Origin: Candidatus Polarisedimenticolia bacterium
Lineage (GTDB): Bacteria > Acidobacteriota > Polarisedimenticolia > Gp22-AA2 > AA152
DNA: 64,000 bases
Direction of reading: 5' to 3'
Assembly (NCBI GenBank): GCA_036004685.1
Contig: DASYRE010000010.1
Location: 1 to 64,000, forward strand
In this document: positions 1 to 64,000 of the stretch, piece by piece
Position numbering within the stretch: the first letter of the stretch is position 1
Layout: each line of letters starts with the position of its first letter
The notes under the pieces: generated by a model
What the model saw: the letters and a program-made list of their open reading frames with translations, nothing else
Database searches by the model: none
Told to the model about the DNA's origin: nothing
Position numbers and translations under genes: made by a program

Positions 1-32
1 CCGAGGTCGCCGAGGCGCCCGGATCGCAAGGC

Positions 33-76
33 GCGCCAGAGCGTCGCGTACCCAAGGCGGTACGCAAGCGAGGCGC
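33..76. repeat. intergenic inverted repeat (nested hairpin)
   Basis: A 7-bp perfect inverted repeat (GCGTACC at 46-52, GGTACGC at 59-65, 6-nt loop) sits inside an outer GCGCC/GGCGC pair (33-37 and 72-76). No coding frame was recognised in positions 1-235, and no T-run follows, so it is not an ordinary terminator. It resembles dispersed intergenic palindromes of large bacterial genomes, but no second copy was noticed in this window, so membership of a repeat family is a guess. Confidence 0.4.
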
Positions 77-199
77 AACGCGGCGAGCCGGGATGGATCG
101 GGGGCCGAATGTAACATGATTTTTGAGACGCGACACTAGGCGCTCAGCGGTTCCCACACCGCGGCGGCCCCGGCGTTTCCGGGCCCCGGAACGGCGCCA

Positions 200-208
200 T
201 GCTAGAAT
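200..208 (+). promoter_or_regulatory. extended -10 promoter candidate for the CARDB lipoprotein
   Basis: TGcTAGAAT at 200-208 matches the extended -10 form (TGn followed by TAnnnT). Transcription would start near 215, giving a leader of about 20 nt before the ATG at 236. No recognisable -35 lies 17 nt upstream, as is usual for extended -10 promoters. Confidence 0.4.
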
Positions 209-235
209 ACGGGCATCGGAAGCGAGGCCCCGCCG

Positions 236-1147
236 ATGCTCTTTCGGGATCGTCCGCACCGCAGCGTCCTTCTCATCCCGCTCCTCATTTTTCTGTCCGC
301 GTGCGGTGGCAAGGGGTCGACCCATCATTCCTCCCCGCCGCGCTCCAACGTCGATCTGGCGATCTCAGAGGCCAATTTCACCGTGTCGCCGGCCGCCGCG
401 GACGCCGACGATCCGATCACCATTTCCGGGACGATTCAAAACGTCGGGAGCGAGACGGCCAACGAAATGCTCGGCGATTCGTTCCGGATCCGCTTCAACC
501 TGTCCACCGACGGCACCTGGGAGCTGAACGAGGTCGGCTTTCTCGAGCAGATCATCACCGCTCCCATCCCGCCCGGAGGGAGCCTCGATTTCACCTACAC
601 CGGTCCCTACGGAGGCGGCGAGACTCTGAATCGCTTCAGCGATTTCTGCAACTCCACGAACCCCGACTGCCCGCAGCCTCAGTTCGGAGTCATCGGGGCG
701 AAGGTCGACGGAGCGGAGGAGATCAACGAGGTCGAGGAAGGGAACAACTTCGCGTTCAAGCCGATCCAGGTGGTGGGGACGGTGGTGGCGGCGACCTTCC
801 GGGGGTGCGACTTCGGGCTGCCCGGGGACTACGGGGCGGCTCCCGGATGCGACCTGTCGATTACGGATGGCCTCACGACCTACACCCAGCATCAACCCTG
901 TGTGAACTGCGGTGATGCGACCCAAATCGTCTTTCCGAACGAGATCCGCCGCGAGATCGTGGTCAGCGTGACCATCCGGGATTGCAGCCTGCCGCTGCAA
1001 TGTGGAGGTAGCTGGGAGATCATCGCCGCCACGTCGAAGCCCGGTCTGCCGGTGAGCACGAAGAATGCGCTGGTCTCCGCCGGGGCGCCCTCCGGAGGAG
1101 ATGGGGCCACCGTAGCGCACATCGAGATTCGTGATCCTAATTATTGA
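236..1147 (+). CDS. CARDB-domain lipoprotein
   Basis: This 303-residue protein begins with a basic n-region and a hydrophobic stretch ending in the lipobox LSAC at about residue 22, so it is predicted to be lipid-anchored. Residues ~38-150 have the look of a CARDB (cell-adhesion-related, Ig-like) domain: the DLAISEANF start, an ITISGTIQNVG strand and a later EGNN strand. The C-terminal half contains several cysteines and is unassigned. The ATG at 236 follows an extended -10 motif but has only a weak ribosome site. It converges on lon copy 1 with no clear terminator between. Its partner or ligand is unknown. Confidence 0.6.
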   Translation: MLFRDRPHRSVLLIPLLIFLSACGGKGSTHHSSPPRSNVDLAISEANFTVSPAAADADDPITISGTIQNVGSETANEMLGDSFRIRFNLSTDGTWELNEVGFLEQIITAPIPPGGSLDFTYTGPYGGGETLNRFSDFCNSTNPDCPQPQFGVIGAKVDGAEEINEVEEGNNFAFKPIQVVGTVVAATFRGCDFGLPGDYGAAPGCDLSITDGLTTYTQHQPCVNCGDATQIVFPNEIRREIVVSVTIRDCSLPLQCGGSWEIIAATSKPGLPVSTKNALVSAGAPSGGDGATVAHIEIRDPNY

Positions 1148-1162
1148 TTGAGAGTCTTGCTT

Positions 1163-3631
1163 TCAGCGGGTTTTCGCGGCCGCCGGCGCGCCCCGCGGCT
1201 TGGTCGCGGAGCTCTTTCCTGAGGTCCTGCCCGAACCGGCCGGGGAGGACTCGCTGCGATCGCGCGGAGCGCGGAGAGTTTCCTTCACGACCTCGCCGAC
1301 CTCCTTGACGAAGACGAAGCGCATCGCCTTGCGCGCCTCCTCGGGAATGTCGACCAGGTCCTTCTCGTTGCGGGCGGGGAGGACGACGGTGTGGATCCCG
1401 GCGCGCCGGGCGGCGAGCACCTTCTCCTTGACGCCGCCCACCGCCAGCACCTTCCCCCGCAGCGTAATCTCCCCCGTCATCGCCACGTCGTGGCGGGTAG
1501 GGCGCTCGGAAAGCAGCGAGGCGATGGCGATGGCCATCGTCACGCCGGCCGACGGGCCGTCCTTGGGGATGGCTCCGGCGGGGACGTGCACGTGGATATC
1601 GGTCTTCTCGAAGGCCGTCTCGGCGATTCCCAGCGAGGCGGCGTGCGATCGGACGAACGAAAGGGCCGCCTGGGCCGATTCCTTCATCACCTCTCCCAGC
1701 TGTCCCGTGAGGTTGAAGCTGCCTCGCCCCTTCATCCGAGTGGCTTCGATGAAAAGGATGTCGCCGCCGCCCGCGGTCCAGGCCAGGCCGGTGGCGATCC
1801 CCACCTCGTCGTCGCGCTCCGCCACTTCCGGCACGTACGGCGCGGGGCCCAGGTAGGTCTGCAGGTCCGACGGAGTGATCTTCTTCAGCGCCGGCTCCTT
1901 CAGGGCGACCGACTTTGCCACCTTCCGGCAGATCTGCCCGAGAAGCTGCTCGAGCCTCCGGAGGCCGGCTTCCGAGGTGTGGCCCCGGATGATCTCCACG
2001 ATCGATCGCCGATCGAATGACAGCTGCTCCGGCTTGAGGCCGTGGGCATCCAGCTGCCTCGGAATGAGGTACTGGCGGGCGATCGCGACTTTTTCCTCCT
2101 CGATGTATCCGGTAAGGTGCAGAATCTCCATCCGGTCGCGCAGCGGATCCGGGATCGTGTCGAGGCGGTTCGCGGTGGTCACGAACATCACACGGGAGAG
2201 ATCGAAGGGAATGTCCAGGTAGAGGTCCAGGAAGCCCTGGTTCTGCTCGGGATCCAGGACCTCGAGCAAGGCGGAGGCCGGATCCCCGCGGAAATCCGAG
2301 CCAATCTTGTCGATCTCGTCGATCATCATCAGGGGATTCGCCGTCCCGGCGCGCCGGAGGCTCTGGATGATCTTCCCCGGAAGCGCTCCCACGTAGGTCC
2401 GGCGATGACCGCGGATCTCCGCCTCGTCCCTCATCCCGCCGACCGACATCCGGATGAACTTCCGGCCCAGCGCCTCGGCGATCGATTTGCCGAGCGAGGT
2501 CTTTCCCGTGCCGGGCGGGCCGTAGAAGCAGAGAATCGGGCCCTTCATGTCGGCCTTGAGCTTCCGGACCGCCAGGTATTCCAGGATCCGGTCCTTGATC
2601 TTCGCCAGCCCGTAATGATCCCGCTCGAGGACTCTCTCGGCGGCGGCGATGTCGAGGTTGTCCACCGTGGTGACGCTCCACGGAAGCTCCAAAAGCCAGT
2701 CGACGTAAGTCTTGACCACGCTGTACTCGGCCGAGGCGGACGAGATCATCGCCAGCCGATCCATCTCGCGGACGGCCTCCTTGACCACGGCCTCGGGATA
2801 ATTCCCTTCCGCGAGCTTCTTGCGGAGATCGGCGACGATGGTTTCCGCTTCGTTCCCCTCGCCGAGCTCTTTCTTGATCATCTTGAGCTGCTCGCGCAGG
2901 TAGTATTCGCGCTGGGCCTTGGTGATCTCCTCCTGCGTCGCCTCCTGGATCTCCTGGCCGACCTTGATCTGCTCCAGCGACTTCTTCAGGAGCCGGATGG
3001 CAACCTGGAGCCGCTGCAGGGGAGGGATGGTCATCAGGATTTCCTTCTTCTCCTCCAGCTTGAAGCTCAGATGGTTGGCGATCTGATCCGCCAGGTTCCC
3101 GGGACCGGTGAGGTTGTTCCGGATCAAGTGGAGGATCTCCTCGGAGAGGCGGCTGTCCTGCCGGACCAGCGTCTCCAGGAGGTGGATGGCGTTGCCCATC
3201 AGGACGTTCGCCTCCATCGACTCCACGGCGGACTCTTCCAGCACCTCGACGCGGGCCCTCAGGTAAGGGTCGGTCCGGACGTAATCGCGGACGCGGAAGC
3301 GCGCCAGGCCCAGCAGGATGATCTGGATGGTGTTTCGCGAGACGTTGATGCGCGTGACGAGACGGGCGGCGACGCCGACTGGGGTCAGGTCCTCGACGGG
3401 GGGGAACTCCAGGCCGCTGCCTCGCTGGATGACCAGCCCGACGATCCCTTCCGGGGGCAGCTCGCGCACCAGCTGGAGATTCCTCTTGCGGACCACCTGG
3501 AGGTTGACGACGATGTTGGGGAAGACGATGGTCGAGACGAGGGGGATGACCGGCAGCTCGTCCGGAATCTCGAGCTCCTGAATCACCTCTTCTCTTTCCA
3601 GCGTTCTGGGCACCTCAGTCTCCCGGCGCAT
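1163..3631 (-). CDS. lon: ATP-dependent Lon protease (LonA), copy 1
   Basis: LonA is a cytosolic AAA+ serine protease that degrades misfolded and regulatory proteins. The 822-residue product has the LON substrate-binding N-domain (~25-220), a coiled-coil linker, a Walker A motif GPPGTGKT at 371-378, Walker B MMIDEID, and the C-terminal protease domain with catalytic Ser694 (DGPSAG) and Lys737 (second Lys of GGVKEK). A basic Ala/Pro/Ser-rich tail of about 30 residues follows the protease domain. I chose the ATG at 3631 over an in-frame ATG 20 codons upstream because a GGGAG ribosome site precedes it and the upstream residues look non-conserved. A second LonA gene lies at 42690-45101. Confidence 0.95.
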
Positions 3632-3691
3632 CGTCCAGCTCCCGCCGATCCGCCATGCCGAAGCGGACGCGGCCGCGCGTGCGCCCCGCAT

Positions 3692-4600
3692 CTACCTCAA
3701 TATAGGTTCCGAAGCTCCCGGGCGCCCGTCGCACCCCTCGAAGAGGGCATAGCCGAGCGTCCGGTAAAGGAGCTTCGCGGCGAGGAAATCGGACGCCGGC
3801 TGGCCCAGGATCGGCGCCAGCTCGACGATGTCGAAACCGAGGACCTTGCGGCGCCGCGACAAGGAGCGCAGGAACGCCAGGGTCGTGTACCAGTCCGCCC
3901 CCCCCGGCTCGGGAGTTCCGGTTCCGGGAACGAGCGCCGGGTCGAAGAAGTCGACGTCGATCGTCACGTAAACCTCCTCCCCGGCCGCCGCCAGCGCCTC
4001 GTCGAACCATTCCGGTCCGGCGGCGACGCGCCGGCCCGAGATCATGGGCGACGGGCTCTTGGAGAGCCAATCGGCCTCCTCGCGGGAGAGGCTACGGATC
4101 CCAATCGCCAGGGCCGGACAGAGCTCGCGCACCCGGCGCATCACGCAGGCGTGGTTGTGACGGGATCCCTCGTAAGTCTCGCGCAGATCGCCGTGGGCGT
4201 CGAGCTGGACCACCGTCATGCGCGGGTGCCGGCGGTGGTAAGCCGCGATCGCGCCGAAGGAGATCGAGTGCTCCCCGCCGACGGTGACGACCAGCTTTCC
4301 GGCGTCGAGATACCGGCCGGCAGCCTGCTCGACGAGGCGCACCATCTCCTCCGGCGGCGTCTCGTTGCCGCACACGGCGGGGGCGGTATGAATCCCCTCC
4401 GTGAAGGTGTCGGTCCCCAGCTCTTCGTCGTAGAGCTCAAGGTTGCAGGAGGCGGCGATCAACGCGGCGGGGCCACGCGCCGCTCCTTTTCCGTAGGTGG
4501 CGGTGCGATCGTAGGGAACGGGCAGGACGACGGCCTTCGCCCGGTCGAGATCGGAATGGGGAGGGCCGATGCCGCCGAAATGGTCCGGATGGAGGTTCAT
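3692..4600 (-). CDS. speB: agmatinase (ureohydrolase family)
   Basis: Agmatinase hydrolyses agmatine to putrescine and urea with a dinuclear Mn centre. The 302-residue protein keeps all ureohydrolase ligands: His111 (GGEHS), Asp134/His136/Asp138 (DAHGD) and Asp215/Asp217 (DVDFFDP). The start at 4600 has an AGGAAGAG ribosome site. It lies 62 bp downstream of the arginine decarboxylase gene on the same strand, which supports agmatine as substrate over other guanidino compounds. Together the two genes make an arginine-to-putrescine route and are probably co-transcribed from the promoter at 5329-5357. Confidence 0.88.
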   Translation of the reverse strand: MNLHPDHFGGIGPPHSDLDRAKAVVLPVPYDRTATYGKGAARGPAALIAASCNLELYDEELGTDTFTEGIHTAPAVCGNETPPEEMVRLVEQAAGRYLDAGKLVVTVGGEHSISFGAIAAYHRRHPRMTVVQLDAHGDLRETYEGSRHNHACVMRRVRELCPALAIGIRSLSREEADWLSKSPSPMISGRRVAAGPEWFDEALAAAGEEVYVTIDVDFFDPALVPGTGTPEPGGADWYTTLAFLRSLSRRRKVLGFDIVELAPILGQPASDFLAAKLLYRTLGYALFEGCDGRPGASEPILR

Positions 4601-4662
4601 CGACGCGCTCTTCCTGTCGACGGGTGCGCCGGGGGGAGAGTACGGCGGGGAACTCCGGATTC

Positions 4663-5208
4663 TCAGGGGATCAAGACCGCGGCGGAAACCACCGTGGTCC
4701 AGAGTCCCTTCTTGTCTCCCACGGCGGTTTGGGTGACGTTGATGGTCTTGTAGAACTCGCTGCTGATCTTCCAGAGCTCCTTCCGCTCGTCGTAGGATTT
4801 GTCGGGATCGAACTCGATGCCCAGGATCGTGGCGAGCATCTGCGCCGCGAGATCCTCCGCGTACTCGCCCGCCTTGTCCTCGGTCTCGCCGTAGGAGTGA
4901 TGCTCCGACAGGTAGCCGTGCCGGTCCGGCTTGCTGGGAATGGCGATGCCGGTGGACGCTGCGATGAGGCGGTGCGGTTCGTTCGTCGAGTTCTCCGACA
5001 GGACGCAGAACACCACCTCTCCGGCCCGCAGGTACTTCAATCCCTCTTTCTTGGGAATGATCTTGCACCCGGGCGGGAAGATGCTCGACACGCGGACGAT
5101 GTTGAAGTGGGCGATCCCGGCGTCCCGCAGCGCCAGCTCGAAGCTGGTCAGCTTCTCCTTCGAGCGGCCGACCCCTTTGGTGAGGAACATCTTCTTGGAG
5201 ACGAACAT
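4663..5208 (-). CDS. pdaD: pyruvoyl-dependent arginine decarboxylase
   Basis: This 181-residue protein matches the PvlArgDC family, which converts arginine to agmatine and CO2. The proenzyme self-cleaves within VSSI (Ser41-Ser42 here) to form an N-terminal beta chain and an alpha chain capped by a pyruvoyl group. The surrounding VRVSSIFPPGCK segment is typical, as are the FLTKG start and the later GETED stretch. ATG at 5208 follows GGGGAGAG; an alternative ATG at 5190 (MFLTKG) is possible. It is the first gene of a unit with agmatinase and has a strong sigma70-type promoter upstream. Confidence 0.9.
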   Translation of the reverse strand: MFVSKKMFLTKGVGRSKEKLTSFELALRDAGIAHFNIVRVSSIFPPGCKIIPKKEGLKYLRAGEVVFCVLSENSTNEPHRLIAASTGIAIPSKPDRHGYLSEHHSYGETEDKAGEYAEDLAAQMLATILGIEFDPDKSYDERKELWKISSEFYKTINVTQTAVGDKKGLWTTVVSAAVLIP

Positions 5209-5231
5209 CGTCGGACTCTCTCCCCGTGGCC

Positions 5232-5252
5232 GTCGCCGCGCGGGACGGCGAC
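5232..5252 (-). other. hairpin in the leader of the arginine decarboxylase transcript
   Basis: A perfect 7-bp stem (GTCGCCG/CGGCGAC, 7-nt loop) lies in the predicted 5' untranslated region of about 115 nt between the promoter at 5329-5357 and the start codon at 5208. It stops about 23 nt before the ATG. A role in translational control of polyamine synthesis is possible but unsupported by anything else in the sequence. Confidence 0.3.
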
Positions 5253-5328
5253 TCTCGCCCGCCGGGAACGCGCTTCAATGGACCGTGATGCGTGCCTGGA
5301 TCTGGGGTCGGCTCAAAAAACCGGGGAA

Positions 5329-5357
5329 TTTATACTGAAAAGGTTGCGCGATGTCAA
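5329..5357 (-). promoter_or_regulatory. sigma70-type promoter of the decarboxylase/agmatinase unit
   Basis: On the minus strand a perfect -35 TTGACA (5352-5357) is followed after exactly 17 nt by TATAAA (5329-5334). Transcription should start near 5322 and read into the pyruvoyl arginine decarboxylase gene. This is one of the best consensus matches in the window. Confidence 0.75.
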
Positions 5358-5462
5358 CGCAAGATTTTGGCTTTGATGGGGTTGTCCGCCGCGCCCGGCC
5401 GGACCCGGCGGCAAAAATGCCTTAAAATAATGTAGGCCGCGTCACCGTTCCGGAGGTCCCGC

Positions 5463-6560
5463 ATGGCTCAGGCCGTCGCGCTCGCCGAGGTGCTCCATCG
5501 TCTCACCCGCGAGGGGGAGCTCTACGAGAAGCACCCCGACGGCTCGCTCACCTGCTTCGCTTGCGGGCATCGCTGTCTGATTCGCCCCGGGCGGGAAGGA
5601 ATCTGCAAAGTACGCTTCAATCGTGCCGGAATCCTCAGGGTTCCCCACGGTTACGTAGGAGCCCTCAACGTCGATCCGATCGAAAAGAAGCCTTTCTTCC
5701 ACGTCCTCCCGGGAAGCCCGGCGCTCTCCTTCGGCATGCTGGGATGCGACTACCATTGCGGCTACTGCCAGAACTGGTTCACCTCGCAGGCGATTCGCGA
5801 CCCGAAGGCGACGGCGCGTCCCGAAGCGGTCACCGCCGCGGATCTCGTGGCTCTGGCACTGCGAGCCAGCGCTCCCGTCCTCGCCTCGACCTACAACGAG
5901 CCGCTGATCACGAGCGAGTGGGCCGTGGAAGTCTTCCGCGAAGGACGGACGCGAGGGCTTCTCGGAGCGTTCATCTCGAACGGCAACGGTACGGAGGAGG
6001 CGCTCGGCTATCTCCGCCCTTGGCTGGATCTCTACAAGGTCGATCTCAAGTCGATGCGGGAATCGAATTACCGCGCCCTCGGAGGGCAGCTGCGGATCGT
6101 CCTCGACACGATCCGCCGGCTGAAAGCGATGGATTTCTGGCTGGAGGTCGTGACGCTGGTGATTCCCGGCTTCAACGACTCTGACGAGGAGCTGCGTGAC
6201 GCCGCCGCCTTCCTGGTCTCCGTCTCCCCGGAGATCCCCTGGCACGTCACCGCCTTCCACAAGGACTACAGAATGACCGACCCGGCCGATACTCCGCCGC
6301 AGGCGCTTCTGCGGGCGGCGCGGATCGGCAAAGAGGCGGGTCTGCAGTTCGTCTACGCCGGCAATCTGCCCGGTCACGTCGGAGAGTTCGAGAACACTTG
6401 CTGCCCGAGCTGCGGCGCCTGCCTCGTCCGGCGCCGCGGCTACCGGATCCTCGAGAACCGCCTGCGCTCCGGAAGCTGCCCCGATTGCGGGGGTCCCGTC
6501 CCGGGGCGATGGACCCTGCCGGCCGCGGCCGGAGCGCCGGAGCAACGATCGGCCGGCTGA
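5463..6560 (+). CDS. amrS: AmmeMemoRadiSam system radical SAM enzyme
   Basis: The 365-residue protein carries the radical SAM cluster motif CDYHCGYC (Cys95, Cys99, Cys102) followed by QNW, typical of AmrS. An N-terminal four-cysteine region (CFACGHRC and IC at ~31-48) and a C-terminal zinc-ribbon-like part (CCPSCGAC and CPDCGG, ~312-350) frame the barrel. AmrS proteins co-occur with MEMO1 and AMMECR1 homologues, but neither is encoded here. The reaction remains uncharacterised for the family. ATG at 5463 has a GGAGG site at 5451-5455. The gene diverges from the polyamine unit; a weak -10-like TAAAAT lies at 5423-5428. Confidence 0.88.
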   Translation: MAQAVALAEVLHRLTREGELYEKHPDGSLTCFACGHRCLIRPGREGICKVRFNRAGILRVPHGYVGALNVDPIEKKPFFHVLPGSPALSFGMLGCDYHCGYCQNWFTSQAIRDPKATARPEAVTAADLVALALRASAPVLASTYNEPLITSEWAVEVFREGRTRGLLGAFISNGNGTEEALGYLRPWLDLYKVDLKSMRESNYRALGGQLRIVLDTIRRLKAMDFWLEVVTLVIPGFNDSDEELRDAAAFLVSVSPEIPWHVTAFHKDYRMTDPADTPPQALLRAARIGKEAGLQFVYAGNLPGHVGEFENTCCPSCGACLVRRRGYRILENRLRSGSCPDCGGPVPGRWTLPAAAGAPEQRSAG

Positions 6561-6673
6561 AGCGGCAGCGCGCTCGCGCCCACCGCGTGCGGGCTCTCTC
6601 CGCCGGCCTCGGCCGCCGAGGCATCCCGGCTCGCCGGTCTCGATGTTGAGGCTATTGGGAGACCCACCCCTGG

Positions 6674-8026
6674 TCAGCGGTACCGATCCGCGAGGTCGTC
6701 CTGCCGGCTTCGAAGCTCGACTTCGCGGCCGCGGATGAAGAGGTGCTTCACGGAGGTGAGCGGCTGGAAGGGATCGCCGGCGGTGACCAGCACGTTGGCC
6801 ACTTTCCCCCGTTCGAGGCTGCCGAGGCGATCGGCCACGCCGAGGATCTCGGCCGGGGTGAGCGTGACGGCGCGCAAAGCGGCTTCCCAGGGCAAGCCAT
6901 ACGCGACCGCGAGGCCGGCCTCCCAGGGAAGAGTCCGCGCGTCGTTCGTCCGGTCGGTCTGAATGGCAATCCTGACGCCCGCCGCTTCGAGCCGCGCGGC
7001 GTTCTCGTAGATCGCGCCGAGCGTCTCGATCCGATCGGGCTGGGTGGTGACCGGGCCGAGGATCACCGGAATCTTCTTCGCGTCCAGGAGATCGGCCACT
7101 TTGTACGCTTCGGCCGCGTGGCTCACCACGAGGCGGAGCTTGAACTCCTCGGCGAGGCGCAAGGCGGTGAGGATGTCGTCCATCCTCTGGGCCCGGAAGA
7201 TGGCCGGGACCTCGCCTTTCAGGACGGGAGACAGCGCGTCCCAGCGGAGATCCCGCGCCGGCGGCTCGGGAGGGCACTTCGCCTCTTTCCTGGCCTTCGA
7301 GCGACCCGCCGGCCGCGCCTCGCATTCCAGCGATTGCTCCTTGTAGACGTCCCATTTCGCCAGGTACTCCCGCGCCTGAATGAGCGTCGAGCGGATCAGG
7401 GCCGCACTTCCCATGCGAGTGGAGGGGAGCTGGGTCCGCGCGCCGTAGCGGGTCTTGGGGGGTTCTCCGAGGCTGAAATGCATCGCCACAGGAAACTTGA
7501 TCAAGACTTGATCGAGGTCCTCCCCGCTGAGATCCACCAGGGCGCTCTGGCCGTTGATCAGGTTGTCTTCTCCCGGGGTGACCAGGGCGGCGGCGACGCC
7601 GGTTTGCCGGGTGACGCGGATGTTTTCGGACTGGTCGTAGAAGGCGTCGATGACGCGCGCCTGGGGAGTGATCGGATCGGTCCTCTCGTCCTCGTCGCGG
7701 CTGACGGGATCGAGATCGACTTCCCACACGCCGAGGTGGGTGCGGGAGTCGATGAGTCCCGGGAGTATCCATTGCCCGGCGGCGTCGATTTTCTGCGCGT
7801 CGGGCGGCACGGGGATGCCCTGGCCCACGGCTTCAATGCGTCCGTCCCGGATGAGGACGGTCCCTGACTCGATCGGCGCCCCGGAGACGGGAAAGACCTT
7901 GCCGCCGATCAGGGCGACGGGCGGCGCCGGCGAAGGGAGGGGACGCTGCGGGACCGCCCCGGCCCCGAGCGCCGCGGCGGCGAGCAGCGCCAGGAAGCCC
8001 GCCCTCCGGACCGCTTTGCGGATCAC
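6674..8026 (-). CDS. amidohydrolase-family protein lacking metal ligands
   Basis: This 450-residue protein starts at a GTG that overlaps the stop of the upstream amidohydrolase in a GTGA. It has a signal peptide (residues ~1-28) and the full amidohydrolase fold by similarity to its neighbour. However, the metal-binding HxH of beta-strand 1 reads DSRTHLG, so the first His is Arg. The strand-5 segment that is RVHVHCYRKDE in the neighbour reads PAIFRAQRMDD, and the late IHSDS motif reads IQTDR. An SHAAE histidine is retained. It is therefore probably catalytically impaired and may be a structural partner of the adjacent enzyme. It converges on amrS. Confidence 0.75.
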   Translation of the reverse strand: MIRKAVRRAGFLALLAAAALGAGAVPQRPLPSPAPPVALIGGKVFPVSGAPIESGTVLIRDGRIEAVGQGIPVPPDAQKIDAAGQWILPGLIDSRTHLGVWEVDLDPVSRDEDERTDPITPQARVIDAFYDQSENIRVTRQTGVAAALVTPGEDNLINGQSALVDLSGEDLDQVLIKFPVAMHFSLGEPPKTRYGARTQLPSTRMGSAALIRSTLIQAREYLAKWDVYKEQSLECEARPAGRSKARKEAKCPPEPPARDLRWDALSPVLKGEVPAIFRAQRMDDILTALRLAEEFKLRLVVSHAAEAYKVADLLDAKKIPVILGPVTTQPDRIETLGAIYENAARLEAAGVRIAIQTDRTNDARTLPWEAGLAVAYGLPWEAALRAVTLTPAEILGVADRLGSLERGKVANVLVTAGDPFQPLTSVKHLFIRGREVELRSRQDDLADRYR

Positions 8027-9306
8027 CGTTCGCCGCCCGGATCGGCCGATCGTCCGGCCCGAGCCCGATCGTAGACGACCTTGCCGTCCACCAGCGTCAT
8101 CTCCACCCGCGTGGTGATATCGAAGGGATCCTTCGAGAAGATGGCGACGTCGCCGTCCTTCCCGACGTCGAGACTCCCGATCCGATCCTCGAGGCCGAGC
8201 ATCCAGGCGGGGTTCAGGGTGATCGACTTCAGGGCCTCTTCGCGAGGCAGGCCGTAGTGCATCGCGATGGCGGCCTCTTCGTACAGCCGCTGGATCAAGT
8301 CGGCGGAGTCGGAGTGGATCGCCACGCGGACCCCGTGGTCGGCGAGAATCGCGGCGTTTTGCGGGATCCCGTCCCAGGCCTCCCATTTGTAGCCCCACCA
8401 GTGGGCGAAGGTGGCGACGCCGACCTTGCGACGGGCGATCTCGTCCGCGATCTTGTAGGCTTCCAGCCCGTGCTGCAGCGAGGCGATCTTGAACCCGAAC
8501 TCGTCGGCGACGCGGAACAGCGCCTCGATCTCGTCCTTGCGATAGCAATGGACGTGGACCCTCACCTTGCCGGCCAGGACGTCGGCGAGGGTCTCGAGCT
8601 TCAGGTCCCTCTCCGGAGCCGCGCCGCGATCGGCCGCCGGCTTCTTCTGCCAGGCGTCCCACTTGGCCCGATAGTCCCGGGCTTTCTGGAAGGCGTCACG
8701 CATCGTGTAGATGATCCCCATGCGCGTGGACGGCAGCTTGTTGCGAGAGCCGTACACTCGCTTCGGATTCTCCCCGAGAGCCATCTTCAGCCCCCGCGGC
8801 GCCCCCGCGAAGACCATCTCCTCCATCGTCGCGCCGGGCCGGAGCTTCACCGTCACCGCCTCGCCGCCGATCACGTTCCCGCTCCCCGGAAGGACCTGGA
8901 TCGTGGTCACCCCGCCGGCCAGGGCGCGAGCGATGCCGGGGTCCTCCAGGTTGATCGAATCCATGGCGCGCACGCCGGCCTGGACCGGGTCGGTCATCTC
9001 GTTGCCGTCGGAGTTCGCGTCGACTTCCGGCCAGGAATAGACGCCGATATGGGAGTGAGTGTCGACGATGCCGGGGAGCACGAACCTCCCCTCGGCCAGG
9101 ATGACCCGCGCTCCAGGCGGCGCGTCGACCGTCGGACCGATCTCCTTGATCTTGCCGTCCACGATCAGGATGGAGCCTTTGGGGATCTCGCCGTGGGTGA
9201 CGGTGAGCAGCCTTCCCCCGTAGATGACGACCGGCTCGCTCGGCGCGGATCCCGCCGAACCGGCCGCGAGGAGCGCGAGCGCGACCGCCAAGAACCCTCG
9301 TCGCAT
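8023..9306 (-). CDS. secreted amidohydrolase (imidazolonepropionase-like)
   Basis: The 427-residue protein has a signal peptide (~1-22) and the metal-dependent amidohydrolase fold. Visible ligands are the HxH motif in DTHSHIG, a strand-5 His in VHVHCYR, a strand-6 His in LQHGLE and IHSDS near the C-terminal metal Asp. These proteins cleave amide or ester bonds, often of dipeptides or cyclic compounds; the substrate cannot be read from sequence. ATG at 9306 has a GGGAGG site. It overlaps the next, degenerate paralogue by 4 bp, so the two are translationally coupled and probably exported together. Confidence 0.85.
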   Translation of the reverse strand: MRRGFLAVALALLAAGSAGSAPSEPVVIYGGRLLTVTHGEIPKGSILIVDGKIKEIGPTVDAPPGARVILAEGRFVLPGIVDTHSHIGVYSWPEVDANSDGNEMTDPVQAGVRAMDSINLEDPGIARALAGGVTTIQVLPGSGNVIGGEAVTVKLRPGATMEEMVFAGAPRGLKMALGENPKRVYGSRNKLPSTRMGIIYTMRDAFQKARDYRAKWDAWQKKPAADRGAAPERDLKLETLADVLAGKVRVHVHCYRKDEIEALFRVADEFGFKIASLQHGLEAYKIADEIARRKVGVATFAHWWGYKWEAWDGIPQNAAILADHGVRVAIHSDSADLIQRLYEEAAIAMHYGLPREEALKSITLNPAWMLGLEDRIGSLDVGKDGDVAIFSKDPFDITTRVEMTLVDGKVVYDRARAGRSADPGGER

Positions 9307-9350
9307 GAACGACCTCCCGCGTGGCCCCGCTCACTGCGCAGCCTTCGCGG

Positions 9351-9380
9351 ACTCTACCCGGTTTCGTCTTCAGGGCGCAA
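9351..9380 (-). promoter_or_regulatory. weak promoter candidate for the amidohydrolase pair
   Basis: On the minus strand TTGCGC (9375-9380) and TAGAGT (9351-9356) are separated by 18 nt, about 45 nt before the ATG at 9306. The match is poor in the -35 and fair in the -10. Confidence 0.3.
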
Positions 9381-9398
9381 GGCGGGCCGCGGAGCGCG

Positions 9399-9407
9399 TG
9401 TTATAAT
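9399..9407 (+). promoter_or_regulatory. extended -10 promoter for the 9438 gene and addBA
   Basis: TGtTATAAT at 9399-9407 is a perfect extended -10. No -35 is visible. Transcription from about 9414 would give a leader of ~24 nt before the ATG at 9438 and could continue into addB and addA. Confidence 0.55.
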
Positions 9408-9437
9408 TTCGATCTCTTTGAGGAGAGCGCCTCCGCC

Positions 9438-10355
9438 ATGATCGAAAGGGCCGCCTCCGGGCTCCCCTCGGACTTTCGCAGTCGGCTCCTGATCGACCGA
9501 TACAGCTCGGTCCTTTCGCGGCTGCCGCTGCGGCGGCAGGCGGCGCTCGCCGATCCGCGCTGCCCGGACACCGAAATCTGGAACATCTTCCGCACCCTGG
9601 CGCAGGTCGATCCGGCGCTTTGGCTGCCGCGCCTGATGGCGCTCGGCGGCATCCGTCTGCTCCCCGAGGCCGAAGCGCTGTCGGCGGGATTTGCGCTCAC
9701 GCTCTGGAAGCGGGTGAAGCCTCCTCCCGAGCGGCTCTCCTGGCTGCGGCAGCGCGCCCTGGGCGGCGAGCTCCGCCCCCCGGTGGGGCGCAAGCGCAAA
9801 GGGCGCGTCATCCCTCTTTCGGAGCTGCGCGACGAGCTGAAGATCCGGGCCCGACGCCGGCTGCCCCTGGAGGAGCCGGTGGAGCTGGACGTCGTGGTGA
9901 AATGTCCGAGCCTTGCCCTGTTCGTGGCGATCCCCCGGACGGCGGATACTCCAGGGGAGCCGGCTGCCTCGGACGAGAAAAGGACCCGGCTCCTGCGCCT
10001 GGTCGACGCCGGACTCGCCTACGCCGAGGGCCGGAGCCGGATGCAGCGCCGGCCGGTGAGCTTCTCGCTGCTGGTCCTGGCGCAGAGCCTGGAGGCGCAG
10101 GAGTCCTGGAGCCTGGCGCTCCGGCGGCTGCTCTCCTCAAGCTTGCGCCGCCAGCTGCCTCACCGGACCGGGCTGCCCGATCCGGCCTCGCTGAACGGGA
10201 GATTCGGCGTCGGCGCCTGGGCCGGAGCGAAGCGCCTCCTGCACGATCTTCGCCCTCATGTCTCCGATCCGTTCGAGGCGACGCTCCTGGATCGCCTCCT
10301 CCAGCACGCCCGCCCCTTGGAAGCGCGGCGGATCGGCCAGGGAGCCGCCTCCTGA
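9438..10355 (+). CDS. uncharacterised protein upstream of addBA
   Basis: This 305-residue, Leu/Arg-rich, apparently cytosolic protein shows no signal peptide, membrane segment or catalytic motif that I recognise. It looks mostly alpha-helical, with a basic segment at ~117-145 and a central stretch ELDVVVKCPSLALFVAI that could be a beta-hairpin. I chose the ATG at 9438 because it follows an extended -10 and a GAGGAG element; in-frame codons upstream are not convincing. It precedes addB by 106 bp on the same strand, so a link to recombination repair is possible by context only. Confidence 0.55.
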   Translation: MIERAASGLPSDFRSRLLIDRYSSVLSRLPLRRQAALADPRCPDTEIWNIFRTLAQVDPALWLPRLMALGGIRLLPEAEALSAGFALTLWKRVKPPPERLSWLRQRALGGELRPPVGRKRKGRVIPLSELRDELKIRARRRLPLEEPVELDVVVKCPSLALFVAIPRTADTPGEPAASDEKRTRLLRLVDAGLAYAEGRSRMQRRPVSFSLLVLAQSLEAQESWSLALRRLLSSSLRRQLPHRTGLPDPASLNGRFGVGAWAGAKRLLHDLRPHVSDPFEATLLDRLLQHARPLEARRIGQGAAS

Positions 10356-10461
10356 AGAGACGCCCGATGGACCGGGACGGTCCGCGCGCCGGCCGGAGCT
10401 GCGGGAGCCGAGGCGACGGCCGCGCGCGCGACGCGTAGCGGCGCCGGACGCGGGAGATTCG

Positions 10462-13400
10462 GTGGCGGAGAAGACCCTCATCGCCGGCCGGGCGGGGACG
10501 GGGAAGACGACAGCCGTCCTGGCCCGCGTCGCCGGGCTGATCGCGGAACGCCGGGAAGGGGAGTGCCTCCTCCTTCTCCCGACTCAAAGTCAGGTCGATC
10601 ACCTCAAGGAGATCCTGCTGCGCTCCGGGCGGGGCGGTTTCCAGGACCTCTTCGCGCACACCTTCTTCACTTTCAGCCGGAGCCTGTTCCAGGGTCTTCC
10701 CGAGGCGCTCGTCCCGGAGGAGGGCCGGGATTTCCTGATCCGCCTCCTTCTCGAATCGGAGCGCTTCCCGAGCTTCGCAAGCGTCCTGGAGTTCCCGGGT
10801 TTCCGGCGGCTCCTCGGGGAGGGCCTTCGCGAGCTGAGGGAGAACCTCGTCTCGCCCGACGACTATGCGCGCCGGATTCTCGCTCCACTCGACGCAGCGG
10901 GAAGGGCGTCGCCGCGCCACCGGGAGCTGGAGAGGGCGTATTCCGCCTACGTCCGGCTCCTCCGCGAGAGGCGGAGGGTCGACCCGGAAGGGATGATGCT
11001 CGCCGCCGTCGGACGTCTGGAAACGGATGCGACGCTCCTGGCCTCGCGGCGGCTCCTCCTGGTCGACGGCTTCCATGACTTCACTCCGGTCGAGCTCCGC
11101 CTGCTGGAGCTGCTTTCCGAGCGGATTCCGGAGTCGATCTTCACGCTGAGCTTCGATCCCGCGAGCCCCGGACACGCAGCCTTCGCCGCGTCGGTCCCCG
11201 CCCGCAGGCGCCTGCTGGAGCTCGGATTCAGAGAGATGCCGCGCGCCGCGAATCGGCGCACCCTCGATCCGACGCTGGTCCGGCTGGAGGCCGCCCTCTT
11301 CGAGGGGCCGCGGGAGGCGGGGCCGGCCGGGGATTCGCTGCGGATCCTGTGGGCGTCACGGGAAGAGGCGGAAGTGGAGAGCATCGCGCGGGCCATCCTC
11401 CGGCTGGTTCGCGAAGAAGGAGTCGCGTGGCGCGAGATTGCCGTCGTCTTCCGTGACTTGCAAGGAGTGGCGGATCGGGCAGAGGGGACTTTCCACCGGC
11501 TCGGCATCCCGGTGCGGATTTCCCACCCGAAGCCTCTCGGCGCTCAGCCGGTAGTCCGGTTTCTCCTCGATCTCGGCCGGGTTGTGGGCGGCGTCTGCGA
11601 TTCCGAAACGATGATCCGCCTCGGGAGATCGACGTATGCGGTCTGGCTGGAGCTCGAAGAGGTGGATCGACTCGACGTGGCCCTGCGCGAGAACGCCCCG
11701 CCCTTCGATCCGGAGGGCTGGGCGGCGCTTGCCTTGAAGCTCGACCTGCCTGGGCTCAAGCGATTCCTGAAGGTGGTGTCCCGGGGCCGCGAGCGCCTCG
11801 CCGCGCAACGCAGCCTGCCGGGGGTCGCGCGAGTCTGGCGGGAGACCTTTCTGGAAGTCGCCCTGCCGGCGGGGATCGAGACGGCGCGGCTGGGGGAGAC
11901 GGGCCTTCGCGGTCCGGAAGAGTGCGCCGCGATCGAGGCCTTCTGGAGGATCGTCGAGGAGGCGGCGGAGTGGACCGCGCTCCCGGAAAGAGAGCGATCC
12001 GCCGAACCGCGGCGGGCGCCGGGGAACGCCGAGGCCCTGCTGCATCGACTTCTCCGCGGCGTCGGCGAGGAGGTCCGCGAGGCCGGCTTCCGGATTCGTG
12101 ATCGGCGGCGCGACGCGGTCAACCTCATCGACGCGCGGGAAGCACGGCAATGGGAGGCCTCGACGGTCTTCGTGGGCGGCATCCTGGAGCGCCGGTTTCC
12201 CCCGGCTCCCGTCGAGGGGCTGCTCTTCGACGACGAGGACCGCCGCTGCCTGAACGCCTCGGGGCTGAGATTTCGCGATCGATCCTGGAAAGAAGACGAG
12301 GAGCGGTTTCTCTTCTACACCGCCGTGAGCCGTGCCCGCGACCGCCTGATCCTCTCCTACCCCGACTCCGACGAGCGCGGCAATCGGGCGCTGCCCTCCT
12401 TCTTCCTGCGGGAGGTCGAGCGGATCTTTTCCCCGCAGGGGCTCTCCGGCCGGACGGTGAGACGGCCGGCCTCGGAAGTGCTGCCCTCCCCGGAGACCGC
12501 GGCCGACCTGCAGGAAGTGGATCGGATCGCGATGTCGGGACTGGCGGCGCGGCATCCGCGGCCCGAGGAACGCAAGGAAATCCGCCTCGCCGCCGCGCTC
12601 TACGGCCTGCGCCGCGAGGCTCCCTCGTTCCGCGAGCGCTTCGCCGGCCTGCTGTCCCGGACGCCGCCGCGGCTCCGGGATCCCGCCATCCTGGCCGAGC
12701 TCGCCGCCGCGGACGCCGCGCTGAGCGACAGCGCCCTGCGTTCCTTCCTCCAATGCCCTTATCTTCATTTCGTGAAGAAACAGCTGCGCGTCGAGGCGCT
12801 GCCCGGCCGGGAAATGGAACCCCTCGACCTGGGGACCCTGATTCACGACGTGCTCAAGGAGCATTTCGAGTCGGGCGGCGAGAGCGACTTCCTGGAATGC
12901 CTCGAGCGCCACTTCCGGGCGGCGGCGGCCGCGAAACGCGTTTCCTTCCGCCGCCGTGCCGAGCGGTGGCAGCTGCGCCGCGCGCTGGCGGCCTTCCTGC
13001 CGAAGGAAGCGGAACGCCTTCGCCGCCTCGGTCTTTCCCCCGGGCGCTTCGAACACGACTTCGGCACTTCGAAGTCGGCGTCCCCCGCGGTCATGCTGGA
13101 CGGGGAGGGGCGCGGCGAGCGCCTGTCGGGGAAGATCGACCGGATCGACCTCCTGCCGGGAGGGCGGGCGGGCGTGATCGTCGACTACAAGTACAGCTCC
13201 GCCGCCGGCGTCCGGAAGCAGCGCGATGAAAGCCTCGGGAAAAAGGGGGAGATCAAAGCCTTCCAGGTCGCCATCTATCTGCTCGCGCTCGAAGAGGCGC
13301 TCGGGCTTCTTCCGGCGGGCGCGGAGCTCGTGTCGCTGAAGAAAAGGGTCGAGCGGTTCGGAATCGGGCGCCGCGATCTCCTCCGCGACGCGGGTCTCGA

Positions 13401-13620
13401 GCGGGACCTCGAAGAGGACTGGGAGCTTCTCGAGGAAAGCGAGTTCCGCGCTTTCCTGGACCGGGCGCGCGTGGCGATGAGCCGTCTGGCGCGGCGAATC
13501 CGGGCAGGCGAGATCGACACGCATCCGGCCGACCCGGAGGCGTGCGGGCCCGGGGAGTGCGACGCCGCCGACATCTGTCGCTTCGACCGGTGGGTGGGCC
13601 GGACGGACGCGGAGGAGTGA
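10462..13620 (+). CDS. addB: AddB-like helicase/nuclease subunit
   Basis: AddB pairs with AddA to resect double-strand breaks for RecA loading. The 1052-residue protein has an N-terminal Walker A AGRAGTGKT (~9-17), a Walker-B-like LLLVDGFHD, and a C-terminal PD-(D/E)XK nuclease with GKIDRID and VDYK (Asp908, Lys910). The Fe-S cysteines of AddB nucleases are visible: one in FLQCPYLHF before the nuclease and three at the end (C-x4-C-x5-C in CGPGECDAADIC). GTG at 10462 follows a GGGAGA site; the open frame upstream is low-complexity and unlikely to be translated. Its stop overlaps the addA start (TGATG). Confidence 0.88.
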   Translation: MAEKTLIAGRAGTGKTTAVLARVAGLIAERREGECLLLLPTQSQVDHLKEILLRSGRGGFQDLFAHTFFTFSRSLFQGLPEALVPEEGRDFLIRLLLESERFPSFASVLEFPGFRRLLGEGLRELRENLVSPDDYARRILAPLDAAGRASPRHRELERAYSAYVRLLRERRRVDPEGMMLAAVGRLETDATLLASRRLLLVDGFHDFTPVELRLLELLSERIPESIFTLSFDPASPGHAAFAASVPARRRLLELGFREMPRAANRRTLDPTLVRLEAALFEGPREAGPAGDSLRILWASREEAEVESIARAILRLVREEGVAWREIAVVFRDLQGVADRAEGTFHRLGIPVRISHPKPLGAQPVVRFLLDLGRVVGGVCDSETMIRLGRSTYAVWLELEEVDRLDVALRENAPPFDPEGWAALALKLDLPGLKRFLKVVSRGRERLAAQRSLPGVARVWRETFLEVALPAGIETARLGETGLRGPEECAAIEAFWRIVEEAAEWTALPERERSAEPRRAPGNAEALLHRLLRGVGEEVREAGFRIRDRRRDAVNLIDAREARQWEASTVFVGGILERRFPPAPVEGLLFDDEDRRCLNASGLRFRDRSWKEDEERFLFYTAVSRARDRLILSYPDSDERGNRALPSFFLREVERIFSPQGLSGRTVRRPASEVLPSPETAADLQEVDRIAMSGLAARHPRPEERKEIRLAAALYGLRREAPSFRERFAGLLSRTPPRLRDPAILAELAAADAALSDSALRSFLQCPYLHFVKKQLRVEALPGREMEPLDLGTLIHDVLKEHFESGGESDFLECLERHFRAAAAAKRVSFRRRAERWQLRRALAAFLPKEAERLRRLGLSPGRFEHDFGTSKSASPAVMLDGEGRGERLSGKIDRIDLLPGGRAGVIVDYKYSSAAGVRKQRDESLGKKGEIKAFQVAIYLLALEEALGLLPAGAELVSLKKRVERFGIGRRDLLRDAGLERDLEEDWELLEESEFRAFLDRARVAMSRLARRIRAGEIDTHPADPEACGPGECDAADICRFDRWVGRTDAEE

Positions 13621-16600
13621 TGGCGGGGACGCCGACGCGGGCCCAGAAGGACGCCGTCGAGCGCGACGCGCCGGATCTGTGCGTCACGGCGGGCGCCGGC
13701 TCCGGAAAGACCCGGGTCCTGGTCGATCGCTTCGTCCGCCTGGTCCTCGACGCCGGCGTGCCGCCCGATCGAATCCTCGCGATCACCTTCACCGAGAAAG
13801 CCGCCGCGGAAATGAAGGAGCGCATCGCCCAGGCGCTCGAAGCGCGCGGCGGGGAGGAGTGGCGAAGAGCGGCGGAATTCGCCGCCGTCTCGACGATCGA
13901 CTCCTTCTGCGCCCGGATCCTCCGCGAGAACGCCCTGGACGCGTCGGTGGATCCCCGCTTCACGGTCCTCGAGGAGCTCGACGCCGACCGTCTCCTGGAG
14001 GAGGCCGTCGACGCCGTCCTGCTCGCCAGGCCGGAAGTGGAGCTGGCGGACCTCCTGAGCCGGACGGGGATTCCGGCTCTTCCCGCGCGCCGCGGGATCC
14101 CGGACCTGCCGAAGACGCTCTGCGAGCTTTACAAGAAGGTGCGAGCCACCGGGAAGGCCGTCGACCTGGCGACGCTTTCCCCGCCGGCGTTGCCGGAGCC
14201 GGCCTCCGCGAATCTCCGGAGCGCCCTCGCCGAGGTTCGCCGGCTGCTCGAGGCCGGGACGCCGACGCCGCTTCAGTTCGAGAAGGGGAGAGCGCTGCTC
14301 CCGCTGGTCGAGGAGGTCGAGGGGGTCCGCGGCTCGGCGGCCGAGATGGCCGCGGAATTCGCGCGTCTCGCCGCCCGCGTCCGGCTGCCGGCAAGCCAGA
14401 ACGAGCCGCTCAAGGTGGCGCTCCAGGGCGTCCAGAACGCCCTGTCGGAACGCCTGTCGGAGCGGCTGGAAGAAGAGGCGCGGCCGTTGCGGGCGCTCTT
14501 CGGAGAGCTCCTGGGCGAGCTGGATGGCGTGTACGAGGCGAGAAAGCGCGCGGCCGCGTCGCTCGATTTCGCCGATCTGGGATGGAAAGCGCGCGCCCTG
14601 CTCGCCGGATCTCCCGCGGTGCGCCGACGGCTGGCCCGCACGTTCCGGCACATCTTCGTCGACGAGTTCCAGGACACGAATCCGCTCCAAAAAGAGATCC
14701 TCGACCTGCTGCGCGCGGGGAATTGTCTCTTTGCGACGGGCGACCCGAAACAGTCGATCTACGGCTTCCGGGACGCCGACGTCGGGATCCTCGCCCGGTT
14801 CCGGAGGGAGGTCGAGCCGGCGCGGGGGCACGTCGCGCTGGCCGACAACTTTCGCAGCCGGCCGGAAATCGTCAGCTTCGCCAACCGCCTCTTCGCATCG
14901 GGCCTCTGGAGGCCGGGAGAGATCGCCTTCGAAGCGATGGCCCCCGCGGGCGATTTCTCCGGCAAATCGATTCCTTCGGTGGAGCTCCTGGTGGCGGAGG
15001 GGACGAGCGCGGCGGAAGGCAGGCGATCCGAGGCGGAAGCGCTAGCAGCGCGCCTCGAGGAGCTGGTGGAGGAACGGGCCGTAGTCGCCACCCGGACGGA
15101 TGCGGAAAAGGCGGGAGCGCCCCTGTCGTACGGCGACGTCGCGATCCTGTTCCGCAGCACGGCGGGGATGCGGTTTTACGAGCGGGCCCTGGCGGACCGA
15201 CAGATTCCCTACTTCGTCCAGAAGGGAAGGGGATATTTTCAGACCCAGGAGGTGCGTGATCTGGTGAATCTCGTCCGCGTTCTCGACAACCCGAGGGACG
15301 ACGCTCACCTCGCCGCGGTGCTGCGCTCGCCCCTGTGCGGACTCGACGAGGACGATCTCTACCTCCTGTGCCGGCGGGCCCCGGGCCCGCCGCCGAAAAA
15401 GCTCGTCGAGAATCTCGCCGCGCGCGCCGACCAGCTCCCGAAGAGGAGCCGCGGCCGGCTCCAGGCTTTCGCCGATCTGCTGGACCGGCTCCGGATGCGG
15501 AAAGGACAGGGCCCGCTCTGGATGGCCCTCGACGAGGTGGTTTCTGCCACGCGGCTGACCGAGGCGGCGCTCCTGCATTTCGACGGGAAGCGTCGTCTCG
15601 CCAACCTCAGGAAAGTGGTCGAGCTGGTGCGACACTGGGAGGCGCGGGGGAGCGCCTCTCTTCCCGAGCTCGTCGAGATCCTCGAAGCCGCCGCGGCTCC
15701 GGAAGTCCGCGAATCGGAAGCCACGATCGAAGCGTCCGGGGACGACGTCGTGCAGCTGATGACGGTGCACGCCGCCAAGGGGCTCGAGTTTCCGGCGGTG
15801 GTCCTGGCCGATCTCGGCCGCGAGGAGAGGGCCGCAAGCCACCGCGAGATTTTCCGGCGCGACCTGGGCCTGGGAATCCCGCTCCAGGATCCGGAAACCG
15901 GCCTCCGCGGCCTCCATCCTGCGAGCTACGCCGCCGCGCGGCGGGCGCTCGAGGAATCGGCGGCCCAGGAGGAAAACCGTCTCCTCTATGTCGCCGTGAC
16001 CCGCGCCCAGGAGCATTTGATTCTCAGCGGGTGGCGGAAGAAGGGGAGAGCGGCGAGCCGCTCCTGGCTGAAGGCGATCCTCGAAGCCCTGGGCGGCGAG
16101 GACGCGCTGCGCGCCGATCCCGCCCTGCGCTGGGAGCCGGCGTCGCGCCAGCCCTCGCCGCGCGCCCGGCGGACTTCGTTGCTGGAGCGGCACGGCGAGG
16201 CGGTGGCCGCGGGCGCTCCGCTGCCGGAATTTCCGGAGAGCGCCGCGGCGAGGGACGAGGCGGAGCGGCTCCTCCGGCGGATCGCGCTTCCCCTTCCGCC
16301 GGCCGCGGAGACGCCCTTCCTGACGACGACGACCGAAATCGTTCAGCATCGGATCTGCCCGCGCCGCTACCACCTTCGCTATCTGCTGGCGGCGCCCGCC
16401 CGGGAGCCTTGGTCGCGCGCCGACGGGGGCGAGCGGCCCGGCGCGGAGAACCAGGACGACGAGATCCCCGCGGACCTTCTGGGAGACCGGGTCCACCGGA
16501 TTCTCGCCGAGGCGCCCGACTCTCCGAGGGTGAAGGAAATCCTGGCGACGCTCTCGGCGGGCGATCGGATCGTGGCGCTGCGCCAGGTGGAGACTTTCCG

Positions 16601-17087
16601 CGGCAGTCGCCTGGGGCGGGAGGCCGCCGCCGGAGCGGCGATGAAGGAGGTGCCTTTCGCGATCCGCCGGAACGAGGCGACGATCCGGGGCCAGATCGAC
16701 CTGATCCTGGCGAGCCCGGACGGAGGGCTGCAGCTGGTCGATTACAAGACGAGCCGGATCGCCGCCGCCGAGGTGAAGGAGAAAGCGCTCGACTACGAGC
16801 TGCAGCTCCGGATCTACGCGCTGGCGGCCCGCGAGATCCTGGGACGGCGGGTCGCCTCCGCCTGTCTGTATTTCCTCGAGCCGGACGTGGTCCATCCGGT
16901 GGAAGTGACGCCGGCCGCCTTGGAGGAGGCGGAGGCCTCGATCGCCTCCTTCTTCGAAGCGCACCGCGGGCGCGCTTTCCCGCAGAATCCCGCGCGGCAC
17001 TGCTTCTCGTGCGGCTATCTGGAAGCCTATTGCCCGGATCTTCGGGGCGCTCTTTCGGGGGAAAGATCGGGCCCGGGAAGAAGGTGA
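13620..17087 (+). CDS. addA: AddA-like UvrD helicase/nuclease subunit
   Basis: The 1155-residue protein is an SF1A helicase with a C-terminal nuclease. Walker A TAGAGSGKT starts at residue 23; TFTEKAAAEM (motif Ia), VDEFQDTN (motif II), GDPKQSIYGFRDAD (motif III) and VAVTRAQEHL (motif VI) follow. The nuclease has GQIDLIL and LVDYKTSR (Asp1041). A cysteine before the nuclease (RICPRRYHL) and three at the end (CFSCGYLEAYC) suggest an Fe-S staple like that of AddB. The start overlaps the addB stop by one base, so the subunits are translationally coupled. It converges on a dehydratase gene 31 bp away. Confidence 0.9.
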   Translation: MAGTPTRAQKDAVERDAPDLCVTAGAGSGKTRVLVDRFVRLVLDAGVPPDRILAITFTEKAAAEMKERIAQALEARGGEEWRRAAEFAAVSTIDSFCARILRENALDASVDPRFTVLEELDADRLLEEAVDAVLLARPEVELADLLSRTGIPALPARRGIPDLPKTLCELYKKVRATGKAVDLATLSPPALPEPASANLRSALAEVRRLLEAGTPTPLQFEKGRALLPLVEEVEGVRGSAAEMAAEFARLAARVRLPASQNEPLKVALQGVQNALSERLSERLEEEARPLRALFGELLGELDGVYEARKRAAASLDFADLGWKARALLAGSPAVRRRLARTFRHIFVDEFQDTNPLQKEILDLLRAGNCLFATGDPKQSIYGFRDADVGILARFRREVEPARGHVALADNFRSRPEIVSFANRLFASGLWRPGEIAFEAMAPAGDFSGKSIPSVELLVAEGTSAAEGRRSEAEALAARLEELVEERAVVATRTDAEKAGAPLSYGDVAILFRSTAGMRFYERALADRQIPYFVQKGRGYFQTQEVRDLVNLVRVLDNPRDDAHLAAVLRSPLCGLDEDDLYLLCRRAPGPPPKKLVENLAARADQLPKRSRGRLQAFADLLDRLRMRKGQGPLWMALDEVVSATRLTEAALLHFDGKRRLANLRKVVELVRHWEARGSASLPELVEILEAAAAPEVRESEATIEASGDDVVQLMTVHAAKGLEFPAVVLADLGREERAASHREIFRRDLGLGIPLQDPETGLRGLHPASYAAARRALEESAAQEENRLLYVAVTRAQEHLILSGWRKKGRAASRSWLKAILEALGGEDALRADPALRWEPASRQPSPRARRTSLLERHGEAVAAGAPLPEFPESAAARDEAERLLRRIALPLPPAAETPFLTTTTEIVQHRICPRRYHLRYLLAAPAREPWSRADGGERPGAENQDDEIPADLLGDRVHRILAEAPDSPRVKEILATLSAGDRIVALRQVETFRGSRLGREAAAGAAMKEVPFAIRRNEATIRGQIDLILASPDGGLQLVDYKTSRIAAAEVKEKALDYELQLRIYALAAREILGRRVASACLYFLEPDVVHPVEVTPAALEEAEASIASFFEAHRGRAFPQNPARHCFSCGYLEAYCPDLRGALSGERSGPGRR

Positions 17088-17118
17088 GGATTCAGGCGAG
17101 GATGGCGGCGCGGCGGGC

Positions 17119-18084
17119 TCAAGCGCTCCGCGGCGCCAGGGCCGCCGGCTCCACGTTGCCGCCGCTGATCACCGCGACGACCCGGCGCCCCCGGAACTTC
17201 TCTCCGTGGAACAAGGCACCAGCCGTCGCGACCGCCCCCGACGGCTCGGCCACGATCTTGGCCCGCGTGAGCAGGAGTATCATCGCCTCGCGAATCTCCT
17301 CCTCCTTGACGCGGAGGATGCCGCGGACTACTTCCTGGACCACCGGAAAAGGGACCTGTCCCGGCTCGAGGCTCCGGAGGCCGTCCGCGATCGTCGGACA
17401 AGATGCGATGCGCACGATTCTGCCGGCCTCGATCGACCGCGCCCAGTCGTCCGCCACCTCCGGCTCGACGCCGTAGACTTCTATCTCGGGCCGGAAGGCG
17501 CGGGCCGCCGCGCAGACGCCGCCCAGCAGTCCGCCTCCGCCCACCGGCACCAGCACCACTTCCACGCCGGGCTCCTGCTGGAGGATCTCCAGCAGCACGG
17601 TCCCCTGGCCGAGGAGGATGCGTGGATCCTCGTAGGGCGGCACCATCGTCAGTCCGCGCTCGCGCGCCACCCCTTCGGCGAAGGCCTTTCGCTCCTGAGG
17701 GGTGAGGCCGTGCTGCAGGACCTCCGCTCCGTAGTCCCGCGTCGCCGCGAGCTTGAGGCCGGTGGCGTCGGTCGGCATGACGATCACCGACCGGACGGAC
17801 AACCGCCGGGCGGAAAGAGCGACTGCCTGGGCGTGGTTTCCCGAGGAATAGGTGATGACCCCGCGCGTCCGATCCGGCTCCGCCAGCGTGGAAATCATGT
17901 AATGCGCGCCGCGAAACTTGAAGGCCCCGACTTTCTGGAAGTTCTCGCACTTGAACGCCAAGTCGAAGCCGGCGCGCCGCGACAGCGTCGCGCACCGCAG
18001 GATCGGCGTGCGGTGCGCCGCGCCCGAAAGGCTCCGGCTGGCGGCCTCGAACGCCTCGCGGCGGTAGTCGTTCCAGTCGTGCAT
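17119..18084 (-). CDS. threonine/serine dehydratase-family PLP enzyme
   Basis: This 321-residue fold-type II PLP enzyme has the Schiff-base lysine Lys56 in GAFKFRG, SSGNHAQA for substrate carboxylate binding and the phosphate-binding glycine loop GGGGLLGG. The family includes catabolic threonine dehydratase and serine racemase; no C-terminal ACT regulatory domain is present, so it is not the feedback-inhibited biosynthetic IlvA type. The ATG at 18084 has a GGAGAA site. The upstream in-frame extension of 45 codons looks like non-coding divergent promoter DNA. Confidence 0.85.
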   Translation of the reverse strand: MHDWNDYRREAFEAASRSLSGAAHRTPILRCATLSRRAGFDLAFKCENFQKVGAFKFRGAHYMISTLAEPDRTRGVITYSSGNHAQAVALSARRLSVRSVIVMPTDATGLKLAATRDYGAEVLQHGLTPQERKAFAEGVARERGLTMVPPYEDPRILLGQGTVLLEILQQEPGVEVVLVPVGGGGLLGGVCAAARAFRPEIEVYGVEPEVADDWARSIEAGRIVRIASCPTIADGLRSLEPGQVPFPVVQEVVRGILRVKEEEIREAMILLLTRAKIVAEPSGAVATAGALFHGEKFRGRRVVAVISGGNVEPAALAPRSA

Positions 18085-18217
18085 CGAGATTCTCCGCGGC
18101 GGGAGGCGCGCACCGGTGGCCGGTGGGAACGCCGCCGGCGCGACCACCGATTCTAACCCACGCGGGCCGGTTCCCGCGCGGCTGGACACTGCTGGCGCGG
18201 CCGCGTTACGATTCCCC

Positions 18218-19777
18218 ATGCTCCGCGCCCCTGAGGAGGCTGGCCGAAGCTCCCCGCCGAGCGGGCGCCGTCTCGCCCGTCCTCTCTTCCTGACGCTGAC
18301 CGCGTTCTACCTGCTCGGCTCGAGCGGCAGAATCGACACGCCGGACGGGGTCCTGATGTTCCGCGTCACCCAGAGCCTGGTGGAGCGGCGCGCCGCGGCC
18401 GTGGAGCCTTTGGCCGGCGCCGGAACCTGGGGAGGGCTTGTAGTTCCCGACCGGCGCGGCGGCGCCGCGCGCTTCTATCCCAAATACGGCTTGGGCCTTC
18501 CGCTGGCGGCGATCCCCTGCTACGCGGCGGGGCGCTGGCTCGCCCCCCTCGCCCGCCGGGGCGAAGCCGATCTTTTCGACGCCGAACGTGGAAGACGGCG
18601 ACTCTGGTACGACGTGGGTCCGGACAACTTCCGGGAAGCCTTCGGCGCGTTCGCGGCCTCCTGGACGAACGCCGCGGTCGTGGCGGCGACGCTCGCCGTC
18701 GTTTTCCTGATTGGGCTCGAGCTGGGATTCGGATCAGGCGGCTCGCTCGCCGCGGCCCTGGCGGGCGCCTTCGCGACGCCTCTGTGGGCCTACTCCCGGA
18801 CGTTCTTCGCCGAGCCGCTCGGAGGCCTCGGCCTGGCGGCGTTCTTCTACTTCGCGCTGCGCGGCCGGCGGGAGGATCGCCATGCGAGCTTCCTCGCCGC
18901 CGGCGCTTCCCTGGGCGTCGCGATCCTCGCCAAGCCGGCGCATCTGGTGCTTCTCCTGCCGGCCGCCATCCTCCTGGGAGGGGGCGCGCGCGGCCTGGAG
19001 TGGCGGCGGGCGGCCGGCCGGGCAGGAGCCTGCCTCGCGGGGCTGAGCCTCGCCCTGGCGGCGATGCTGATTTACAACCAGGCCCGGTTCGGAAGCTTCC
19101 TCGAGACGGGATATGGCGCGGAGGCGAGGCAGTGGACGACTCCATTCTGGAGCGGCACGGCGGGCCTGCTGCTCAGCCCGGGACGGGGGATGCTCTTCTA
19201 CTTTCCCCTCGCCCTGCTCGTCGCCTTGGCCTTCCGGCGCTTCGCCGCCGCGTTTCCGCTGGAAGCGGCATTCATCGCGGCCTGCCCTCTCGCCCTTCTG
19301 GTGACCTACGCCCGATGGTCCCGTTGGGAAGGAGGATGGTGCTGGGGGCCGCGGTTTCTCCTTCCTGCCATTCCCGTCCTGCTCCCGCCGCTGGCCGGAC
19401 TCTTCGAGTCGTTTCCCGGCTCGCGCGCCGGGCGCGCCGGCGTCCTCGCCGTCCTGGCCCTGGCCATGCTGGTGTCGATCGCCGGCGTTCTCATCGACGT
19501 CAACGCGTTCCACGGGTGGCTGCATGAAACGTACGAGAGCCGCCGGACGGCCTTCGAAGCGGCCGGATTCGGGACGTCCACGGAGCTCTATCGCTGGAGC
19601 TGGGCCTATTCCCCGCTGCGGCGCGGCTGGCGCTTCGCCTCGCCGGAGAACTTCCTCCTGACGCAGTCCCTGAGAAAGCCCGGCATCGTGACGGCATGGT
19701 TCGGGATCTGGGCGGCGGTCTTCGTCGGGCAGGGGCGCCGGCTGCTGCGCCCAGGCGGGAGTCGCAGGGGGTCTTGA
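18218..19777 (+). CDS. polytopic membrane protein, glycosyltransferase-like (GT39/ArnT-like)
   Basis: The 519-residue protein has about 10-12 hydrophobic segments. The layout resembles lipid-carrier-dependent glycosyltransferases: an early acidic/Arg loop after the first membrane helix (GRIDTPDGVL), a large loop with a KYGLGLP motif, and a W-rich ARWSRWEGGWCWGPRFLLP loop. An ArnT-like transfer from undecaprenyl-phosphate sugars is an inference; substrate is unknown. No good ribosome site precedes ATG 18218. A TACGAT element ends 5 nt before the ATG, so a leaderless transcript is possible. Confidence 0.5.
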   Translation: MLRAPEEAGRSSPPSGRRLARPLFLTLTAFYLLGSSGRIDTPDGVLMFRVTQSLVERRAAAVEPLAGAGTWGGLVVPDRRGGAARFYPKYGLGLPLAAIPCYAAGRWLAPLARRGEADLFDAERGRRRLWYDVGPDNFREAFGAFAASWTNAAVVAATLAVVFLIGLELGFGSGGSLAAALAGAFATPLWAYSRTFFAEPLGGLGLAAFFYFALRGRREDRHASFLAAGASLGVAILAKPAHLVLLLPAAILLGGGARGLEWRRAAGRAGACLAGLSLALAAMLIYNQARFGSFLETGYGAEARQWTTPFWSGTAGLLLSPGRGMLFYFPLALLVALAFRRFAAAFPLEAAFIAACPLALLVTYARWSRWEGGWCWGPRFLLPAIPVLLPPLAGLFESFPGSRAGRAGVLAVLALAMLVSIAGVLIDVNAFHGWLHETYESRRTAFEAAGFGTSTELYRWSWAYSPLRRGWRFASPENFLLTQSLRKPGIVTAWFGIWAAVFVGQGRRLLRPGGSRRGS

Positions 19778-19788
19778 ACCCGTGCGGC

Positions 19789-20166
19789 CTATTTTTCCTC
19801 GGGAATGTCGGAAGGATCGAAACCGCCGAGGAACTCCGACAACTCCTCAGGTCGGCTTCCCGGGGGGCGATCCCGGTTGATGAACTCCTGAATCTCCTCT
19901 TCGAGCTTCTTGGGGGCCTCCGGAGGGGATTCGGGGGCGGCCGCTTTGCGGATGCGGCGCTGGCGGCGTCGCTGCCGCCGCTCCTCCTCGGCATCGGCCA
20001 CCGTCCCGAGCTCACGGACTTGAGAAGGGAGCGCCGAGGGAGGGGGATCGGGGAACTCGGTGGGCAGGGTCTCCGCGGGCGGCAGGAAGGCGTCGATGGG
20101 AAGCCGTTCGCGATGCGTCCGCAGCTCCCGCTCCAGTCTCCGGAAGAGATCGAGCGGCCCCTTCAT
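19789..20166 (-). CDS. small charged hypothetical protein
   Basis: A 125-residue, highly charged protein with proline-rich segments and a basic helix (EEERRQRRRQRRIRK). No known domain was recognised. Its ATG overlaps the stop of the coiled-coil TPR gene in ATGA, making it the third gene of the minus-strand operon that starts at 26168. Co-translation suggests it serves the same assembly as the two TPR proteins. Confidence 0.6.
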   Translation of the reverse strand: MKGPLDLFRRLERELRTHRERLPIDAFLPPAETLPTEFPDPPPSALPSQVRELGTVADAEEERRQRRRQRRIRKAAAPESPPEAPKKLEEEIQEFINRDRPPGSRPEELSEFLGGFDPSDIPEEK

Positions 20167-22322
20167 GAGCCCTCCTGCTGGTACAGCCTCAGGCAGCGCC
20201 GCGCGTTCTCATTGAGGGGATCGAGCTCCAGCGCCCGCTTCCAGGCCTGGACCGCCTGCTCGTGCCGGGACATCTTGTAGAAGGTGTTGCCCAGGTTCGT
20301 GTAGGCGATCGCCGAATCGGAGCCGGTCTGGAGCGCCTGGTTGAACATCTCGAGCGCCCGGTCGTACTGCAGCGTCGTGTGGTAGAGGAAGCCGAGGTTG
20401 TTGTAGACCTCCCCCATCTTGGGATCGATCTCGATCGCTTTCTGGAAGGCGGCGGCCGCCTCCGCCTCCTTGCTCTGGCGGCTCAGCGTCAGCCCGAGGT
20501 TGTTCCATGCCTCGGCGTACCCCGGCTCGGCCTCCAGCGCTTTGCGAAACGCGTCCTCCGCCGCCTCGGGGGCGCCGCGATAATAGAGCAGGACGCCGCG
20601 ATTGTTGTGCTCCTGCGCCGTGCGGTGCCGGACTCTCTCCGTTTCTTCCCGCGCCGTGGCGTGATAGGTCTCGAACGACTTCACCACGTGGTCGTTGGAT
20701 TCGGCCAGCGCCTGAAGGGCCGACCCGCTCTGCTGGACGATCTGAGAAATCCGCTCGAGGGCGGCGCGGGCGCCTTCCATCTGCTGCTGGATCTCCTGCA
20801 CGGCCGAAAGGGTGAGCTCGGCGGAGGCGTTCTGCTCGAGGATTTCGCGGATGCGCGCCATCGTGCCGCCGGTCTCCCGCTGCGCCGCCGCGATCGTCTC
20901 GAGGAGCGCCGCGGTCTTGGCCGCCGTGTCGGGCGCCGCCGCGCTGCTGCGCCGCTGCTCCGCCGCCATCAGCGACAGCTCCTCCAGGACGCGGCCGCCG
21001 ATCTCCCGGAGCAACGATGAGTGCTCCTCGCCGATCTTGCGGACCGGCGCCTCTACTTCCTCCCGGACCGAGCGCAGGAGCCCCGGAAGAGAGCCGATCT
21101 CCTCCCGGAGGGCCGCGAGGGATTGCGCCACGGCCGCGATCGAGCCGGTCGCGGCGGAAGTCGACTCCCGCACCGGCGACAGGGTTTCCTTCAGACGCGT
21201 GACCGCGTCGGAGACGCGCTGCATCTCCTGTCCCAGAGGCGTGATCGCCTCGCGCGTTCCGTCGCGCAGATCGCGCAACGCCTCCCTTAGCGAGTGGATT
21301 TCCGGCGCCAGCGCGTCGCCCGCTCCGGGATTCCGGGCCAGGTCCGCCAAGGAAGCCTTCAAGGCCCCAAGATGGTCCACCACCGGCTGGAGGCTCTCCG
21401 ACCGGAGCTGCTTCTGTCCGAGATGGTCGATCGACTCGCGGAGCCCGCCGAGCTCGTCGAGGAGGGGGCCGATCCCCTCGGGCTTCGGCTGGCTCTGGCG
21501 CAGCGCTTCGATCTGCTCGCGCAAGGATCCGATGTCGCCCCGCAGGAGAGCGCCGGCGTCGGCCCGGGCGGCATCCCGCCGCAGCGTCTCCACCAACTCT
21601 TTCAGCGAAACGATCTCCCCCGCGAGTGGCTCGAGGCCGCGCGCCTCCGGAGGATTCCGCCGCAGCTCGTCCACGGCCTCCCGCAGGGAGGCGAGCTCGT
21701 CGAGCAGGGAGCTGATCCCTTCGGGATTCGGCTGGTTCTTGCGGAGGGTGTCGATCTGCTCCTTCAAGCCCGCCATGTCGCCCCGCAGCGGAGCGAACGC
21801 GTCGGCGCGGGCCGCGTCGCCCCGCAGTGTCTCCACCAAGCCTTTCAGCGAGGCGATCTCCCCCGCGAGCGGCTCGAGGCCGCGCCCCTCCGAAGGATTC
21901 CGCCGCAGCTCCTCGATCTCCTGGCGCAGGCCGGCGAGCTCCTCGAGGAGGGGGCCGAGGTCCGGGGCGGGCGCGGCCGCTGGCATCAGGGTCGGGAGCG
22001 ATTCACGCAGCCGCGCCAGATCCGCGCCGAGGGGATGCAGATTGTCCTGCAGCAGGCGCAGCGCCCAGGCGGTGATGGCGGCCGGATCGAACTCGCACTT
22101 CCGCGCTGGCTCGGGCCCGGAGGCTTCGGTCCTCGGGGCAGGTGTCTGCAACCCTTCGCTGATCCGCTCGATCCTCCCGAGCAGGTTGTGCTCGAGTCCC
22201 TTGATCGACTGATCGACCTCGAGCAGCGAGGTCAGGATGTCCTTGCGGAGATTGTTGTGCATGCGCGTCTCGTCGTCGCCGGCGCTATTCGAGGGGCGGT
22301 TCGGACTCTTGGCATCTTCCAT
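20163..22322 (-). CDS. coiled-coil protein with C-terminal TPR repeats
   Basis: The 719-residue soluble protein has three parts. Residues ~120-330 contain near-identical 81-residue tandem repeats (LLEEL/LLDELASLRE...LEPLAGEI...LR). Residues ~330-560 are a long amphipathic coiled coil resembling apolipoprotein or chemoreceptor helices. Residues ~565-719 hold about four tetratricopeptide repeats (AWNNLGL, VYNNLGF, AYTNLGN). There is no signal peptide. ATG 22322 has an AAGGAG site. It begins 15 bp after the 1276-residue TPR gene and overlaps the small 19789 gene. A scaffold role is inferred. Confidence 0.7.
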   Translation of the reverse strand: MEDAKSPNRPSNSAGDDETRMHNNLRKDILTSLLEVDQSIKGLEHNLLGRIERISEGLQTPAPRTEASGPEPARKCEFDPAAITAWALRLLQDNLHPLGADLARLRESLPTLMPAAAPAPDLGPLLEELAGLRQEIEELRRNPSEGRGLEPLAGEIASLKGLVETLRGDAARADAFAPLRGDMAGLKEQIDTLRKNQPNPEGISSLLDELASLREAVDELRRNPPEARGLEPLAGEIVSLKELVETLRRDAARADAGALLRGDIGSLREQIEALRQSQPKPEGIGPLLDELGGLRESIDHLGQKQLRSESLQPVVDHLGALKASLADLARNPGAGDALAPEIHSLREALRDLRDGTREAITPLGQEMQRVSDAVTRLKETLSPVRESTSAATGSIAAVAQSLAALREEIGSLPGLLRSVREEVEAPVRKIGEEHSSLLREIGGRVLEELSLMAAEQRRSSAAAPDTAAKTAALLETIAAAQRETGGTMARIREILEQNASAELTLSAVQEIQQQMEGARAALERISQIVQQSGSALQALAESNDHVVKSFETYHATAREETERVRHRTAQEHNNRGVLLYYRGAPEAAEDAFRKALEAEPGYAEAWNNLGLTLSRQSKEAEAAAAFQKAIEIDPKMGEVYNNLGFLYHTTLQYDRALEMFNQALQTGSDSAIAYTNLGNTFYKMSRHEQAVQAWKRALELDPLNENARRCLRLYQQEGS
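21462..21947 (-). repeat. two tandem 243-bp coding repeats
   Basis: Within the coiled-coil TPR gene, two consecutive 243-bp units (81 codons each) are nearly identical; for example TTCAGCGA at 21601 recurs at 21844. A third, more diverged partial unit follows to about 21360. The conservation at DNA level implies recent duplication or gene conversion, and such arrays can expand or contract. Confidence 0.75.
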
Positions 22323-22337
22323 CGCCTTCTCCTTGGC

Positions 22338-25300
22338 TCATTTTCCGAATCGAAGAACCGTCTCTCCCAGGAGCTTCTGCCGCTCCGGCTCGAGGTCGTG
22401 AAGCACCAGCCGCCGGTAGGCGCGTTTCAGGGCGGAGCGGATCTCCGGGCTCGGATCCCCCTCGGCGATCCGCTCCAGCGTCCGGCAGGCCAGGACGTAG
22501 TCACCGCAGCGCTCGGCGGCGAAGGCCAGGCGGCGGTCGGGCCCGCAGGGCTTGAGAATCTCGGCGGCCCGGAAGTAGTCGGATTCCTGCAGCGCCGCCT
22601 CCGAATGGATGCGCAGCAGATCGCTCGCCTCCAGGACCCCGGCCGCCGCGCCGGTGAGATCGAGAGCCTCGCGCGTCTCGCCGAGGGTCAGGAGACCCAG
22701 AGCCAGGCGGCGCATCTCGGCTCCCCCCGTCTCGCCTTTACCCAGGCGCTCCCGCAGGGCGCCGACCTCGGTCTGGACGTGGGCCAGCACGGTATCGTGC
22801 ACGCGGGACAGCAGACGATTGCGATCGGGAGCCAGCGATTCCGCCTCCGCCAGGGCCTGCTTCGCCGCGGCGGTTTCGCCGCGGGCCAGGCAGGCGCGCC
22901 AGAGGCGGACGAGCAGGCTGAGCCTCTCGTTAGGCTCCCAGGGGCGCGCAAGCTCCTGCTGCAGCGCCTCGGCCGCTTCCTGGGGCCGCCCGGCGGCCAG
23001 CAGGAGATCCGCGACCAAGGCCGCCAGGCGATAGTTGCCGGGGCACCGCGGCTCGAGCCGCCGCGCCTCGTTGAGCGCTTCGGGAGCGAGCGAGGGGACG
23101 GAGCGGGCCGCCGTCTCGAGATCCTCCACGGCGGCGTTGAATTCCTGCCGGAGGGCAAGTCCCTGGGCGCGGGCCAGCCTCGCCTCGCCGAGGCGCGGGT
23201 CTTTCTCGATCAGCAGAGTGAACCCCTTGAGCACCGAGTCCAGGAGCCCGGGGTCGCGCTCCAGCGCCTTGCGATAGGCGCGCACGGCCGCGGGCAGTCG
23301 ATCGAAGCGGAACAGGATCTCGGCGGACAGGAAAGCCACCCGGGCTGTCCCGGCGTCTTGGGAGATGATCTCCTCGAGAATCCGCAGGACCTCATCGCGG
23401 GGGCCGTCGGTCCGGGAGGCCGCCTGGAAGAGCTTCTCGGCCGCTCCCGCGATCTCGCCGTCCGCCAGATACACTTCCGCCATGGTGAGGTAGGGGAGCG
23501 CCGCCTTGGGATCCTCGGAGATCATCTCGGAGCAGTAGCGGATGACCTGCGGAGCCGAGGCCTTGTCGACGCGGTAGGCCCCCCGACAGGCTTCGGCGGC
23601 GCGCGCGATGTCTTTCAGCGTCCGCTGGGCGCGGGCCATCGCCAGGTATCCGGAAGACAGCCGGGAGGAGCGCGCCAAAATGGTCTCCAGGCGCGGAATC
23701 ATCGATCGCGCGCTTTCCGGATGCGACTCCAGGACAGTCGTGATCGCCTCGGTCGTGGCCTTGTCGTTTCCCAGTCCGAAGAGGATCTCGACGCGGGCGA
23801 CGGCGGCTTCAGGAGAGATGGGATGGGAGGAGCGGATTCGATCCAGCTCGGACAGGACTCCTTCGGAGATGCGCGGATCGCTGCGGAACGCCTCCAGCAG
23901 GTGGCCCACTCCCTCCGCCACCCGTCCGATCTCCGGGAGGATCTTCCCGAGCGCCAGCGACCCAAGGGACAGGTTGGGATGGAGATCCAGCACGCGCTCG
24001 AGCTTCGCGGCGACTTCGGAGGCGAGGGAGGAGCTCTTTCGGAAGGCGTTGTAATAGCGCTTGACGGCGGCGGTGGCGTCCCCCCGCTCGAGCAAGGCCT
24101 CGCCGAGATGGATCTGGATGGGCGCGGTCTGATGGTCGTCCCGGAGCCGCAGCGTCTCGCTGCCGAGCGCCTGAACCTGCTCGAACTGCTTGGAGAGCAA
24201 CAAGGCGGTCGACAGGCCGATACGGACCTCGAGATCGTCGGGAGAGGTCTTCAGCGCGGCCCGGTAGCGGGCCAGCACGGGGGCCAGCAAGTCGGCGTTC
24301 AGCGATTGGATCTTGCGGAGCTCCGCGGTCGCGCCCCGGTAGTCCTTCTGCTGGAGGTGCAGTCCCGCCAGGATGTACCGCACCTCGGTCGTCTCCGGAT
24401 GGCGGGCCAGCAGGGTCTCGAAGATCTCCTCGATCTCTTCCATCCGCTCCGGGGCCAGGACCGCGACTTCCTGGAAGGCGTTGACCGCTTCGCCGATCTC
24501 CCCCGCGATCATGGCCGCTTCCCCCTGGCCGAACCGGGCCGCCGCCGGGAGCGCCCCGCCCGACGCCACGTCGCGGAACACCGGGAGCGCGGCGCGGGCG
24601 GCCTCCCGGGAGCACCGCGACGCCTCGGAAAGGAGGTGGAGGACCTCCGCCGCGCGGCCGGGATCGTCGGCCAGGAGCCCTCCAAGGACCGACACGGCCT
24701 CCACCGGCTCGCTGGCCGCGACGAACGACTCGGCCAGCGCGATCCGCAACCCGGGGTGCGACGGGTCGGCGAGCAGCGCCTCCTGGACGGCGGCGCGCGC
24801 CTCCGTGGCGGCCTTCGGGTCGCGGCGGATCCGGTTGCGCAGCAGGAGCGCGACCCGCCCAAGCTCCTTCTGCTGCAGGAAGATCTTGGCCAGGGCGGCT
24901 GAAATCGGGGCGGAGGCAATGTTCTGCTCGAGCATCGCCAGGAGTTTCGGAACGAGAATCGGCCCGTCCTCGGGGGAGAGCGCCAGCACGCGCTCGTAGC
25001 GGACCACCCCCTCCTCGGATCGCCCGGCCTTGAAGTCCAGCTCTCCCAGAAGCAGGAAGGTGCGCGCGTGATCCGGGAACGCGGCCGCCACCTTTTCTAA
25101 CGCGGCGGCGCTCTTGGCGTCGCCGATCTTCTCCGAGGCGAGCAGGATCGCCTCCACGGCGAGGACCGGCTTGCCGGCCCGGACATAAGCGTCGGCCAGC
25201 GCCAGGCGCAGTTCCGGATGCTCCTCCATCTTCGGCGTGAGCTCTTCGAGCAGTTGGACGATCGGCGGGCCGTGCGAGGCATGCGCGCCAAGCCGGGAGA

Positions 25301-26168
25301 GGGCCGCGAGCATCTCCGCGAATTTCCCCTCTTGACACCGGGCGCGGACGAGCAGCCAAAGCAGGCCGGGACTGTCGGGACTCTCCTTCAGGGCCGCGTC
25401 CATCCGCGCCGCCGCGAGAGGAGCGGCCCCCGCGGCGTCCGCCTCCATGGCGTGATCGATCTGCGCCAGCGCTTCCTCCGTCTTTCCCGCTTCGAGGAGC
25501 AGATCGACGAGGCCGAAACGGAGCGGGAGGTTGTGATAATCGCGGGCCAGGATCGCTTCGAAGCGGGCGCAGATTTTCCCGGTCTCCTCGGGGTTCTTCT
25601 CGATCAGGTTCCGGTAGGCCTGGGTCGCCTTCCCGTAATCCCCCGCGCGCTCGAGCGCCAGGGCGACGTAATAGGCGGAGTGGAGGGAGGTCTTGGTCAG
25701 CTTCGCCGTCGGGGCGTTCTTCCGGACGGCCTCCCACTTGGCGAGATGCCTCCCGTGATACACGCGCAGCGCCTCGGGACTGATTCGATCCAAGGCATCC
25801 AAGGCGCGGGGGTAGTCTTCCTGCCGAATGTAGTGCTCCGCGACGGCATCGTAGAAGGTCCCTACTTCGCGCCCCTTCATCCTCACTTCCTCGATGAACT
25901 CCTGGACCGCATCGATGTGCTTCGGACGGAGGCGGAGGACCTTCTTGAGACATTCTCCCGCGTCGGTCTCGCGGCCCGCTGCGAGGAAGCAGCGGGAAAG
26001 CTCGAAGAGGAGCGGCTCGCTGTCGGAGTTGCGCGCCAGCCCCGCTTCCAGGGCCTCGATCGCCTTGTCGGCGCGCCCCTCGTTGAGCGAGGTGCGGGCC
26101 TTCTCGAGGGCCCGGGCCTCGGGCCCCTGGGTGAGGGTCTTGAGGAGAGAAACGTCAGGAAGCTTCAT
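22338..26168 (-). CDS. giant TPR-repeat protein
   Basis: The 1276-residue protein is almost entirely helical repeats of TPR type (ALEAGLARN, AYRNLIEKNPEE, AFRSDP and many similar pairs), predicting a superhelical scaffold. No enzyme domain, signal peptide or membrane segment is visible. It is the first gene of a three-gene operon with the coiled-coil TPR protein (15 bp downstream) and a small charged protein. A promoter (TTGAAA-16-TATATT) lies at 26250-26277. What it scaffolds is unknown. Confidence 0.7.
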   Translation of the reverse strand: MKLPDVSLLKTLTQGPEARALEKARTSLNEGRADKAIEALEAGLARNSDSEPLLFELSRCFLAAGRETDAGECLKKVLRLRPKHIDAVQEFIEEVRMKGREVGTFYDAVAEHYIRQEDYPRALDALDRISPEALRVYHGRHLAKWEAVRKNAPTAKLTKTSLHSAYYVALALERAGDYGKATQAYRNLIEKNPEETGKICARFEAILARDYHNLPLRFGLVDLLLEAGKTEEALAQIDHAMEADAAGAAPLAAARMDAALKESPDSPGLLWLLVRARCQEGKFAEMLAALSRLGAHASHGPPIVQLLEELTPKMEEHPELRLALADAYVRAGKPVLAVEAILLASEKIGDAKSAAALEKVAAAFPDHARTFLLLGELDFKAGRSEEGVVRYERVLALSPEDGPILVPKLLAMLEQNIASAPISAALAKIFLQQKELGRVALLLRNRIRRDPKAATEARAAVQEALLADPSHPGLRIALAESFVAASEPVEAVSVLGGLLADDPGRAAEVLHLLSEASRCSREAARAALPVFRDVASGGALPAAARFGQGEAAMIAGEIGEAVNAFQEVAVLAPERMEEIEEIFETLLARHPETTEVRYILAGLHLQQKDYRGATAELRKIQSLNADLLAPVLARYRAALKTSPDDLEVRIGLSTALLLSKQFEQVQALGSETLRLRDDHQTAPIQIHLGEALLERGDATAAVKRYYNAFRKSSSLASEVAAKLERVLDLHPNLSLGSLALGKILPEIGRVAEGVGHLLEAFRSDPRISEGVLSELDRIRSSHPISPEAAVARVEILFGLGNDKATTEAITTVLESHPESARSMIPRLETILARSSRLSSGYLAMARAQRTLKDIARAAEACRGAYRVDKASAPQVIRYCSEMISEDPKAALPYLTMAEVYLADGEIAGAAEKLFQAASRTDGPRDEVLRILEEIISQDAGTARVAFLSAEILFRFDRLPAAVRAYRKALERDPGLLDSVLKGFTLLIEKDPRLGEARLARAQGLALRQEFNAAVEDLETAARSVPSLAPEALNEARRLEPRCPGNYRLAALVADLLLAAGRPQEAAEALQQELARPWEPNERLSLLVRLWRACLARGETAAAKQALAEAESLAPDRNRLLSRVHDTVLAHVQTEVGALRERLGKGETGGAEMRRLALGLLTLGETREALDLTGAAAGVLEASDLLRIHSEAALQESDYFRAAEILKPCGPDRRLAFAAERCGDYVLACRTLERIAEGDPSPEIRSALKRAYRRLVLHDLEPERQKLLGETVLRFGK

Positions 26169-26249
26169 GGGCCTCGAGGCTCAAGCTGCTCTCCGGCCAG
26201 CGCTTAGGCTTGTCCGACGGGCGAGAATCGCCCGGCCAGGACCATGGAA

Positions 26250-26277
26250 AATATAGAGATGCAGAGACGGATTTCAA
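26250..26277 (-). promoter_or_regulatory. promoter of the TPR operon
   Basis: On the minus strand TTGAAA (26272-26277) is followed after 16 nt by TATATT (26250-26255). The predicted start near 26243 leaves a leader of about 75 nt before the ATG at 26168. It is back-to-back with the plus-strand promoter at 26303-26331. Confidence 0.6.
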
Positions 26278-26302
26278 GATTGTTTAGCAACTTAGCTGTC
26301 GC

Positions 26303-26331
26303 TTGACTCGGGATAGGGCTCTGGGTATATT
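26303..26331 (+). promoter_or_regulatory. promoter of the CnaB-like secreted protein gene
   Basis: TTGACT (26303-26308), a 17-nt spacer, then TATATT (26326-26331). Predicted transcription starts near 26338, about 50 nt before the ATG at 26391. Confidence 0.7.
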
Positions 26332-26390
26332 GGCGCCACTCGATACAGCGAAGCAGTTTTCTTGCGGAAGAGATCTCTCTAGGAGGCGTG

Positions 26391-27086
26391 ATGCGGCTCG
26401 CTTCGGCAGTCGGTCGTCGGCTGGCGGTCCTCGGACTGGCGGTATCGCTTTGTGGCTTTCCCATCTCTTTCGGGCAGTCCGCCCAGGCGGCAGGGTCCCT
26501 GGCCGGTCGCATCTTCGTCGCCGACGGAGTGACGCCCCGCCCCGGCGTCATCGTGAAGGCGGCGAACCTCACCACCTCGAAAATCTTCACTTCCGCCCTC
26601 ACGGATCGCTCCGGCCGCTACGTTCTCGGCGATCTGCCGTCCGGCCAGTACCAGGTTGCGGTGGACACGGGCGAAGGCCTCTACGTGAACCTGGAGCGAG
26701 TCCCCGTCCTGCAGGGGAGGAAGACCCTCTTCTCTCTCGCTCTGAACCGATCGGCGCAGGACAATCCTGGCGACACTCCGCCTCCCCCGCCTCCTCCGAG
26801 CGAGCCCCCGGCGCAACCCCCTGCGGAGGCTCCGAAGCCCGAGGAGACCAAGCCGGAGGAGACGAAACCCGAAGAGACGAAGCCGGAGGAGAAAAAGCCC
26901 GAAGAGAAGAAGACGCCCGCCGAGCAGGAGGCTGCCAAGAAGAAGAAGGGGGGAAGCTTCTGGCGGAGCGGCTGGGGCGTCGCGGTGGGTCTGGGAGGCG
27001 GAGCGATCGTGCTCGGTGCCTTGGCCTCCTCTATCGCGGGCGACAGCAGTTCGGTGCCCGAGCCGCCGAGCCAGAGCACTCCCTAA
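26391..27086 (+). CDS. secreted CnaB/carboxypeptidase-regulatory-like protein
   Basis: The 231-residue product has a signal peptide ending near AQA (~33), a beta-sandwich of carboxypeptidase-regulatory or CnaB type (GSLAGRIFVADG..., TDRSGRYVLGDLPSGQYQV), a poly-Pro stretch, about five acidic-basic KPEETKPEE repeats, and a C-terminal hydrophobic segment (~195-215). It is therefore probably membrane-anchored with a flexible, cell-wall-spanning linker. An AGGAGG site at 26381 fits the ATG at 26391 better than the adjacent GTG. A factor-independent terminator follows at 27122. Confidence 0.65.
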   Translation: MRLASAVGRRLAVLGLAVSLCGFPISFGQSAQAAGSLAGRIFVADGVTPRPGVIVKAANLTTSKIFTSALTDRSGRYVLGDLPSGQYQVAVDTGEGLYVNLERVPVLQGRKTLFSLALNRSAQDNPGDTPPPPPPPSEPPAQPPAEAPKPEETKPEETKPEETKPEEKKPEEKKTPAEQEAAKKKKGGSFWRSGWGVAVGLGGGAIVLGALASSIAGDSSSVPEPPSQSTP

Positions 27087-27121
27087 GAAGCGCGGCGCAG
27101 CGGGTCGAAGGTCTGTCAACG

Positions 27122-27147
27122 AAAAGCCCGGCCTTGGCCGGGCTTTT
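27122..27147 (+). terminator. intrinsic terminator after the CnaB-like gene
   Basis: A perfect stem AAAAGCCCGGC/GCCGGGCTTTT with a 4-nt loop and its own T-run lies 36 bp after the stop at 27086. The A-run on the opposite side makes it usable in both directions. Confidence 0.85.
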
Positions 27148-27175
27148 CTGCGTCGGTCGGAACGATGGTCCAGCC

Positions 27176-27204
27176 TTGACTCGCCGGGGAGCGCGGCTTA
27201 ATGT
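27176..27204 (+). promoter_or_regulatory. promoter of the CBS-domain gene
   Basis: TTGACT (27176-27181), a 17-nt spacer, then TAATGT (27199-27204). The start codon at 27250 is about 40 nt beyond the predicted transcription start. Confidence 0.55.
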
Positions 27205-27249
27205 ACCCAAATCCGGAGCGCTCGCCGGAAGGAAGAGCGGGAGACGACG

Positions 27250-27708
27250 ATGAAGGCCAAAGAGATCATGACCCGGGAACCGATCACGACGCTCCCTCAG
27301 ACCACGATGGAGGAGCTGTGCGACGTCCTGCGCCGCGAGAACATCAACGGCACTCCCGTGGTGGACGAGGCCGGCCAGCTGGTCGGAATCGTCTCCCAGG
27401 ACGACGTCATCTTCCGCAAAGGGGGAAGGAACGAAGCCTTCCAGCCGCCCAAGGACATCAAGGATCTTTTCCAGCGAGGCTTCGCCTCGTTCGCCGAGAG
27501 CGACACGCCCCTCCGGGTCGGCGACATCATGACGCGGGAAGTGATTTCGGCGGACGAAGAGACGCCCGTGGAGCAGCTGTGCCGCACGATGTGGGAGCGG
27601 CGCATCCATCGAATTCCGATCACCCGGGGCGGCAAGCTCAGCGGCATCGTCTCCGCCCTGGATCTTTGCCGGATCATCGCCCTGGGAAACGTCCGCCTTC
27701 CCGAATAG
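27250..27708 (+). CDS. CBS-domain-pair protein
   Basis: The 152-residue protein consists of two CBS domains (KAKEIMTREPITT...GIVSQDDV and VGDIMTREVISAD...GIVSALDLC), which together form a Bateman module binding adenine nucleotides such as AMP, ATP or S-adenosylmethionine. There is no fused enzyme, channel or DNA-binding domain, so it may act as a free-standing sensor. The ATG at 27250 follows a GGGAG site. It has its own promoter and is not overlapped with its neighbours. Confidence 0.85.
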   Translation: MKAKEIMTREPITTLPQTTMEELCDVLRRENINGTPVVDEAGQLVGIVSQDDVIFRKGGRNEAFQPPKDIKDLFQRGFASFAESDTPLRVGDIMTREVISADEETPVEQLCRTMWERRIHRIPITRGGKLSGIVSALDLCRIIALGNVRLPE

Positions 27709-27795
27709 CCTCCTCCTCGCCAGATTCCGCCGTCTCCGGCCGGTGTGCTTCCTCCGCCACCCGGCGGGCTGCGCCGGCGCCTCTCGAGCCCGGGA

Positions 27796-27801
27796 TATAA
27801 T
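27796..27801 (+). promoter_or_regulatory. -10 element of the acyltransferase/MFS unit
   Basis: A perfect TATAAT at 27796-27801 lies 24 nt before the acyltransferase ATG at 27826. No convincing -35 is present in the very GC-rich upstream DNA, so promoter strength is uncertain. Confidence 0.45.
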
Positions 27802-27825
27802 CCGGCGGCCTGCCGGAGGGCATCG

Positions 27826-29169
27826 ATGTTCTACAGGTTGTTCCGCGCCTTCATCTCGATCTGTCTGCGCGTCTACTACCGCAAGATCGAGACGCCCGGG
27901 CTCGAATCGGTCCCGCGCCAGGGCCCGCTCCTCCTGATCGCCAATCATGGGAACGCGCTGCTCGACGCCCTGCTGCTCCTCTCCCTCATCTCCCGTCCCA
28001 TTTCCTTCCTCGCCAAGCACACGCTCTTCCGGATGCCGGTCGTCGGATTCGTCCTGCGGCGGATCGGCGGCCTGCCGGTCTATCGCCGGGAGGATGCTCC
28101 CGGAGAGTCGCGCCGCAACGAGGAGACGCTGCAGGCGTGCCGGAGGATCCTGCAATCGGGAGGAGCGATCTGCCTTTTCCCCGAGGGGATCAGTCACGAC
28201 CGCCCGCGTCTGTCCACCCTCAAGACGGGGGCGGCGAGGATCTTCCTTCTGGCGTCGGGGGCCAGCGACGCGCCGGTCCGCCTGATCCCCGTGGGGATCA
28301 ACTTCGAGTCGAAGACGGCCTTCCGGTCGCGCGTCCTGATCGTTTTCGCCGCGCCGGTCCCGACCGCCGATCTCCTGGATCGGGACGGCCCGCCGGAAGC
28401 GGTGGAGGAGCTGACGGCAAGGATGGAAGCGGCCCTCTCGGCGCTGGTTCCGGGCCTCGACTCCTGGGAGGAGCTGACATTCATCCGGGGCGTCAAGGAT
28501 CTCTATCTCGGAGGAAGGTCGGCGACGCTGGCGGAAGAGGCGCCCGCTATCAAGCGATTCATCGCGGAGTATCAGGCGTACCGCGCCTCGGAGCCCTCCG
28601 CGGTGCGGGAGATTCGCGACCGGTGGGAGGCCTATCGCCGGCGGCTCGCGGAGCTCTCGGTGAGCGATGAGGAGGTCGATCTCGCCGAAACGCCGGGAAG
28701 GACGGCGCTCCTTCTCCTGCGAAGCGGGCTCGTCGTCCTCCTGCTGGCCCTGCCGGCCGCCGCCGGGTTCCTGGTCCACGTCATTCCCTATTCGCTGTGC
28801 GGCCCTCTGGAGCGGCGGATGAACCGGCATCCCGACCTCTCGGCCACCATCAAGCTCATGGCCGGGCTCGCCTTCTTTCCGCTCACCTACCTGATCTTCG
28901 CCGTCGTCCTCTACGCGCTCGCCGGCTTCCGGGCCCTCGTCGCCGGAATCATCCTGCTCCCGGCGACGGGTTGGGCGGCTTTGGTCGTGGCCGATCACTT
29001 CGCGCTGCTTCTGCGGGCCGCCCGGGCGCTCGGACTGGCGTCCCGGGTCGGCGGCGCCATCGGCGAGATTCGCGCGGGACGCAAGGAGATCCTCGACAAG
29101 GTGATGCACCTGTATCAGAGCATGCCGCTCCAGCGTCCTTTCACGGGGACCCCGGAGGCTCGACGGTGA
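27826..29169 (+). CDS. PlsC-like glycerophospholipid acyltransferase with membrane C-terminus
   Basis: The 447-residue protein has an N-terminal acyltransferase domain (~1-210) with the catalytic His-Asp motif NHGNALLD (His41, Asp47, an H-x5-D spacing as in Gpt2-type glycerol-3-phosphate acyltransferases), the phosphate-binding CLFPEG and VRLIPVG. The C-terminal ~160 residues contain about four membrane helices. It should acylate glycerol-3-phosphate or a lysophospholipid at the membrane. ATG 27826 has a GGAGGG site. Its stop overlaps the start of a Spinster-type transporter (GTGA), suggesting a lysophospholipid import and re-acylation pair. Confidence 0.8.
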   Translation: MFYRLFRAFISICLRVYYRKIETPGLESVPRQGPLLLIANHGNALLDALLLLSLISRPISFLAKHTLFRMPVVGFVLRRIGGLPVYRREDAPGESRRNEETLQACRRILQSGGAICLFPEGISHDRPRLSTLKTGAARIFLLASGASDAPVRLIPVGINFESKTAFRSRVLIVFAAPVPTADLLDRDGPPEAVEELTARMEAALSALVPGLDSWEELTFIRGVKDLYLGGRSATLAEEAPAIKRFIAEYQAYRASEPSAVREIRDRWEAYRRRLAELSVSDEEVDLAETPGRTALLLLRSGLVVLLLALPAAAGFLVHVIPYSLCGPLERRMNRHPDLSATIKLMAGLAFFPLTYLIFAVVLYALAGFRALVAGIILLPATGWAALVVADHFALLLRAARALGLASRVGGAIGEIRAGRKEILDKVMHLYQSMPLQRPFTGTPEARR

Positions 29170-30500
29170 ACGCGGCGAATTCCGCGGGGGCCCAAGCTCC
29201 GGCCCCGGGAAGCGCGTATCCCCACTACGTCCTGGCGATGCTCACCACGCTCAACCTTCTCGATTACGTCGATCGATACATCATCTCCTCCGTGCAATCG
29301 TTGATCCGGAGGGATTTCCCGATCAGCGACGCGGAGTTCGGTTTCTTCGGGACCCTCTTCTTTCTCGTCTACCTGATCACCGCGCCGGTCTTCGGCTACC
29401 TGGGGGATCGTTTTCCCCGCCGCGGGATCCTGGCCCTGGGAGCGATCCTCTGGAGCCTGGCGACGGCCGGATCGTCCCTGGCTCCTTCCTACCTCTGGCT
29501 GCTTCTCTCGCGCGGTCTGGTGGGGGTGGGCGAGGCCTCCTTCGGGACGCTGTCTCCCCCTTTTCTCGCCGACTATTTTCCGGTCGGAAAGCGGGGCCGC
29601 GTGATGGCGATCTTCTTCCTGACGATCCCGGCCGGGGCGGCTCTCGCCTATCTGCTGGCCGGGTATCTGGGCGAAACCGAAGGGTGGCGCTTCTGCTTCC
29701 GGCTGGTGGGCCTGCCCGGCCTGCTTCTGGCCGTCCCGATCTTCTTCCTCAGGGAGCCGGTTCGCGGCGGGATGGATGCTCCCGATCGCCGCCTCCCGGA
29801 GGCGCGGAGGATGGAAGAGGGGAGCTTCTCCTACGCCAAGCGAATCCGGCAGGTCATCGAGGCGTACGGCGAGCTGATCCGGAGCCGCTCCTACCTGAAC
29901 ACCAACCTCGGCTACGCAGCGCTGACCTTCGCGATCGGCGGAATGGCCTTCTGGATGCCGCGCTACCTCGAGACGATCAAGGGGCTGCCGTTCGCCGAAG
30001 CGAACCATCTGACCGGCTCGGTGGTCGCCGGAGCGGGATTGGCCGGAACGCTCGCCGGAGGGTTTGGCGGGGACTGGCTGATGCGCCGGAGCCGCCGCGC
30101 GCATCTCCTTCTCTCCGGCGCCGGGGTCCTGGCCGCGGTGCCCTTCGCGCTGGCCTTTATCTTCTCCACGTCGCGCGGTTTCTTCATCCCCTGCCTCGCC
30201 GCCTCCGTCTTTTGCCTGTTCCTGAACACCGGATTGCTGAACGCCGTCATCGTCAGCGTGAGTCCACCCCGTCTGCGCTCCATGGCGGTGGCCGCCAACA
30301 TCGTCATCATCCACCTCCTGGGGGACGCGCCGTCCCCCTTCCTGATCGGCTGGGTCGCTGACCTTTCGTCGCTTCAGGTTGGGATTCAGTTGGCGGTCGT
30401 GGCGATGGTGATCTCGGGGATCTTCTTGCTGGTGGGCTCGCGATACCTTCCGGGCGACCTGGATCGGGCGGCGGGCATCGAGCCGGCCCCGCCGTCCTGA
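29166..30500 (+). CDS. MFS transporter, Spinster (Spns)-like
   Basis: This 444-residue protein has 12 predicted membrane helices and Spinster-type features: LNLLDYVDRYI in helix 1, the motif-A loop GYLGDRFPRR, RGLVGVGEASFGTLSP in helix 4 and an APSPFLIGWVADL end. Known Spns proteins move lysophospholipids or sphingosine-1-phosphate, and bacterial homologues have been linked to lysophospholipid transport; the substrate here is inferred from the overlapping acyltransferase. The GTG at 29166 lies inside the GTGA overlap. A strong bidirectional terminator follows. Confidence 0.82.
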   Translation: MNAANSAGAQAPAPGSAYPHYVLAMLTTLNLLDYVDRYIISSVQSLIRRDFPISDAEFGFFGTLFFLVYLITAPVFGYLGDRFPRRGILALGAILWSLATAGSSLAPSYLWLLLSRGLVGVGEASFGTLSPPFLADYFPVGKRGRVMAIFFLTIPAGAALAYLLAGYLGETEGWRFCFRLVGLPGLLLAVPIFFLREPVRGGMDAPDRRLPEARRMEEGSFSYAKRIRQVIEAYGELIRSRSYLNTNLGYAALTFAIGGMAFWMPRYLETIKGLPFAEANHLTGSVVAGAGLAGTLAGGFGGDWLMRRSRRAHLLLSGAGVLAAVPFALAFIFSTSRGFFIPCLAASVFCLFLNTGLLNAVIVSVSPPRLRSMAVAANIVIIHLLGDAPSPFLIGWVADLSSLQVGIQLAVVAMVISGIFLLVGSRYLPGDLDRAAGIEPAPPS

Positions 30501-30507
30501 CGAAAAA

Positions 30508-30534
30508 AAAGCCCCCGCCTCGAGCGGGGGCTTT
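30508..30534. terminator. bidirectional intrinsic terminator
   Basis: An 11-bp perfect stem AAAGCCCCCGC/GCGGGGGCTTT with loop CTCGA is flanked by an A-run on the left and TTTCTTCTT on the right. It ends the MFS transcript and, from the other strand, the 30595 gene. Confidence 0.9.
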
Positions 30535-30594
30535 CTTCTTGAACCGGCCGGGAAGTCGTCGGCCGGAGGGAAGCGCTAGCGGATGGTCAGAGCG

Positions 30595-31023
30595 TCAGCG
30601 AGACCAGTGTCCCTCGATGTAGACGCGATAGCCCTCGTCATAGGCGTAATGGCCCGGAACCCAGACCGGCTCGCAGGGCTCCACGTAGACCCGGCGCGGC
30701 GAGTAATAGGCGGGCTCGTAGTAGACGTCGTCATAGTACCGGTCGTACCGATCGTATCGGTCGTATCGGTACGCGGGGCTGCCGAGCCTCAAGGAAAACG
30801 AGGAGCGGATGCGCGGGGACGGGAGGTGAAGTCGGGGTAAGGGGAAGGACGAAATCCCGAGGCTGAAACTCCGGTGGCTCCCATGGTGTCCACTGCTTCG
30901 GTAGTGTCCCCCGCTGCTTCGGTAGTGTCCCCCGCGGTGGCCACGATGTCCTGAGGCCATCACGGGACCAGCCAGCGCGGCTCCTAGCAGGAGCGTCCCG
31001 GCAACTGCAAGCAATTTCTTCAT
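30595..31023 (-). CDS. secreted Tyr/His-rich small protein
   Basis: The 142-residue product has a clear signal peptide (MKKLLAVAG..., cleavage near VMA-SG, ~24). A His/Gly/Ser-rich zone (GHRGHRGGHYRSSGGHYRSSGHH), a repeat of YDRYDRYDRYYDD, and a C-terminal VWVPGHY...VYIEGHW follow; the last resembles WxxGxW/YxWGxW-type periplasmic repeat proteins. ATG at 31023 has a GGAGGGG site. The histidines could bind metal. Function unknown; located downstream of the PDZ gene across two hairpins. Confidence 0.6.
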   Translation of the reverse strand: MKKLLAVAGTLLLGAALAGPVMASGHRGHRGGHYRSSGGHYRSSGHHGSHRSFSLGISSFPLPRLHLPSPRIRSSFSLRLGSPAYRYDRYDRYDRYYDDVYYEPAYYSPRRVYVEPCEPVWVPGHYAYDEGYRVYIEGHWSR

Positions 31024-31162
31024 GTTCCCCTCCATATGCCGCCCGCCCGGGCCGGAATCCGGTGCCGGCGTTCGGCGCTGTCGAAGGGAATAGCAAAGAG
31101 GCTGCCAGCTTCAAAGCCCCGCCCGCTCTGCGCTGTGGGGAGATCCCGAGGCTAGAATCGAT

Positions 31163-31201
31163 CCGCCCCTCTTCCCGGATCGCGGAGGGGAAGAGGGGCG
31201 G
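31163..31201. other. long intergenic hairpin
   Basis: A perfect 14-bp inverted repeat (31163-31176 and 31188-31201, 11-nt loop; CCGCCCCTCTTCCC type) lies midway between the PDZ gene stop (31286) and the start at 31023. CGAT/ATCG flanks (31159-31162, 31204-31207) extend it past a short bulge. Neither side has a T-run, so it is not a normal intrinsic terminator. A second stem (CCCGGGAA/TTCCCGGG) lies between 31235 and 31262. Together they may protect or end the PDZ transcript. Confidence 0.5.
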
Positions 31202-31285
31202 TGATCGTGGGGGGAGGCGCCTGGGCCGGAACGTTCCCGGGAAGCGGGTTCCTTCCCGGGTCCGGCCGAGGCGAGTGGAGCCTGG

Positions 31286-32596
31286 TTAGAAGGAGGATTC
31301 CTCGCTCATCCTCTCGGCGGCCTGGCGCATCGCGTCCTGGGCCTCCTGCATCGACCGCTCGATCTGACGCTGGATCTCTTGCTGGTTCCGCCGATCGAAC
31401 ATGCCGGCCTGGCGGAGCGCCGCCTGGGCTTCGCGGATCTGCTTCGAGACGTCGATGCTCGAGGCCTGGCGCATCGCGTCCCGGGCCTCCTGCATTGACC
31501 GCTCGATCTGCCGCTGGATCTCTTCCTGACTTCGGCGATCAAGCATGCCGGCCTGACGGAGCGCGGCCTCGGCCGCGCTCATCTGCATGGAGAAGTCGAT
31601 GCTCGAGGCCCGCTCGATCTCGTCGTGGGCCTGGCGGAGCGATTCGAGGACCGACTCCTCGACCTCGGGAGACGCCTCCTCTTCCTCCTCTTTCTCCATC
31701 TCGTGGTCGTGCTCCTCGGGGAGGAACATCGAGCGATGCCGGGGCCGGGAGCGCTCGGCGATCTCGACGTCCACCGTCTTGTCGGATCCGTCGCGGACGA
31801 TCTTCACCGCCACGCGGTCGCCGGGCTCATGATCCGAGAGGGCCTCGGCGATGTCGCCGCGCTCGCTGATCCCTTTGCCGTCAACGGCGATGATGACGTC
31901 GCCGGCGCGCAGTCCCGCCTTGGCCGCCGGCGTGTCCTCCTCGACCCGGCTGACGAGCACTCCGCGGCCCCGCGGCGCCTTGAAGTAGGCGCGCAGATCC
32001 TCCGTCATGCCCTGGACCCGCACGCCCATGAAATTCCGCGACATTCCCAGCATGCCGAAGGGCATCGGCTCCGGTGTCTCGCCCTCCTCGTTCTCGAACC
32101 AGCCGGGTCCGGCGCGCTTGTGGAAGGTGCGCGACCGCGGCGACTCTCCCAGCGTGGCGTTCAGCGTCTTCTCGGAGGATCGGCGCTTGATCCGGATCTG
32201 CACCGAGTCGCCTGGCTCGACATCCCGCATCGCCCGCCGAATGTCCCCCGCGTCGTCGACGTCGTGGCCGTCGAGCTCGAGAATCCGGTCGCCTTCCTGA
32301 AGCCCCGCCTTGGCCGCCGGGCTCCCGTCCTTCACGTCGGTGATCCGGACCCCTCTTCCTTCTTCATCCTCGGAGAGGACCACGCCGAGCCAGGCCCGCC
32401 GAGCCTCGGGGGCGTCCGGAGCGTCCGGCGCCGGAGGCGGACTCGGCTCGCGCGGCGCCGCGGCCGGAGCTGCCGGAACGGGAGGAACGGCGGAGCGGTT
32501 TCCCGCCGTGGAGGCGGGAGAGAGCGACAAGAGCAGGAGCGCCACCAGGCACAACGAAAAGGTCAATATCACGTATTTCAATCGCTTATCCGCCAT
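31286..32596 (-). CDS. two-PDZ-domain membrane-anchored protein with C-terminal repeats
   Basis: The 436-residue protein has an N-terminal hydrophobic anchor or signal (~8-27), a Pro/Ala linker, PDZ domain 1 (~65-150, ending ...GDRILELDGHDV...) and PDZ domain 2 (~185-280, GVLVSRVEEDTPAAKAGL, GDVIIAVDGKG). No protease triad is visible, so it is not a DegP-type enzyme. The C-terminal ~130 residues carry ~2.5 copies of a 48-residue helical repeat (ALRQAGM...IQRQIERSMQEA). ATG at 32596 has a GGAGG site. It may be a periplasmic adaptor; partner unknown. Confidence 0.75.
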   Translation of the reverse strand: MADKRLKYVILTFSLCLVALLLLSLSPASTAGNRSAVPPVPAAPAAAPREPSPPPAPDAPDAPEARRAWLGVVLSEDEEGRGVRITDVKDGSPAAKAGLQEGDRILELDGHDVDDAGDIRRAMRDVEPGDSVQIRIKRRSSEKTLNATLGESPRSRTFHKRAGPGWFENEEGETPEPMPFGMLGMSRNFMGVRVQGMTEDLRAYFKAPRGRGVLVSRVEEDTPAAKAGLRAGDVIIAVDGKGISERGDIAEALSDHEPGDRVAVKIVRDGSDKTVDVEIAERSRPRHRSMFLPEEHDHEMEKEEEEEASPEVEESVLESLRQAHDEIERASSIDFSMQMSAAEAALRQAGMLDRRSQEEIQRQIERSMQEARDAMRQASSIDVSKQIREAQAALRQAGMFDRRNQQEIQRQIERSMQEAQDAMRQAAERMSEESSF

Positions 32597-32730
32597 CCTG
32601 CCTCCCTCCGCATCGAGTTTGAAGACCCTGGGGGGACGAGTCCGTCGACCCGCCTTACGTCCTATATGACTAGGATGACGTGAAGAAGGATGAAAAAGTT
32701 CGGCGGCGAATCGGGAGAAGCGGCGGCCGC

Positions 32731-32767
32731 TGGTGCCGGAGGTCGGAGTCGAACCGACATGGGGTTG
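32731..32767 (-). repeat. 37-bp copy of the tRNA-Leu 3' end (candidate att site)
   Basis: These 37 bases are identical and in the same orientation to 35621-35657, which cover the CCA end, acceptor 3' strand, T arm and part of the variable loop of tRNA-Leu(CAA). Identity stops abruptly on both sides. No 5' half of a tRNA is present here, so this is a fragment and not a second gene. With the intact tRNA it brackets the kinase gene, the arrangement left by site-specific integration at a tRNA 3' end. Confidence 0.85.
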
Positions 32768-32815
32768 AACCTCGACCCAGCAGTGGATTCGAGAAGGAGT
32801 GATGAATCGACAACT

Positions 32816-35512
32816 TCACCGATTCGCGGCGATCCTCTTCAGCTCCTCCGCCCAGTTCAGGACGACGTCCAGCTGGTTCATCGGCCCCTGGGGCTCGACC
32901 TGCTGGATGCGCAGGAACCGGCGTCCGTCGGCCGAGACGTCGTAGGCGGTGTTGACATTACCGCTCGGCCGGTAGCGCCCTTCCATCAGCACGCGCGGCT
33001 CTCCCGTGGAGAAGGCCGCCCCGGGCCGCACCGCCGCCGCCATGAGCTTGTCGTAGCTGAGATTGAGATAGAAGATCTCCCGCCCGTCGCGGGACCAGCG
33101 GGGCTCGCTGCCGCCGCCGTTCGACACTTGCACCCGCGGTCCAGGACCGGGAAAGGGCTGGACGTAGACTTCCAGCCGGCCGGAGCCGTTCCAGTTGAAG
33201 GCCAGCCATTTGCCGTCGGGCGAGACTTGCCCGTCGGCCACACGTCCCGGGGCCTGGACCACGGGACGCGGGGTCCTCTCCCCGGTCAGGGGAAGGGCCC
33301 ACAGCGTCGTGCTCGTAGACCCGCGGAGGCCCATTTCGGAGAAGATCGCCCAGCGGCCGTCGGAGGTGACCGAGGTCGGCGTCTGGAGGATCCCTTCCTT
33401 CTCGGTGAGCCACTCCTCCTCTCCCGTGCCGTCGGCCGCCTTCCAGCACAGGTTCCTCCGGCCTTTGCGCGTGGCGCGGTAGATGATCCGCTGTCCGTCC
33501 AGGGTCCAGACCGGGGCTTGGCTGCTGCCGGCAGTGAGGAACGGCAAGAGGGTGCGGCGCGAGAAATCGTAGATCCAGAGATGGACCGTCCCTTCCGTCG
33601 TCTGCAGGACTGCGCGGCTCCCGTCCGGGGAGATTGCCACGCTCTCATAGTCGCGCTCGGGCAACGGAAGAACTTCCGTCCTTCCCGAGCGGTCGACCCA
33701 GAGGACGCGTTGCGCATACCACCGGGCTCCGCCCGGCACGTACACGAGCGTCCCGTTGCGGGAAACGGCATACATGGCGGCACTCTCGCCCACCTCGCGG
33801 GGGTGCTCCGGGAGGGTGAGCGGCACCACGCCCGCGAGATCTTTCGTCTCCGGCCCCCAGGGAACCGCGAGAAGGTCGTCCATGCGGGCGTACATGAGAA
33901 ATCCGGAATCCAGGTACCGAGGCGTGTTTGCCCCGCGCAGGAGGGTGCGCCGCTCACCCGTCGCCAGCGACTGGAACACGATCGCGCGCTCGTCGAGTCC
34001 CGGGCCCGTCCAGATGTTGTAGAGAAGAGCCTGATGCTCGGGCAGGAAACGGGGCCACCGGTGGCTGATTTCGCCCTGGGCCGTATCCTTGCGCGTGACT
34101 TCCGCCGCCGCGCCACCCGTCGCCGGCACCTTCCAGATGCCCGAGGTGCTCACCGGTGCGAAGTAGATGTTGCCGTCCGCGCCCCAGTCCCCGCCCCTCG
34201 GATCGGGAGTGTCGTCGAAGATCACCTGGAGTCCCGCCCCGCTCACCGAGATCTTCTTCACCTTCCCGTCCGCGAAGAAGCCGATCCACTGTCCGTCGGG
34301 CGAGAAGAAGGGGCTGAAGGCGCCTTCCGTGCCGGCGAGCTCGGCCGGCTCGCGCTCGGAGAGCCTGCGCAGGCAGATCCTTTGGGCGCCGTCGCCGCGG
34401 CTGACGTAGGCCAGCGCGGATCCGTCCGGAGATAGGGCGAGCGGCATTAGGGCGGTGCCGACGAGTTGCTCCCCTGGCGGGAGCGCGATCGTCAGATGGA
34501 TCACTCCGCCGTGGGCGGGCGCCGAGGGAGGCGAGAAGACGCGCATGCCGATTACCGTCCCGAGGATCGCGGCGGCCGCGATCGTCGCGGCGAGGGGCAG
34601 ACCGATCGACCGGCGCGGGGAAGAGGGGACGGCGACCGGCGCGGCGGCCGGCTCCTTCTCGTCGAGATCCAGGCGGGCGTCCCCGATGGCGCTCAGGCGC
34701 CGGCGCGGGTCCTTCTCCAGGCACCGGCGCAGCAGGCGCCGCACGGAAGGCGGGAGATCGGGCGGCAGCGCCTGCCAGTCGACGTCTTCCTTCAGGACGT
34801 TGGCGAGGGTGATGGAGATGTCCTCGCCTTCGAAGGCCCTGCGCCCCGTGAGCATCTCGTAGAGCAGGACGCCGAAGGCCCAGATGTCGGCACGGCGGTC
34901 GACCGTCCGGCCCCGGGCCTGTTCCGGCGACATGTAGGCCGCCGTGCCCAGGATCATTCCGGCCACCGTCGCGGCGTGCGTCATCGTCGGCGATCGCGTA
35001 CCATCGATCCCGGCGCCGCCCGCGGCGTCGCTTTCATACGCTTTCGCCAGCCCGAAGTCCAGGACCTTGACCTTTCCGTCGGGCGTCAGCTTGACGTTGG
35101 CGGGCTTCAGGTCGCGGTGGACGATCCCCTTCTCGTGGGCCTCCTCCAGGGCTTCCGCGATCTGGCGGGAGATCGCCAGGGCTTCCTCGATCGCCATCGG
35201 CCCGCGCGCCAGCCGCTGGGCGAGATCCTCTCCTTCGACGAGCTCCAGGACCAGGAACGGGACTCCGTCTCCTTCCTCCAGTCCGTAGATTGCGGCGATG
35301 TTGGGATGATTTAGCGAAGCGAGCACCTGGGCTTCACGCCGGAAGCGGGCCAGGCGGTCGGCGTCGCGCGCCAGTGCGGAGGGAATCACCTTGAGCGCGA
35401 CTTGGCGGCGCAGCCGCGCGTCGGTCGCGCGGTAAACCTCGCCCATGCCTCCGGCGCCGAGCGGAGCGACGATCTCGTAGGGTCCCAAACGCGATCCGGA
35501 CGCCAGGGTCAT
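32816..35512 (-). CDS. transmembrane serine/threonine protein kinase with PD40 beta-propeller
   Basis: The 898-residue protein has an N-terminal Hanks-type kinase (~10-275): glycine loop LGAGGMGEVY, Lys41 in VALKVI, HRDLKPAN with Asp134, DFGLA with Asp152, and MSPEQARG. A single membrane helix follows (~300-325). The C-terminal ~560 residues are TolB/WD40-like PD40 blades (SPDGSALAYVS, SPDGQWIGFF, SPDGKWLAFN). It probably senses an extracytoplasmic cue and phosphorylates cytosolic targets. A -10-like TAGAAT (minus strand) is at 35555-35560. The gene is bracketed by the 37-bp tRNA-Leu duplication, which suggests acquisition by integration. Confidence 0.9.
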   Translation of the reverse strand: MTLASGSRLGPYEIVAPLGAGGMGEVYRATDARLRRQVALKVIPSALARDADRLARFRREAQVLASLNHPNIAAIYGLEEGDGVPFLVLELVEGEDLAQRLARGPMAIEEALAISRQIAEALEEAHEKGIVHRDLKPANVKLTPDGKVKVLDFGLAKAYESDAAGGAGIDGTRSPTMTHAATVAGMILGTAAYMSPEQARGRTVDRRADIWAFGVLLYEMLTGRRAFEGEDISITLANVLKEDVDWQALPPDLPPSVRRLLRRCLEKDPRRRLSAIGDARLDLDEKEPAAAPVAVPSSPRRSIGLPLAATIAAAAILGTVIGMRVFSPPSAPAHGGVIHLTIALPPGEQLVGTALMPLALSPDGSALAYVSRGDGAQRICLRRLSEREPAELAGTEGAFSPFFSPDGQWIGFFADGKVKKISVSGAGLQVIFDDTPDPRGGDWGADGNIYFAPVSTSGIWKVPATGGAAAEVTRKDTAQGEISHRWPRFLPEHQALLYNIWTGPGLDERAIVFQSLATGERRTLLRGANTPRYLDSGFLMYARMDDLLAVPWGPETKDLAGVVPLTLPEHPREVGESAAMYAVSRNGTLVYVPGGARWYAQRVLWVDRSGRTEVLPLPERDYESVAISPDGSRAVLQTTEGTVHLWIYDFSRRTLLPFLTAGSSQAPVWTLDGQRIIYRATRKGRRNLCWKAADGTGEEEWLTEKEGILQTPTSVTSDGRWAIFSEMGLRGSTSTTLWALPLTGERTPRPVVQAPGRVADGQVSPDGKWLAFNWNGSGRLEVYVQPFPGPGPRVQVSNGGGSEPRWSRDGREIFYLNLSYDKLMAAAVRPGAAFSTGEPRVLMEGRYRPSGNVNTAYDVSADGRRFLRIQQVEPQGPMNQLDVVLNWAEELKRIAANR

Positions 35513-35620
35513 TGCGTTCTGGATTTCCCGTGGGGGTGTGCGCGAATCGGGCCGATTCTACTCTGGGTGGACCACGGGAGGGAAATCGGCAGAGGCAATT
35601 GTGTAAACGTTTGAAGGCAT

Positions 35621-35706
35621 TGGTGCCGGAGGTCGGAGTCGAACCGACATGGGGTTGCCCCCGCGGGATTTTGAGTCCCGTGCGTCTGCCATTTCGCCAC
35701 TCCGGC
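35621..35706 (-). tRNA. tRNA-Leu (anticodon CAA)
   Basis: The minus-strand sequence folds as a class II tRNA. The acceptor stem is GCCGGAG/CTCCGGC, followed by discriminator A and an encoded CCA. The anticodon stem is CGGGA/TCCCG with loop CTCAAAA (anticodon CAA, decoding UUG), and the T arm is GTCGG-TTCGACT-CCGAC. The long variable arm fits leucine. Its 3' 37 bases (35621-35657) are duplicated at 32731-32767. Confidence 0.95.
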
Positions 35707-35721
35707 GCCGAAGTCGCGGGA

Positions 35722-35751
35722 AGAGTAGCGGATCGGGCCGCCGTGAGGCAA
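35722..35751 (-). promoter_or_regulatory. promoter candidate for tRNA-Leu
   Basis: On the minus strand TTGCCT (35746-35751) and TACTCT (35722-35727) are separated by 18 nt; the -10 ends 15 nt before the tRNA 5' end. Spacing is right for a tRNA promoter although both hexamers are imperfect. Confidence 0.4.
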
Positions 35752-35792
35752 GGCGTATTGAAATGCCCTATATTGTCGCCCGGAGGTGCGGC

Positions 35793-36593
35793 ATGCATCG
35801 AGGCAGGTCATCGATTTTCAAGCTCGCTGCGGGAGTCCTGCTCATCGTGGGAAGCGGAAGCGCCGGCGCTCCGGCATTCGCCGTCGGCGACTTCATCGGA
35901 TTCGAGCCCCAGTACTGGAGCCAAAGGATGGAGGGGACGTGGCGGATCGACGGCGACCTGGTCGAGGGGACGAAGGTCGACCCGCATGAGGCGCTGGGTC
36001 TCGAGGAAACGGACAAGCTGGCGGCCGGGCGGATCTGGCTCCATTGGCTCAAGAAGAACTCCCTGATCTACACGACCTACGACAGCCGCCGGGAGGGGAA
36101 CAAGCTCCTGACTTCGCCAGTGATCTTCGACGACCAGGTCTTCCTGCCGGGAGAGCAGGTGAAGACCCGGCTCCAGACCGAGCTGAAGTCGCTGCTCTAC
36201 GGTTACGACTTCCTGAGCCTCCGTCTGATCAAGCTGGGATTCCGGATCGGAGCAAACCGGCTCGGCGTCGATGCGACGCTCGACTCCGCCACGACGCCCT
36301 CCCGCGCCTCGATCGACGAAAGCGTGACCTATCCCGTGGCCGGGCTGGGGGTGGCTTTCGAACCCATACCGATGCTCCGATTCCTTGGGGAAATCAACGG
36401 GATCGGCGGCCACTTCAGCGGCAACCAAGTGACTTTCTACGACGCGCGGATCCAGGCCGAGGTGTACTGGTCGCACTTCTTCGGCATCATCACCGGCTAC
36501 CGGCGGGTGCGGATCGACGTCGATCTGGAGGACTTCGGGGCCGCCGACGCGACGCAGAAGGGGCCGTACGCCGGGTTCGTGTTCCGATTCTGA
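35793..36593 (+). CDS. predicted outer-membrane beta-barrel protein
   Basis: The 266-residue product has a signal peptide (~1-32, cleavage near AFA-VG) and then alternating amphipathic strands ending in aromatic residues (YAGFVFRF at the C-terminus), typical of small outer-membrane barrels. ATG at 35793 has GGAGG at 35782-35786. A TATATT at 35769-35774 is too close to the ribosome site to be a confident promoter. Function unknown. It lies between tRNA-Leu (opposite strand) and carD. Confidence 0.6.
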   Translation: MHRGRSSIFKLAAGVLLIVGSGSAGAPAFAVGDFIGFEPQYWSQRMEGTWRIDGDLVEGTKVDPHEALGLEETDKLAAGRIWLHWLKKNSLIYTTYDSRREGNKLLTSPVIFDDQVFLPGEQVKTRLQTELKSLLYGYDFLSLRLIKLGFRIGANRLGVDATLDSATTPSRASIDESVTYPVAGLGVAFEPIPMLRFLGEINGIGGHFSGNQVTFYDARIQAEVYWSHFFGIITGYRRVRIDVDLEDFGAADATQKGPYAGFVFRF

Positions 36594-36594
36594 A

Positions 36595-36624
36595 TTGACA
36601 GGGAGGGTGCCGAAACGCTACAAT
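36595..36624 (+). promoter_or_regulatory. strong promoter of the carD gene
   Basis: A perfect -35 TTGACA (36595-36600), an 18-nt spacer, then TACAAT (36619-36624). The -35 starts immediately after the stop of the preceding gene. The carD GTG at 36679 is about 48 nt beyond the predicted start. The combination predicts high constitutive expression. Confidence 0.75.
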
Positions 36625-36678
36625 GGGCCCATTCTCCAACCTTGCTCAGACGTGAAGGGCGCGCCACTGGGAGGTTCC

Positions 36679-37185
36679 GTGGACTTCAAGATCGGGGACA
36701 AGGTCGTTTATCCGAACCACGGAATCGGCGTCATCGAAGCCATCCAGAAATCGCCCGCCAGCGAATCCAACGGCTCCTACTACTGTCTCCGGATTCTCGC
36801 CAACGACAGCACGGTCATGGTCCCCGCCGGCAACGCCACCCAAGTGGGACTCCGAAGGGTGATCGGCAAGAAAGAGATCGAGAAGGTCTTCGGAATCCTT
36901 CAGGATGGCGACATCCCGGTGTACAGCAACTGGAAGGGGCGCTTTCAGGAGAACTCCAACCGGATGCGGACCGGAGAGATTCTGGAGGTGGCGGCGGTTC
37001 TGAAGAACCTCAGCCTTCTGAGCCAGAACAAGAACCTGTCCTACCGGGAGCGGAGAATGCTCGACAAGGCCCGCTACCTGGTGATCAGCGAAATCGCCGA
37101 AGTGGAAAAAACCCCCGAGGCGCAGGTCGAGGAGCGGGTCGACAAGGCAGTGGCCAAATCGATTCGCAACGTCAAGGATCACTGA
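36679..37185 (+). CDS. carD: CarD-family transcription regulator
   Basis: CarD proteins bind the RNA polymerase beta subunit through a Tudor-like N-terminal domain and stabilise open complexes at promoters. The 168-residue product begins with FKIGDKVVYPNHGIGVIE, the diagnostic RNAP-interaction start, and has a helical C-terminal DNA-interacting domain (WKGRFQENSNRMRTGEI..., LSYRERRMLDKARYL). GTG at 36679 follows GGGAGG (36669-36674); the longer frame upstream contains the promoter and is not translated. It has its own strong promoter. Confidence 0.9.
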   Translation: MDFKIGDKVVYPNHGIGVIEAIQKSPASESNGSYYCLRILANDSTVMVPAGNATQVGLRRVIGKKEIEKVFGILQDGDIPVYSNWKGRFQENSNRMRTGEILEVAAVLKNLSLLSQNKNLSYRERRMLDKARYLVISEIAEVEKTPEAQVEERVDKAVAKSIRNVKDH

Positions 37186-37275
37186 GCCTCCGCCGCTCCG
37201 CTTCCGGCCTCTCTTCCTCCCTGAGATTCCACCGATGAGCTTTGAAGCGCGCCGCGGCGCGACCGGGCCGCCCCG

Positions 37276-39015
37276 ATGGACTTCCTGATCCTACGGGGCG
37301 TCGCCGGGGAGCTGGATCGCGTTCTTGCCGGCCGGACCCTCCGCGGGGCCGAGCGGGTGGGCGACCAGGAGTACGCGCTCCGCTTCGACCCGTCCGACGC
37401 CGACTGCCTTCTCTTCGGTCTCGCTCCTCCCCATCCCTTCTTGTTCCGGGCCGATCGGCGCCGCCGCTCGGAGATCCTGCCCCCGGATCCGTTCGTCCTT
37501 CTGGTCGGCCGGGAGCTGGAGGGGAAAAGGCTCGCGAGCATTCGCATGCCCGGTCTGGATCGCGTGGTCGAAATGGAGTGGGAGTCGCGCGCCGCAGGCT
37601 CCAGGATGCTGGTCGCCGAGCTCCTGGACAAGTCGGCGAACCTGCTTCTCCTTGACGCTTCGCGAAGAGTCCTCGCCTACGCGAAGGAGATCGCCAGCGC
37701 GTTCCGCGCCCCCTCGGTGGGCGAGCCGTACCGCGGCCCGAACCCCCGCCCGGGCTTCGCGGGAATGACGCTCGATCCGGAAAGAGCGCGGGAGTATCTC
37801 GATCGATTCGCGGAGCGGAGATCTCCGCGCCAGGCCGTGGCGGCGGTCGTCGGCGGATTCAGCCCCATGCTCGGAGCGGACCTGGCGCAGCGCCAGGAAG
37901 CCGCCGCCGATCCCGAAGGGACGCTCGCGGCGTTTCTCGCGGCGGCGCGCGACGGGCGCCTCGAGCCCACCCTCTACACGCCGGTCGAGCCCGCGACGAT
38001 CCTGAGCGATCCCCCGCGGGCCGGAGGCGCGATGCCGGTGCTCTCCTCCTTCCCGCTGCACCGGAAACCGCTGCCGGTCGAAACCTCCATCCCCGATCCC
38101 GAGGAGGCGGTCCGGTTGCAGGCTTTCCTGCAGAGAGACATCCGCCGCGAGCGGGAGCAGCGCGAAAGGCTCGCCTCGGCGCTGGCACGCGAGGCCGGCA
38201 GGCTGGAGCGTCTGGCGGAGAAGCTGGAAGGGGAGCTGGTTCAGGCGGGGCGGGAACAGGAGTTCCAGCGCTTCGGGGATCTCATCCTCGCCCATCCGCG
38301 AGCCAGCGTGACGGGCCGCTCGATCGTCGTTCCCGACTTGTACGATCCCGGGGGGCGCGAGATCGAGATTCCCGCCGATCCGGCGCTTACGCCGCGCGAG
38401 AACGCGGAGCGTCATTATGCCCGCGCCCGCAAGCTGCGCCGCGGCGCCGGGACGATCCGGGGCCGGCTCGAAGCGGTTCGGGAAGCGCGGCAGCGCGCGC
38501 GGGCCTGGCGCGAGCGCCTCGACTCGGCCGAGCGGATGGAAGCGATGGAGAGCCTGGAGGTCGATCTGCGGAGAGCGGGACTCCTTCCCGCGGCGAAACG
38601 CGCGCCCTCCGGGCGCCCGTCCAGCTCGCCGGAAGGCGATCCGGGGATCCGGAGGTTCCGCACCACCGAGGGCGTCCTCATCCTGGTCGGGAAGACCGCC
38701 GCCGACAATGATCGACTCACCTTCCAGGTCTCGTCTCCGCACGATTTCTGGCTGCACGCCGCCGAGGGTTCCGGGGCCCATGTCGTGGTCCGTAACCCGG
38801 CGAGGCTCAAGGAGCTGCCGCGCCCGCTCCTGATCTCCGCGGCCCGCATCGCCGCCTACTACAGCCGCTCGCGCGGACGCGGCAAAGTCGAGGTGCATTA
38901 CACCCTGCGCAAGCACGTGCGCAAGGGAAGAGGCTTTCCCGCGGGCCGGGTGACGCTGCGCAACCATCGGACGCTGGAAGTCGAGCCGGGCATTCCGGGA
39001 GAGAAGGAGGGCTAG
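37276..39015 (+). CDS. rqcH: NFACT-family protein (RqcH/Rqc2-like)
   Basis: The 579-residue protein has the NFACT-N domain (~1-200), a coiled-coil middle (~275-440) with charged heptads, and the NFACT-R domain (~465-560: TTEGVLILVGKTAADND, SSPHDFWLHAAEGSGAHVVVRN). Bacterial RqcH binds stalled 50S-peptidyl-tRNA complexes and adds C-terminal alanine tails that mark nascent chains for degradation; some members are called fibronectin-binding proteins. ATG at 37276 is 90 bp after carD. The stop overlaps the convergent DUF4097 stop by 4 bp. Confidence 0.82.
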   Translation: MDFLILRGVAGELDRVLAGRTLRGAERVGDQEYALRFDPSDADCLLFGLAPPHPFLFRADRRRRSEILPPDPFVLLVGRELEGKRLASIRMPGLDRVVEMEWESRAAGSRMLVAELLDKSANLLLLDASRRVLAYAKEIASAFRAPSVGEPYRGPNPRPGFAGMTLDPERAREYLDRFAERRSPRQAVAAVVGGFSPMLGADLAQRQEAAADPEGTLAAFLAAARDGRLEPTLYTPVEPATILSDPPRAGGAMPVLSSFPLHRKPLPVETSIPDPEEAVRLQAFLQRDIRREREQRERLASALAREAGRLERLAEKLEGELVQAGREQEFQRFGDLILAHPRASVTGRSIVVPDLYDPGGREIEIPADPALTPRENAERHYARARKLRRGAGTIRGRLEAVREARQRARAWRERLDSAERMEAMESLEVDLRRAGLLPAAKRAPSGRPSSSPEGDPGIRRFRTTEGVLILVGKTAADNDRLTFQVSSPHDFWLHAAEGSGAHVVVRNPARLKELPRPLLISAARIAAYYSRSRGRGKVEVHYTLRKHVRKGRGFPAGRVTLRNHRTLEVEPGIPGEKEG

Positions 39016-40223
39016 GGCTTCTCGGCTGGCGCGCCGCCCGCGATGCGGATCGTGCTGTGGGAAGTGAAGAGCTTGTAGCGGACCCGGCCGTCGCCCACCG
39101 TCGCCGCGAACCGGGACACTTCTTCCTCGGGAAGGCGCAGGGCGGCCAGGTCGCTCTGAATCTCACCCCCCTCCGAGGCGGCGTCGATGCGAAAGCCGGG
39201 GGACGGGCCCGAAAGATCGATCTCCTGATGGGTCGTCCGGACCTCCACGTCGGAGCCGGGGCGGTCGAGGCTGACGTCGGTGTGCTTTCCTTCGACCTCG
39301 ATTCTGCCGCGGACCCCGGCGAGACGCACGCTGGTCAGCTCGGCGTTCACCGTCACGGCCCCGGCCACGTCGGAGACTTCAAGGGGGTCGGCCTCGACGC
39401 GGGCCGTCACGGCGCCGCCAATCTTCCGGAGCGTGACGGAGCAATGGGGCGCCTCCACGTCGACGTTTCCCCCCGCCTCCTCCACGCGGACTTCGCCGTG
39501 ACGATCGCGGATCTTGACGCTGCCGCGCGCCCCCGTGACCGAGACGGCGCCGTGCGCCGAGTCGATCTCCACGTCCGAGCCGGCCTGGGAGACGGTCACG
39601 TCGTCGTGCTCGTCGGCGATCTTGAGCCTTCCTTTCACCGAGTCGGCGCGCACCTCGCCGTGACGATTCACGATCTCGCAGGCGCCGCCCAGATCCTCGA
39701 CGGTCACGTCGCCGTGCGCCGTCTGCACGAAGGTATCGCCGGCGATCCCCCGGAGCGTCACGTCGCCCTGGGTGGCGGTGACGCGGAGCCGGGATTGCGG
39801 CGGGGCCGTCACGGTGAAGCTGCTCCGCAGGCCGCCCGCCCGGCCGGCGCCACCTTCGGGGACCATGCGGACCATCAAGCCGTCCGCGCCGGCGTCGAGG
39901 CTCAGCCGGACGGAGCCGGCGATCTTCGCCGCCGCCTCGGCGCTCTCCGCGCGCAGCTCCTTGCGGACCTCGACGCGCACCTTGGGCTCGTTCCAGGTCC
40001 GCACCTCCACGTCGCCGCGCCCGGCGTCGATCGCGAGCAGAGCGCCCTCGCGCAGCGGCGCCTCCCGCGACTCGGAGAAGGTGTGCAGCGGACCGCGCAT
40101 GAAATCGAGCCCGTCGACCTCGATGCCGAGGGGAAGCCGGCCCTGCTTGATCTGCTGTCCGAGCTGGAGGCCGGCGCCGATCAGGAGGATGAGGACCAGC
40201 AGGGCGAAGTCGCGACGTCTCAT
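39012..40223 (-). CDS. DUF4097 beta-helix-like membrane-anchored protein
   Basis: The 403-residue protein starts with a single hydrophobic anchor (~5-24) and continues as repeated ~20-residue strands (GDVTVEDLGGACEIVNRHGEVRADSV style) that predict a right-handed beta-solenoid of the DUF4097/adhesin type. In other bacteria such proteins pair with PspC- or LiaI/LiaF-like membrane proteins in envelope-stress units. The ATG at 40223 overlaps the preceding small membrane gene (ATGA), supporting that pairing. The longer open frame upstream is not used because it runs through the neighbouring gene. Confidence 0.78.
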   Translation of the reverse strand: MRRRDFALLVLILLIGAGLQLGQQIKQGRLPLGIEVDGLDFMRGPLHTFSESREAPLREGALLAIDAGRGDVEVRTWNEPKVRVEVRKELRAESAEAAAKIAGSVRLSLDAGADGLMVRMVPEGGAGRAGGLRSSFTVTAPPQSRLRVTATQGDVTLRGIAGDTFVQTAHGDVTVEDLGGACEIVNRHGEVRADSVKGRLKIADEHDDVTVSQAGSDVEIDSAHGAVSVTGARGSVKIRDRHGEVRVEEAGGNVDVEAPHCSVTLRKIGGAVTARVEADPLEVSDVAGAVTVNAELTSVRLAGVRGRIEVEGKHTDVSLDRPGSDVEVRTTHQEIDLSGPSPGFRIDAASEGGEIQSDLAALRLPEEEVSRFAATVGDGRVRYKLFTSHSTIRIAGGAPAEKP

Positions 40224-40432
40224 CGAGGCGGCTCGGGCGGGAGCGTCGAGTGGGCGGAGAAATAGCGCATCAGGGCGTTGATCCCCATGACGATCAGGAT
40301 CACCGGCCAGAACTTCCAGAGGTTGCGCCAGATGTGCCACTCAGGACGGAGATTCCCGAGCAGGAGAACCAGGCCCAGCAACAGCACGAAAAGACCCCAA
40401 ATCAGCGACTCGCCGCGGTTCCGAACGGTCAT
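40220..40432 (-). CDS. small LiaI/LiaF-like two-helix membrane protein
   Basis: The 70-residue product has two hydrophobic segments (LIWGLFVLLLGLVLLLGNL and FWPVILIVMGINALM) separated by a Trp-rich turn (WHIWRNLWKFWP), matching the LiaI-LiaF-like/DUF5668 transmembrane region. ATG 40432 has GGGAGG. It is translationally coupled to the DUF4097 gene; together they probably sense or respond to cell-envelope stress. Confidence 0.7.
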   Translation of the reverse strand: MTVRNRGESLIWGLFVLLLGLVLLLGNLRPEWHIWRNLWKFWPVILIVMGINALMRYFSAHSTLPPEPPR

Positions 40433-40529
40433 GCTCAGCACCTCCCTTTCAACCGCGTAAACGGAATTGGGGACGAAAAGTTCACGCCTCGCTGCCCTCG
40501 GATGCGGCCGCGCGGAGATCCCGCGGCGG

Positions 40530-40559
40530 TTGACTGCCTCGGGGGCGCTAGTGTACATT
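40530..40559 (+). promoter_or_regulatory. promoter of the flippase/nrdR unit
   Basis: TTGACT (40530-40535), an 18-nt spacer, then TACATT (40554-40559). The ATG at 40681 is about 115 nt beyond the predicted start. Confidence 0.6.
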
Positions 40560-40680
40560 CCGGGGCGTTTTGGCTCCAGCATCTTCCCTTCTTCGTTCCG
40601 CGGATCCGGGCGCGCTCTCCCGGGCGGAACGCGCTGCACTGAGGACCGCACGGCCCTCGGCGCGAGGCACCGGGTCTCCG

Positions 40681-41703
40681 ATGAAGCGCCTGATCCGTGT
40701 GGGACTCAGCATAGTCCTTTCCCTGGTCCTCATCGCGATCTGCTTCCGCGGCACCGATCCGAAGGCGGTCTGGGCGGCCTTGCGCCAGGCGCGCCCGGGT
40801 TACCTGGCCGTCGCCGTCGCGCTGTCCCTTCTGACGTTCGCCGTCAGGGCGCTGCGGTGGCGCGTCCTTCTGGGCCACCTGCGGCGCGGCGTGCCGTTCG
40901 TCAGCTTGTTCAACTGCACCGTCATCGGCTTCATGGTCTCTTACGTCCTGCCCGGGCGGGTGGGGGAGCTGGCGCGCCCGGTTCTCCTCGCGGTCAAGGA
41001 GCGGATGAGCAAGGGGTCGGTGATCGCCACGGTGGCCCTCGCCCGGATGATGGATTTTCTGACCGTCCTGCTTTTCTTCTCCGTCTACCTGATCGGCTTT
41101 TCCTCCCGCCTCCCCGCGAGCGGTTCGGAATGGATGCACCAGTTCCGCTCCTGGGGCATCGTGGTCGGCGCGGCCATTCTCGCGGCGGTGATCGGACTGT
41201 ACGCCATCGTGCTGTTGCGCACCCACCTGTTCGATCGGCTGGAGGCGTGGACCCGCCCCGGCGGCTGGGCGCGCGGCGTGGTGGATTTCTTCCACGCCGT
41301 GGTCCGCGGCTTCGAGGTGCTCAAGGGGGGACGCGCCCTGGCGGGTTCGATGATTCTGACGCTGGTCACCTGGTGCATCATCGATTTGAGCATCCTGGCC
41401 GGGCTGAGAGCCTTCGGGATTCGGCTGGACTTTGCCGACGTGTTCCTGCTGATCGCCTTCCTGGCGGGCGGCATCGCCGTTCCGACGCCCGGAGGGCTGG
41501 GCGCCTACCAGGCGGCCGGCCTGTTCTGCCTGGTGACGTTCTTCGGGATCGGCCAGGATCTGGCGCTGGCCGCCATTTGGGCGCAGTGGGGCCTGGCCGT
41601 GATCCCGGTGTTGGCGCTGGGGGCGGTTCTGATCTGGAAGGAGGGCCTGACACTCGGGCAGGTGGGGAAGATGGTCCGAAAAGAAGAGTCGGTGGCGCGA
41701 TGA
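40681..41703 (+). CDS. lysylphosphatidylglycerol synthase TM / flippase-like membrane protein
   Basis: The 340-residue protein has about eight membrane helices and the hallmarks of the MprF-type flippase-like family (UPF0104): ALRWRVLL after helix 2, [13 protein letters not shown], and a helix-7/8 segment [14 protein letters not shown]. Members translocate lipids or modified lipids across the cytoplasmic membrane; the synthase domain of MprF is absent. ATG 41700 of nrdR overlaps its end, so the two genes share a transcript despite unrelated roles. Confidence 0.8.
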
Positions 41704-42158
41704 AGTGCCCGTTCTGCGGACATGCCGAAGACAAGGTGGTCGATTCCCGCGAAGGGAAGGAGGGGCGCGTGGTCCGCCGACGCCGGGAGTGCCTCTCCTG
41801 CGCCCGCCGCTTCACCACCTACGAGCGCGTCGACGAGATTCCCTACATGGTGGTGAAGAAAGACGGCCGGCGCGAACCTTTCGATCGGAACAAGCTCCTG
41901 ACCGGATTGGTGAAGGCTTGCGAGAAGCGGCCGGTTCCGATGAGCGTCCTGGAGAAGGTGGTGGATGAAATCGAGAACCTCCTCCAGGAAAGCCCCGAAA
42001 AGGAGCTTCCGGCCGCCGCCATCGGGGAGAGGCTCATGGGGCGGCTGCGGGACCTGGATCAGGTCGCCTACGTCCGGTTCGCCAGCGTCTACCGTCAGTT
42101 CGGCGATCTGAACGAGTTCATGGAGGAGCTGAAAACGCTCCTGGGACAAAGGAAATAG
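41700..42158 (+). CDS. nrdR: transcriptional repressor NrdR
   Basis: NrdR represses ribonucleotide reductase genes when dATP/ATP is bound. The 152-residue product has the zinc ribbon (Cys3, Cys6, Cys31, Cys34) followed by an ATP-cone (~49-139: [16 protein letters not shown]). Length and spacing match the family exactly. It overlaps the flippase gene by 4 bp. No NrdR-box palindrome or reductase gene is present in this window, so its targets lie elsewhere. Confidence 0.95.
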
Positions 42159-42189
42159 CCCCCATCGCGTGCCGGCCGCCTCCGAAGTC

Positions 42190-42218
42190 TTGCATCCCTT
42201 CACCCCCATCATTATATT
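42190..42218 (+). promoter_or_regulatory. promoter candidate for hsp20-lon
   Basis: TTGCAT (42190-42195), a 17-nt spacer, then TATATT (42213-42218), 31 nt before the hsp20 ATG. The -10 is good and the -35 is half-matched. No CIRCE repeat or properly spaced sigma32 motif is visible. Confidence 0.45.
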
Positions 42219-42249
42219 AGGCGGCGAATCCGCCCGGGGGGTGCTCCCG

Positions 42250-42693
42250 ATGGAAACCTTTCGTCCGTTCTTCGAGCTGAACCGGATCCAGAACGAGATC
42301 AACCGTCTCTTCGAGCACCTCTCGGAGCTTCACGAGGGCAGCGACCCGGCCGCCTCGTGGACTCCGAACGTCGACATCTACGAGGGCGCGAACGACTTGG
42401 TGCTCAAGTTCGACCTGCCCGGAGTGGATCCGGGAAGCGTCCATCTTTCCGTCAACGGAAACAACCTGATCCTCCGGGGGAACAAGCCCCGGACGGAGCC
42501 GCGGCCCGGAGCGAAGTTCCACTGCCTGGAGCGGGGATTCGGCTCCTTCAAGCGGGTCGTCCGCCTGGGCACGCCCATCAACACGCACCAGGCCCTCACC
42601 GATTACCGCGATGGACTGCTCAAGATCACCTTCCCCAAGGTGCCGAACCGCCGCGGGGAGGAGGTCGCGATCCCCATCAAGGAGACCGCATGA
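42250..42693 (+). CDS. hsp20: small heat-shock protein, Hsp20/alpha-crystallin family
   Basis: The 147-residue protein contains an alpha-crystallin domain (~40-140): WTPNVDIYEGANDLVLKFDLPGV at the start and GLLKITFPK at the end, with the C-terminal I-x-I anchor (AIPIKE). Such proteins are ATP-independent holdases forming oligomers. ATG at 42250 follows a GGGGGTG site; the in-frame upstream codons overlap the promoter. Its stop overlaps the lon copy 2 start (ATGA), coupling holdase and protease synthesis. Confidence 0.88.
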   Translation: METFRPFFELNRIQNEINRLFEHLSELHEGSDPAASWTPNVDIYEGANDLVLKFDLPGVDPGSVHLSVNGNNLILRGNKPRTEPRPGAKFHCLERGFGSFKRVVRLGTPINTHQALTDYRDGLLKITFPKVPNRRGEEVAIPIKETA

Positions 42694-45101
42694 CGAGCTA
42701 CCGGGCCGATCTTCCGGAAGACCAGCTCAAGATCCCCAAGCACCTCCCGGTGCTTCCGCTGCGGGATCTCGTCGTCTACCCCTTCATCATCGTCCCCCTC
42801 TCGGTCAGCCGGGAGCGCTCGCTGAAGGCGGTGGATCTGGCGCTGGCGGAGAACCGGATGATCCTCCTGCTGACCCAGAAGGACAGCAACGTGGAGGAGC
42901 CGGCGGAGACCGACCTCTACCCGATCGGCACCGTGGCGGTCATCATGCGCATGCTGAAGCTCCCCGACGGCCGGGTCCGGGTCCTGGTGCAAGGCGTCAG
43001 CCGGGCGAAGGTGGAGGAGTTCGAGACCGGCCTGCCCTATCTCCGATCGCGCATCACGCGCATCGCGGAGCCGGGGGTGAGCGGCCCCTCGCTGGAGCAG
43101 GAGGCGCTCATGCGCAACGTGAAGAAGTGCCTGGAGAAGAGCGCCTCCCTGGGAAAGTCGATCTCCTCCGAGGTGATGGTGATCGCCTCGAACCTGGAGG
43201 ACCCCGGCCGCCTCGCCGATCTCACCGCCTCGAACCTGGAGCTCAAGGTCGAAGACGCCCAGATGATTCTCCGGATCGTCGAGCCCCTCCAAAGGCTGAG
43301 GAAGGTGAACGAGTTCCTCGGCAAGGAGATCGAGCTGCTGACGATGCAGCAGGAGATCAACACCCACGCCCGCGAGGAGATCGACAAGTCCCAGCGCGAA
43401 TACTTCCTGCGCCAGCAACTCAAAGCGATCCAGACCGAGCTCGGCGAGGGGAACGAGCTGGCGGAGGAGGTGGAGCAGTACCGGGAGAAGGCCGAGAAAG
43501 CCGGCATGCCCAAGGCGGTCCTCGAAGAGGTGGAGCGCCAGATCAAGAAGCTGGAGAGGATGCATCCCGATTCCGCCGAGACCGCGACGGTGCGGAACTA
43601 TCTCGACTGGATGGTCTCGCTGCCGTGGTCGGCGCAGAGCAAGGACAACCTGGACCTGACCAAGGCCCGGGCAATCCTCGACGAGGATCATTACGGCCTG
43701 GAGCCGATCAAGGAGCGCATCCTCGAGTACCTCTCGGTCCGCAAGCTGAAGAAGAAGATGAAGGGGCCGATCCTCTGCTTCGTCGGGCCGCCGGGAGTCG
43801 GCAAGACGTCGCTGGGCCGCAGCATCGCCCGGGCCCTGGGAAGGAAGTTCGTGCGCATCTCCCTGGGAGGAGTGCGCGACGAAGCGGAGATCCGGGGCCA
43901 CCGGCGCACCTACGTCGGGGCGATGCCGGGGAAGATCATCCAGAGCCTGCACCAGGCCGGGACGGCCAACCCGATCCTGATGATGGACGAGGTCGACAAG
44001 ATCGGGGCCGACTACCGCGGCGATCCTTCGTCGGCGCTGCTCGAGGTCCTCGATCCCGAGCAGAACGTCAGCTTTCGCGACCACTACCTGAACGTTCCCT
44101 ACGACCTCAGCAACGTGATGTTCATAACCACGGCGAACCTGCTCGATCCGATCCACCCCGCGTTCCGGGACCGCATGGAGGTGATCCATCTCTCCGGCTA
44201 CACGGAGGAGGAAAAGCAGCACATCGCCCGGCGCCACCTGATCCCGAAGCAGATCGAGGAGAACGGCTTGCTCCCCGAGCAGATCGCCTTCAGCGATTCG
44301 TCGCTGCGGGGGATCATCTCGGGCTACACGCGGGAGGCGGGACTGAGGAACCTGGAGCGCGAGATCGCCAAGGTCTGCCGCAAGGTGGCCCGCCAAGTCG
44401 CGGAAGGGAAGAGCGCCGCCACCCGGATCAATCCTTCCGCCCTGTCGACCTATCTGGGCGTGTCGAAGGTGACGCCGGAGGCGGCCTTGAAGGTGAATCA
44501 AGTGGGGGTCGCCACCGGACTGGCCTGGACCGCCACGGGAGGGGACATCCTTTTCGTCGAAGCGACCACGATGACGGGGAAGGGGAAGCTCATCCTGACC
44601 GGACAGCTCGGAGACGTGATGCGGGAATCGGCCCAGGCGGCCCTTTCCTACGCCCGCTCGCGGGCCCGCGAGTTCGGCATCGCGGACGATTACTTCGCCA
44701 CGCACGACGTCCACGTCCACGTCCCGGAGGGAGCGATCCCCAAGGACGGACCTTCGGCCGGGATCACGATGGCGACCGCCATGCTCTCCGCGTTCATCGA
44801 TCAGCCCGTCAACCGGATGGTGGCCATGACCGGGGAGATCACCCTGCGCGGCAACGTCCTGCCGATCGGAGGGCTCAAGGAGAAGATTCTGGCGGCGCGC
44901 CGGGCGAAGATTCCGGCGATCATCGTCCCCGAGGGAAACCGGAAGCACCTGGAAGAGATTCCGCGCGACGTCCGCAAGGGCCTGGCGCTCTACTTCGTTT
45001 CCGACGTCAAGGAAGTCTTCCCCCTGGCGCTCGAGCCGCCGACCGATCGACGGGATGCCCGGCGCGATCGCCCGGATCCAGGCCGGTACGCGGCCGTCTG
45101 A
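42690..45101 (+). CDS. lon: ATP-dependent Lon protease (LonA), copy 2
   Basis: The 803-residue protein has the LON N-domain (~20-215), a Walker A motif GPPGVGKT at 366-373, Walker B MMDEVDK, and the protease domain with catalytic Ser689 (DGPSAG) and Lys732 (second Lys of GGLKEK). It lacks the basic tail of copy 1 and is closer to the standard LonA length. ATG 42690 overlaps the hsp20 stop. The two Lon copies are clearly paralogues; pairing with Hsp20 suggests copy 2 serves heat or folding stress. Confidence 0.95.
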
Positions 45102-46194
45102 TCCCCGTCACCTGACGCATTCGCCGACCGACGCGGCAAAGGAGCTCCGCCTGTCTCGATGGAGCGCCGCCGGCGAGGAAAGTCTCGTCCGCCGGATCCG
45201 CCGGATTTTTCCGCCTCCGCCCGCCGGCGTTCGCGTGGCGATCGGGGACGATGCTGCCTGCGTCCGGCTCTCCGGGGGCGAAGACCTCGTCCTCACGACC
45301 GACCAGATGGTGGAAGGGGTCCATTTCCGCCGTTCCACCCATCCTCCGGAGCTTCTGGGAGCGCGGGCGCTCACGGTCAACCTCAGCGACGTCGCCGGCA
45401 TGGGGGCGCGGCCGCGCTGGTTCCTGCTGAGCCTGTTCCTGCCGCAGGACCTTCCCGATCGCTATCTCGAGGGGCTCCTCGCCGGCCTTTCTACGGAAGC
45501 GCGTCGCCGGCGCGTGAGCCTCGTGGGAGGGAACCTGACGGCTTCGCCCGTTCTGGCGGTTGACATCTGCCTGGCGGGGAGCCTGCCGCGGGGAACGAAG
45601 CCTCTTCTGCGCAGCGGCGGGAGAGCCGGGGACCTGCTGTTCGTCACCGGATCCCTCGGCGGGTCGGCCCTGGGGCTGGAGCTGCTCCAGGAAGGCTGGC
45701 GGCTGACGGGGCAGCGGGCGGCGCGGAGGGGACAGGGCGCGCGGCTCGCCGCGGCCGCCTTGAGGAGCCATCTCGCGCCGGCTCCCGACTATACGCTGGC
45801 CCGGAATCTGGCGCGCCGGCGAATCGCTTCGGCGGCGATCGACCTGAGCGACGGGCTCTCCACCGATCTCCATCGCCTTTGCCTGGCGAGCGGGACGGGA
45901 GCTCGGATCGAGACCGAGCGTCTTCCGGTTTCGGAGGCCGCGCTCCGGCTGCGCGGGAAAGCGGCGGCGATTGGCATGGCCCTCCACGGCGGCGAGGACT
46001 ACCAGCTCCTCTTCGCGGTCCCTCCCCGCAAGATCGAGGCGCTCGAGCGCCTGGCGCGAGCGCCCCGGATCACGCGGATCGGGGTTCTCACCTCGAGCCC
46101 GAAGCGATTGGTGGCCGTCTCCGCCGGAAAGGCGGTCCCTTTGATCCCGGCCGGGCACGACCATCTGCGCGGCGGTGGGACCCGCCGCCGTTAA
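45055..46194 (+). CDS. thiL: thiamine-monophosphate kinase
   Basis: ThiL phosphorylates thiamine monophosphate to the diphosphate cofactor. The 379-residue product has the Mg/ATP motifs GDDAACV, TTDQMVEGVHF, VNLSDVAGMGA, DLSDGLSTDL and GGEDYQLLF. The only usable in-frame start is the ATG at 45055, which overlaps the end of lon copy 2 by 47 bp, a long overlap for this window. The first ~40 residues look non-conserved, so translation might start slightly downstream at a rare codon. No TPP riboswitch is visible. Confidence 0.88.
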   Translation: MPGAIARIQAGTRPSDPRHLTHSPTDAAKELRLSRWSAAGEESLVRRIRRIFPPPPAGVRVAIGDDAACVRLSGGEDLVLTTDQMVEGVHFRRSTHPPELLGARALTVNLSDVAGMGARPRWFLLSLFLPQDLPDRYLEGLLAGLSTEARRRRVSLVGGNLTASPVLAVDICLAGSLPRGTKPLLRSGGRAGDLLFVTGSLGGSALGLELLQEGWRLTGQRAARRGQGARLAAAALRSHLAPAPDYTLARNLARRRIASAAIDLSDGLSTDLHRLCLASGTGARIETERLPVSEAALRLRGKAAAIGMALHGGEDYQLLFAVPPRKIEALERLARAPRITRIGVLTSSPKRLVAVSAGKAVPLIPAGHDHLRGGGTRRR

Positions 46195-46245
46195 AGCTCG
46201 ACGCTCTCCCTCCTTCCCCCTTTTTCGCCATTCCTTCGGGCAGGG

Positions 46246-46251
46246 TACAAT
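46246..46251 (+). promoter_or_regulatory. -10-like element upstream of the ECF sigma gene
   Basis: TACAAT at 46246-46251 is the best element in the 240-bp gap (46195-46434) between thiL and the sigma gene; no -35 matches. The remainder of this gap shows no gene or clear structure. Confidence 0.25.
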
Positions 46252-46434
46252 AGTCAGCCGGAAATCGTGCCGGATGAGAGCCTTGCGGGCCATGGCCGGG
46301 CGGTCTCCGGCTGCGCTTCTAAACAGACCGGCTCCGATCCCGAAAAAAGGCCTAGACGCCGGACGACCCCAATCCGTTTGTGAGGATGAGCTACCTCGCC
46401 CCTTCCGGAGCTCTCCTCGCTCCGAGGATCCCGG

Positions 46435-47013
46435 ATGGACGAGAGGGACCTGATTCGCAAGTCCCAGGCGGGGGACCTTCAGGCCTTCGAACGGCTGGTC
46501 CTGGCGCGGCGGGCGCAGGTCTTTCGCGTCGCGCGCCAGATCGTGGGGAACGACGAGGAGGCGAAGGACATCGCGCAAATGGTCTTCGTCCGATTGTGGC
46601 AGACGCTGCCGCGGTACCGCGAAGGAGGGTCGTTCGGAGCCTACCTCCACCGCATCACCGTGAACCTGGCCTTCGATGCGGCCCGGCAGCGGGAGTCGCG
46701 CGAATGGGCCCGGGGGATGGACGCCCGGGAGCTGGAAGAGCTGGCCGGAACGGCTCGCCCGGCGGAGAATCCGGAGCCCGGCGAGATTCAGAGGATCTTC
46801 GCAATCCTGTCGCGCCGGCTGGGCTCCCGGCAGAAAGCGGCGTTCGTCCTGCGGGAAATCGAGGGAATGAGCACCCAGGACGTCTCGGAAATCCTGGGAA
46901 TGAGCGAATCGACGGTGCGCAATCACGTGCACGCGGCGCGGAAGGTTCTGCAGGAAGGGCTTCGCAGGTTTTTTCCCGAATACGCCCGCGGCAAGGACGG
47001 GACGGAGGAATGA
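46435..47013 (+). CDS. ECF-type RNA polymerase sigma factor
   Basis: The 192-residue protein has sigma region 2 (~10-80: AFERLVLARRAQVFRVARQIVGNDEEAKDIAQMVFVRLW) and region 4 (~125-180: LGSRQKAAFVLREIEGMSTQDVSEILGMSESTVRNHVHAARK). It lacks sigma regions 1 and 3, as ECF factors do. ATG 46435 is preceded by a GAGG site. It is overlapped by a membrane protein gene (TGATG), the usual position of an anti-sigma factor. Its closeness to the pilus/secretion cluster makes that cluster a candidate target. Confidence 0.88.
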   Translation: MDERDLIRKSQAGDLQAFERLVLARRAQVFRVARQIVGNDEEAKDIAQMVFVRLWQTLPRYREGGSFGAYLHRITVNLAFDAARQRESREWARGMDARELEELAGTARPAENPEPGEIQRIFAILSRRLGSRQKAAFVLREIEGMSTQDVSEILGMSESTVRNHVHAARKVLQEGLRRFFPEYARGKDGTEE

Positions 47014-47456
47014 TGGACGAGCCGGAACCGACGCATCCGAGCCCTGGCGGCGATCCCTCCCGGTTCTTCCGGGTGCTGGGCCAGGCCCAGCCCCCCGAAG
47101 AGTTCTGGGAAGGATTCTGGCCCTCCGTCCGGGCCCGGCTCCGCGCGGCGGAGGCTCCGGTCCCGCCGGCCGCGAGCCGCTTCCGCGCCGTGTTTCTGGG
47201 AGCTTCGGCGGGTGCGATGGCGGCCGCGGCCGTCTTCGTTGCCGCCTTCCTCGCGACTCCGACGCTGCGCCCCGTGCGCCCCACGCGCCCGGTGCCGGCG
47301 CCGGCGGCCGCCGCGGCGCGCCGCGGCGAGAGCGCGCCGCGGCCGGTGCTGGAAGACCTGCGCTCCGCTTCGGCCAGGGTCTATACCTTCCGCGTCGGCG
47401 AGGCCGCCGATACCACCGAGGTGATCCTGATCGTGGACGAGAGCCTTGACATCTAG
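47013..47456 (+). CDS. single-pass membrane protein, putative anti-sigma factor
   Basis: The 147-residue product has an N-terminal cytosolic part (~1-50, FWEGFWPSVRARL), one hydrophobic helix (~57-80) and an Ala/Pro-rich extracytoplasmic part. No zinc-binding anti-sigma motif (HxxxCxxC) is present, so the anti-sigma role rests on translational coupling to the sigma factor and topology. GGAGG at 47004-47008 better fits ATG 47013 than the adjacent ATG 47010. Confidence 0.5.
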   Translation: MDEPEPTHPSPGGDPSRFFRVLGQAQPPEEFWEGFWPSVRARLRAAEAPVPPAASRFRAVFLGASAGAMAAAAVFVAAFLATPTLRPVRPTRPVPAPAAAAARRGESAPRPVLEDLRSASARVYTFRVGEAADTTEVILIVDESLDI

Positions 47457-47488
47457 CATCGCGCCCCTGAAATCACGCTGCGCCCGGC

Positions 47489-47548
47489 GGGTTGACCCGC
47501 GGCCTGATTGCCGCCGCGCGCTCCGGAGGCCCGGGTTGACCCGCGGCC
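47489..47548. repeat. 16-bp direct repeat pair upstream of the pilus/secretion cluster
   Basis: GGGTTGACCCGCGGCC occurs at 47489-47504 and again at 47533-47548, start-to-start spacing 44 bp (about four helical turns). Each copy contains the palindromic GGGT-TG-ACCC. A CGGCCG-attta-CGGCCG hairpin (47544-47560) overlaps the second copy. The position just before the first cluster gene (47598) makes it a candidate operator. Confidence 0.45.
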
Positions 47549-47597
47549 GATTTACGGCCGTGACGCGACGCTGTAGATCTTCGCGAAGGAGGGAATC

Positions 47598-48326
47598 ATG
47601 ACACCTCGCCCGAGAGGGCTGGTCCGGGTCGGCCTGCCGCTCCTCCTTCTCATCACGCTTCCCGTCCTGTCGGATCCGGTCCCGGCGCCACGGCCGCATC
47701 TCCCGACGCAGCTCTTCACCGTCCGCTTCAAGGACGTAAACGACGTCTACCTGCTGATCGAGCCGCTGCTCTCGCAGCGGGGATCGGTGCAGATGCAGCC
47801 TCGTCTCAGGACCCTGGCGGTCACGGACGACGAGGAGACGCTCAAGAAGATCGAAGCGCTGATCCAGAGCTACGACCTGCCTCCCAAGAGCGTGGCGGTG
47901 GCTCTGCAGCTCATCCTCGCCACCGCGGCCGAGAAACCTCCCGAGACGATCTCGCCCCGCATTCGCGGCGTGATCCAGAAGCTCAACGAGATCTCGACGA
48001 AATGGTCGGACTACCGGCTGCTGGGCAGCGCCACCGTGCCGTGCAGCGAGGGAGAGAAGGCGAGTGCGGAGCTGGGCGAGGATTACCGCATCAGCTTCGC
48101 GGTGGACTACGCGATCGACGAGCAGAAACTGGTGCGGTTCAAGCGGCTGGTCCTGGACCGCCGCGACCGCTCGCGCGACGCCGAATCGTCGGAGGCGACC
48201 TACACCCGGGTCCTCGACACGGCGCTGAACCTGAAGGAGGACAAGCTCTACATCTTCGGCGCGTCGAAGATGGAGGGAAGCTCCCGGGCGCTTTTCATGA
48301 CGATCTCCGCGTCGACGCAGCGCTAG
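47598..48326 (+). CDS. secreted secretin-N-domain (STN/N1-like) protein
   Basis: The 242-residue protein has a signal peptide (~1-27) and one secretin short domain (~38-105: FTVRFKDVNDVYLLIEPLL..., RLRTLAVTDDEETLKKIEALIQSYD), the fold found in N-domains of secretins. The rest is beta-rich and unassigned (LQLILATAAEKPPE onward). No secretin pore domain is present, so it may be an accessory periplasmic ring component. A GGAGGG site precedes ATG 47598. It begins 17 bp before pilC. Confidence 0.65.
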   Translation: MTPRPRGLVRVGLPLLLLITLPVLSDPVPAPRPHLPTQLFTVRFKDVNDVYLLIEPLLSQRGSVQMQPRLRTLAVTDDEETLKKIEALIQSYDLPPKSVAVALQLILATAAEKPPETISPRIRGVIQKLNEISTKWSDYRLLGSATVPCSEGEKASAELGEDYRISFAVDYAIDEQKLVRFKRLVLDRRDRSRDAESSEATYTRVLDTALNLKEDKLYIFGASKMEGSSRALFMTISASTQR

Positions 48327-48342
48327 GCAGAGAGGAAGGACG

Positions 48343-49560
48343 ATGCCGGAATTTGTTTGCCGGATGGGAACGGTGGAAGGGGACGTGATCGAGCGGGTCT
48401 ACGTCTCGGACGACGCCGACGCCCTCCGCAAGGACCTCGAGCGCAAGGACTATCTCATCTTCTCCATCCGGAAGAAGGGCGGGGCGCTCGGGCTCTTCCC
48501 GGCGATGGGCCGCAAGAAGATCAAGATGAAGGATTTCTTGATCTTCAACCAGCAGCTCGCGGCCCTGATTCAGGCGGGCCTGCCGATCGTTTCCAGCCTC
48601 GACGTCCTGCTGGAGCGCCGGAAGAATCCGATCTTCCGGAAGGCCCTCACCGACATCCGGGACCAGGTCAAGGCGGGGGCCGCCCTCTCCGAGGCGTTCG
48701 ACTCCCAGGGAGATCTCTTCCCGAAGATCTACTCCTCCTCGCTGGCGTCGGGAGAGCGCAGCGGGGAGGTGGCCACGGTCCTCAAGCGGTACATCGCGCA
48801 CTCCAGGAAGCTGATGACCCTGAAGGGCCGCGTCGTGGCGGCGCTGATCTACCCGGCGATCCTCTTCTTCATGTCCTTCGTCGTGGTGGGAATCCTCATC
48901 TATTACGTCCTCCCCAAGTTCGCCACCATCTACGAGGGGTTCGGCGGGATCGAGAACCTGCCCCTCATCACGAAGATCCTCGTCGGCGCCTCGCTCTTCG
49001 TGCAGAACCACGTGATCGCCATCGTCGCGGCGGCCCTCACGGGCTTCCTGGCCTTCTCGGCCTGGCGGCGGACGCCCTCGGGCATGCTGGCGGTGGACCG
49101 CTGGAAGCTGGGGATTCCGTTCATCGGCGGCATCATCCAGAAGTATTGCGCCTCCCGCTTCGCCCGGACGCTCGGCACCCTGGTCACCGGCGGGATCCCG
49201 CTCGTCACCTCGCTCGAGATCGCCGGTCCGGCCGCGGGCAACCGCGTCTTCGAGAGCCGCCTGGAAGCGGTGTCGCGCAAGGTCCGCGAAGGCAACGCCC
49301 TGGCCCAGTCGCTCGACGAGACGGGGCTCTTCTCGGACCTCGCCCTGGAGATGATCAAGGTGGGAGAGTCGACCGGGGCCCTCCAGGAGATGCTGGAGAA
49401 CGTCTCGCAGTTCTACGACGAAGAGATCGACAACAGCCTGCAGACGATCGAGGCGCTGCTCGTGCCGGTGATGCTGGTGGTGATGGGGGCCATCATCGCG
49501 TCGATTCTGCTGGCGATCTACCTGCCCCTCATCAAGAGTTACGGCATGCAAGGGCGCTAG
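48343..49560 (+). CDS. pilC: inner-membrane platform protein PilC/GspF
   Basis: The 405-residue protein has two GspF domains (~68-190 and ~272-395: FNQQLAALIQAGLPIVSSLDVL and FARTLGTLVTGGIPLVTSLEIA) separated by membrane helices (~168-190, 220-245, 375-400). It anchors the assembly ATPase and pseudopilin polymerisation. It follows the STN protein by 16 bp and precedes the ATPase gene. Confidence 0.9.
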   Translation: MPEFVCRMGTVEGDVIERVYVSDDADALRKDLERKDYLIFSIRKKGGALGLFPAMGRKKIKMKDFLIFNQQLAALIQAGLPIVSSLDVLLERRKNPIFRKALTDIRDQVKAGAALSEAFDSQGDLFPKIYSSSLASGERSGEVATVLKRYIAHSRKLMTLKGRVVAALIYPAILFFMSFVVVGILIYYVLPKFATIYEGFGGIENLPLITKILVGASLFVQNHVIAIVAAALTGFLAFSAWRRTPSGMLAVDRWKLGIPFIGGIIQKYCASRFARTLGTLVTGGIPLVTSLEIAGPAAGNRVFESRLEAVSRKVREGNALAQSLDETGLFSDLALEMIKVGESTGALQEMLENVSQFYDEEIDNSLQTIEALLVPVMLVVMGAIIASILLAIYLPLIKSYGMQGR

Positions 49561-49615
49561 GCGCCCCCGAACGCGGATCCCGGCGAGGAGCCGGGAGCTT
49601 CCGACGAGGTGAATC

Positions 49616-51283
<1,668 letters not shown>

Positions 51284-51290
51284 GGAGAAC

Positions 51291-52337
51291 GTGCCCCTGC
51301 CGTCTTGGGAAAGCGTGGTTCAGCGACTCGGCCTGGCGCCGGGCCCCCGGCCGGCGCGCCTGAGGCCCCGCCTGCCTTCGACGGCGGCCCACGTGTCGGC
51401 GGGACACGTCTCCGCCGTGCGTCTCGGCGGCTCGGCGCCGGGAAAGAGGGGATCGGCGGAGCGCCCGAGGGTCGTGGCACACGCCGAGGCGGAAATCCCG
51501 GGCGCCGCCTCGCTTTCCTTCACGGGACCTTCCCAGCTCCTGGATTTGACGCCCCTGTCGCGGGCGATCGAGTCGGTGCTCGCGACGGTCGCGCCGCGGG
51601 AGAGCCGGATTTCCGTGGTGCTGCCCGACCCGGCCGCGCGGGTGTCGCTCCTGAGGTTCGGCCGCCTGCCGGCGACGCGGCAGGAGGTGGCCGACCTGAT
51701 CCGCTTCCGGATGCAGAAGGTCCTTCCCTTCCGGGTGGAGGAGGCTTCCCTGGACTTTCAGCTCCTCTCCGACGCGGACGGCGAGGAGACGGAGTTCCTC
51801 GCCGTCCTGATTCAGCGCCCGGTCCTCTTCCAGTTCGAGCGCCTGTTCAGCGCCCGGGATCGGATTCCCGGCCTGGTAGACCTGGAGAGCTTCAATCTCG
51901 CGAACCTCCTCGCCCGCACCGGCGGGACCGACGGGGAGGAGGCCGGGGATCGCGCCCTCGTCAACGCCGCCTCGGGCTACCTCACCGTCCTCTACTTCCG
52001 GAACGGACTCTTGAACTTCTACCGCTGCAAGCCGCTCGCCGAGGAGGAGCGGGCGCTGCCGGAACGGCTGCACGGCGCGCTGCGGCGGGAGATGGCCTCC
52101 TGCGCGGCCTACTACCGCGAGCACCTTGCGGGAGCGGGATTCTCCGAGGCGGTGGTGCGGGTGGTCGAGGGAGATCCGGCAGTGGTCCTGGGTATCGTCC
52201 AGGAGGAGATGGGGTGCCGAGCGCGCCCCCTGGATCCTTCCCGCGCGGCCGTCCTTCCGGCGGGCGCGGATCCGGCGGATCCGAGGTGGCAGCGCCTGGC
52301 TCCCGCTTTGGGGGCGGCGATGGGGAGGCCGGCGTGA
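51291..52337 (+). CDS. pilM: PilM-like actin-fold cytoplasmic protein
   Basis: The 348-residue protein shows PilM/GspL-cytoplasmic features: VVLPDPAARVSLLRFG, RQEVADLIRFRMQKVLPF (typical of PilM/GspL) and a C-terminal EHLAGAGFSEAVVRVV. The ATP-binding phosphate loops are not clearly conserved, so nucleotide binding is uncertain. GTG 51291 follows GGGAG. Its stop overlaps the PilN start (GTGA). It should connect the ATPase to PilN/PilO. Confidence 0.75.
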   Translation: MPLPSWESVVQRLGLAPGPRPARLRPRLPSTAAHVSAGHVSAVRLGGSAPGKRGSAERPRVVAHAEAEIPGAASLSFTGPSQLLDLTPLSRAIESVLATVAPRESRISVVLPDPAARVSLLRFGRLPATRQEVADLIRFRMQKVLPFRVEEASLDFQLLSDADGEETEFLAVLIQRPVLFQFERLFSARDRIPGLVDLESFNLANLLARTGGTDGEEAGDRALVNAASGYLTVLYFRNGLLNFYRCKPLAEEERALPERLHGALRREMASCAAYYREHLAGAGFSEAVVRVVEGDPAVVLGIVQEEMGCRARPLDPSRAAVLPAGADPADPRWQRLAPALGAAMGRPA

Positions 52338-53650
52338 GGGCGATCGACATCAATCTGGCGACGCGCCCCTTCCGGAACAACACCCTTCTCTGGACGGGCT
52401 TCGGTTTCGCGGCGCTGACCCTGGCGGCGCTCACCGTCGTGAACGTCTGGGTTTTCCTCGGATACGGGAGCACGATGCGCCAGCACCGCCAAGACTTCAC
52501 CTCCAAGGAGCAGCGCCGGGACTCGCTGGCCCGGGACGAGAGGCTCCTGAGCGTCAAGCTGACGAAGCTCGACTTCAAGGGACTGGCGGTGCAGTCGGAG
52601 TTCGCCAACGACGCGATCCGCCGCCGGACCTTCTCGTGGACGCGCCTCTTCAACCGGCTCGAAGGAGTGGTTCCGCCGACCGTGATGATGACCGCCATCC
52701 GTCCCGAGATCCAGGCAGACGGGATCTCGATTGTCGCGGAAGGTACGGCGAAGGATCAGGAAGGGCTCCTCCAGTTCGAGGAGAACCTGATCCGCGACCT
52801 CCACTTCGCGCGGATCTATCCGGGGAGCGAGCGGCGGGAGCAGCGAGGGCAGGATCTCCGGTTCTCCCTGAAATTCGACTACGTTCCCGAGAGCCCCGGG
52901 GCCGCCGGATCGGTGACGGCGGCGGAGAAGGAGCCGATTCCGCCGAAGGAGCCGGCCCCCGCCGGCCCGGCCAGCGGCGACGCGAGCGCTCCGGCGCCGG
53001 CTCCCGCGGCAAGCCCGCCGGCTCCGCCTCCGAAGGTGGTCTCTACTCCGCCGATCGTGTCGGCGGCGGCCGCGCCCCTTCCCGCCGAGAGCAAGCCGGC
53101 GCCGGGGCCCGCCGTCACCCCGGCGGCGCCTCCGGCCGGCGGCGAAAAGAGCGCCGCCACCGAGAAGCCCCCCGCTCCGGCGCCCGGGCCCGCCACGCGC
53201 CAGCCCCCACCTCGAGCCGGGAGGCCCGCCTACAAGCCGGGGCAGATGAAAGGGGCGCGCGAGCGGGGAGCGGGCGGCCCGATGGGCCGGGTCGCGCACC
53301 GCGCGGCGGAGATGGAGGCGGCGGCCCGCTTCACCAATCAGCCCGTTCAGGCGGTTTTCGACTACTTGATGAAGAACCGCGGCATGACGTTTCTGTTCTC
53401 GGGCGACTTGGACTTGAGACAGAGAGTCACGATCGACCTGAACGACAAGGAGGAGGTGCAGATCGTCGAGCAGCTCGCCAAGCTGCTCGACTGCCAGATC
53501 AACCAGGAGGGGCCGCATGCCTACCGTCTCGCCCTCAAGGCGGGGGGCGAGCCTCTGGAGGAGCCGCCGGTCGAGGTCGAGCCGGCGCCGGACGACACGC
53601 CGGGCGACGAGGCGCCGCCGGAGAATCCCCCTCCGGAGGAGCAGCCGTGA
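52334..53650 (+). CDS. pilN: PilN fused to a C-terminal STN (secretin N-like) domain
   Basis: The 438-residue protein starts as a standard PilN: IDINLATRPFRNN, one membrane helix (~17-38) and a ferredoxin-like periplasmic domain (~45-195). A long Ala/Pro-rich linker (~195-320) leads to an extra STN domain (~330-402: FTNQPVQAVFDYLMKNRGMTFLF, RVTIDLNDKEEVQIVEQLAKLLDC), normally part of secretins or TonB receptors. The fusion could tether the inner-membrane ring to the secretin. GTG start and stop both overlap neighbours (GTGA). Confidence 0.82.
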   Translation: MRAIDINLATRPFRNNTLLWTGFGFAALTLAALTVVNVWVFLGYGSTMRQHRQDFTSKEQRRDSLARDERLLSVKLTKLDFKGLAVQSEFANDAIRRRTFSWTRLFNRLEGVVPPTVMMTAIRPEIQADGISIVAEGTAKDQEGLLQFEENLIRDLHFARIYPGSERREQRGQDLRFSLKFDYVPESPGAAGSVTAAEKEPIPPKEPAPAGPASGDASAPAPAPAASPPAPPPKVVSTPPIVSAAAAPLPAESKPAPGPAVTPAAPPAGGEKSAATEKPPAPAPGPATRQPPPRAGRPAYKPGQMKGARERGAGGPMGRVAHRAAEMEAAARFTNQPVQAVFDYLMKNRGMTFLFSGDLDLRQRVTIDLNDKEEVQIVEQLAKLLDCQINQEGPHAYRLALKAGGEPLEEPPVEVEPAPDDTPGDEAPPENPPPEEQP

Positions 53651-54276
53651 GCGCGGCGCCCTTCGGGGGCCTGTCCTCGCGGTTCGACATCCGCGAGGAG
53701 AAGCTGCGTCTAGCCCTCGTCCTGGCGGCGGTCGCCGGGCTCAACCTGATCCTCTACCTGACGATGAGCCTTCCCCGAATCCACCGGGAGTCGGTGGAGC
53801 AGCGGCGCGTGGAGGCGCTGACCCAGAGCCTGAGCGAGCTCTCCCGGCGGGTCGGGATCATGAAGGATCTCGATCGACGATTCGGCCGCGAGAAGGGGAA
53901 AGTGGACATCTTCTACAACGATCTGCTCGGCACCAAGGACGCGCGGATGATCCGCATCCAGAGGGAAGTGCGGGCCATCGCCGCGTCGCTCGGCATGGAT
54001 CCCGAGAGCATCGCCTATCAGCCCGAGTTCCTGGAGAAGGTGGGGTTGGTGCGGTTCACCATCGGCGTGCCGCTGGCGGGCGACTACCGGAATCTCCGGC
54101 AGTTCATCAGCAAGATCGAGAACTCGCAGAACTTCCTCACGATTGACAGCGTCACGCTGGGCGGCTCGAAGGAGGGAGGAGCCTTGCTGGACCTGAACAT
54201 CCAGCTCTCGACCTTTTTCAACGCCCCCGAGCTGAAGACGATTCCGGCGGCCGCGAAGCCGGCAGGGAAGACGTGA
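53647..54276 (+). CDS. pilO: PilO-like inner-membrane alignment protein
   Basis: The 209-residue protein has one membrane helix (~25-43), a coiled-coil (~45-85) and a ferredoxin-like domain (~110-200: VRFTIGVPLAGDYRNLRQFISKIENSQNFLTID). It pairs with PilN in the inner-membrane complex. GTG 53647 overlaps the pilN stop; its stop overlaps the pilP start. Confidence 0.85.
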   Translation: MSAAPFGGLSSRFDIREEKLRLALVLAAVAGLNLILYLTMSLPRIHRESVEQRRVEALTQSLSELSRRVGIMKDLDRRFGREKGKVDIFYNDLLGTKDARMIRIQREVRAIAASLGMDPESIAYQPEFLEKVGLVRFTIGVPLAGDYRNLRQFISKIENSQNFLTIDSVTLGGSKEGGALLDLNIQLSTFFNAPELKTIPAAAKPAGKT

Positions 54277-54977
54277 TGCCGGCGCTCGACCTGCAGAAGC
54301 ACCGGCGCGAATTGATTCTGGGGGGGGTGCTGGTGGCGACCCTGGCCTTTTTCCTCTATTACCGCGCCGGGAGCTCCGAGGCGGGAGCCGGGGAGCAGGC
54401 GGTCTTCGTCACGGCCCCGCCTGCCGCCGTGACCAAGGCGCTCGCGCAGCTCTCCTCCGTCAAGCTCCCGAGCGTCATGCTGGACCGGCTGCAGGAGGGG
54501 AAGGCGCCGTACGATCCGACCCAGCGAAACATCTTCCGCTACGGCAACATTCCGCCCCCTCCGCCGAGTCCGGAGGAGCTGGCGCGGATCGACGAGGCGC
54601 GGCGGCAGGCCGAGGCGGCGCGCCAGGCGGCGATCCGGGCGGAGCAGGAGAACCTGTTGCGGCAGAAGGCCGACGAGGAGGCGCGGGCGAAGCTGCCCCC
54701 CATCGATCCCTCGACCGGCCTGCCGTTCGGGCAGACTCCCCCGCCCCCGCCGCGCCCCTCGCCGCCGGCGATCTCCCTGCGCTATTCGGGGGTGCTGGGC
54801 GCGGCGGAGAACCGGATGGCGGTGCTGTACAGCGGGCAGGACGTGATCCTGGCCCGCGTCGGAGACACGGTGGAGAAACAATTCAAAGTGCTCGATATAG
54901 GCTATGACTGGGTTAAGATCGGATACGTAGACCCCCAGTTCGCGGACCAGTATCAGAAACTCCGGATGGGACCGTGA
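54276..54977 (+). CDS. pilP: PilP-like periplasmic linker protein
   Basis: The 233-residue product has an N-terminal membrane anchor (~13-31), a charged coiled coil with a Pro-rich stretch (~88-165), and a C-terminal beta domain (~167-225: ISLRYSGVLGAAENRMAVLYSGQDVILARVGDTVEKQFKVLDI) typical of PilP/GspC homology-region domains that bind the secretin. It is anchored by a membrane helix and not by a lipobox as in proteobacterial PilP. A TGATG overlap joins it to pilO. Confidence 0.75.
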   Translation: MPALDLQKHRRELILGGVLVATLAFFLYYRAGSSEAGAGEQAVFVTAPPAAVTKALAQLSSVKLPSVMLDRLQEGKAPYDPTQRNIFRYGNIPPPPPSPEELARIDEARRQAEAARQAAIRAEQENLLRQKADEEARAKLPPIDPSTGLPFGQTPPPPPRPSPPAISLRYSGVLGAAENRMAVLYSGQDVILARVGDTVEKQFKVLDIGYDWVKIGYVDPQFADQYQKLRMGP

Positions 54978-55023
54978 CGCGGGGGCTTTTTTTCGCAACG
55001 GGCGACCCAGCGAGGCAAACGCG

Positions 55024-57396
55024 ATGACCAAGCGAAGCCGGGCAACCTCCGGGAAGCTGCGGAGGGCGCGCGCGCTCTCCGGAGTTCTCCTGCTCCTGAC
55101 GCTCCTCCTCACCGCGGCCTGCGCCTCCTCCAAGGCCTTCCATGAAGGTGAGAAACTCGCGGAGGCGGAAAACTGGGACCAGGCGGTCCTCGCTTTCTCC
55201 AAAGCGCTCTCCCAGAGTCCCGGGAACACGCAGTACAAGGTGGCGCTCGCCCGGGCGCGGCTGCGCGCCTCCCAGGAGCACTTCGATCGCGGCAAGAAGT
55301 ACCTGGCTGCGGGGCAGCTGGAGCCGGCGATGGCGGAGCTGCAGCAGACGGTCTTCCTCGATCCCAACAACCAGTACGCCGCCGACGAGCTGAACAAGGC
55401 GATCAAGGAATACCAGCGGCGCCGGGGCGAGGAGCAGTCCGACATCGAGAAGATGAAGGAGCGGGCCAGGCTCGCCGGACGGGTCACGCCGCGGCTGAAC
55501 CCGAAATCGAACATTCCGATCGTCCTGAAGTTCAAGGACGAGACGGCGAAGAACGTCTACGACGCCCTCAGCAAGGCGAGCGGCATCAACTTCCTCTACG
55601 ACGAGCGGGTCGATCTGAACAAGAAGGTGAACATCGATCTGGTCGACGTGAACTTCGCCAAGGCGCTCGAGATCCTGATGGCCCAGAACAAGCACTTCTA
55701 CAAGATCTGGGACGAGAACACGATCATGATCGCCGACGACAACCAGCAGAAGCACAAGGAATACGACGATCTGGTGATCCAGACCTTCTACCTGAGCAAC
55801 GCCGACGTGAAGGACGTTCAGGTCCTGCTGCGCTCCCTGCTCGACGCCCGGCAGCTGGCGCAGAACGACCGGCTCAACGCCATCACGATCCGCGACACTC
55901 CGGATCGGGTCCAGGTGGCCGAGAAGATCATCGAGGCCAACGACAAGGCGAAGGCGGAGCTGGTGGTCGACGTGCAGCTCCTGGAGTTCAACCGGAACCT
56001 CCTGCAGAACCTCGGGATCGATCTGACCGGGGGATCGAGCGGGGGAACGGGGAAGTCCCTGACGATCGGCTACACCGGGGGAACCTCCGTCCCGCTGAAC
56101 AACCTGGGGCTGCTCAATCAGCTCGGCAACTACAGCGTCGGCCCTATCCCGGCCGTGATCCTGAACTTCCTGCTCACCGACGCCGACGCCCAGGTCATCG
56201 CCAAGCCGCAGCTGCGGGTCTCCGAGGGGGAGAAGGCGTCGGTGAAGATCGGCGACCGGATCCCGATCCCCACGACGACGTTCAACACGACGCAGACCGT
56301 CGGCGGCACGGTGGTGCCGATCACCTCCTTCACCTACCAGAACGTCGGGATCAACATCGACCTCGAGCCGCGGGTCCACCACAACAAGGAAGTCACGCTC
56401 AAGCTCAAGGTCGAGCTCTCGTCGCTTGCGGGCTCCGTCAACGCGGGCGGCGGCGTCACGCAGCCGATCATCGGGACCCGGGAGATCGAGACCCAGATAC
56501 GTCTGAAGGACGGCGAGACCAACCTCCTCGCCGGGCTGATCCGCCGGGAGGAAAGGACCTCCTTAAGCGGCGTGCCGGGTCTGACCCAGATCCCGGTCCT
56601 CAAGCGCTTGTTCGGAAGCACCGAGACGACGGTCCAGCAGACCGACATCGTCCTGACCCTGACGCCCCACATCATCCGGATCCCCGACATCACCGCCACC
56701 GACCTCAAGCCCTTGTGGATCGGGACCGACCAGGACGTGGGGCTCCGCGGCGTGTCGCGCACCAGCCCGTTCGGGGCGCCTTTCGAGCCCGACGGCTCCG
56801 AAGAGGAGAGCCGCGAAGAAGACGCGGCGGGCGCCTCGCTGGGGGTCATGGTTCCGGGCGCGCCGCTGGCGGGACGCATCGAGCCGCAGCCTGCCGAGCC
56901 GGGCACGCCGCCGAGCGATGGATTCGGCAGCAAGGAAGCGATCTCCAAGGGGGAGGCGCCGCCGACGCCGCAGCCGCCGGCGCAGGCCTTCGTCACTTTC
57001 AGCCCGACCAGCTTCCTCAGCCACGCCGGGGACACGATTCAGGTGCAGGTGCTGCTCAACCAGGGGACGCGAGTGGGAAGCGCTCCCTTCCACGTCGCCT
57101 ACGATCCGAAGATCCTCCAGTTCGTCAAGGGAGAGGAGGGTGAGTTCCTGAAGCGCGACGGTGCTTCGACCGTCTTCAACGCGCAGGCTTCCTCCCTCAA
57201 TGAAGTCTTCGTGGCGCTGGCGCGCCTGGGGGTGCCGACCGGGGTCAGCGGCAACGGCGTCCTCTGCACCCTGACGTTCCAGGCGGTCGCCACCGGCAAC
57301 ACCACGCTTTCGTTCAAGGAGTCGTCGGTTCTCGATCCGTCCGGACTGCCGCTGCCGGCCCAGTTCGGACCGGTGGTCCAGGTCAGCATCCAGTAG
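55024..57396 (+). CDS. pilQ: secretin lipoprotein with N-terminal TPRs and C-terminal cohesin domain
   Basis: The 790-residue protein has a signal sequence ending in LTAAC (Cys33, probable lipidation), TPR helices (~37-140), an STN/N0 domain (~163-240), an N1 domain (~247-315), the secretin pore (~325-560: VIAKPQLRVSEGEKASVKIGDRIPI, GTREIETQIRLKDGETNLLAGLI, LTLTPHIIR), an acidic/Pro linker, and a cohesin-type domain (~655-790: FVTFSPTSFLSHAGDTIQVQV, ...FHVAYDPKILQFVKG). The secretin should form the outer-membrane channel. A cohesin fused to it is unusual and suggests a surface or periplasmic docking module. Confidence 0.88.
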   Translation: MTKRSRATSGKLRRARALSGVLLLLTLLLTAACASSKAFHEGEKLAEAENWDQAVLAFSKALSQSPGNTQYKVALARARLRASQEHFDRGKKYLAAGQLEPAMAELQQTVFLDPNNQYAADELNKAIKEYQRRRGEEQSDIEKMKERARLAGRVTPRLNPKSNIPIVLKFKDETAKNVYDALSKASGINFLYDERVDLNKKVNIDLVDVNFAKALEILMAQNKHFYKIWDENTIMIADDNQQKHKEYDDLVIQTFYLSNADVKDVQVLLRSLLDARQLAQNDRLNAITIRDTPDRVQVAEKIIEANDKAKAELVVDVQLLEFNRNLLQNLGIDLTGGSSGGTGKSLTIGYTGGTSVPLNNLGLLNQLGNYSVGPIPAVILNFLLTDADAQVIAKPQLRVSEGEKASVKIGDRIPIPTTTFNTTQTVGGTVVPITSFTYQNVGINIDLEPRVHHNKEVTLKLKVELSSLAGSVNAGGGVTQPIIGTREIETQIRLKDGETNLLAGLIRREERTSLSGVPGLTQIPVLKRLFGSTETTVQQTDIVLTLTPHIIRIPDITATDLKPLWIGTDQDVGLRGVSRTSPFGAPFEPDGSEEESREEDAAGASLGVMVPGAPLAGRIEPQPAEPGTPPSDGFGSKEAISKGEAPPTPQPPAQAFVTFSPTSFLSHAGDTIQVQVLLNQGTRVGSAPFHVAYDPKILQFVKGEEGEFLKRDGASTVFNAQASSLNEVFVALARLGVPTGVSGNGVLCTLTFQAVATGNTTLSFKESSVLDPSGLPLPAQFGPVVQVSIQ

Positions 57397-57412
57397 CGAA
57401 GGATGAGACGCG

Positions 57413-57880
57413 GTGAAGCTTCGAGGAGGAAAAACGAAGGGTCTGACGATCATCGAGGTCCTGGTCGTCATCGCGGTGCTGCTGATCCTGGCGGGGGCGG
57501 TGATGCCGCTGGCGAAGGTCACGCTGAAACGCCAGAAGGAGCTGGAGCTGAGACGGACCCTCCGGACGATGCGCGAGGCGATCGATCTCTACAAGCAGTA
57601 TTCCGACACGGGGCAGATCGAGAAGGAGGGACTCGACTCGGAAGGGTATCCGCCGGATCTCGACACGCTGGTGAAGGGCGTGCCCCAGGTGGGAACCACG
57701 AAGAAGTTCAAGTTCCTTCGCCGGATTCCGGTCGATCCCTTCACGCACAAGGCGGAATGGGGGCTCCGCTCGTACCAGGACGAGCCCGACTCTCATTCCT
57801 GGGGAAGGCAAAACGTCTACGACGTCTACACGCTGCATTCCGGCAAGGCGCTGGACGGCACCGAATACGAGGATTGGTGA
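57413..57880 (+). CDS. gspG: GspG-like major pseudopilin 1
   Basis: The 155-residue prepilin has the cleavage motif KG-LTIIE (Glu+5) followed by the hydrophobic helix VLVVIAVLLILAGAVMPL. The GspG-type globular domain shows PVDPFT and ends in a Tyr/Trp-rich calcium-binding-like tail. GTG 57413 begins 16 bp after the secretin gene. It is one of two GspG-like subunits; a PilA-type pilin is absent. Confidence 0.85.
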   Translation: MKLRGGKTKGLTIIEVLVVIAVLLILAGAVMPLAKVTLKRQKELELRRTLRTMREAIDLYKQYSDTGQIEKEGLDSEGYPPDLDTLVKGVPQVGTTKKFKFLRRIPVDPFTHKAEWGLRSYQDEPDSHSWGRQNVYDVYTLHSGKALDGTEYEDW

Positions 57881-57884
57881 AGTC

Positions 57885-58316
57885 GTGAAGTCCATAGGTG
57901 GCGCGAGGAATCGGCCGCGGGCGGCGGATTCAGGGGAAGGGGGCTTCACGCTCCTGGAGCTGCTGATCGTCGTGGCGCTCATCGGGATCCTCACGGCCAT
58001 CGTGGTCCCGACTTTCACGAAGACCCCCACCAAGGCCAAGGAAGCGGTCCTCAAGGAGGACCTGTACACGCTCCGGGACGTCATCGATCAGTACTTTTCA
58101 GACAAAGGGAGATACCCCGCAACGCTCGAGACGCTGGTGGAGGAAGGCTACCTACGCAAGATCCCGGTGGATCCCTTCACCGAGTCGTCCGACACCTGGC
58201 AGATCGAGATGGCCGACTCGGGCGAGGAGGGCAGCGAGGAGGCGGGGGGGGTCTACGACGTCCACAGCGGCTCGACCAGCACGGCGCTGGATGGAACCAC
58301 TTATTCAGAATGGTGA
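57885..58316 (+). CDS. gspG: GspG-like pseudopilin 2
   Basis: The 143-residue prepilin has GG-FTLLE, a helix (LLIVVALIGILTAIVVPTF), the conserved IPVDPFTESSDTW and a C-terminal YDVHSGS...YSEW. It shares the IPVDPFT and YDV-HSG pattern with the preceding gene, so the two are paralogues with different N-termini. GTG 57885 follows 4 bp after gspG 1. A prepilin peptidase is not in the window. Confidence 0.88.
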   Translation: MKSIGGARNRPRAADSGEGGFTLLELLIVVALIGILTAIVVPTFTKTPTKAKEAVLKEDLYTLRDVIDQYFSDKGRYPATLETLVEEGYLRKIPVDPFTESSDTWQIEMADSGEEGSEEAGGVYDVHSGSTSTALDGTTYSEW

Positions 58317-58320
58317 GATA

Positions 58321-59178
58321 ATGTCTCAGAAGGGTCGGGAAAGGGGGATGGGTCTCATGAAGCACCGCACATCGTTGTTCTTGGCCGCTCTGGCCGCGGG
58401 TTTCCTGGCGCTGGCCAATTGCAATCGGGGTGATCAGGTCGCCCCCGAAGGAGCCACGATCGACTTGGCGGCGACACCATCCACCATCGTCACCAGCGAT
58501 AGCCCCGTGTGCCTTGCACTCCTGAGCGTCTCCAAGTGCGGGACCTCCGATATCGTAGCGACGGTGAGCAGCGCCGTGGGGGTGCCGATGGCCGACCAGG
58601 ACGTGCGCTTCACCAATACAGCCGGTCTGCTGTTCACTGGAACGACGGATAATCCTCAGCCCGCCGCGAACATCCCCATCCGAACCGACGACTTCGGGAA
58701 CGCCCATGTCAGGCTCATCAGCGGTGCGTCGAGCACGGTGAATGCCCGGTCCGGGAAGGCCCTAGGAAGCCTGAGTCTTCAGGTCACGGCGGCCAACATC
58801 AGCCTAATTACCTTGGAACAGGACACGAGCGGCGATGACCCGGAGTGCTCGACGACTCCGCTCGAGATCAACAATTGCGACGATCACATCTGCCTGCTGG
58901 CCACTGTCTTGGACGATCATGGCCAGGGAATTCCGAACCTTTCGATCCAATTCAGACTGCAGAACGCCACCGGCACGAACTCTTTCACCGGCGCTTTCCA
59001 GCCCTCCCAGCCCGTCACCGATGATCCCGACGGCATCGCGCGCACGACGCTCACCGCCAACCTCAATGATTGTTCAACCAAGTGCACGAATTTCAAGTGC
59101 GATGGAGTCCAGGTCGTCGCCTTCACGACGGGAGGCGCCGAAAGCTCACCGCTGACCTTCACGATCGCAATTCAGTGA
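58321..59178 (+). CDS. Ig-like (invasin/Big1-type) secreted or lipoprotein
   Basis: The 285-residue product has a signal segment (KHRTSLFLAALAAGFLALANC, possible lipobox with Cys33) and two Ig-like beta-sandwich repeats (~45-155 and ~160-285: VSSAVGVPMADQDVRFTNTAG, LDDHGQGIPNLSIQFRLQNATGTNSF), as in invasin-type Ig domains. It is rich in Asn/Thr and cysteine and looks slightly less GC-rich than its neighbours. Start 58321 was chosen from its position after gspG 2; 58348 and 58357 are alternatives. It lies inside the pseudopilin gene run and could be displayed or exported by the machine. Confidence 0.6.
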   Translation: MSQKGRERGMGLMKHRTSLFLAALAAGFLALANCNRGDQVAPEGATIDLAATPSTIVTSDSPVCLALLSVSKCGTSDIVATVSSAVGVPMADQDVRFTNTAGLLFTGTTDNPQPAANIPIRTDDFGNAHVRLISGASSTVNARSGKALGSLSLQVTAANISLITLEQDTSGDDPECSTTPLEINNCDDHICLLATVLDDHGQGIPNLSIQFRLQNATGTNSFTGAFQPSQPVTDDPDGIARTTLTANLNDCSTKCTNFKCDGVQVVAFTTGGAESSPLTFTIAIQ

Positions 59179-59192
59179 GGAGAAGGGCGGAA

Positions 59193-60059
59193 ATGTTTTT
59201 CAAGAACACCACGGGACCCCCAGGGCGGAACTCCGGAGAGTCGGGCCACCTGCTTCTGATCGTCATGATGGGACTGACCGTCATGGCGATCATGCTGGCG
59301 GCGGCCGTCCAGCAGTGGAGCACCGTCCAGAGGCGGGAGAACGAGAAGGAGCTGATCTTCCGGGGCAATCAATACGTCAAGGCGATCCGGCTCTACCAGA
59401 AGGAGCACGGGGGTGCGCTCCCCACCTCGCTCGAGAGCCTGGCCGAGCCGGGCCCGCGCGGACTCCGCTACATCCGGAAGTTGTTCCGCGATCCGATGAG
59501 CCCTCCGGAGGGGAAGTGGGGAATCCTCCTCGCCGATCCCTCCGGGAAGGGCTATATCAATCCGAATGCTCCGCCGCCCCCGGAGGAGGGGGTGGAGGGG
59601 CTGGAGGATCTGGGCAAGGGGCTGAGCCCGAGCAAGCTCGACAAGGCGCTGCACACTTCTTCGATCCAGAACACGGCGAAGGAGAAGAGATTTGCCTACG
59701 AGTCGGGCGGGTCGGCCTTTACGGCGGGGCCCGCCCGCGATTCCCAGGATTCCGACTTGTCGGACAAATCGGTCACGGCGCCCGGCCAGCCGGTCGGACC
59801 GATCGTCGGCGTCGTCAGCCTCGCGGATTTCTCCAGCAGCTTTCGAATCTGGAGGGACCACGAAAGCTACGGCGAATGGGCTTTCAACATCTTCGAGACG
59901 GGCGACGGGCAGAACACGCAGCAACAACCCCTGGCCCCCGTGGCGACGCCGGGGAGCGGCATCGGCCCGGGAGGATCCCAGACCATCCTCGGAGGAGCAG
60001 GCGGGCCGGTCGGCGGGAGCGCCCCCAACATCGGATTTCCCGGGAAACCCAAGAAGTAA
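59193..60059 (+). CDS. atypical pseudopilin / secretion-system protein
   Basis: The 288-residue protein begins like a prepilin (ESG-HLLLIVMMGLTVMAIML) but has no Glu at position +5, so methylation and standard assembly are doubtful. The next ~80 residues match GspG-like globular regions (NQYVKAIRLYQKEHGGALPTSLESL, LFRDPMSPPEGKWGIL). The C-terminal ~160 residues are long and low-complexity (Pro/Gly/Gln). A GGAG element precedes ATG 59193. It may be a minor tip pseudopilin or substrate adapter. Confidence 0.6.
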   Translation: MFFKNTTGPPGRNSGESGHLLLIVMMGLTVMAIMLAAAVQQWSTVQRRENEKELIFRGNQYVKAIRLYQKEHGGALPTSLESLAEPGPRGLRYIRKLFRDPMSPPEGKWGILLADPSGKGYINPNAPPPPEEGVEGLEDLGKGLSPSKLDKALHTSSIQNTAKEKRFAYESGGSAFTAGPARDSQDSDLSDKSVTAPGQPVGPIVGVVSLADFSSSFRIWRDHESYGEWAFNIFETGDGQNTQQQPLAPVATPGSGIGPGGSQTILGGAGGPVGGSAPNIGFPGKPKK

Positions 60060-60113
60060 GCCCCTTTCCGTCTGGCGGCGCCCGGCCGGCGCGCCCGCCA
60101 CATCCGATCCCGG

Positions 60114-61470
60114 TCAGTGATGCCCCTCGTGACCGGGCATCGAGGCGGCCGACGGGGAAGCGTGACCCCGCAGGCGCACAAAGAGGTGGAACGCCTTGGG
60201 GCTTCCGCCGTAGAAGGGATCGAGCTCCGAGGGGAATCGATAGATCGTCGCATCCGCCCCGAGCCCCACCTCCAGGCTGCGAAGCGCCCCGAGATTCCGC
60301 GTATATCCAGCCGTCAGGGCGTCGATCGTGAACGACTCGATCCCCGCCGAGGCGAAGGCGGCTTCCTGGGCTGGGTCGTCGGCGAACAGCTCGTCGCGAT
60401 CCAGGCGCTCGAGCCGGCCGAAGAGAAAATGGCGGTCCCGGAACTTCCAGGTCCCTTCCTCCAGGTAGGAATTCAGCCGCAAGCCCCCTTGCCGGTCGTT
60501 TCTTCCCCAGACGAAGCCAAGGTCCAGGCCGCCGCCTTCGATCGGCCTTCCGAAAATGAGGGAGGCCGTGGTGCGGGTGACGTCGCCAGGCGCGTGCGCC
60601 TCGGGATCCTTCAGCCTGCCGCGTGAGACCTGAGCCACCCAGTCGCGCGTCGGGCGGAAGCTGAGGCGCCCCGACCACGAATCGATCGACCCCTGCTCGA
60701 TGTCCCAGCGGTGATCGTCGGGCTCCTGGCCATGGAAGCCGCTCCCTTCCAGCCGCCAGCGGCCCGCATCCCAGCCGGCGGTCAGGACGTCGGCGGCGAT
60801 GTGCGTCGAGTCTTGCAGGTGGTGGCCTAGGACCGCCGTCGGATTCTCGGCGCTGCTCGAGCGATGGGGAAAGGCGGCGGGGCCGAGCGCCGGATCCCCG
60901 ACGAGCGCCGCATAGAGCAGCAGCGAAGTTCGCGCCGTCACCCTTCGCGCATAGGCGGCGGCGAGCTCCATGAAGGAATCGTGCGGGTGCTGGCCGTCCA
61001 CGATCGGCACGCCGTCGTGCTCCTCCCCCGTCTGAAAGAGGAGCGGATAGAAACCGCGGCGGATCGTCAGGGGATCGAGGCTCAGCATGCCGCGCAGCAT
61101 GAAGGCCCCCTCGCCGGCGCGGCGCGCGGCGGAGAGCATTCCCCAGTTGGCGGAGACGAGCCGATCCGCTCCCCGGGGGCCACTCTGCACGATCCCGGTC
61201 AGGAAGGCCGCGCCGTGCAGCATCGGCATCCACCTCCCGCGCCCCGCCGTGGCGTGATGGGGGGCACCGGAGGAAGGATTCAGGGAAGTCCCGGAGGCGA
61301 GCTCCGACAGCAGCGCGATCGGATCGCGAGATTCATCCGCCCGGACGGAGCCCGTCGCGGCGGCATCGACGCGCTCCGCGCTCCCCGCCCGGGGCGGCGA
61401 GAAGGCATTCGCCGGGAAAAAGCGCCGCGATCGCCACCGGCAGGATAGCGATCGGGAGCTTACGGGGCAT
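60114..61470 (-). pseudogene. outer-membrane barrel-like protein with a 5' frameshift
   Basis: The main open frame continues to 60114 and encodes ~430 residues of beta-rich protein with His motifs (DGQHPHDSF, LGHHLQDSTH) and a His-rich C-terminus (PGHEGHH). Its upstream in-frame codons are not signal-like. In another frame, ATG 61470 with an AAGGAG site encodes a perfect signal peptide start MPRKLPIAILPVAIAAL. Removing one T from the T5 run (A5 at 61417-61421 on the plus strand) fuses it to FPANAFSPPRAG, giving an AxA cleavage site. The gene is therefore interrupted by one inserted base. A copper-related role has been suggested to me by the His pattern only. Confidence 0.65.
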
Positions 61471-61496
61471 CGCTCTCTCCTTCTTCGAGGTCGAGG

Positions 61497-61502
61497 ATTA
61501 TA
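61497..61502 (-). promoter_or_regulatory. -10 element of the outer-membrane gene
   Basis: A perfect TATAAT on the minus strand lies 26 nt before the ATG at 61470, giving a short leader. No -35 is clear. It diverges from the M16 promoter at 61539. Its proximity to ATG 61470 supports that start for the frameshifted gene. Confidence 0.5.
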
Positions 61503-61538
61503 GCGGCTCGGCGCCGCCGAGAGGGAGCGGAGACGATG

Positions 61539-61547
61539 TGCTATACT
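61539..61547 (+). promoter_or_regulatory. extended -10 promoter of the M16 peptidase gene
   Basis: TGcTATACT at 61539-61547 is an extended -10 with a start near 61554. The leader to ATG 61626 is about 70 nt. The -35 region has no match. Confidence 0.5.
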
Positions 61548-61625
61548 TCGGCTCCGTTCCCGGGGCCTCGGCGCGGGAACCCTCGTACAGCCTCTCACAT
61601 CCGCGCCCGGAAAGACTAAAGACTA

Positions 61626-62891
61626 ATGGAATTGATTCAAAAGAAAGTACTTGGCAACGGTCTCACGGTCGTGACCGAGAAGATGCCGAATCTTCGCTCG
61701 ATTTCGCTGGGAGTCTGGCTCAAGAAGGGCTCGCGGCACGAATCGGCCGCCGAGAACGGCATTTCCCATTTCATTGAGCACCTTCTATTTAAGGGCACAG
61801 CCAACCGGAGCGCCCAGGAGATCGCCCTGACGATCGACTCGATCGGCGGGCAGATCGACGCCTTCACGGCCAAGGAATACACCTGCTTTTACTCGAAGGT
61901 CCTGGACGAGCATCTTCCCGTGGCGCTCGATCTCCTCTCCGACATCGTGCTCCACCCCAACTTCGATCCCGCCGAGATCGAAAAGGAGCGCAAAGTCATC
62001 TTCGAGGAGATCCGGATGGTGGACGACACCCCGGACGAGCTCGTCTACGATCTCTTCAACCAGCACCTGTGGCCCGACCACCCGCTCGGACGCCCGATCC
62101 AGGGTACGATCGAATCGGTCACGGCGATGACTCCCGGGATCATCGGGCGCTACTTCAAGGAAAGCTACCAGCCGGGGAACCTGCTCATCACCGCGACGGG
62201 AAACCTCGAGCATGAAACTCTGGTGGGCGAGATCCGCCGGGCCTTCGAGCCGCTGGCGAACGGCGCGCCGCCGCCGGTGTCGACCCCGCCGAGACTGCAG
62301 CCGGGCATTCTGGTGAAGGAGAAGAAGGAGCTGGGTCAGGTGCACGTCTGCCTGGGGGTGAGAAGCCTGCCGCTGGCCCACGAGGCCCGGTTCCAGGAGT
62401 ACGTCCTCAACACCCTGCTGGGGGGGACGATGTCGAGCCGCCTCTTCCAAGACATCCGCGAGGAGCGGGGTCTCGCCTACAACGTCTTCTCTTCGGTGAA
62501 CTCCTTCATGGACACCGGCTATCTGATGGTCTACGCCGCCACGTCCCCCGAATCGGCGGAGCAGGTCGTGCGGCTGATCCAGGAGGAGTTCAAGGTCCTC
62601 AAGGAGAAAGCTCCCTCCGAGCGGGAGATGAAGATGGCGCGCGATCACCTCAAAGGGAGCCTGATGCTCAGTCTCGAGAGCAGCTCCAGCCGGATGTCGA
62701 ACCTGGCGCGGCAGGAAGTCTATTTCCACCGTCCCTTCACCCTGAACGAGATCCTCGAGGGGATCGACCGGGTGCGGGCGGAGGAGGTGCGCGCGCTCGC
62801 CGAGATGATGTTCGACCGCTCGGCGTGCGCCATGGCGGTTCTGGGGAACACCTCCCGGTTCCGCCTGACCGAGGACGATCTTTCATTCTGA
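61626..62891 (+). CDS. M16-family zinc metallopeptidase
   Basis: The 421-residue protein has the inverted zinc motif HxxEH (His48-Phe-Ile-Glu51-His52) with a third ligand at about Glu128 (VIFEEI), and the C-terminal M16 half with GLAYNVFSS. Bacterial one-chain M16 peptidases dimerise and process peptides; mitochondrial processing peptidase is the eukaryotic relative. Only the catalytic domain pair is present, without a signal peptide, so it is likely cytosolic. The following dUTPase gene is 51 bp away. Confidence 0.9.
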   Translation: MELIQKKVLGNGLTVVTEKMPNLRSISLGVWLKKGSRHESAAENGISHFIEHLLFKGTANRSAQEIALTIDSIGGQIDAFTAKEYTCFYSKVLDEHLPVALDLLSDIVLHPNFDPAEIEKERKVIFEEIRMVDDTPDELVYDLFNQHLWPDHPLGRPIQGTIESVTAMTPGIIGRYFKESYQPGNLLITATGNLEHETLVGEIRRAFEPLANGAPPPVSTPPRLQPGILVKEKKELGQVHVCLGVRSLPLAHEARFQEYVLNTLLGGTMSSRLFQDIREERGLAYNVFSSVNSFMDTGYLMVYAATSPESAEQVVRLIQEEFKVLKEKAPSEREMKMARDHLKGSLMLSLESSSSRMSNLARQEVYFHRPFTLNEILEGIDRVRAEEVRALAEMMFDRSACAMAVLGNTSRFRLTEDDLSF

Positions 62892-62942
62892 GCGGACCCT
62901 GGCGGGTCCGAGACGTTCCAACTCCGGACGGCGAACTCTCGG

Positions 62943-63419
62943 ATGGGACATCCCGTAAACGATGACCTTTCCCCCGTGCAGGTCCTGATCCGCCGGATCG
63001 ATCCCGGCTCCGATCTTCCGCTGCCCGCCCGCGCCACCGAAGGGTCCTCGGGCCTCGACCTCCGTGCCAGCATCTCCGATCCCGTCGTCCTCCCTCCGGG
63101 GGGTCGCGCCCTGATCGGGACGGGCGTCGCCATCGCCTTGCCCGCCGGGACGGAGGCGCAGATCCGCCCGCGCAGCGGGCTCGCGGCGAAGCACGGAATC
63201 ACCCTGCTGAACAGCCCGGGGACGGTGGACAGCGATTACCGGGGAGAAATCCGCGTCGTGGTCGTGAATCTCGGCGAGGCGCCGTTCACGATCCGCCGCG
63301 GGGATCGAATCGCGCAGATGGTCGTGGCGAGAACCGCGCCGGCGAGGCTTCTCGAGGTGGGAGAGCTTCCGGTCACCCGGCGCGACGCGGGAGGCTTCGG
63401 GCACACGGGAAGCGACTGA
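62943..63419 (+). CDS. dut: dUTP diphosphatase
   Basis: Trimeric dUTPase hydrolyses dUTP to dUMP and pyrophosphate. The 158-residue product contains all five motifs: [26 protein letters not shown] (catalytic Asp), RGDRIAQMV and the C-terminal [12 protein letters not shown] arm. Length is standard. It is followed 12 bp later by the metallo-hydrolase gene. Confidence 0.95.
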
Positions 63420-63431
63420 GGAGTCGCGCGC

Positions 63432-64000
63432 ATGCGCCTGGCGGTCCTGGGAAGCGGAAGCGAAGGGAACGCGGTCTATCTGGAGGCGTCGGGGACGAAG
63501 ATCCTCCTCGACGCGGGCTTCTCCTGCCGGGACCTGGAGGCCCGCCTCACGGCGCTCGGCGTCGACCCGGCGCGCATCGACGCGATCCTGCTCAGCCACG
63601 AGCATGGGGACCATTCCCGGGGAGCGGCGCGGTTCGCCGGGCGCTTCCGGACGATCGTCGCGGGGACGAAGGCGACGCTGCGGAGCGCCGGACTGCGGAG
63701 CGACACCTGCCGGCTGCTCGCTTTCGAGCCCGGCGAGCCCTTCCGCATGGGGAGCTTTCGAGTGGCGACCGCACGCGTCTCGCACGATGCCGCCGATCCC
63801 GTCGGTTTCCGCGTGGAGGCCGGAGCGGAGCGCATCGGCTTCGCCCTCGATCTCGGCAGGTCGACCGAGGCGATTCGCGATCTTCTGGCGGGCTGTCAGA
63901 CGCTCATCCTGGAAGCGAACCACGACACGGAGATGCTGGAACAGGGACCCTACCCGCGCGAGCTCAAGACCAGGCTCCGAGGCCCGCACGGACACCTTTC
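63432..64000 (+). CDS. metallo-beta-lactamase-fold hydrolase (WalJ/YycJ-like), truncated by the window end
   Basis: The open frame from ATG 63432 runs off the window; 189 codons are visible. It begins MRLAVLGSGSEGNAVYLE, contains the metal motif SHEHGDH, and later HDAADPVGF and ALDLG, matching the YycJ/WalJ single-domain MBL family, some members of which are linked to DNA replication/repair fidelity. The C-terminal part, including the last metal ligand, lies beyond position 64000. Confidence 0.82.
   Translation, partial: MRLAVLGSGSEGNAVYLEASGTKILLDAGFSCRDLEARLTALGVDPARIDAILLSHEHGDHSRGAARFAGRFRTIVAGTKATLRSAGLRSDTCRLLAFEPGEPFRMGSFRVATARVSHDAADPVGFRVEAGAERIGFALDLGRSTEAIRDLLAGCQTLILEANHDTEMLEQGPYPRELKTRLRGPHGHL

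Follow-up and report, generated by a model that had tools for sequence, protein, structure and literature searches.

In the 64-kb window, which is the whole stretch of DNA analyzed here, a segment carrying a single kinase-propeller gene has been inserted at the 3′ end of a tRNA-Leu(CAA) gene, and both the insertion and its exact ends were resolved. The arrangement points very strongly to site-specific insertion as the underlying mechanism. Overall, the best reading, and a probable one, is that the segment is a CIME-like single-gene element that lacks an integrase and was mobilized by a recombinase provided in trans. A non-autonomous unit served by such a recombinase is favored because the segment holds one intact gene, its ends are clean, and similar units recur in the class.

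The original prediction of a perfect, same-orientation 37-bp duplication of the tRNA-Leu(CAA) 3′ end with abrupt edges was borne out by repeat search and ARAGORN (Table 1). The two copies agree at 37 of 37 nt, and identity stops at once on both sides; the repeat spans the 3′ half of the variable arm, the T arm, the 3′ strand of the acceptor stem, and the CCA end. No other exact repeat of at least 25 bp was found in the window, and the 37-mer forms the sole pair in the 3.84-Mb genome, with no third copy even when up to 3 mismatches were allowed; it is therefore not a common repeat, and chance is excluded as the source of the pair. The copies are separated by 2,853 bp, of which one 898-aa kinase-propeller ORF occupies 2,697 bp (94%), in agreement with the predicted single gene and missing integrase; the remaining 108 bp and 48 bp leave no room for a recombinase. 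Along the direction of the tRNA, the intact tRNA comes first, then the kinase, the displaced 3′ fragment, and the PDZ gene; this is the canonical arrangement for insertion at a tRNA 3′ end. The GC content of the segment (0.684 versus 0.67) gives no compositional sign of foreign origin. A search for a sigma-70-type promoter inside the segment found none; the kinase, located close behind the tRNA and oriented in the same direction, could be read from the tRNA promoter. The PDZ-protein gene itself holds a 144-bp tandem duplication with 86% identity (window positions 31319-31606).

Table 1. Features of the tRNA-Leu(CAA) insertion locus, in window coordinates
Feature	Coordinates	Strand	Evidence
Gene for a protein with two PDZ domains; directly follows the tRNA in the empty site	31286..32596	-	Pfam PF13180; synteny
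Ancestral downstream flank of the tRNA	32597..32730	.	Alignments: homologous to the stretch directly after the tRNA in G002
attR-like copy, displaced tRNA 3′ fragment	32731..32767	-	Exact repeat, unique pair in the genome
48-bp spacer, kinase stop to fragment copy	32768..32815	.	Hairpin folding at chance level (z 0.02)
Gene for an 898-aa Ser/Thr kinase, PD40 beta-propeller at its C terminus; sole cargo; same direction as the tRNA	32816..35512	-	ORF, Pfam, tree
108-bp spacer, tRNA 3′ end to kinase start	35513..35620	.	Alignment: not homologous with the flank of the empty site
attL-like copy, last 37 nt of the tRNA to CCA	35621..35657	-	Exact direct repeat, unique pair in the genome
tRNA-Leu(CAA), intact, insertion target	35621..35706	-	ARAGORN; same tRNA and same 5′-side neighbors in G001-G003
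Conserved ORF on the tRNA 5′ side	35793..36593	+	tblastn synteny in G001-G003; no Pfam family

The source genome (G000) was compared with three relatives from the same family (four family genomes in total), namely G001, G002, and G003, the latter two matching records QHVQ01000079.1 and JAKEFJ010000274.1. An uninterrupted tRNA-Leu/PDZ-gene junction with one copy of the 37-mer, which had been proposed as the arrangement to look for in close relatives, is present in G002, where the kinase is absent and the PDZ gene adjoins the tRNA. The gene order in G002 is that of the window: PDZ gene, tRNA-Leu, 5′-side ORF, a small conserved ORF (CarD-like by eye, without a Pfam match), and an NFACT-like gene (also assigned by eye). 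Moreover, alignment matches the DNA immediately following the tRNA in G002 to the window's flank beyond the fragment copy; the DNA that follows the tRNA in the window gives no such match. This empty site with its homologous outer flank supports the interpretation of the duplicated tRNA end as a mark of insertion. None of these three relatives, which lack this kinase at the site, carries both copies; each has a single one, with the G003 contig ending 0.9 kb behind the tRNA. At the same point, G001 has an ADOP permease gene (TIGR03434, 2.9e-296) and G003 a BNR-type ORF running to the contig end. A search for a decayed second tRNA copy in these two genomes gave local alignment scores of 19 and 18, respectively, within the range of shuffled sequences. 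Thus, different genes have entered the spot after tRNA-Leu(CAA), all pointing the same way as the tRNA, and a duplication accompanies only the insertion in the window among the sequences of G000, G001, and G003 compared, the last of which is represented by a short contig.

Under the proposed mechanism, a 2.9-kb DNA circle bearing a kinase-propeller gene as its only gene, along with a duplicate of the tRNA-Leu(CAA) 3′ end, would have recombined site-specifically with the chromosomal tRNA-Leu(CAA). The incoming 3′-end copy would restore the tRNA, and the original 3′ end would be displaced to the far side of the insert (position 32731). Since the unit has no recombinase of its own, the reaction would have been catalyzed in trans by a tyrosine integrase whose gene lay elsewhere in the cell or in the donor, and the unit would already have been this small when it was inserted.

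The cargo kinase matches PF00069 (3e-52) and PF07676 (PD40, 1e-21) and is one of a large group, with ~30 related kinases in the source genome. Its closest homolog among 60 relatives comes from another family of the class (G030, 66% amino acid identity), followed by kinases of G024 and G033 (53%), whereas kinases from its own family and own order reach only ~37-44% (~42% for the same-family genomes). In the phylogenetic tree, the window kinase is sister to the G030 kinase (support 100/92), with those of G033 and G024 next. This distribution fits gain of the kinase by transfer; differential loss within a large family is the alternative account. The best homolog (G030 C64) is not located beside a tRNA, and no tRNAs were found near the other kinase paralogs of the source genome in the flanks examined.

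Several integrases are encoded in the source genome, and none of its PF00589 matches lies on the contig of the window (C10); none of these integrases is known to act on tRNA-Leu(CAA), and no integrase specific for that tRNA was found in this genome. At tRNA-Lys(TTT) on contig C8, a phage-like island of 14.3 kb encodes its own tyrosine integrase and is marked by a duplication of 49 bp (L103 3768-18176); in the relative G002, tRNA-Lys(TTT) occurs twice, once on each of two contigs. Directly behind tRNA-Leu(CAG) on C48 lies a gene for a 393-aa tyrosine integrase (713-1986, L122), in an element that runs off the contig. On C25, a tRNA-Thr(CGT) 3′ fragment adjoins an integrase (65942-65965, L125), and the tRNA-Thr(CGT) gene itself is on C52 (L126 6141-6215); the two are probably the ends of one element. 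An integron integrase gene on C60 (6530-12177, L124; TIGR02249, 365 bits) is split, with its C-terminal part ~4.3 kb from the rest and other genes in between. Outside the source genome, no locus with a second copy was found in other species among GTDB contigs, and viral contigs yielded no exact 25-mer of a putative attP. Phage and plasmid matches to the tRNA end were mostly 86-93% identical or short, many of those in phages being annotated tRNA-Leu genes.

Screening for tRNA-Leu 3′ ends led to comparable structures at a different isoacceptor, tRNA-Leu(UAA), in other members of the class. In G024, two additional 3′ fragments lie behind this tRNA; one of the fragments is decayed, and a single MFS gene separates the two. 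No integrase was seen at this locus. Arrays were found in G030, G015, and G036, in which each site consists of a hairpin (GGGAAAGGGCRACGAATC, loop, GATTCGYCGCCCTTTCC) followed by the 3′ half of tRNA-Leu(UAA), from the anticodon loop to CCA. Sites are located at G030:C59 (L191 6137-18045), G036:C12 (L193, L194), and G015:C57/C42/C11 (L306, L307, L192), with further arrays or single copies at G014:C245 (L310), G004:C55 (L190 9393-9524), and G005:C82 (L311). The hairpin regions of the arrays fold far better than shuffled sequences (z -3.4 to -5.1), and compensatory changes occur at 16 of 29 consensus pairs, a signal to which the T arm itself contributes part. Across 297 Acidobacteriota genomes, a covariance model of the site scored above 65 bits in this class exclusively (G030, G015, G004, G014, and G005), and top scores outside it did not exceed ~60 bits, the level of ordinary tRNA-Leu genes; this census is a lower bound, given its strict filters and the position of G036 outside the sample. 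The hairpin site was also sought in viral contigs, plasmids, and phages, with nothing convincing found. Contig G004:C55 additionally contains a diverged repeat that starts with GGTGCCGGGGGCCCG and includes CACACTATTA, in three copies 6-7 kb apart (L190 5464, 12763, 19211).

The length of the units between array sites ranges from 1.1 to 3.3 kb in G030, G015, and G014 and reaches ~6.6 kb in G036. Among the one-gene units, PD40 proteins are encoded by one in G015 and one in G014, a GT87 protein by another in G015, and a lone 918-aa kinase-propeller protein by a unit on G030 C59 with 2,938 bp between sites. Other units hold toxin-antitoxin pairs, and those of G036 include RND-type efflux and PerR/KatG-like genes (assigned by eye). 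Gene calls in the relatives are ORF picks, partly checked against Pfam; most of the genomes are drafts, in which a number of contigs end near array sites. No tyrosine recombinase matches were found on G030 C59 or G036 C12, and no integrase was found in the modules examined. Elsewhere in G030, a 367-aa tyrosine integrase is encoded right behind an intact tRNA-Leu(UAA) on C42 (687-1992, L312), and a second, 90% identical to it, lies behind another tRNA-Leu(UAA) 3′ half on C72 (L314 4555-5830). The cell that harbors these integrase-less units therefore also encodes an enzyme likely to use this target, and the G030 integrases are candidates for the array enzyme. IntI-like integron integrases, carried by G015, G024, and G036, were also considered for this role and set aside: an attC scan of the relatives' loci and of G000 C60 detected attC-like sites at G024 C2, which differ in look from the array sites, and none at the arrays.

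The window site differs from the array sites in two respects. It lacks the hairpin, the fold of its 48-bp spacer being at chance level against the strong folds of the arrays, and G000 has no site-level score in the census; in addition, its repeat begins within the tRNA-Leu(CAA) variable arm, while that of the arrays begins in the tRNA-Leu(UAA) anticodon loop. For these reasons, the window unit is described as working like the class arrays and not as a member of them.

Two origins had been envisaged originally, a very small cassette or a larger island decayed to its cargo. The two are inseparable in the source genome alone, and the one-gene modules of the class relatives favor the small cassette. 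Decay, the main rival, would mean that a larger integrase-bearing island at the tRNA lost everything except the kinase and the two att sites. This is the textbook origin of a CIME (PMC5704250), and integrase-bearing islands do exist at other tRNAs of the source genome. However, the segment contains no relic of other genes beside its intact kinase ORF, and the att copies are still 100% identical, suggesting a young event with little time for decay. Loss from a larger island is thus a rather unlikely explanation, albeit one that deserves serious consideration. Much less probable is an origin without any site-specific enzyme, in which a DNA fragment bearing a piece of tRNA-Leu beside a kinase joined the tRNA 3′ end by homologous or illegitimate recombination. 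The different gene at this spot in G001, without a detectable duplication, indicates that insertion here is not always marked by one. Nevertheless, the repeat of the window begins inside the tRNA gene and ends exactly at its 3′ end, as for targets of tyrosine integrases, and 37 bp is short for homologous recombination. Finally, an artificial joining of unrelated contigs at a short repeat, conceivable for a genome in 62 contigs with the repeat at both joins, is extremely improbable, since it would need two false joins at the same 37-mer, the k-mers used in assembly are usually longer than 37, and both outer sides are syntenic with a single contig of G002.

An integrase-less unit mobilized in trans, the preferred reading, has counterparts among known systems. 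Several observations weigh against this reading: among the integrases of the source genome none with the matching tRNA specificity was found, the hairpin of the class arrays is missing, the best kinase homolog sits away from any tRNA, the GC content is ordinary, and the family comparison covers four genomes. CIMEs retain attL and attR and have no integration or transfer genes (PMC5704250). The window unit likewise has attL- and attR-like ends (the 37-nt repeat together with the empty site in G002) at a tRNA 3′ end, and contains the kinase ORF alone, without integration or transfer genes. It differs in consisting of one gene in 2.9 kb, with mobilization only predicted; no partner element was found in tandem at its tRNA, where the PDZ gene comes directly after the fragment. 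Integrase-less islands are a kind already known from Dehalococcoides, in which 15 ssrA genomic islands lack integration modules (PMC3146451). Those islands also use repeated 3′ ends of an RNA gene as module boundaries and form tandem arrays, but their target is tmRNA instead of tRNA-Leu, their repeat is 20 bp, and a serine recombinase has been proposed (PMC3146451); the arrays described here have, in addition, a conserved hairpin. Like the tDNA islands recognized by Islander, the window segment has a regenerated tRNA and, downstream of it, a displaced 3′ fragment in the same orientation, at a length above the 2-kb limit (PMC4383910). Islander, however, demands an integrase gene inside the island (PMC4383910), so the window segment would be filtered out, and integrase-less units are likely under-reported. 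With integron cassettes, the units share one gene per unit, a recombination site at the unit ends, and, in the class arrays, toxin-antitoxin cargo; the boundary here is a tRNA 3′ end and not attC, and the array contigs carry no IntI.

A more speculative proposal, which at present appears unlikely to hold in full, is a gene-cassette system of the class in which tRNA-Leu 3′ ends take the place of attC. Tyrosine integrases specific for tRNA-Leu would act in trans on non-autonomous units of one or a few genes, each ending in a tRNA-Leu 3′ half (preceded by the conserved hairpin in most arrays); they would capture these units, stack them in arrays, and exchange them between families. The kinase unit of the window would be a simple single-copy case at another isoacceptor.

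Integrative elements are usually recognized by their integrase, and the present findings suggest that one-gene units without one can escape standard island finders. Taken with the arrays in relatives, the 2.9-kb unit and its one signaling gene suggest that integration targeted to tRNAs can spread genes singly. Such integration is also a possible route for the spread of the very large kinase-propeller families of Acidobacteriota.
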